DNA of 32,741 bases, from NCBI GenBank assembly GCA_012728565.1, contig JAAYEV010000097.1:1-32741 (forward strand), written 5' to 3'. The translations under genes were made by a program, and so were the position numbers. The notes below the pieces were generated by a model. The model saw only the letters and a list, made by a program, of their open reading frames with translations, was not told where the DNA came from and made no database searches. Below are positions 1 through 32,741 of the stretch, one piece after another. This DNA is from Clostridiales bacterium (lineage in GTDB: Bacteria > Bacillota > Clostridia > Ch29). Positions within the stretch are counted from its first letter, which is position 1. Each line of letters begins with the position of its first letter.

Positions 1-668
1 GCCCATCTTTTCGGCGATTTTCTTTTCAAGGGCCTTGACCTTTTCATGGTCCCCGTCAAACAGCGATAGGAAACTCGCGCCGGTACCGGTGGTTCCCTTG
101 CAGCCCAAAAGCTTCAGGCTGCCAAGCGTAAACTCAAGCTGCTCAAGGTCAAGGAGCAGGTCCTGTATCCACAGCGTAGCCCGCTTCCCCATCGTTGTGG
201 GCTGCGCAGCCTGAAAATGCGTGTACGCAAGGCAGGGCAGCGCCTTGTACCTTTCTGCAAACTCGCAAAGCTTGGAAAGGGCGTTAATAAGCAGCTTTTT
301 TATAACAAGCAGCGCCGACCGCATGAGAATTATATCGGTGTTGTCTCCCACGTAGGAGGAAGTGGCCCCCAGGTGGATAATGGGCTTTGCCTTGGGGCAC
401 TGCTCCCCGTAAGCGTAAATATGCGCCATTACATCGTGCCGGACCTCGGCCTCTTTCTTGGCGGCAGCCTCGTAGTTTATGTCATCCAGGTGCTGCTTCA
501 TTTCTTCTATCTGTTCTTCGCTGATAGGCAGGCCAAGCTCGCGTTCGCTTTCGGCAAGCGCCACCCAGAGCCTGCGCCAAGTGGAGTACTTGTTGTCATC
601 CGAGAATATATACTGCATCTCACGGCTGGCATAGCGTTTGCCCAAGGGGTTTTCATACCTATCCGACA
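1..668 (-). CDS. purB: Adenylosuccinate lyase, N-terminal part (runs off the left edge)
   Basis: Minus-strand reading from ATG at 668: [57 protein letters not shown]...[36 protein letters not shown]...; open to window start. Not in the ORF track because no stop lies in the window. Confidence 0.95.
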
Positions 669-1366
669 TTGTTTTTAAGCCTCCTTAATACATCCCTGTA
701 TCCTTCAAGCACGTCGCCTAAGTCGTGCCTGAAACGGTCTTTGTCAAGCTTTTTGCCGGTATCCATGTCCCACAACCGGCAGGAGTCGGGCGATATTTCG
801 TCACAGAGCAGTATTTCCCCTCCTGCCCTGCCGAATTCAAGCTTGAAATCCACAAGCCTGATGCCGGCTTTTTCAAACAGTTCGCACAAAAGCCTGTTGA
901 TTCTTAGAGCCTGTGATGTCATTTCTTCAAGGTCATCCTTGGTGGCGAGGCCTAAGGCGGTAATCTGGCTTTCGTTTATCATCGGGTCACCCAGCGCATC
1001 ATTTTTTAGGCTGAACTCCACGATTGTGTTTTTAAGCTCGGTACCCTCCGGCACACCGTACTTTTTTGAAAAGCTGCCCGCCGCTACGTTGCGGATGATG
1101 ACCTCAACCATTATTATCTCCGCTTTTCGCACCAGGACGGAGGTCTCGTCCACAACTCTTATTAGGTGAGTTTTAACCCCGTTCTCGGCAAGGTACGCAA
1201 AAATAATGTTTGAGATTTCCGCATTGAGCCTGCCTTTTCCGGCCAGTTCCTCTTTCTTTTCGCCGTTAAAAGCCGTAGCCGTATCCTTATACCGAATAAG
1301 GATGCTGGCATCGTCTTCTCCCCGGAAGATTAGCTTGGACTTTCCTTCGTATAAAACTTCTTGCAT
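659..1366 (-). CDS. purC: Phosphoribosylaminoimidazole-succinocarboxamide synthase (SAICAR synthetase)
   Basis: [30 protein letters not shown] and [12 protein letters not shown] motifs; GGGGGA Shine-Dalgarno upstream; overlaps the purB start. Confidence 0.97.
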
Positions 1367-1425
1367 ATTTATATTCCCCCATATATTTAATATCTAACTA
1401 TTTAAACCCACTGCACCATCACAAA

Positions 1426-1519
1426 AAAGGCGCTCATCACATAATGCGGGCAGTTAATCAACCGGTTAAAAAGCCGGTTTTTTTTTAACTGTCAGTCACA
1501 TTATCTGATGAACGCCTTT
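1426..1519 (-). terminator. Large nested stem-loop ending in TTTTTT in the purC leader (candidate attenuator)
   Basis: Outer arms 1426-1446/1499-1519 (one mismatch plus one G-U when read on minus), middle arms 1451-1457/1485-1491 (CAGTTAA/TTAACTG), inner arms 1460-1465/1474-1479 (AACCGG/CCGGTT). On minus the outer stem is followed by TTTTTT. Confidence 0.7.
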
Positions 1520-1532
1520 GTTCAACGCGTAT

Positions 1533-1561
1533 AGTATACAGCAAAACCGGTTTATTGTCAA
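1533..1561 (-). promoter_or_regulatory. Predicted sigma-A promoter of purC
   Basis: Minus strand TTGACA (1561-1556), 17-nt spacer, TATACT (1538-1533); predicted start near 1526. Confidence 0.75.
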
Positions 1562-1687
1562 TAAATATCATGAAACCCCGCCTGCCGCTTTGCTGCAGAA
1601 TTTGTCCAGCATTCGCCCCGCGGCGGCAATACCGGGCACTGTGTGCAGGAACTTCATTAGCAGGATGCAAGAATGTAAAAAAAGCTG

Positions 1688-1716
1688 TTGACAAAAAAAA
1701 TGGATTGGTCTAAAAT
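1688..1716 (+). promoter_or_regulatory. Predicted sigma-A promoter of the glnN-hisH-hisF unit
   Basis: TTGACA (1688-1693), 17-nt spacer, TAAAAT (1711-1716); predicted start near 1723. Confidence 0.75.
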
Positions 1717-1733
1717 ATACGCATGAAACAGCA

Positions 1734-1774
1734 AAGGCGCTGTGGACTTATAGTCCGCGGCGTCTTGTTTTTTT
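1734..1774 (+). terminator. Intrinsic-terminator-like hairpin in the glnN leader
   Basis: AAGGCGCTGTGGAC (1734-1747) pairs with GTCCGCGGCGTCTT (1753-1766), 14 bp with 3 G-U, followed by TTGTTTTTTT. Confidence 0.75.
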
Positions 1775-1867
1775 GTTGATGCCGGGTTAAAGGTATCCGA
1801 TATGGACAAATGTACGTTTTAAGAATGCAAAGCAGCAGATATCGAGTTATTCTAAGGGGTGATATTC

Positions 1868-3958
1868 ATGAAAAAAGTTCCGGATTTTTTCGGCAGCATG
1901 GTATTTAACGATACGGTAATGCAGTCAAGGCTGCCGAAGGATACTTACAGGGCACTGAAAAAGGCTATAGCACAGGGCACGCATTTGGAACTCGACGTTG
2001 CAAATATCGTGGCCAATGCCATGAAGGACTGGGCCATTGAAAAAGGCGCCACCCATTTCACGCACTGGTTCCAGCCAATGACCGGTATTACCGCCGAAAA
2101 ACACGACAGCTTCATAGCCCCCGATAGGGACGGCAGGATTATCATGGAGTTTTCGGGCAAAGAGCTGGTGCGCGGAGAACCGGACGCGTCAAGCTTCCCC
2201 TCCGGGGGACTGCGTGCAACCTTTGAGGCCAGGGGATACACCATTTGGGATACCTCCTCCTACGCTTTTATCAAGGACGGTACGCTGTACATCCCCACCG
2301 CCTTTTGCTCATACAGCGGCGAGGCGCTGGACAAGAAAACACCGCTTCTGCGCTCCATGGAGGCAATAAACAAGCAGGCCCTCCGTATAATCCGCCTTTT
2401 CGGCAACACTTCAGTGAAGCGTGTAACCACGACAGTGGGCGCAGAGCAGGAATACTTCCTTATTGACAAGGAGGTCTACTTGAAGCGCCCCGATTTGGTT
2501 TACACCGGCCGGACACTGTTCGGGGCACGACCTCCCAAGGGCCAGGAGATGGAGGACCATTACTTCGTAAGCCTCAAACCCCGCGTATCCGCTTTCATGC
2601 GGGAACTGGAGGAAGAACTTTGGAAGCTGGGCGTGCTTGCCAAAACCAAGCATAACGAGGTGGCCCCGGCCCAGCATGAGCTGGCTCCCATTTTCACCAC
2701 CGTCAATATCGCCACCGACCACAACCAACTGACCATGGAACTTATGAAAAGCGTCGCCAACAGGCATGGCTTGGCCTGCCTACTGCATGAAAAACCCTTT
2801 GCCGGAGTAAACGGCAGCGGAAAGCATATAAACTGGTCCATATGCACGGATAAGGGAACAAACCTCCTGGAGCCGGGCGAAACGCCCCACGAAAACATGC
2901 AGTTTTTGCTGTTCCTGACCGCCGTCATCAAGGCGGTGGACGAATACCAGGACCTGCTTCGAGTGTCGGTGGCCAACGCGGGAAACGACCACCGGCTGGG
3001 TGCGAACGAAGCACCCCCGGCGATTGTGTCCATGTTTTTGGGCGACGAACTGACGGAAATCCTCGAAGCCATTGAAACAGGCACCGTTTACCATGGCAAG
3101 CAGAAGAACCAAATGGAAATCGGCGCGACGGTACTTCCGCGTTTTCCGAAGGACATTACCGACCGCAACCGCACCTCGCCCTTTGCCTTTACCGGCAACA
3201 AGTTTGAATTCCGTATGCTGGGCTCCGCCTTCTCCATCGCAGGACCCAACATAGTGCTTAATACCATCGTGGCCGAGGTTCTGCGCGAGTTTGCCGATAC
3301 GCTGGAAAACGCAGAAGACTTTAATGATGACCTCGCGGCTCTGATTAAGAAAACCATCCGTGAACACAAGCGAATCATATTCAATGGCAACAACTATTCC
3401 GAGCAGTGGGTGCGGGAAGCGGAAAAACGGGGCCTGTCCAACCTCAAAAACACCGTTGAAGCATTACCGGCCTTTGTGGCGCAAAAAAGCATTGATGTAT
3501 TCACCCGGCACAATGTGCTGACCGAAACGGAAATCCGCTCTAGGTATGAAATACTGCTGGAGAATTACTGTAAAACACTGCGCATTGAAGCGCTTACGAT
3601 GGTGGACATGGTTAAGAAGGAAATCATCCCCGCTTGTATCAGCTATCAAAACGAGCTATTGCAGCTTCTTAGGGGCAAAAAGTCGTGCGGAGATTACGAC
3701 TTCTGCCTGGAGCAGCACTACCTTGAAAGGATTTCCAAGCTGTCCGCCTGCCTGCTTAAAAACCTGGACGCCCTTGAAAACGCGGTGCTGAAAACAAAGG
3801 ACGAAAGCGATGCGCTCACCCAGGCAGGGTTTTACCGTGACCATGTGCTTGGGGCCATGTCGGAGCTTAGGCTGGTTGTCGATGAGCTTGAAACCATTGT
3901 ACCCAAAAAGTATTGGCCGCTGCCCACCTATTCCGAGATGCTTTACAGTGTATACTAG
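1868..3958 (+). CDS. glnN: Glutamine synthetase type III
   Basis: About 697 aa; [82 protein letters not shown] at 1868 with AGGGGTG upstream is preferred over the GTG at 1859. Confidence 0.95.
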
Positions 3959-4007
3959 ATGGCATTGATTATGGGCTTATATTAACAATCAAGGAAGGTA
4001 TATAAAC

Positions 4008-4628
4008 ATGATTGGAATAATCGACTACAAGGCCGGCAATGCGCCCAGCGTCTTAAATGCGCTGCACAGGCTTGGCGTCCCATCGTCCCTGGTATCTTCT
4101 CCCGACGGGCTCCGGGCGGCAGCGGGCATAATACTGCCCGGGGTCGGTTCGGCCAAGGCAACCATGGATTCCTTAAAAGATATGGGCTTTATTGATGCGC
4201 TGGAGGAAAGGGTTCTTAAGGAAGGGATTCCTTTCCTAGGCATCTGCGTCGGCTTCCAGGTCCTGTTTGAACACAGCGATGAAGGGGATGTTGACTGCCT
4301 GGGCTGGATGCCCGGGGAAGTTAAGAAATACCCGGAAGATATGGTGCGTGTGCCGCAGATGGGATGGAACGAAGTCAAATTCGTCAGGAGACATGCTATT
4401 TTATCTTCCCTGAATGACTCCGAGTTCTTTTATTTTGTAAATTCCTATTATGTTATTCCCCGGGATGAAAACATTGTGCTGGCAAAAACCCGGTATGGCA
4501 TAGAGTTCTGCTCAATGGCCGCGTATAAAAACATGTGTGCCGCCCAGTTCCATGTTGAAAAAAGCGGTGCGGTAGGGTTAAAGGTCCTGAGAAATTTTGC
4601 GTGGATGGCAGGTGGTAAACATTGCTGA
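4008..4628 (+). CDS. HisH-like glutamine amidotransferase subunit (paralog outside a his operon)
   Basis: MIGIIDYKAGNAPSVLNAL, ILPGVGS, nucleophile GICVGFQ, VPQMGWNEV, YFVNSYYV, QFHVEKS; SD AAGGAAGG upstream. Confidence 0.88.
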   Translation: MIGIIDYKAGNAPSVLNALHRLGVPSSLVSSPDGLRAAAGIILPGVGSAKATMDSLKDMGFIDALEERVLKEGIPFLGICVGFQVLFEHSDEGDVDCLGWMPGEVKKYPEDMVRVPQMGWNEVKFVRRHAILSSLNDSEFFYFVNSYYVIPRDENIVLAKTRYGIEFCSMAAYKNMCAAQFHVEKSGAVGLKVLRNFAWMAGGKHC

Positions 4629-5428
4629 CAAAAAGGTTAATAGCCTGCTTTGACGTAAAAGAAGGCATGGTGACAAAGGCGCACAAATTTCAAAACAATA
4701 TAGATATTGACACCGCCGAGAACATTGCCCGCAGGATATACCGGGACCAGATCGATGAAGTAATATTCTACGATATTACGGCCAGCTCCGAAAAGAGAAA
4801 AATTGACCTTGGAACGGTAAAAAGGGTTGCCGCGCATGTCTTTGTCCCCTTCACCGTTGGCGGGGGTATTAAGAATCTTAACGACATGTATGACGTATTA
4901 AAAGCGGGTGCCGAAAAAATTAGCATAGATTCAATGGCGGTACGCAATCCGGGTATCATCCGGGAGGGAGCCGCCGCTTTTGGCCGACAGTGCATAGTTC
5001 TCAGCATGCAGGTCAAACGTGTTGCAAAGACTCCAAGAATCCCTAGCGGATACGAGATTGCAATTGACGGGGCCAGGGTATTTACAGGCATGGACGCCGT
5101 GGAATGGGCCAAGAGGGGAGAAGACCTCGGGGCCGGGGAAATATGTGTGAACAGCATCGACAGGGATGGTACCCATTCCGGGTATGACATAGAAATAACC
5201 TCGTTGATTAGTGATAATGTAAACATCCCTGTAATTGCGTCCGGGGGTGCCGGCAATCCCGGTCATGTGGCCGAGGTGTTTCTAAAAACCGGTGCATCGG
5301 CGGCGATAATCAGTTCCATGTTGTATTCGCCCGCCATAGGCAGGAATTACTCGGTAAAAGAGGTTAAGGAAAAACTCATGGAATGCGGTATCCCTGTCAG
5401 GCCATGGATTCAAGATTATTCCGTTTAG
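4622..5428 (+). CDS. HisF-like cyclase subunit (imidazole glycerol phosphate synthase-like)
   Basis: TTG start overlapping the HisH-like stop by 7 nt; KRLIACFDVKEG, FYDITASSEKR, FTVGGGI, NSIDRDGTHSGYD, PVIASGGAG. The second catalytic Asp position reads Q (IVLSMQVKRV). Confidence 0.88.
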   Translation: MLTKRLIACFDVKEGMVTKAHKFQNNIDIDTAENIARRIYRDQIDEVIFYDITASSEKRKIDLGTVKRVAAHVFVPFTVGGGIKNLNDMYDVLKAGAEKISIDSMAVRNPGIIREGAAAFGRQCIVLSMQVKRVAKTPRIPSGYEIAIDGARVFTGMDAVEWAKRGEDLGAGEICVNSIDRDGTHSGYDIEITSLISDNVNIPVIASGGAGNPGHVAEVFLKTGASAAIISSMLYSPAIGRNYSVKEVKEKLMECGIPVRPWIQDYSV

Positions 5429-5506
5429 CATGGCGCCCCTGGCTTAATCTAACACTGGCACCGGTAAAGATACCGGTACACGCAGGCCCCATAATATAGC
5501 ATTTAT

Positions 5507-6082
5507 TTAAGGTAAAACGGAGCCCTTGGTTTTCTTGGATGTGTCATATCCCAGTTCATAGTACTGGTTGTTGTTGAACTCAAAGGTCTTGATTACGTCA
5601 AGCCCAAGCTTGTTGACATGGGCATTATAAGACCTGTGGTTTATTTGGTTTATGAAAGTGATTAAAATGGGGTACCTTTCACTCATCTGGATTCTTGAAA
5701 ATTCAAAGATATTCTGAAGAACCCCGGAGCCGCGGTATTCTTTATCTATGCAAATTGGCCCGTATTGGTAGGAATTATAGACGGAAAGGGTTTGCCCCAG
5801 GTACCTTACGTTGGGCAAATCCTCTATCATGTACTGAAACAGCGGCCACTGCGCCCAGTACTGCCAGGATGCGGCCATAACGTAAGCCACAATCTTATCC
5901 CCGTCACAGGCTACAGCAAGCCCCTGTTCTTTTTCGATCAGCTCCTTGAACTGTTCTTCGGTAAACAGCGTTGTGACAAATCCATCCGGTTTGTCCTCTT
6001 CGCTTATCGTCGATATATGGTATTTTTGCTGCAATTTCGAAACACCCGGTATATCCTTAAGTGTCGCATTTCTATACTGCAT
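5507..6082 (-). CDS. GNAT-family N-acetyltransferase
   Basis: YGPICIDKEYRGSGVLQNIFEFS...NQINHRSYNAHVNKLGLDVIKTFEFNNNQYYELGYDT; SD GGAGGAAA before ATG. Confidence 0.8.
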   Translation of the reverse strand: MQYRNATLKDIPGVSKLQQKYHISTISEEDKPDGFVTTLFTEEQFKELIEKEQGLAVACDGDKIVAYVMAASWQYWAQWPLFQYMIEDLPNVRYLGQTLSVYNSYQYGPICIDKEYRGSGVLQNIFEFSRIQMSERYPILITFINQINHRSYNAHVNKLGLDVIKTFEFNNNQYYELGYDTSKKTKGSVLP

Positions 6083-6139
6083 AGCATTTCCTCCTCGGCA
6101 TAAGGGATAATGTTAAACTGGATTTGGCTGGAAAGAAAC

Positions 6140-6179
6140 AACCGCCTCCGGTTTAGATTATCATAAACCGGAGGCGGTT
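6140..6179 (-). terminator. Perfect 16-bp hairpin, probable terminator of the gatCAB operon
   Basis: AACCGCCTCCGGTTTA (6140-6155) / TAAACCGGAGGCGGTT (6164-6179), loop GATTATCA; minus-strand 3' flank GTTTCTTTCC is U-rich. Confidence 0.65.
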
Positions 6180-6212
6180 TCAACACGGTAGAACCTCCTC
6201 CTGGTACATCTC

Positions 6213-6314
6213 CGGACAAGCCCCTGTCTCCTTGTCCGATCTCCTGGGACCCCTTGTCCGGCTTGTCCGGGCAAGTCCCTGTCCCCCTGTCTGTCGTCTG
6301 CCCTCCCTTGTCCG
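6213..6314. repeat. Cluster of CTTGTCCG direct and inverted repeats
   Basis: CGGACAAG at 6213-6220; CTTGTCCG at 6231-6238, 6253-6260, 6262-6269 and 6307-6314. Confidence 0.7.
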
Positions 6315-6336
6315 CGCTGCCTTTATCTGAATGCAT

Positions 6337-6365
6337 GGAAGCAAAAGAACCGTCCCCCTGCTTCC
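6337..6365. repeat. REP-like hairpin element (GGAAGCA aaagaaccgtcccccTGCTTCC type)
   Basis: GGAAGCA/TGCTTCC arms around AAAGAACCGTCCCCC, immediately 3' of gatB. Confidence 0.55.
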
Positions 6366-6367
6366 TT

Positions 6368-7801
6368 CTATTCATCCAGCAGCTGCTTTAGGATTTTGTT
6401 TACCAGCGCGGGGTTTGCCTTGCCCCTTGTCTCCTTCATGGTCTGACCCACCAGGAATCCCATCGCCTTGGTGGCGCCTGACCGGTAGTCCTCCACCGAC
6501 TTGGGGTTTTTATCCATCACCCTCTTTATAACCTCGGTAAGGACTTTCTCGTCGCTTATCTGCGAAAGCCCCAATCGTTCCACCAGCACCTTCGGCTGTT
6601 CGCCGGTTTCAAACATCTCGGTGAACACCCTTTTGGCCGCGGAACCGCTTATTGTTCCGTCGTCCACCAGCCTAAGAAGGCCTGCCAGGTGCGTGGCGGG
6701 GAAGGGTATACCGTCGGCTTCAATGCCCTTTTCGTTCAGCATGCGCATGAGCTCACCCATCACCCAGTTACTCACCGCCTTGGGGTCGCCGCCGTACTCC
6801 TTTACGCACTCTTCAAAAAACGATGCCAGCGGAAGGGACGCGGTAATAACCCCGGCATCATACTCCGGAAGCCCCCATTCCTCCACGTATCTTCTGCTCC
6901 TTACATCCGGCAGCTCCGGCAGCTCCCTTTTTATTCGGTCTATATACTCCTCATCCAGCACCACCGGCACCAGGTCGGGGTCCGGGAAGTACCGGTAGTC
7001 ATGGGCCTCTTCCTTGCTCCTTAAGGAAGTGTTTTTCCCTGTCACGTCATCCCATTTACGGGTCTCCTGCACCACCTCGCCACCGGATTCCAAAACCTTT
7101 ACCTGCCTTGCGCTCTCGTTTTCTATCGCGTTCACCAGCGCCCTGAAGGAGTTCAGGTTTTTAATCTCGGTCCTGGTCCCAAGCCCGCTGCTTCCCTCCG
7201 GACGGACCGACAGGTTGACGTCAAACCTCAGGGACCCCTCCTGCATCCTGCAGTCGGAAACGCCGGTGTATTCCAGTATCGACTTAATCTTTTCAGCATA
7301 CAACCGGGCTTCTTCCGCGCTTCGCATATCGGGTTCGGATACAATCTCAATAAGGGGTACACCGCCCCGGTTGTAGTCCACCAGCGTGCTCCCGTCCTCG
7401 GCATCGTGCAGCAGCTTGCCGGCGTCCTCCTCAATGTGTATCCGCGTTATGCCTATCCGTTTGCTGCCGAAATCGCCCTTTATCTCCAGGTAGCCTTCCT
7501 TGCACAGGGGAAGGTCGTACTGGGATATCTGGTATGCCTTGGGCAGGTCGGGGTAAAAGTAGTTCTTGCGGTCCAGCTTGCTGAAACGGTTTATTTTGCA
7601 GTTGGTAGCCAGCCCCGCCTTGACGGCGTACTCCACAACCTTCCTGTTGAGTACCGGCAGCACCCCCGGCATCCCCAGGCACACCGGGCAGCAGTGGGTG
7701 TTCTCCTCCCCGCCAAAGCGCGTAGTGCAACCGCAAAATATCTTGGTTTCTGTTGCAAGCTCCGCATGTATTTCAAGCCCTATAACGGTTTCATATTTCA
7801 T
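6368..7801 (-). CDS. gatB: Asp-tRNA(Asn)/Glu-tRNA(Gln) amidotransferase subunit B
   Basis: [54 protein letters not shown]. Confidence 0.97.
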
Positions 7802-9269
7802 CCCTTGACGCCTCCTTTGCCTGCGGGTGCATTTTATGAAAGCCGGTGCTTTGCTCGTAGGCATAGGCCGCCCTCAAAAGGGTGCTCTCGGCAAAGGGCT
7901 TGCCTATGAACTGGAGCCCCACCGGCAGCCCTTCCGAAAACCCGCAGGGTACCGACAGGGCCGGCAGCCCGGCAATATTCACCGGTATGGTGTACACGTC
8001 CGAAAGGTACATCTGCAGGGGGTCGTCGGTTTTTTCACCGGCGCGGAAGGCCACCGTGGGAGTTGTGGGCCCAACAATGATATCACAGCCCTCAAACACC
8101 CTGTCAAAGTCCTCCTTAATAAGGGTCCTTACCTGCTGCGCCTTTTTATAGTATGCGTCATAATATCCCGAGCTCAGGGCATAGGTGCCCAGCATAATCC
8201 TGCGCTTTACCTCCCGCCCGAAGCCATCGCTCCTTGTCCTTACAAACATGTCCACAAGGTCGGAATAGCCTTCGGCCCTCCGGCCGTACCTTATCCCGTC
8301 ATAGCGGGCAAGGTTTGAGCTGGCCTCCGCCGAGGATATTATATAATACGCCGGAAGGGCGTACTCGGTATGGGGCAGCGATACCTCGTCGCATACCGCT
8401 CCAAGGTTCTCCAGGACCTTTATCGCCTCTTCCACCCGTTCCTTTACGCCCCGGTCTATCCCCTCGCCGAAGTACTCGGAAGGGATGCCTATCCTCATGC
8501 CCTTTATGCCCTGTTCCAAGCCCTTTTCAAAGTCCGGGACTTCCACGTCCACCGACGTGGAATCCCTCCTGTCATGACCGCAGATATGGTTAAGAACCAG
8601 TGCGCAATCCCTTACGTCCCTTGTTATGGGCCCTATCTGGTCCAGCGACGAGGCAAAGGCTACAAGCCCGTAACGGGAAACCCTGCCGTAGGTCGGCTTC
8701 ATGCCCACCACGCCGCACATAGCCGACGGCTGCCTTATGGACCCGCCGGTGTCGGAACCCAGCGCAAAGACCGCCATACCTGCGGCCACCGCCGCCGCCG
8801 AGCCGCCGCTGGACCCCCCGGGCACCCTTTTTTCGTCCCATGGGTTGCGGGTTATCTTAAACGCCGAGTTTTCGGTGGAGGAGCCCATTGCAAACTCGTC
8901 CAGGTTGGCCTTTCCGATGAGCACGCACCCCGCCCGCTGCAGCCTTTCATATACATCGGCGCTGTAAGGCGGTATAAAGTTATCCAAAATCTTTGAGGCA
9001 CAGGTCGTGGGTATGCCTTCGGTACAAATATTGTCCTTAAGAGCCATCGGTATCCCCGAAAGCGGTGAAAGTTTTTCGCCCCGCCTTCTCTTCTCGTCCG
9101 CCTCCCGGGCGCTTGCTAGGGCCCTGTCCTTTTCCACGGTAATATAAGCCCCCAAATGCTGGTCCAGTTCTTCTATTCTTTCCAGGTGCAGCCCCACAAC
9201 TTCCCGGGCGCTTATTTCCCCTTTGCCCATCATTTCGGCAAGCCGGTGGGCCGTCAAATAATGTATCAT
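7791..9269 (-). CDS. gatA: Asp-tRNA(Asn)/Glu-tRNA(Gln) amidotransferase subunit A
   Basis: Amidase signature [54 protein letters not shown] before ATG at 9269. Confidence 0.97.
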
Positions 9270-9286
9270 AAAAGCTACCTCCAATC

Positions 9287-9568
9287 CTATATCACCCTGG
9301 GCACCCTAAAACACCCTTTAGATTTATCCGGCGCGTTTTCCAGTACCCTGTCCCTGCCCAAGGAGGGCTCAACCCGGTCCTCCCTGAAAACATTGTTAAC
9401 CGGCAGTATATGGGCAGTGGGCTGCACCGAACTAGTATCCACATCGCTCAATTTCTTTGCATATTCCAAGATATCCCCGAGGGTTTTTGTAAGCTCTTCC
9501 TTTTCGTCCTCGCTAAACTCCAGCCTTGCGAGGGCCGCAACATATTCCACGTCCTTCTTTGTAATCAC
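9287..9568 (-). CDS. gatC: Asp-tRNA(Asn)/Glu-tRNA(Gln) amidotransferase subunit C
   Basis: [26 protein letters not shown]...; adjacent to gatA. Confidence 0.95.
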
Positions 9569-9595
9569 CCTGTCACCTCCGCATTCGCTTATTGT

Positions 9596-12551
<2,956 letters not shown>

Positions 12552-12582
12552 CATAAGACCTGGCATAATATCGTCCCCTTTA

Positions 12583-12882
12583 TTAATGGAAATTAAACTT
12601 CTCGAACTGTTCGCTCAGTATATCCTTTTTATCCGCCATCCGCATCTCCCAGCCCTCCAGCTCCTTCGCCATGTAGGGCAAAAGCTCCAGCGTATAATAG
12701 GAGGCAGGGGAGGGTATGCCTAAAAAATCCGAAAAGCAAAGCAGCATAAAATAGTCATTGCCGTCCAGGGCGTCCTTCCTGACTATCCGGATCGAGTTTT
12801 CCCTGGCCCCTTCGAAGAAGCCCCGGTTCACATCGGCCAAGAATTTTAGTCCGTTCTTTAACGCATCCATAATTTTTCCCAT
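12583..12882 (-). CDS. Small protein (about 99 aa), possibly of the family named cory-CC-star, without the terminal CC
   Basis: GNDYFMLLCFSDFLGIPSPASYYTLELLPYMAKELEGWEMRM; SD GGGAGGT before ATG; next to the ArsA-like gene. Family assignment is from memory. Confidence 0.5.
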   Translation of the reverse strand: MGKIMDALKNGLKFLADVNRGFFEGARENSIRIVRKDALDGNDYFMLLCFSDFLGIPSPASYYTLELLPYMAKELEGWEMRMADKKDILSEQFEKFNFH

Positions 12883-12895
12883 TGGTCTTACCTCC

Positions 12896-13017
12896 CTATT
12901 TCAAGGCTCTGATTGGCGCAATGGAAGCCAGCACCTTTTTCACACCAAGTCCCGGGAATGCAATGGTTACTTCGGTATCATCCCCCTTGGTCTCGGCTTT
13001 TATTACGGTACCCATGC
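12896..13017 (-). pseudogene. Out-of-frame C-terminal (Tudor-like) segment of pcrA
   Basis: Minus strand in the alternate frame reads GMGTVIKAETKGDDTEVTIAFPGLGVKKVLASIAPIRALK* ending at 12896. Confidence 0.8.
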
Positions 13018-15093
13018 CCAAATGCGGTGCTGGATCCGGCTGCCCGGCCTATAGCCCCCGGCACCGTCGCCGCCGGTCTTTCGTACTGCCGCAGCTGCTA
13101 CATTCGGTTTTTCCCCTTCCATCATCTCCACCAGGCTGCCGGGTATCTCGTCCAAAAACATTGAAGGCGGGTTGTTACTGGTACGGCCGTACAGTATCCT
13201 TGACTGTGCGCGGGTCAGGTACAAAACCTCCTTGGCCCTTGTCATGCCTACGTAACACAGCCTTCTTTCCTCTTCCAGCTCCTCCGGCTCTTCTATCGCC
13301 CGGGTAATGGGGAACACCCCGTCCTCCATCCCGGTAATGAACACCACCGGGAATTCAAGCCCCTTTGCGCTGTGAAGGGTCATAAGCGTTACGCCTTCGC
13401 CTTCGTCCAGGTTGTCGGTTTCGGATACCAGCGCCACGCTTTCCAGGAATTCCGAAAGGGTGGCTTCGCCTCCTTGGCTTTCCTCGAACCCCACCGCCGC
13501 CGATACGAGTTCCCGTATGTTTTCTATCCTTCCCCTGGATTCCACCGTATCCTCGTCCTCCAGGGCCTTAACATAGCCGGTCTTGTCCAGCACCTCCGAC
13601 AGCAGCGGCACCACTGTGTATTCATCCCGCATTTTGATAAGCCCCTGCATAAGAGCGGCAAACTCCGCAACCCTTTTCGCCGGTCCGGCGCCGATGTATC
13701 CTTCCTCGCCGGCGGCGGTCAAGGCCTCAAACAGGCTTATCTCCAGCCGTGCCGCGTACTGTGCCAACATTTCAACCGTTTTATCGCCTATGCCCCTGCG
13801 GGGCTGGTTTATTATCCTCTTTAGCGAAACATCGTCCGCCGGGTTGGCAATCACCCTAAGGTAGGCCAGCACGTCCTTTATCTCCTTGCGCTGGTAGAAC
13901 CCAAGGCTGCCCACCACCTTATAGGGCACCCCCCTTGTTATAAAGGCCTCCTCCAGCACCCTGGACTGGGCGTTGGTCCTGTACAGCACCGCCATGTCGG
14001 ACAGTTTCCTTCCCTCGTCGGCACACAGCCGCACCGCCTCGCGCACCACCAGCTCGGCTTCCTGCCTCTCGGTTGCCGCACAGCCGCACCTTAACCTGTA
14101 GCCCTCCGTTCTTTGGGTCCACAGCTTCTTTTTTTTGCGGCGGCTGTTGTTTTCAATAACCCGGTTTGCGGCCTCCAGTATATTCCCGGTGGAACGATAG
14201 TTCTGCTCAAGCTTTATCACGGTGGCCTCCGGGAAGTCCAGTTCGAAATTCAGTATGTTTTCAATGTTTGCGCCCCTGAACTTGTATATGGACTGGTCGT
14301 CGTCACCCACCACGCACAAATTCCTGTGGGCTTGGGACAAAAGGTGCACCAGCCTGTACTGGGGGGTATTGGTATCCTGGTACTCGTCCACCAAAATATA
14401 ACGGAACCTGTCCTGGTAAAAGGACAGCACCTCCGGGTGTTCATTGAAAAGGTCCACCGTTTTGAGTATCAGGTCGTCAAAGTCCAGTGCATTGTTGGAC
14501 TTAAGTTTCTTTTGGTACAGCCGGTATACCCAGCCAATTCTCTCGGCGGAAAAGCTGTCCTCCGCAGCGGCTATGAATTCCTCGGGGGACTGCAGGTTGT
14601 CCTTGGCCCTGCTGATTACTCCCAAAACCTTTTTCGGCGAAAAGTCCCTCTCGTTTATATCAAGTTCCCTAAGACAGTCCTTTACAACCACCAACTGGTC
14701 GGATGTGTCGTATATCACGAAGTTCCTACTGTATTCTATTTTCTCTGCGTCTGCCCTTAATATGCGCACGCAGGCCGAGTGAAAGGTGCTTACCCATAAA
14801 AAGTGGTTTTCCTCGCCCAAAAGGCCCAGCACCCTTTCCTTCATCTCCCCGGCCGCCTTGTTGGTAAAGGTAATGGCCAAGATATTTCCGGGGTATACCC
14901 CCTTTTCCTTTATAAGGTATGCTATGCGATGCGTCAGCACCCGGGTCTTGCCCGATCCGGCTCCCGCCAGTACCAGGAGGGGGCCCTCGGTGGTGGTGAC
15001 GGCTTTTTTCTGCTGTGGATTTAGTCCGTCCAATAGGTCCATAAAGGTTTCTCTCCCCATGTTCATCGTTTTTTCTTCCATTAATTCTACCAT
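13003..15093 (-). CDS. pcrA: UvrD/Rep-family DNA helicase PcrA, apparently frameshifted near its 3' end
   Basis: LNPQQKKAV, LAGAGSGKTRVLTHRI, VDEYQDTN, VVGDDDQSIYKFRGA, LMTLHSAKGLEFPVVF. The final residues IQHRIWAWVP* depart from the expected WGxGTV motif. Confidence 0.95.
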   Translation of the reverse strand: MVELMEEKTMNMGRETFMDLLDGLNPQQKKAVTTTEGPLLVLAGAGSGKTRVLTHRIAYLIKEKGVYPGNILAITFTNKAAGEMKERVLGLLGEENHFLWVSTFHSACVRILRADAEKIEYSRNFVIYDTSDQLVVVKDCLRELDINERDFSPKKVLGVISRAKDNLQSPEEFIAAAEDSFSAERIGWVYRLYQKKLKSNNALDFDDLILKTVDLFNEHPEVLSFYQDRFRYILVDEYQDTNTPQYRLVHLLSQAHRNLCVVGDDDQSIYKFRGANIENILNFELDFPEATVIKLEQNYRSTGNILEAANRVIENNSRRKKKKLWTQRTEGYRLRCGCAATERQEAELVVREAVRLCADEGRKLSDMAVLYRTNAQSRVLEEAFITRGVPYKVVGSLGFYQRKEIKDVLAYLRVIANPADDVSLKRIINQPRRGIGDKTVEMLAQYAARLEISLFEALTAAGEEGYIGAGPAKRVAEFAALMQGLIKMRDEYTVVPLLSEVLDKTGYVKALEDEDTVESRGRIENIRELVSAAVGFEESQGGEATLSEFLESVALVSETDNLDEGEGVTLMTLHSAKGLEFPVVFITGMEDGVFPITRAIEEPEELEEERRLCYVGMTRAKEVLYLTRAQSRILYGRTSNNPPSMFLDEIPGSLVEMMEGEKPNVAAAAVRKTGGDGAGGYRPGSRIQHRIWAWVP

Positions 15094-15110
15094 AAAACGC
15101 CGGGAATATG

Positions 15111-15144
15111 AAAGGGCTTGTGATTACCGTCTCACAAACCCTTT
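15111..15144 (-). terminator. Hairpin terminator downstream of the HpcH/HpaI-like gene
   Basis: AAAGGGCTTGTGA (15111-15123) / TCACAAACCCTTT (15132-15144), one mismatch; lies between the aldolase stop and the pcrA start. Confidence 0.5.
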
Positions 15145-15261
15145 TTCCTGCGAACGCATATTTTTCCTTTGAATAACAACCCGTTTCAGGTTAACAGTAT
15201 GGCAATTTCCATTAAACCCGTTTCGAAGCTGCAGGATTCGCTCCTTTAGGTATTAGTTGCT

Positions 15262-16059
15262 TTATACTTGCAGCGCGGCGGTTATTGCATCTTCAAACCC
15301 TTTTTTAATTATGGAAATGTCGTGTCCAAATGTTATTACCTGTGCGCCTTTACTCTTCCATTTCGCCACATTCTCTGCAAAATTGCCGGATGCAGGGTCC
15401 AGATTCACTGAAATGCTCTTTCCGTGTTTCTTTGCAGCGTTAAATATCTTCTCCTCCAGTTCAAGTACCTTGGGGTGATTTTTTTGGCCGGGCATGCCCA
15501 AAGACTTGGCTATATCATTCCTTCCGCTCAAACACATATCTATTCCTTCGACCATTAAAATTTCATCTATATTCTTAACAGCCTCAACGCTTTCTATCTG
15601 AATGCCCAGCAGCACTTCTTCATTGGACCACTTTATATACTCATTCGGGTTTAAGTACCCGTACCGCGCTGCCCTTGGCACGCCGGATATGCCGCGCTCC
15701 CCTGTTGGACCGAACCTGGCAGCTTTAACCACCGCTCTTGCTGCTTCGGCAGTTTCTATGTCAGGCACAACTAAACCCTGTATCCCCATTTCCAGCAGCC
15801 TTGAAATGACTTCGGGGTTATTATCAACCCGTGCCATGGGAGCAACTCCGCTTAGCTCGGCGGCTCTTACAAGATGTTCCACCCGTGACATATCAATATT
15901 GCTGTGACATAGGTCTATACGAACAAAGTCATATCCGCTATACCCTGCAATCTCTACTATGACGGGAGAAGGAACCGTTATATATATCCCGAATGCTGTT
16001 TCACCCTTCATAATCTTCTGTTTAACGAGGTTTTGCTCCAATCCAGGCTTCTTAGTCAT
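15262..16059 (-). CDS. HpcH/HpaI-family aldolase/lyase
   Basis: GYDFVRIDLCHSNID, MARVDNNPEVISRLLEMGIQGLVVPDIETAEAARAVVKAARFGPTGERG, IQIESVEAVKNIDEIL, CLSGRNDIAKSLGMPGQ. Confidence 0.85.
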   Translation of the reverse strand: MTKKPGLEQNLVKQKIMKGETAFGIYITVPSPVIVEIAGYSGYDFVRIDLCHSNIDMSRVEHLVRAAELSGVAPMARVDNNPEVISRLLEMGIQGLVVPDIETAEAARAVVKAARFGPTGERGISGVPRAARYGYLNPNEYIKWSNEEVLLGIQIESVEAVKNIDEILMVEGIDMCLSGRNDIAKSLGMPGQKNHPKVLELEEKIFNAAKKHGKSISVNLDPASGNFAENVAKWKSKGAQVITFGHDISIIKKGFEDAITAALQV

Positions 16060-16115
16060 TAGTCTTATCTCTCCTTTGGTTGTTTTTGGGACAATGGCGA
16101 TACGGGGGGATTGTT

Positions 16116-17036
16116 CTATGGATTAACCGAAAGGATGAAGTATTCTCCCTGATCGGTTACGCCGAACCATACCTGCCCGTCCCCGACCATTACCCCCATG
16201 GCATTTACAAAAAGGTCCTCCGTTTTCTGCCCCGCCACAGCGTTTACGACATTATTGTTGAACACGGCATCATACCTGTCCAGCAATTCCATTTCATCAT
16301 TAATGGTAACACTTACATTATCTATATTCAACTCCACCGGGTACCTGAAATGCTTTACAACTTCCTGCCTGTCACCCTGTACGATAAGGGATTGTACTTC
16401 GCGGAAATACTTTTCAAAACCCGCCGGGTCGTCAATGCCGGCCGCCCGGTACCTGCTGCCCGCTTCCGAACTGCCGGCGTTATCAATGGGTGTAAAGGAC
16501 TTGAGGACCTCATCCCGCGAGGATAGGAGGCTTTCAAATTCCTCTGCGTCCGTCGGGCTTTCGGGACCGTAGGGAAAATCAAAAAGGAATACGCTGGCAA
16601 ACACTCTGCCGTTAATTACTCCCACCTTGTCATAGGGAAAGGGTTCATCCTCCTTTATCGAATCCTGTTCCCATTTCTCAACGGTGCCATATTCCACGAC
16701 ATTTATAATAACCGGGTTCTGTACCACCGCATCCTTGGAAATGGTCCTGTGCCTAACTACGAATCCATGGTCTTCTTCGCTTACTTCAACCTTATCGCGC
16801 CAGTGAGCGGGCGCTTCCAGGTAAAAACCGTATTTTTCGCTTCTTAAATAAAACTTTTCATCCTGCGAATCCTCTTCGGGTTTTTCGCTGGGACCGGTAT
16901 CAGCATCGGCAATGTGGTTTTGGTCGCCGGGCAGGTCCCCCTCCGTTTCCTGGGTACTGCCAAAGCAGCCTGTGAGCAGCGAAAGGCTCATCACAAAAAC
17001 CAGTAACATCCTAAGCATAGTCGCCTTTTTTACCAT
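16116..17036 (-). CDS. Lipoprotein of unknown function
   Basis: Start at ATG 17036 (SD GGAGGA): MVKKATMLRMLLVFVMSLSLLTGCFGSTQ with lipobox LLTGC. The longer ORF start at 17162 is not preferred. Confidence 0.75.
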   Translation of the reverse strand: MVKKATMLRMLLVFVMSLSLLTGCFGSTQETEGDLPGDQNHIADADTGPSEKPEEDSQDEKFYLRSEKYGFYLEAPAHWRDKVEVSEEDHGFVVRHRTISKDAVVQNPVIINVVEYGTVEKWEQDSIKEDEPFPYDKVGVINGRVFASVFLFDFPYGPESPTDAEEFESLLSSRDEVLKSFTPIDNAGSSEAGSRYRAAGIDDPAGFEKYFREVQSLIVQGDRQEVVKHFRYPVELNIDNVSVTINDEMELLDRYDAVFNNNVVNAVAGQKTEDLFVNAMGVMVGDGQVWFGVTDQGEYFILSVNP

Positions 17037-17231
17037 TGAACCATCCTCCTTAAGATTTCCAATCCCCTCTATTAAATCATAATACTCTATAAAGGAAAGG
17101 GCTGCCCCCTTTCTTTGCGGAGCGCCCCATCCACTTTCACCCCATCGTTTTCCGGTTATCATATACGGGAAGCTTCCCTGCGGCGGTTAACCGCTTTTTA
17201 AGCCTCCGCCACCATTGGTCCCCTTGCTTCC

Positions 17232-17939
17232 CTATTGGACCTTTCCAAGGTAGGCCTCCTGGATTGTTTTGTCCCTCAGAAGGTCCCGGGCGCTGCCCTC
17301 CCTCGTTATCCTGCCCTGCTCCAAGACATAGGCCTTGTCGGCCACCGACAGGGCTTTGTAGGCGTTTTGCTCCACCAATAGTATTGTCTTGTTCATCCTC
17401 TTTATGTCCTCTATTATCTCAAATATGGTCTTGACAAGCAGCGGCGCAAGACCCAAGGAGGGCTCATCCAGCAGTATCAGGTCGGGGCTGGACATAAGCC
17501 CCCTACCCATTGCCAGCATCTGCTGCTCGCCCCCCGAAAGGGTGCCCGCCATCTGGTTTATTCTTTCCTCCAGCCGCGGGAAAAGCCTGAATACCGACCG
17601 AAGGTCCCTTTCGATGCCCTTTTTGTCCCTGCGAAGATAGGCCCCCATCATAAGGTTTTCCTTAACGGTGAGGTTTGCAAACACCAGCCTTCCCTCCGGC
17701 ACCTGGGATATACCTGCCTTTACCACACGGTGGGGCACCCGGGGAAGTTCCTTTCCCCTGTACTCTATGCGCCCTTCCTTCGGCTTTACAATCCCGGAGA
17801 TGGTATTAAGGAGGGTGGATTTGCCTGCGCCGTTGGAACCTATTATTGACACTATCTGCCCTTCCTGCACGTCTATGCTGACACCCTTTAGGGCATGTAT
17901 GCCCCCGTAAAAAACGTTCAGGTTTTCTACCCTCAGCAA
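17232..17939 (-). CDS. livF: Branched-chain amino-acid-type ABC transporter ATP-binding protein LivF
   Basis: GSNGAGKSTLLNTISG, LSGGEQQMLAMGRGLMSSPDLILLDEPSLGLAP. Confidence 0.93.
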   Translation of the reverse strand: MLRVENLNVFYGGIHALKGVSIDVQEGQIVSIIGSNGAGKSTLLNTISGIVKPKEGRIEYRGKELPRVPHRVVKAGISQVPEGRLVFANLTVKENLMMGAYLRRDKKGIERDLRSVFRLFPRLEERINQMAGTLSGGEQQMLAMGRGLMSSPDLILLDEPSLGLAPLLVKTIFEIIEDIKRMNKTILLVEQNAYKALSVADKAYVLEQGRITREGSARDLLRDKTIQEAYLGKVQ

Positions 17940-18709
17940 ACTACCACCTCCTCCTCGCCTAGGTACGCCTCTATTACCTTTGGATTGGCCTGGACCTCGC
18001 CGGCGGTACCCTCGGCAAGTTTTTTGCCGAAATTGAGCACAACAATCCGTTCGCAGACACCCATAATCAGGTCCATGTGGTGTTCTATCACAAGGACGGT
18101 AAGGTTGAAGCGGTCCCTTATCTCCTTTATCAGCGTCATAAGGCGCGCCGTCTCGTCGGGGTTCATGCCCGCCGCCGGCTCGTCCAATAGCAGCAGCTTG
18201 GGCCTTAATGCCAGGGCCCTTGCTATCTCCAGCCGCCTCTGCAGCCCGTAGGGGAGGTTCCCCGCGATAACATCCCTCCTGTCCTCGAGGCCCATTATGT
18301 TCATAAGCTCCTCCGCATGGGCCAGCAGGCCCTTTTCCTCCGCCTTAAACCTTTTATTCCTTAATACTGCATCCACCAGGCCGTACCGCACATTGTAATG
18401 ACAGGCGGTCAGTATATTCTCATAGGTGGTAAGCTTTTTAAAAAGCCTTATGTTCTGAAAGGTCCGGGTTATACCCAACTCGGCCACCCGGTAGGGCTGC
18501 ATCGAGTTGGTCTCGATACCCTCAAAAAGTATTTCACCTTCGGTTACCTTGTAAATGCCCGTTATCAGGTTGAATATGGTGGTTTTACCCGCCCCGTTGG
18601 GGCCTATAAGGCCGAAAATACTGCCCCTTTCCACGTCAAAGCTGACATTATCCACCGCCATTAGCCCGCCAAACTGTTTGGTAACGTTTTTCAGCTGCAG
18701 CAATTTCAT
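17933..18709 (-). CDS. livG: Branched-chain amino-acid-type ABC transporter ATP-binding protein LivG
   Basis: GPNGAGKTTIFNLITG, ITRTFQNIRLFKKLT, LPYGLQRRLEIARALALRPKLLLLDEPAAGMNP. Confidence 0.93.
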   Translation of the reverse strand: MKLLQLKNVTKQFGGLMAVDNVSFDVERGSIFGLIGPNGAGKTTIFNLITGIYKVTEGEILFEGIETNSMQPYRVAELGITRTFQNIRLFKKLTTYENILTACHYNVRYGLVDAVLRNKRFKAEEKGLLAHAEELMNIMGLEDRRDVIAGNLPYGLQRRLEIARALALRPKLLLLDEPAAGMNPDETARLMTLIKEIRDRFNLTVLVIEHHMDLIMGVCERIVVLNFGKKLAEGTAGEVQANPKVIEAYLGEEEVVVC

Positions 18710-19599
18710 TGTTTACCTCCCCCCACCGCCTGCTTTTTCCCGTAGGCGAATCGGGAGAAAAGCTTTTTAAAGATTTTACCAACGGGAATTTCATAGCCTC
18801 CCATAAGACCCTGGGGCCTGGATATCATTATGAACACCACCGCGGCCCCGTACACCACCAGCCTCCATATCGCAAAGGTCCTAAGAAGTTCCGGTAGAGA
18901 GGTAAGCACCAGGGCACCTATAACGCTGCCGGATATACTGCCAAGTCCCCCGAATATCACCGTTATGGTAAGCTCGGTGGACTTTATGAACTGGAACATC
19001 TTGGGCTGCAAAAAGCCAAGATAATGGCCCAAAAGCCCGCCGGCCACCCCGGCATAGGCAGCACTTATCATGAGGGCGGTCATTTTGTACCGGAACACGT
19101 TTATGCCTATGGTCTGGGAAGCCAGTTCCTCCTCCCGTATGGCCTTGAAGTTCCTGCCGTGCCTTGAATTTATCAGGTTGGCCAGAATTATTATTCCAAT
19201 GATGTTCAGAATAACCACTATGGTAAAGTTGGTACTCCTCGGAAGGTTCGGCCAGCCCCTGGCACCGCCGAAGTACTGCACGTTGTCAAGTATTAGCCTT
19301 ATGGCCTCGCCAAAGCCCAACGTGGCGATGCAAAAATAGTCCCCTTTAAGGTTTAGCGTAATCCTTCCTATGAAAAAGCTTGCCAGGGCAGCGCCCGCCG
19401 CGCCCAAAAGAAGGGCGGCAGCAAAGGGAAGGCCAAGCTTTACTGTGCCCATGGCGGTCACATAGGCTCCTATGGCCATGAATCCCGCATGGCCGAAAGA
19501 GAAAAGCCCGGTAAAACCGGTAAGAAGCGACAGGCCCAACACCGCCATCAGGTTGATACCGGAAAGTATTAAAATTCCTTTAATATAAAACCAGTCCAC
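18706..19599 (-). CDS. livM: Branched-chain amino-acid-type ABC transporter permease LivM
   Basis: Multi-TM; LLTGFTGLFSFGHAGFMAIGAY, GLGSISGSVIGALVL. Confidence 0.92.
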   Translation of the reverse strand: MDWFYIKGILILSGINLMAVLGLSLLTGFTGLFSFGHAGFMAIGAYVTAMGTVKLGLPFAAALLLGAAGAALASFFIGRITLNLKGDYFCIATLGFGEAIRLILDNVQYFGGARGWPNLPRSTNFTIVVILNIIGIIILANLINSRHGRNFKAIREEELASQTIGINVFRYKMTALMISAAYAGVAGGLLGHYLGFLQPKMFQFIKSTELTITVIFGGLGSISGSVIGALVLTSLPELLRTFAIWRLVVYGAAVVFIMISRPQGLMGGYEIPVGKIFKKLFSRFAYGKKQAVGGGKQ

Positions 19600-19613
19600 T
19601 GCCTGTCCCCCCT

Positions 19614-20495
19614 TTAAGCCTTTTCCTCTGTAATTTTGCCCATAAGGCCCCTAGGACGCACCACAAGGATGAATATCAAAAGCACAAAGGCAATTAAATC
19701 CCTAAACTGCGATGACAGGTACCCTGAAGTAAAGGTCTCTATTATACCAAGAAGGATGGAGCCAATAACCGCGCCGGGAAGGCTCCCCAGTCCTCCGAAA
19801 ACCGCCGCGATGAAGGACTTAAGCGTAATGTTACCAATCTGGGGATAAACGGTGTATTTCATGCCGAACAGCACGCCGGCAATACCGGCCAAAAGTCCCC
19901 CCAGCCCGAATACTATTAGTATTATCCGGTCGGTATTAACGCCCATAAGGGCACTGGCCCTTAGGTTATAGGCGCTGGCCCTTATGCCCATACCCGTCCT
20001 TGTTTTTTCTATTATAAAAACGAGAATGATAAGGCTAAGGGTGGATATAACAAACATCATCACGTCCAGCCGCCCTATGTTCACTCCTGCTACCACGAAA
20101 GGCTCCGCCCCGAATACTCTCGGGTAAGTCCTGAAGGTGGGGCCTATCGGCGAGGCTATTATTATGTTTTCCAGGAATATCGAAACGCCCATGGCTGATA
20201 TTATGAAATAGAGAAAAGGGGCATTCCTTTTGCGTAATGGGCTGTAGGCAATCCTTTCTATTAAGACCGCCAAAAGTCCCGTACCCAGTGCCGCAGTGCA
20301 AAATGCGGTGGCAAAGGGCATCTTGAAGGCTGTCATCGCAAAAAAACCTATGTAGGAGCCGATCATTATGACGCCCCCATGGGCGAAATTGCTGAAGTTC
20401 ATTATACTGTATACAAGGGAGTACCCGACCGCCATAAGGGCATAAACACTTCCTATAGACAGGCCGTTTATTAGCTGCTGAAGAAATCCGGACAT
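19614..20495 (-). CDS. livH: Branched-chain amino-acid-type ABC transporter permease LivH
   Basis: LINGLSIGSVYALMAVGYSLVYSIMNFSNFAHGGVIMIG, FGGLGSLPGAVIGSI. Confidence 0.93.
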   Translation of the reverse strand: MSGFLQQLINGLSIGSVYALMAVGYSLVYSIMNFSNFAHGGVIMIGSYIGFFAMTAFKMPFATAFCTAALGTGLLAVLIERIAYSPLRKRNAPFLYFIISAMGVSIFLENIIIASPIGPTFRTYPRVFGAEPFVVAGVNIGRLDVMMFVISTLSLIILVFIIEKTRTGMGIRASAYNLRASALMGVNTDRIILIVFGLGGLLAGIAGVLFGMKYTVYPQIGNITLKSFIAAVFGGLGSLPGAVIGSILLGIIETFTSGYLSSQFRDLIAFVLLIFILVVRPRGLMGKITEEKA

Positions 20496-20567
20496 GTTCT
20501 ACCTCCTTAGTGGGACCCGGCTTGGACGCCGTATTATGAAGAGAGAGGGTTGCCCCCCTCTCCGCTT

Positions 20568-21749
20568 CTATTTAGCAGAATATTTCTGCTGGAATACATA
20601 AGCGCCGTTCTCTATCTTGATGATAGCGGCATCCTTACCCTCCGGGTTATGGGTGTCCTTGCTGATGTTGATCTGGCCGGTGATTCCTTTAACCGAGGCG
20701 GTTTCAAGGGCGTCCCTTATCGCCACCGGGTCAAAGCTGTTTGCCTTTTCGACGGCGTGTACCAAGAGCTGTACCGCATCGTAAGCCAGGTACCCGTTAA
20801 GCTCTACCGGGAGGTTGTATTTTGCGGTGTAAGCGGCTTTGAAGTCCTGAACGTCCGGGTCGTCGAAGTCCAGGTGGTTGACAAAGTAGCATCCTTCCAC
20901 GGCGTCCTTGGCCATCTCAAGCAGTACCTCCGAGGGCCACCCGTCCCCGCCCATGAGCACCGCGTCTATGCCAAGCTCCCTGGCCTGGTTGGCGCTTAGG
21001 GCAACCTCCTTGTAATAATAGGGCATGAATATTATCTCGGGCCCCGCTTCTTTTATTTTGCTAAGCTGCGGCCTGAAGTCTACGTCCCCGTACTTGAAGG
21101 CTTCCTTTGCTACGATTTCGCCGCCTTTTTCAACAAAGTGCTTCTCAAAGAACTCGGTAAGCCCCTGGGAGTAGTCATCCGCCACGTCATACAAAAGGGC
21201 TGCCTTCCTGAAACCGAGTATATCGTAGGCGTACCCGGCAGCCACCGCACCCTGGTAGGGGTCAATGAAGCATACCCTGAAGTTGAAGGGTTTTACGCTG
21301 CCGTCATCGTTCACCGTTACCTTCGGGTTTGTAGCAACGGTCGCTATATCCGGTACCTGCATCTCTTCCAGCACCGACGAGATTGATAAAGCCTGACCGC
21401 TGGCATTGGGACCCAAAACCGCAATAACCTTATCCTGGGCCGTGAGCCTTCTTACCGCGTTAACGGCCTCGGTTGCGTCGCCGCGGGTGTCGTACCCTAT
21501 AACCTCGACCTGTTTGCCCAAAAGGCCTCCCTTTTCATTTATGTCTTCAAACAGCATCTTCACAGTATTGAGTTCACAGGTGCCCCACACTGCTTGGTCT
21601 CCGGTAAGTGAACCTATCCACCCGACCTTGACCACTTCCGGCTCTTCTTCGGCCGGAGTCTCGGTGGGCGCTGCAGGAGTACATCCGGTCAAGACCAGGC
21701 TTAGAGTTATCATCGCACAGCCTATTAACAGTGCAACTCTTTTTTTCAC
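20568..21749 (-). CDS. Liv-type ABC transporter substrate-binding lipoprotein
   Basis: GTG start at 21749 behind AAGGAGGG; lipobox LVLTGC; VKVGWIGSLTGDQAVWG, VIAVLGPNASGQALSISSV. Confidence 0.9.
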   Translation of the reverse strand: MKKRVALLIGCAMITLSLVLTGCTPAAPTETPAEEEPEVVKVGWIGSLTGDQAVWGTCELNTVKMLFEDINEKGGLLGKQVEVIGYDTRGDATEAVNAVRRLTAQDKVIAVLGPNASGQALSISSVLEEMQVPDIATVATNPKVTVNDDGSVKPFNFRVCFIDPYQGAVAAGYAYDILGFRKAALLYDVADDYSQGLTEFFEKHFVEKGGEIVAKEAFKYGDVDFRPQLSKIKEAGPEIIFMPYYYKEVALSANQARELGIDAVLMGGDGWPSEVLLEMAKDAVEGCYFVNHLDFDDPDVQDFKAAYTAKYNLPVELNGYLAYDAVQLLVHAVEKANSFDPVAIRDALETASVKGITGQINISKDTHNPEGKDAAIIKIENGAYVFQQKYSAK

Positions 21750-21964
21750 TTTAAGACCCTCCTTTTTAATCTTCTTCGAACTCATTTATGCCGTTTTCCC
21801 CCATATCACCCCCATTTTATGGTTGTACTACCCTATATATTAATATTTTTCCAAGGTAAAATAAAGAACTTTTTACCGGTTTATTGATGTCATGCTTTAT
21901 TTTTCCAGCCTAAAACCCAACATCATTTTTTTGATATACTTAAATCCTTGCATGGGGCTTTTTG

Positions 21965-23395
21965 TTACAGGTCGTAGTACAGCTGGTATTCCAGGGGATG
22001 CGGGGTTATGCCCACCCTTAACGCGTCCTCCCTTATACCCTTTAGCTGGTCCCTTATTATGCCCTCGGTGAAAACTCCGCCCTCCAGCAGGAAGCCGTGG
22101 TCTTTCTGCAGGCAGTCGGCGGCCTCCTCCAGTGACTTCGGAAGGCTTTTAATCTTGGACCGTTCTTCTTCGCTTAAAGCGTACACGTTAATATCATAGG
22201 GACCGAAACCTTCGGCGATGGGGTCTATTTTGTTCTTGATACCGTCAATTGCCGCCATCAGCAGTGCCGCGTAAGCGGTGTAGGGGTTGGAAGTCGCGTC
22301 CAGCGGCCGGAACTCAAACCTTTTTTCGTCCGGTTCGGTGGCATATCCCGGTATCCTTATTACGGAACTCCTGTTTGCGGTGCCAAAGCACAGGCTGACC
22401 GGCGCTTCGTACCCGGGCACCAGGCGCTTGTACGAGTTGGTGCTGGGATTGGTAAAGGCCATTATGGCCGGGGAATGTTTCAGGATACCCCCTATGGCGT
22501 ATAGAGCGGTGTCGCTCAGGGCCGAATACCCGTCGGGGTCGTAAAATACGGGCTTTCCTTCCTTGAAAAGTTGAATATGTACGTGCATGCCGCTTCCCGC
22601 TTCGCCGAAAAAGGGCTTGGGCATGAAGGTTACCGTCTTGTTGTTGGCTATGGCAGTGTTTTTCACCACGTACTTTAAAAGCATGGTCCAGTCGGCGCTT
22701 GTCCTGACGGGGCCAAAGCCCAGTTCTATTTCAACCTGCCCCGGGCCGCCGTTTTCGCTGTGGTGGTATTTTACCGGTACGCCCAGTTTTTCCATATTTG
22801 CCACCATTTCATTCCTCAGGTCGAAAGTTATGTCCATGGGCAGGTCTACATGGTAACCGCCATGGGCCGGAACCTTGTACCCTAGGTTTTTGGCCTCCCT
22901 GTCGGCGGAGTTCCATTCCGCCTGGACCGAATCCAGGAACACTTCCATGTGGTTCGGGGAATTCCTGTAGGAAACGTGGTCCAGGATATAAAATTCAAGC
23001 TCCGGGCCCAGAAGGCAGGTATCGGCTATGCCGCTTTTTTGTAAATACTCTTCCGCCTTTTCCGCTACGTACCGCGGGTCCCCCTCGTACCTTTCCCGTC
23101 CGCCGTCGAGGGTGTGGATATCCCCGATCATGGTAAGGATAGACTCCCGGGAAAAGGGGTCCACAAAGGCGCTCTTGATATCGGGTATGAATACCATATC
23201 CGACTTTTCCACCGTCAGGAACCCGTAACTTGACCCGTCAAAACCAACCCCGTCGGTTAATACCTCCTCGGTAAAGCTTCGTATTGGCATTGTAAGATGA
23301 TGCCATCTTCCCTTAAGGTCAATCACCTTAAAGTCCGCAAACTTGATGCCCCGCTCGTCGCAGAAGTCTTTTAGCTCGCTGAAGCTGTTAAACAT
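21965..23395 (-). CDS. glnA: Type I glutamine synthetase-like protein
   Basis: VGFDGSSYGFLTVEKSDM, HHSENGGPGQVEIEL, MPKPFFGEAGSGMHVH, NSYKRLVPGYEAPVSL, RFEFRPLDATSNPYTAYAALLMAAIDGI. True GS activity not certain. Confidence 0.85.
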   Translation of the reverse strand: MFNSFSELKDFCDERGIKFADFKVIDLKGRWHHLTMPIRSFTEEVLTDGVGFDGSSYGFLTVEKSDMVFIPDIKSAFVDPFSRESILTMIGDIHTLDGGRERYEGDPRYVAEKAEEYLQKSGIADTCLLGPELEFYILDHVSYRNSPNHMEVFLDSVQAEWNSADREAKNLGYKVPAHGGYHVDLPMDITFDLRNEMVANMEKLGVPVKYHHSENGGPGQVEIELGFGPVRTSADWTMLLKYVVKNTAIANNKTVTFMPKPFFGEAGSGMHVHIQLFKEGKPVFYDPDGYSALSDTALYAIGGILKHSPAIMAFTNPSTNSYKRLVPGYEAPVSLCFGTANRSSVIRIPGYATEPDEKRFEFRPLDATSNPYTAYAALLMAAIDGIKNKIDPIAEGFGPYDINVYALSEEERSKIKSLPKSLEEAADCLQKDHGFLLEGGVFTEGIIRDQLKGIREDALRVGITPHPLEYQLYYDL

Positions 23396-23483
23396 GAACC
23401 ATACCCCCTGTTCAACCTAATACTCTATCCATGTGGTTTGTTTAAGGTCCATCCAATATATTCCCACGTCACCACATATTAGT

Positions 23484-23518
23484 AAGTATATATTATAAGA
23501 AACAAGCAGTGTTTTCAA
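23484..23518 (-). promoter_or_regulatory. Candidate promoter of the glnA-like gene
   Basis: Minus strand TTGAAA - 17 nt - TAATAT (or GTTGAA - 16 nt - TATAAT). Confidence 0.45.
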
Positions 23519-23527
23519 CAAAAGAAA

Positions 23528-23567
23528 AAGAAGCAGGGGAACGGTTTTCTTGCTTCCCCTGCTTCTT
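23528..23567 (-). terminator. Terminator of the hydroxyacid dehydrogenase gene
   Basis: AAGAAGCAGGGGAA (23528-23541) / TTCCCCTGCTTCTT (23554-23567); minus-strand 3' flank TTTCTTTTG. Confidence 0.75.
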
Positions 23568-23605
23568 ATACCGTTTATCGCAGTCTATCACACTTGCCAT
23601 TTCTT

Positions 23606-24562
23606 CTAATACTGTTTATCATAATCGATTACATTTACCATTTTGTCGGTGCGGCCCTCAACAAAGGCCTCCAGGTTGTCTATGAACAAATCCATCAGCC
23701 GGTCCATGTAGTGCGGCGTCGGCCCGGCTATATGCGGGGTGATTATCACGTTGTCCAAGTCCCACAGCGGGCTTTCCTCCGGCAGCGGTTCCTTCTCGAA
23801 CACGTCCAGTCCCGCCCCCGCTATCCAGCCTTCCTTGAGGGCCTTTACCAGCGCTCCCTCGTCCACTATGGGACCCCGGGCCACGTTAATAAACCAGGCG
23901 GTTTTTTTCATCCTTCTGAACTGGTCTTCGCCAATCATTCCCTTGGTTTCATCGGTAAGCGGCACAAGGGTGATCACGAAATCGCTCTCTTCCAGCAATT
24001 TGTCCAGTCCATCGCCGCTGTATATTTCGTCAAAGTATTCAACCGGCTCCACATTATTTTTAACACCCAGTATCCGCACGTCAAAGGGCCGCAGCTTCCT
24101 TGCGGTCTCCCGGGCTACCGCGCCCACGCCGATAAACCCGATGGTTTTACCGTACAGCTCATCAATCTTAATCGGGTCCCATTTCCTGTTAAGATGGGCC
24201 TTCGTATAGTGATAGGACCTTCTTACTATGGAGAGCAAAAGGCTGACTATAAACTCCGACATCTGTATCCTGTGCACTCCCCTTGCGTTGGTAAGTATGA
24301 CCCCTTTGTCCTTTAGATAGCCGAGGGGAAAATGATTTATCCCTGAAAAAACACACTGTATCCATTCCAGGTTATTCATTTTTTCCAGGTCCTTTTGGTC
24401 GATGGTAAGCTGGTTTGTAAGAAGTACCCGGGCCTCCGACAGCACGTCACCGGCTTCATCAAAGTCCTTCACCTTCACCAGCTCTGCCCTGTCGCCAAGC
24501 TGGCTTTTAATTCTGCCCAACTGTTCCTCCGTCAGCGTATAAGTACATACAACCTTTACCAT
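23606..24562 (-). CDS. D-2-hydroxyacid dehydrogenase (NAD-dependent)
   Basis: YGKTIGFIGVGAVARETARKL, FINVARGPIVDEGAL, DVFEKEPLPEESPLWDLDNVIITPHIAG. Confidence 0.9.
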   Translation of the reverse strand: MVKVVCTYTLTEEQLGRIKSQLGDRAELVKVKDFDEAGDVLSEARVLLTNQLTIDQKDLEKMNNLEWIQCVFSGINHFPLGYLKDKGVILTNARGVHRIQMSEFIVSLLLSIVRRSYHYTKAHLNRKWDPIKIDELYGKTIGFIGVGAVARETARKLRPFDVRILGVKNNVEPVEYFDEIYSGDGLDKLLEESDFVITLVPLTDETKGMIGEDQFRRMKKTAWFINVARGPIVDEGALVKALKEGWIAGAGLDVFEKEPLPEESPLWDLDNVIITPHIAGPTPHYMDRLMDLFIDNLEAFVEGRTDKMVNVIDYDKQY

Positions 24563-24638
24563 ATCTCTACCTCCAATGTTTTTTCTATTTTATAGTTACA
24601 CCTTTACATCGCTCGGTAAACGGCGGCCGCCGATTTTT

Positions 24639-24965
24639 TCATTCAGGCTTGTACTCCCTCTCATTCCCGGGCGTCTGCGCCAGCCGCTCCAGCACTAAAT
24701 TATACCCGTCCGCCCCGTACTTTATGAACCGGTTTACCCTGCTTATGGTGGCCGAACTGGCACCGGTGGCCTCCACTATTTCGTTATAGGTCTTGCCGTT
24801 CTTTAGCATATACGCCACGGTAAACCTCTGGGCCAGGGCCTTCAGCTCGGTGATGGTGCAGATATCCTCGAAGAACATGTAGCACTCGTCTATGTTCCTA
24901 AGCTGCAGTATGGCTCTGAAAAGGTGGTCGGTCTCTTCATCCTTAAGTTTCGGGTTAACGGCCAT
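24639..24965 (-). CDS. YerC/YecD family TrpR-related DNA-binding protein
   Basis: ELKALAQRFTVAYMLKNGKTYNEIVEATGASSATISRVNRFIKYGADGY. Confidence 0.88.
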   Translation of the reverse strand: MAVNPKLKDEETDHLFRAILQLRNIDECYMFFEDICTITELKALAQRFTVAYMLKNGKTYNEIVEATGASSATISRVNRFIKYGADGYNLVLERLAQTPGNEREYKPE

Positions 24966-25045
24966 TCTCCATCTCCCCCTTATTCTTTTATACAGTAATT
25001 ATAACCTAAAAACTTTAATACTTTAATACTTTTATCAGTAAAATT

Positions 25046-25073
25046 TTGAAATCTCCATAATTTCCCGCATAAT
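25046..25073 (+). promoter_or_regulatory. Candidate promoter for small plus-strand ORFs
   Basis: TTGAAA (25046-25051), 16-nt spacer, CATAAT (25068-25073). Confidence 0.4.
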
Positions 25074-25135
25074 CACTGGAATAGGATTGTCCGGGCTGCA
25101 AAAAATAATGATTATTACATGAAAGGATGAGCAAA

Positions 25136-25333
25136 ATGACCGTTGACGAAAAAGGCGGGCATAAAGACTACGGCGATTACGGCCGTTTGCCGGACAATGT
25201 ATTTGAAGGCTACAATCCCGAAAAACACCCCACAATCTATAGGACCACAAATGCACTGGTTTTTCCGCTAAAGCTTATCGACGACGAAGAAGTGCTGAGG
25301 GGAGACGATTTGTCCGGTGAAATTCAAGACTGA
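25136..25333 (+). CDS. Small acidic protein of unknown function (about 65 aa)
   Basis: MTVDEKGGHKDYGDYGRLPDNVFEGYNPEKHPTIYRTTNALVFPLKLIDDEEVLRGDDLSGEIQD; GGATGAG-like SD; a start at 25127 is also possible. Confidence 0.5.
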   Translation: MTVDEKGGHKDYGDYGRLPDNVFEGYNPEKHPTIYRTTNALVFPLKLIDDEEVLRGDDLSGEIQD

Positions 25334-25415
25334 TAACATACACGGGGAATAATTCCCATGAGAATACGACATCCTATTACCGGATGAGAATACTGCCACA
25401 ACGGGAGGTGAAATT

Positions 25416-25607
25416 TTGACCACTTTTCATCTGATACACGTAGTTGTTGGTGCTGTACTTGCGGCCGTAAACTTCTGGGGCCTTATGGATGAGACTAGCA
25501 GGGCATTTTTTAATTCTATAGTCGGCCTGGTGGTACTGGCCTATAACGCCTATTACCTGTTTGTCAGGCAAAACGTCGATGAATCGGACAGGGAATCGGG
25601 TTCGTGA
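25416..25607 (+). CDS. Small membrane protein of unknown function (63 aa, two predicted TM segments)
   Basis: TTG start with strong SD GGGAGGTG at 25403-25410; hydrophobic LIHVVVGAVLAAVNFWGLM and FFNSIVGLVVLAYNAYYLFV. Confidence 0.6.
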   Translation: MTTFHLIHVVVGAVLAAVNFWGLMDETSRAFFNSIVGLVVLAYNAYYLFVRQNVDESDRESGS

Positions 25608-25617
25608 CCCGATTCCC
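25591..25617 (+). terminator. Intrinsic terminator of the small plus-strand unit
   Basis: GGGAATCGGGT / ACCCGATTCCC (11 bp, loop TCGTG) followed by TTTTCTTT on plus. Confidence 0.75.
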
Positions 25618-25629
25618 TTTTCTTTGCCG

Positions 25630-26883
25630 TCATTTTGCTATGTCCTTTCTGTACTGAACGCCTTCAAAGTACACCCTGGCCGCGGAGCGGTACGCCTTTT
25701 CCCGGGCCTCTTCCCTGTCGGAGCCCAGGGCGGCTATTCCCAGTACCCTGCCCCCGTTGGTATAGTGCCTGCCGTCCTTAAGAACGGTCCCCGCATGGAA
25801 AACCAAAACCCCGTCCCGGTCAACGGTGTCAAGGCCCTCAATGGGAACTCCCTTTTTGTAGCTGCCGGGGTAACCGCCGGAGGCCAGCACCACGCATACA
25901 CAGGACTTGTCCGACCAGCGGATTTGCTGACTGGACAGCCTTCCGTCCACCACCGAATTCATAACTTCCACAAGGTCGCAGTCAAGCCGCGGCAGTATTA
26001 CCTGGGTTTCGGGGTCCCCGAAACGGCAGTTGAATTCCAAAATTTTTATGCCGTTCCGGGTTACCATAAGCCCGAAGTACAGGACGCCTTTGTACTCAAT
26101 GCCTTCACGGTTCAAGGCCTCAAGAACGGGGAGCATTATATCGTTTTTGAACCGGCGCTCTATGTCGGGAGTATAAACGTCGTTGGGGGAGAAGGTTCCC
26201 ATACCGCCGGTATTGGGTCCCCTGTCGCCGTCGAAAATTCTCTTATAGTCCCTGGCGCTTTCCATCGGAACAATGGTTTTCCCGTCCACAAAACACAGCA
26301 TGGTCATCTCGGTGCCTTCCAGGAACTCCTCCACCAGCACCCTGTCGCCGGCACTGCCGAACTTTTTATCCATCATAATCTCCCTAAGGGCCGCCTCGGC
26401 TTCCGCCCTGTCCTCGGCTATAATAACGCCTTTTCCTGCCGCTAAACCGTCTGCCTTTATCACCACCGGGAAACCGAACACATCCACCTGCTCCACCGCC
26501 CGGTCGTAATCGGTGAACACCCTAAAGTCTCCGGTGGGAATACCGTGCCTTCTCATGAACTCCTTTGCAAAAACCTTGCTCCCTTCCAAGCGGGCGGCCC
26601 CGGCCTTGGGACCAAAGACCCTGGACCCTTGTTTTTCAAACTCGTCGGCAATCCCCGCCACAAGGGGTGCCTCCGGGCCCACCACCGTCAGGTCAATACT
26701 CTCTTTTTTGGCAAACCCGGCAAGGGCCTTTATGTCGGTGTCCTTTATGTCCACGCACTCCGCTATTTCCGCGATGCCGCCGTTGCCGGGGGCAGCGTAG
26801 ATTTTTTCCACGAGGGGGCTTTGGGCAATCTTCCACGCGAGGGTGTGCTCTCTACCCCCGCTGCCCACAATAAGTACTTTCAT
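25630..26883 (-). CDS. purD: Phosphoribosylamine-glycine ligase
   Basis: MKVLIVGSGGREHTLAWK, FPVVIKADGLAAGKGV, GPNTGGMGTFSP, LEFNCRFGDPETQ; SD AAAGGAGTG. Confidence 0.97.
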   Translation of the reverse strand: MKVLIVGSGGREHTLAWKIAQSPLVEKIYAAPGNGGIAEIAECVDIKDTDIKALAGFAKKESIDLTVVGPEAPLVAGIADEFEKQGSRVFGPKAGAARLEGSKVFAKEFMRRHGIPTGDFRVFTDYDRAVEQVDVFGFPVVIKADGLAAGKGVIIAEDRAEAEAALREIMMDKKFGSAGDRVLVEEFLEGTEMTMLCFVDGKTIVPMESARDYKRIFDGDRGPNTGGMGTFSPNDVYTPDIERRFKNDIMLPVLEALNREGIEYKGVLYFGLMVTRNGIKILEFNCRFGDPETQVILPRLDCDLVEVMNSVVDGRLSSQQIRWSDKSCVCVVLASGGYPGSYKKGVPIEGLDTVDRDGVLVFHAGTVLKDGRHYTNGGRVLGIAALGSDREEAREKAYRSAARVYFEGVQYRKDIAK

Positions 26884-26907
26884 ATCCGCACTCCTTTCTA
26901 TTATGGA

Positions 26908-26979
26908 ATGGGGACACTTATCCCACTTCACAATTGAATGTCCTCTAAGCGCATATCAAATCAAAAGAACCGTCCCCAT
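26908..26979. repeat. REP-like inverted-repeat element in the purH-purD gap
   Basis: ATGGGGAC (26908-26915) / GTCCCCAT (26972-26979); contains AAAAGAACCGTCCCC as in the element at 6337-6365. Confidence 0.55.
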
Positions 26980-26989
26980 GATTACATGA

Positions 26990-28531
26990 TTAGTGTTTGA
27001 AGTGCCTCATGCCGGTGAACACCATGGCTATTCCCAGCCTGTCCGCCGCCTGTATGGATTCTTCATCCTTCAGCGAGCCCCCCGGCTGTATTATAGCCTT
27101 GATACCGGCCTTTGCCGCCGCTTCCACGCAGTCGGGGAAGGGGAAGAATGCATCCGATGCCATTACAGCCCCCTTAAGGTCCTTCCTTGACTGCCTGATG
27201 GCGTTTTCCACCGCCCAAATCCTGTTTACCTGGCCGGGACCTATTCCCAGCGTCTGCCCGTCCTTTGCCAGCACTATGCCGTTGGACTTGATGTGTTTTA
27301 CCACCCTCCACGCGAACAGCAGGTCACCCAGTGTTTCCGCATCGGGTTTTTCCCGGGTGACAACCTTCAGGTCGTCGAGCAGCAGCAGGTCGCTGTCCTG
27401 GACCAGGAGGCCGCCGTTCACCTTCTTAAGGTCCATCATCGAGCTGCTCCTTACACCCGCTATGTTGTCCAGCTTAAGTATCCTTATGTTCTTCTTGCTC
27501 TTTAGTATTTCCAGCGCTCCTTCGGTATAGGACGGGGCCACAACTATCTCTATGAATATATCGTTAATTTCCTTTGCCGTTTTTTCATCCACTTCGCAGT
27601 TGGCCGCGACGATACCGCCAAATATGGAAACCGGGTCCGCCTGGTAGGCCTTCTGCCAGGCCTCATACACGGTGTCTCCCATTCCCACGCCGCAGGGATT
27701 TGTATGCTTAACCCCTATAACCACCGGTTTCGTCGGTTCGAACTCCTTCAAAAGGTCCAGGGCACCATTGGTATCATTAATATTATTGAACGAAAGCTCC
27801 TTGCCGTGCAGCTGCTGCGCTTCCACAAGGGACCCTTCCCTTTTTCCTATTTCCCTGTAGAAGGCAGCCCTCTGGTGCGGGTTTTCCCCGTAACGGAGGT
27901 CCTGGACCTTTTCATAGGTCAAGGTTAGGTAATTTGGGAAATCTACGCCTTTTTTGCGGCTGAAGTAATCGGTAATAAGCGCGTCGTAATGGGCGGTGTG
28001 CATGAACACCTTGGCACAGAGTTCAAACTTGGTCTCCAGCGATACCTCGCCCTTTTCCCTTAGCTCCTTCAGGATGCTGCCGTAATCCGCCGGGTCCACC
28101 ACCACCGCCACATCCTGGTAGTTTTTGGCCGCGGCCCTCAGCATGGTAGGCCCGCCTATGTCTATGTTCTCAATGGCCTCCTCCAGGCTGACGCCCGGTT
28201 TTTGTATGGTTTCTTTAAAGGGGTACAGGTTTATAACCACCAGGTCAATGGGCTTTATGTTAAGCTCTTCAAGCTGCTTCATGTGCTGGCAGTTATCCCT
28301 CTTGGCAAGCAGCCCGGCGTGAATGTTGGGGTGAAGCGTTTTCACCCTTCCGTCCAGGCATTCGGGGAAACCCGTGACCTCCGATATAGAGGTAACGGTT
28401 ATTCCGGCTTCCTCCAATACCCTGGCGGTTCCGCCGGTTGAAATTACTTCAAAGCCCAACTGTTCCAGTCCCTTTGCCAGTTCCACTATGCCTTCCTTGT
28501 TTGAAACGCTGATCAACGCTCTCTTTCGCAT
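26990..28531 (-). CDS. purH: Bifunctional AICAR transformylase/IMP cyclohydrolase
   Basis: [84 protein letters not shown]. Confidence 0.97.
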
Positions 28532-28586
28532 AATGCACCTCCGTGTTTTTTGCCGGGTAATGGGGCCGACCGCTCGGTACCAACCT

Positions 28587-29219
28587 TCAATCCGCCTTAA
28601 TCCATACCCTTCTTCCTTCTATTTTAAGGCAGTCCCTGCAGTACAGGTCCACCGCCCGGGGAAGCAAAAGGTGTTCAACCTCCAGCACCCTTTCGGCAAG
28701 GCTTTCCACCGTGTCCTCCGGCAGCACTTCCACCGCCTGCTGCAGTATTATCGGCCCGGTATCGGTACCTTCGTCCACGAAGTGCACCGTGGCGCCGGTG
28801 ACCTTCACGCCGTATTCCAGCGCTTCCCTGTGCACCCTCTCGCCGTAATATCCCTTTCCGCAGAAGGAGGGTATAAGCGATGGATGGACGTTTATTATGG
28901 CATCTTTAAAGGACCTGACAAATTCCGCTGTCAAAATCCTCATATACCCCGCCAGCACCACCAGGTCTACTTGTCTTTTTCTAAGCTGTTCTATTAATTC
29001 CAGGTTATACTCCTCCCGGCCCGGGAAGGCCGCAGGGTTTATCCACAGCGCCTCTATGCCGCTTGCCCTTGCCCTCTCCAGCGCATAGGCCTTCGGGTTG
29101 TCCGAAACCACCAGCCTAAGGGCCGCATTCCTGACCCTGCCGGATTTTATTCCGTCCATAACCGCTTGCAGGTTGGTACCCCTGCCGGACGCCAGCACTG
29201 CTATCCTTTTTATGGCCAT
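28587..29219 (-). CDS. purN: Phosphoribosylglycinamide formyltransferase
   Basis: [59 protein letters not shown]. Confidence 0.96.
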
Positions 29220-30238
29220 AGTTTTATTCCTCCGGTTCCCGGGGATATACGCCCTATCACCACGGCGCCGTCGCTTTGCAGACTTTCAAGCAGTATTTCC
29301 GCCTGCCCCGGGTCCGCCGCCATGACGAGGCCTATTCCCATATTGAAGGTTCTGAACATTTCCTGCTGCCCGATACCGCCCCGGTGCTGGATGAACTTAA
29401 ACACCTCCGGTACCTTCCAGCGGTCCGGGTAAATATCCGCCCTTAATCCGTCGGGTATTATCCTGGGAATGTTCTCAAAGAACCCGCCGCCGGTAATATG
29501 GGCCACACCCTTTACATCGGCAGTTTTCACCGCCTTCAATACCTGTTTAACATAAATCCTGGTGGGCTTTAAGAGTTCCTCGCCGAGGGAGCAGCCGAAG
29601 TCCTCCACATAGGTTTGGACAGACATACCCTCCTTTTCGAACAATACTTTCCTGACCAGCGAATAGCCGTTGCTGTGAAGTCCCGAGGAGGGCAGGCCCA
29701 CCAATAGGTCCCCCTCCTTAATACTGCTGCCGTCTATTATACTTTCCCGGTCTACGATGCCCACCGCAAAGCCCGCCAGGTCGTACTCGCCGGGGCTGTA
29801 AAAGCCGGGCATTTCCGCCGTTTCACCGCCTATAAGGGCGCACCCGGCCTCACAGCAGCCCTCGGATATACCCTTTACAATGTCCGCAACCTTTTCCGGC
29901 TCCAGTTTCCCGGTGGCTATATAGTCCAGGAAAAATAACGGTTTTGCACCCATGCAGGCGATATCGTTCACGCACATGGCCACGCAGTCTATGCCTATGG
30001 TATCGTGCCTGTCCATCATAAAAGCAATTTTCAGCTTGGTACCCACGCCGTCGGTACCCGACACCAGCACCGGTTCCCTGTACCCGGTAAGGTCTGGCAT
30101 GAAGGCTGCGCCAAATCCCCCTATGCCGCTTATGACCCCCGGAGTACGAGTTTTCGCAACGTGCCCCTTCATGAGCTCCACCGCCTTGGCGCCGGCGTCG
30201 ATGTCCACCCCGGAATCCCTGTAGGTCATCCTCTCCAT
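29210..30238 (-). CDS. purM: Phosphoribosylformylglycinamidine cyclo-ligase
   Basis: [67 protein letters not shown]. Confidence 0.97.
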
Positions 30239-30273
30239 AATAACCCTCCCATTCTTTTACCGCCTGTCACCTC

Positions 30274-31653
30274 TTACTTCTCAATCGGGTAGTTACCGCT
30301 GAAGCACGCGTGGCAGTACCCGGTACTTTCCCCTACCGCCTCCAGCAGTCCCTCCAGGCTCAAGTACCCAAGGCTGTCCGCCTCTATTTTGTCCCTTATC
30401 TCCTCAACACTGAGGTTTGCGCCCACCAAATTCTCCCTGGTCGGCGTATCTATCCCAAAGTAGCAGGGGTGCTGTACCGGCGGGGAACTCACCCTGAAAT
30501 GCACTTCCACCGCGCCGGCGTTCTTCAGCATCCTGACCAGGTTGCGGCTGGTGGTACCCCTTACTATGGAATCATCCACCATTACAACCCTCTTGCCCTT
30601 TACCATGTCCCCCAGTACATTCAGCTTTAACGCTACGCTTATCTCCCGCTGCCTCTGCCTTGGCTGAATGAAGGTCCTGCCCACGTACCGGTTTTTTACC
30701 AGTCCTTCCATAAAGGGAATCCCGGAAGCCTCCGAATAGCCTATGGCCGCCGCGGTACCGGAGTCCGGCACCGAAATCACGATATCGGCATCAGCCGGGC
30801 ACTCCCTGTAAAGGTTGACTCCCGCCCTGCGGCGGGCCATATAAATATTTTTGCCTGCCATTACGCTGTCCGGCCTGCCGAAGTATATGAACTCAAACAC
30901 GCAGAGGTTGTTAGTCCTGGGCCCGTGGTAGTAAAAACTTCTAATACCTTCCCGGTCAATAACCACTATTTCTCCCGGCTCAACGTCCCTTAAAAGCTTT
31001 GCCCCTACCGTGTCAAAGGCGCAGCTTTCAGATGAAAGCATGTAAAAACCGTCCTTTCTGCCGATGCTTAAGGGGCGTATCCCGTTGGGGTCCCTCACCC
31101 CTATCAGCTTGTCACCGGTCATAATTATAAGGGCATAGGCTCCCCTTACGCAGTCCATGGTTTCCAGGACGGCCTCCAGGATGTCGCCGCGGTCCTTTCT
31201 CGCTACCAAGTTTGCAATCACTTCGCTGTCCACGGTGGTTTGGAAAATTACACCCTCCTGCTCCAGTTCTCCCCGCAGCTTATCCGCGTTAACCAGGCTG
31301 CCGTTATGGGCCATCGCAAGGCTGCCGTTCCTGTATTTTACCACCAGCGGCTGGGAGTTTATGACGTGGCTGTCCCCGATGGTGGAATACCTAACATGGC
31401 CGCAGGAAATACATCCCTCCAGGCTCTCCAGTATTGAGTCGTCGAACACCTCCGACACAAGGCCCATCTGTTTGTAATACTTGATTTTGCCTCCTGCCGC
31501 CACCGCGATACCGGCGCTTTCCTGGCCCCGGTGCTGCAGCGCGTACAGCCCGTAATAGGTTGTCCTGGAAATGTCCATGCCTTCTTTTCCGTATATCCCG
31601 AAAACGCCGCATTCTTCATGCAGCTTGTCGTCCGCTACTGGTCCATGATACAT
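30274..31653 (-). CDS. purF: Amidophosphoribosyltransferase
   Basis: EECGVFGIYG, YYGLYALQHRGQESAGIAV, GHVRYSTIG, VMVDDSIVRGTTSRNLVRML. Confidence 0.97.
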   Translation of the reverse strand: MYHGPVADDKLHEECGVFGIYGKEGMDISRTTYYGLYALQHRGQESAGIAVAAGGKIKYYKQMGLVSEVFDDSILESLEGCISCGHVRYSTIGDSHVINSQPLVVKYRNGSLAMAHNGSLVNADKLRGELEQEGVIFQTTVDSEVIANLVARKDRGDILEAVLETMDCVRGAYALIIMTGDKLIGVRDPNGIRPLSIGRKDGFYMLSSESCAFDTVGAKLLRDVEPGEIVVIDREGIRSFYYHGPRTNNLCVFEFIYFGRPDSVMAGKNIYMARRRAGVNLYRECPADADIVISVPDSGTAAAIGYSEASGIPFMEGLVKNRYVGRTFIQPRQRQREISVALKLNVLGDMVKGKRVVMVDDSIVRGTTSRNLVRMLKNAGAVEVHFRVSSPPVQHPCYFGIDTPTRENLVGANLSVEEIRDKIEADSLGYLSLEGLLEAVGESTGYCHACFSGNYPIEK

Positions 31654-32741
31654 TGCAAAGCCTCCCGCCAGTTGGTCTCCAATTCCTTAACAGAAAGCCC
31701 TATCATTTTTTGGCCATCTACCGATATTTCCAAGCCTTCATCCTCAACCCGTCCCAGCACCGCGGCGGACACTCCAAGCCGGCCGGCGGTTTCCAAAAGG
31801 TCCTCCAGGCGGTCCTCCTCCACCGTGACCAGTATCCTGGACTGGGTTTCACCGAACAGCAGCAAATCGCTGCGGCCGCAGCCTTCAAAGGCCACCCGGG
31901 CCCCTTTGCCCCCGGATATGCAGCTTTCGGCAAGGGCTACCGCAATACCGCCCTCGCTGCAGTCATGGGCGGATTTTACAAGCCCGTTCCTTATGAGTTC
32001 AAGGCAGCAGTCCTGCACTTTCTTTTCCCGCCCAAGGTCAAGGACCGGCACGCTGCCCTTCTCCAGGCCGTGAACAACCTTCAGGTACTCGCTGCCCCCG
32101 GCCTCTTCGCCGTTTTCGCCCAGCAGCACTATAACATCCCCCCGGTCTTTGAAGGCCTGGGTGGTGATATGGGCCGTGTCCTCTATAAGCCCCACCATGC
32201 CCACCACCGGCGTGGGGAACACCGCGTCGGTATCCGTTTCGTTGTAGAAACTCACATTGCCGCTTATAATCGGCGTATCCAGCGCCCGGCACGCTTCACT
32301 CATCCCGGACACCGCCAGGCGGAACTGCCAGAACACCTCCGGCTTTTCCGGGTTACCAAAGTTCAGGCAGTCGGTTGCCGCCAGCGGCTTTGCCCCGCTG
32401 CACACCAGGTTCCGGGCAGCCTCCGCCACCGCAATGGCGCCGCCCGTACCCGGGTCAAGGTAGCAGTACCTGCTGTTGCAGTCGGTGGTTAAGGCTATGG
32501 CCTTTCCGGTTCCCCTTATCCTTATCACCGCCGCATCCGACCCGGGACCCACCACGGTACAGGTCCCAACCATGTTGTCGAACTGGCGGTATGCCCATTT
32601 CTTGCTGGCGATATTGGGACTTCTTAACAGCTTAACAAGCACATCGTTAAAGTCACCCGGCATTTCAAGGCTTTCCATGTCCAGGTCTTTAAGCTGCTTA
32701 TAGTAAGCCGGTTCCTTATACTCCCTGTGATAGACCGGGGC
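31635..32741 (-). CDS. purL: Phosphoribosylformylglycinamidine synthase subunit PurL, C-terminal part (runs off the right edge)
   Basis: Reading stays open to the window end (VYHREYKEPAYYKQLKDLDMESLEM...); RSPNIASKKWAYRQFDNMVG, DCLNFGNPEKPEVFWQF, SGNVSFYNET, AHDCSEGGIAVALAES. Confidence 0.95.
   Translation of the reverse strand, partial: APVYHREYKEPAYYKQLKDLDMESLEMPGDFNDVLVKLLRSPNIASKKWAYRQFDNMVGTCTVVGPGSDAAVIRIRGTGKAIALTTDCNSRYCYLDPGTGGAIAVAEAARNLVCSGAKPLAATDCLNFGNPEKPEVFWQFRLAVSGMSEACRALDTPIISGNVSFYNETDTDAVFPTPVVGMVGLIEDTAHITTQAFKDRGDVIVLLGENGEEAGGSEYLKVVHGLEKGSVPVLDLGREKKVQDCCLELIRNGLVKSAHDCSEGGIAVALAESCISGGKGARVAFEGCGRSDLLLFGETQSRILVTVEEDRLEDLLETAGRLGVSAAVLGRVEDEGLEISVDGQKMIGLSVKELETNWREALQCIMDQ

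Follow-up and report, generated by a model that had tools for sequence, protein, structure and literature searches.

A glutamine synthetase-linked HisH–HisF pair of a clostridial genome as a probable divergent form of imidazole glycerol phosphate synthase

Organisation of the locus and its leaders

The window, a contig of 32,741 nt analysed over its whole length (C179), belongs to a 2.2-Mb metagenome-assembled genome (MAG) of a Clostridiales bacterium, which is 98% complete with an estimated contamination of 3.99%. It carries a type III glutamine synthetase gene followed by genes of a HisH-like glutaminase and a HisF-like cyclase, here called hisH2 and hisF2; the name HisF2 was coined in this work for the clade of the window HisF. 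The features considered are as follows.

659–1366, − strand: purC, SAICAR synthetase (profile match), divergent neighbour with a matching leader
1422–1524, − strand: purC leader, hexaloop hairpin GAAC-AAAGGC-GTTC, long terminator-like stem and T-run
1533–1561, − strand: divergent purC promoter (promoter motif TTGACA-17-TATACT)
1688–1716, + strand: promoter of glnN-hisH2-hisF2, TTGACA-17-TAAAAT, 11 of 12 consensus bases
1728–1743, + strand: candidate antiterminator hairpin ACAGC-AAAGGC-GCTGT, hexaloop with A1 and G4, ANTAR-target-like
1734–1774, + strand: intrinsic terminator of the glnN leader, 15-bp stem and T-run, folding z −3.87
1868–3958, + strand: glnN, type III glutamine synthetase, 696 aa (GSIII_N, Gln-synt_C and Gln-synt_C-ter)
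4008–4628, + strand: hisH2, glutaminase subunit (TIGR01855)
4622–5428, + strand: hisF2, cyclase subunit of the Q130 clade, TTG start (best match TIGR00735)
25630–26931, − strand: purD
26990–28531, − strand: purH
28587–29219, − strand: 210-aa ORF, probably purN (putative)
29210–30238, − strand: purM-type gene
30274–31653, − strand: purF-type amidotransferase gene

A preliminary description of this DNA had reported the three same-strand genes, a 49-nt gap between glnN and hisH2, a 7-nt overlap between hisH2 and hisF2, a TTG start of hisF2 and a strong promoter before glnN. The coordinates, the families and all of these details were confirmed, and the promoter is near-consensus. The ATG at 1868 is favoured as the start of glnN by the ribosome-binding-like sequence AAGGGGTG; a GTG at 1859 is possible. 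Judging by the gene spacing, glnN, hisH2 and hisF2 would form a single transcript. A terminator hairpin between the promoter and glnN had been overlooked, and the divergent purC, which had been noted, is present but gives an incomplete picture, as the window also has purF, purM, purH and purD.

In the glnN leader, the 16-nt hairpin with the AAAGGC loop overlaps the 5′ arm of the terminator, and the two structures are mutually exclusive. The purC leader has a matching hexaloop/terminator arrangement, which was found in none of 20 shuffled windows. Similar leaders are located before glnN in loci L077 and L115, upstream of an asnA–glnN pair in L119 and L143 and, in other loci, before a divergent glutamine synthetase (GS)-type gene and before glmS; besides the window leaders, two were confirmed in genome G100. 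A degenerate hexaloop pattern showed little or no excess over the control in four genomes. Hexaloop sites of the window's own genome that were followed on other contigs included none with a full leader, leaving the two window leaders as the only confirmed ones there. A comparison with Rfam gave no match at the gathering threshold, and the low-threshold matches were chance-like.

The genome has one ANTAR gene (G000:C89), situated between glnA-like and guaA-like genes. According to PMC3369931 and PMC8934654, the RNA targets of ANTAR proteins are hexaloops that have A at position 1 and G at position 4 (A1 and G4); the classical target is composed of two such hairpins, one of which overlaps a terminator, and single-hexaloop binding is reported in PMC8934654. 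Each leader described here has one hexaloop, placed at the very 5′ end and overlapping the terminator, and a second was not seen in either; as this differs from the classical form, the glnN and purC leaders are treated as candidate ANTAR targets. The glnN leader terminator is probably opened by an ANTAR-type protein. HisHF was not found as a member of an ANTAR regulon in the passages of the two papers that were consulted.

Sequence and predicted structure of HisH2 and HisF2

HisH2 scores above the cut-off of the HisH model TIGR01855 (208 versus 105 bits). Its glutaminase triad (Cys80, His182 and Glu184) and the PGVG oxyanion strand (P44–G47) are present, and the triad and oxyanion residues are kept in 64–65 of the 65 aligned sequences. 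The best model for HisF2, TIGR00735, matches just under its cut-off (288 versus 294.55 bits); members of the clade encoded inside his operons are also below this cut-off, at 280–290 bits. The scores of HisF2 are 226 bits with the WbuZ model (cut-off 299.7) and 188 bits with the AglZ/HisF2 model (cut-off 310), where the name HisF2 refers to a protein other than the clade discussed here. The predicted fold of HisF2 is a confident HisF barrel (AlphaFold model, pLDDT 93); its best match in the PDB is HisF-LUCA, with TM-scores of 0.89–0.94 to solved HisF structures.

HisF is a textbook (βα)8 barrel, with D11 and D130 named as its two catalytic aspartates. The HisF2 alignment contained 82 sequences (80 loci, the window and G086), and residues are numbered according to Thermotoga maritima HisF. 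Catalytic Asp130 is replaced by Gln in 82 of the 82 sequences, which also share the changes Asn103 to Asp, Asp98 to Glu, Thr171 to Asn and Ala224 to Ser; Asp11, Lys19, Asp176 and the gate residues R5, E46, K99 and E167 are kept. Since residue 130 is Gln, HisF2 is regarded here as a divergent clade and not as canonical HisF. To our knowledge, D98E has otherwise been described only as an engineered hyperactive mutant. In T. maritima HisF, this change shifts the complex to the active state and increases glutamine turnover (PMC8115485); with Glu98 present throughout the clade, HisF2 thus bears the engineered change naturally. D11 and D130 have been described as catalytic, D130 being the general base, and ammonium salts can serve HisF as nitrogen source in vitro (PMC11350729). 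The loss of D130 in every HisF2 is therefore unexpected for an imidazole glycerol phosphate (IGP) synthase. The lost Asp130 is probably compensated by Asp103, to which the carboxylate may have been relocated. A literature search of partial coverage for HisF without D130 and for his operons without hisH yielded nothing besides Corynebacterium glutamicum.

Distribution, genomic context and probable role in histidine synthesis

A scan of 84,980 genomes revealed 80 close relatives of HisF2. The clade is monophyletic (support 100/99), nested within clostridial HisF and present, mostly in MAGs, in seven phyla: Bacillota, Actinomycetota, Spirochaetota, Planctomycetota, Fibrobacterota, Elusimicrobiota and Deferribacterota. 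The canonical HisF of the window genome groups in the tree with its own genus and family. Loci L101, L121 and L122 carry HisF2 in records that are assigned to Plectonema radiosum and Bifidobacterium breve but look contaminated or misnamed.

HisF2 genes are mostly found outside his operons. In seven loci (L087, L093, L096, L098, L100, L107 and L145), however, hisH2-hisF2 lies within a set of his genes that is complete in other respects, or immediately next to one; canonical hisH and hisF are absent, and each genome has a single HisF and a single HisH. In 33 of the 50 surveyed HisF2 genomes, HisF2 is the sole HisF, and 29 of these 33 have HisB. Genomes G101, G128 and G131 (L183–L185) possess a his operon without both hisH and hisF, together with HisF2. 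Judged by this context, in which the pair is the sole HisH and HisF in or beside his operons, the IGP step of the pathway would be supplied by HisH2-HisF2. Its occurrence within or beside complete his clusters in seven genomes, along with the 33 of 50 genomes where HisF2 is the sole HisF, indicates that the pair is most likely a genuine divergent IGP synthase and not an enzyme for a new substrate.

The neighbourhoods of HisF2 are rich in genes of glutamine and nitrogen metabolism, which account for 85 of the 593 neighbouring genes other than his genes, compared with 3 of 386 in controls (raw counts with respect to phylogeny, as are all counts given here; the control neighbours come mostly from his-gene loci of the surveyed genomes). 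The genes counted, whose families were checked, were carAB, guaA, pyrG, glmS, purF, purL, gatCAB, gltBD, glnA, glnN, asnA, purA, argG and an ANTAR regulator. glnN is near HisF2 in seven loci, and the close relative L077 has the order glnN-gltB-gltD-hisH2-hisF2. At L037:5955-7211 (G086), an F420-0:gamma-glutamyl ligase-type gene is situated between glnN and hisH2. An ATP-PPase/ArgG partner for the amidotransferase, suggested by the G086 synteny, was dropped, argG being located there with argH. IGP synthase releases AICAR, which is consumed by PurH, and PurH encoded in the window would consume the AICAR released by HisH2-HisF2. The preliminary view that the pair channels ammonia derived from glutamine and is linked to nitrogen or purine status is supported by the glutamine-gene neighbourhoods, the common leader of glnN and purC, and purH in the window.

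The window has no further his gene, as had been stated, and a second hisF resides in the his operon of another contig, C46 (hisZ-G-D-C-B-A-F-IE). This operon lacks hisH between hisB and hisA; its HisF is canonical and intact (352 bits). Of the second, canonical hisH/hisF that the preliminary description considered worth looking for, hisF exists, but hisH is present only in the window unit, according to protein and profile searches of the genome. Two congeners have the same hisH-less his operon and no HisH anywhere in the genome, whereas in two further genera of the family hisH is still found at its usual position; hisH was thus probably lost in this genus and, among the species sampled, regained only in the present one, as part of the glnN-linked pair. 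C. glutamicum grows without hisH, which is dispensable there, probably via ammonia-dependent HisF (PMC3896937). Together with the use of ammonium salts by HisF in vitro (PMC11350729), this makes an ammonia-dependent operon HisF plausible, and since the operon keeps HisF with no HisH, the C46 HisF probably works with free ammonia. HisF2 may be redundant in this genome, as the canonical HisF is intact.

The same combination recurs elsewhere. Another HisF accompanies HisF2 in 17 surveyed genomes; one of these extra copies, in G129, is WbuZ-like and adjoins an ATP-PPase-type gene. A second HisH is missing from 14 of the 16 genomes that combine HisF2 with a canonical HisF (15 of 17 if the window genome is included), and 10 of 81 HisF2-free relatives with HisF are without any HisH; a Fisher test of 15/18 versus 10/81, in which the WbuZ-like copy was counted and phylogeny was ignored, gives p of about 1e-8. 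The canonical HisF lies within a hisH-less his operon in eight genomes, including that of the window, and is an orphan in others. Residue 98, which contacts HisH, is Asp in 25 of 25 canonical HisF proteins accompanied by HisH and altered in 9 of 20 that are not, in keeping with an operon HisF that works without HisH. In L157, L160, L163 and L168, from HisF2 genomes, canonical-type hisF orphans outside his operons adjoin a conserved gene of a 224-aa uracil-DNA-glycosylase-like protein. Clostridial his operons with canonical hisF in genomes without hisH are represented by L040, L041 and L172–L178.

If the contig were misbinned, the two-enzyme composition of this genome would be an artefact of assembly, while the findings on the HisF2 family and on its neighbourhoods would remain valid. 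Besides the estimated contamination of the MAG, this explanation draws on the absence of HisH2 and HisF2 from sampled members of the genus and family and on glnN, for which a search of five genomes from this genus or family gave no relative at E ≤ 1e-100. In addition, only the window gene 5507–6082 was found in a sample of congener G001 (931 kb, about 46% of the genome), whose sensitivity was 14 of 32 yardstick genes. This very gene, however, is adjacent to hisF2 and 82.5% identical to its congener counterpart, and a 60-nt hairpin-containing repeat at 6136–6195 has 80% identity to congener positions L335:9299-9358. The 4-mer profile of the contig correlates at 0.955 with that of the native his contig, which is weak evidence of nativeness since binning itself uses composition. 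A HisH-less operon HisF with hisH2F2 elsewhere in the genome is also found in seven other genomes. The odds of misbinning are estimated as roughly one in eight.

About equally improbable is that HisH2 serves the canonical operon HisF in trans, with HisF2 being a poorly active cyclase or a scaffold activating HisH2. Most genomes with both HisF types do have a single HisH, and the canonical HisF of the window genome (L006:3983-4741) has E98, like HisF2 and unlike its HisH-less congeners (D), which might hint at the use of HisH2 in trans. Residue 98 is, however, also degraded in several other HisH-less canonical HisF proteins. Moreover, HisF2 suffices alone in 33 genomes, and the congeners run their his operons without any HisH. 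Least probable is the suggestion of the preliminary description that the pair channels ammonia to a substrate other than PRFAR through its changed active site (Q130, D103): the invariant loss of D130, the co-existing canonical HisF, the usual location outside his operons and some distance from canonical HisF models would fit it, but it is unsupported, as orthologous pairs replace canonical genes in his operons and are the sole HisH and HisF of many genomes keeping the pathway, the genes around the pair encode generic glutamine enzymes, among which no dedicated pathway was recognised, and no WbuX partner above the cut-off was found in the genome.

The reading that we favour, at a probability of about two-thirds, is a horizontally acquired, glutamine-fed IGP synthase tied to glutamine synthesis, existing beside an ammonia-dependent operon HisF. 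What the sequences show is the anatomy of the locus, the protein families and their residues, which genes are present or absent, the neighbourhoods and the leaders; from these we infer the reaction, compensation, regulation and physiological role. The glnN-hisH2-hisF2 operon would have been acquired as a unit of foreign origin. GlnN would make glutamine, HisH2 would hydrolyse it to ammonia, and HisF2 would convert ammonia and PRFAR into imidazole glycerol phosphate and AICAR, as ordinary IGP synthase does. Gln130 would be offset by Asp103, and Glu98 would act as the glutaminase-hyperactivating change of T. maritima. The acquired pair may restore glutamine-dependent histidine synthesis under ammonia scarcity, with the terminator between promoter and operon, which has a counterpart on purC, probably being opened by an ANTAR-type protein. 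A broader proposal is tentative, its chances being somewhat below even: HisF2 may represent a second form of IGP synthase that is widespread but uncurated, in which catalytic Asp103 replaces Asp130 and the glutaminase-hyperactivating Glu98 is built in. Moving together with glutamine genes, this form would serve when ammonia is low and so complement an ammonia-dependent HisF that has no HisH.

Three features, all read from sequence, stand out: the changed catalytic residue, the operon without hisH and the setting among glutamine genes. A clade of seven phyla that lacks D130 in every member examined and apparently does the same job would make the catalytic model of HisF testable by natural variation. 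The locus further draws attention to his operons of clostridial anaerobes that have no hisH, and to a possible hard-wiring of histidine synthesis to the supply of glutamine. As HisF2 falls just under the HisF cut-off, automated calls of histidine auxotrophy are affected.

Comparison with known systems

As with the WbuZ/WbuY and AglZ/HisF2 pairs of sugar amidation, HisH2 and HisF2 are stand-alone HisH/HisF paralogues. Unlike them, the window pair is far below both cut-offs, and the absence of WbuX noted in the preliminary description holds for the whole genome, where only sub-threshold matches exist. The WbuZ-like HisF of L166:3928-6464, which adjoins a WbuX-like ATP-PPase-type gene, is the reverse of HisF2: it has L at D11 and keeps D130, whereas HisF2 keeps D11 and has lost D130.

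The HisH-less operon HisF resembles the ammonia-dependent HisF of C. glutamicum, which needs no HisH in vivo (PMC3896937); hisH is present but dispensable there, whereas the operon described here has lost it, and the congeners have no copy in the genome at all. The leaders are similar to those of the ANTAR nitrogen regulons of PMC3369931 and PMC8934654 in the A1/G4 hexaloop that competes with a terminator, in the nitrogen genes downstream and in the ANTAR gene near GS-type genes; they differ in that two hexaloops are usual there, whereas a single one is seen here, at the extreme 5′ end.

With the IGP synthase HisH-HisF of the T. maritima type (EC 4.3.2.10), the pair shares the fold, glutaminase triad, D11, tunnel-gate residues R5/E46/K99/E167, paired genes and occurrence in his operons. 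HisF2 differs from the T. maritima type in D130Q, N103D, D98E and T171N in all sequences examined, in a TIGR00735 score below the cut-off and in its location, mostly outside his operons and often near glutamine genes. The pair is most likely an overlooked, horizontally spread variant of this standard histidine enzyme, with an altered active site and nitrogen-type control.
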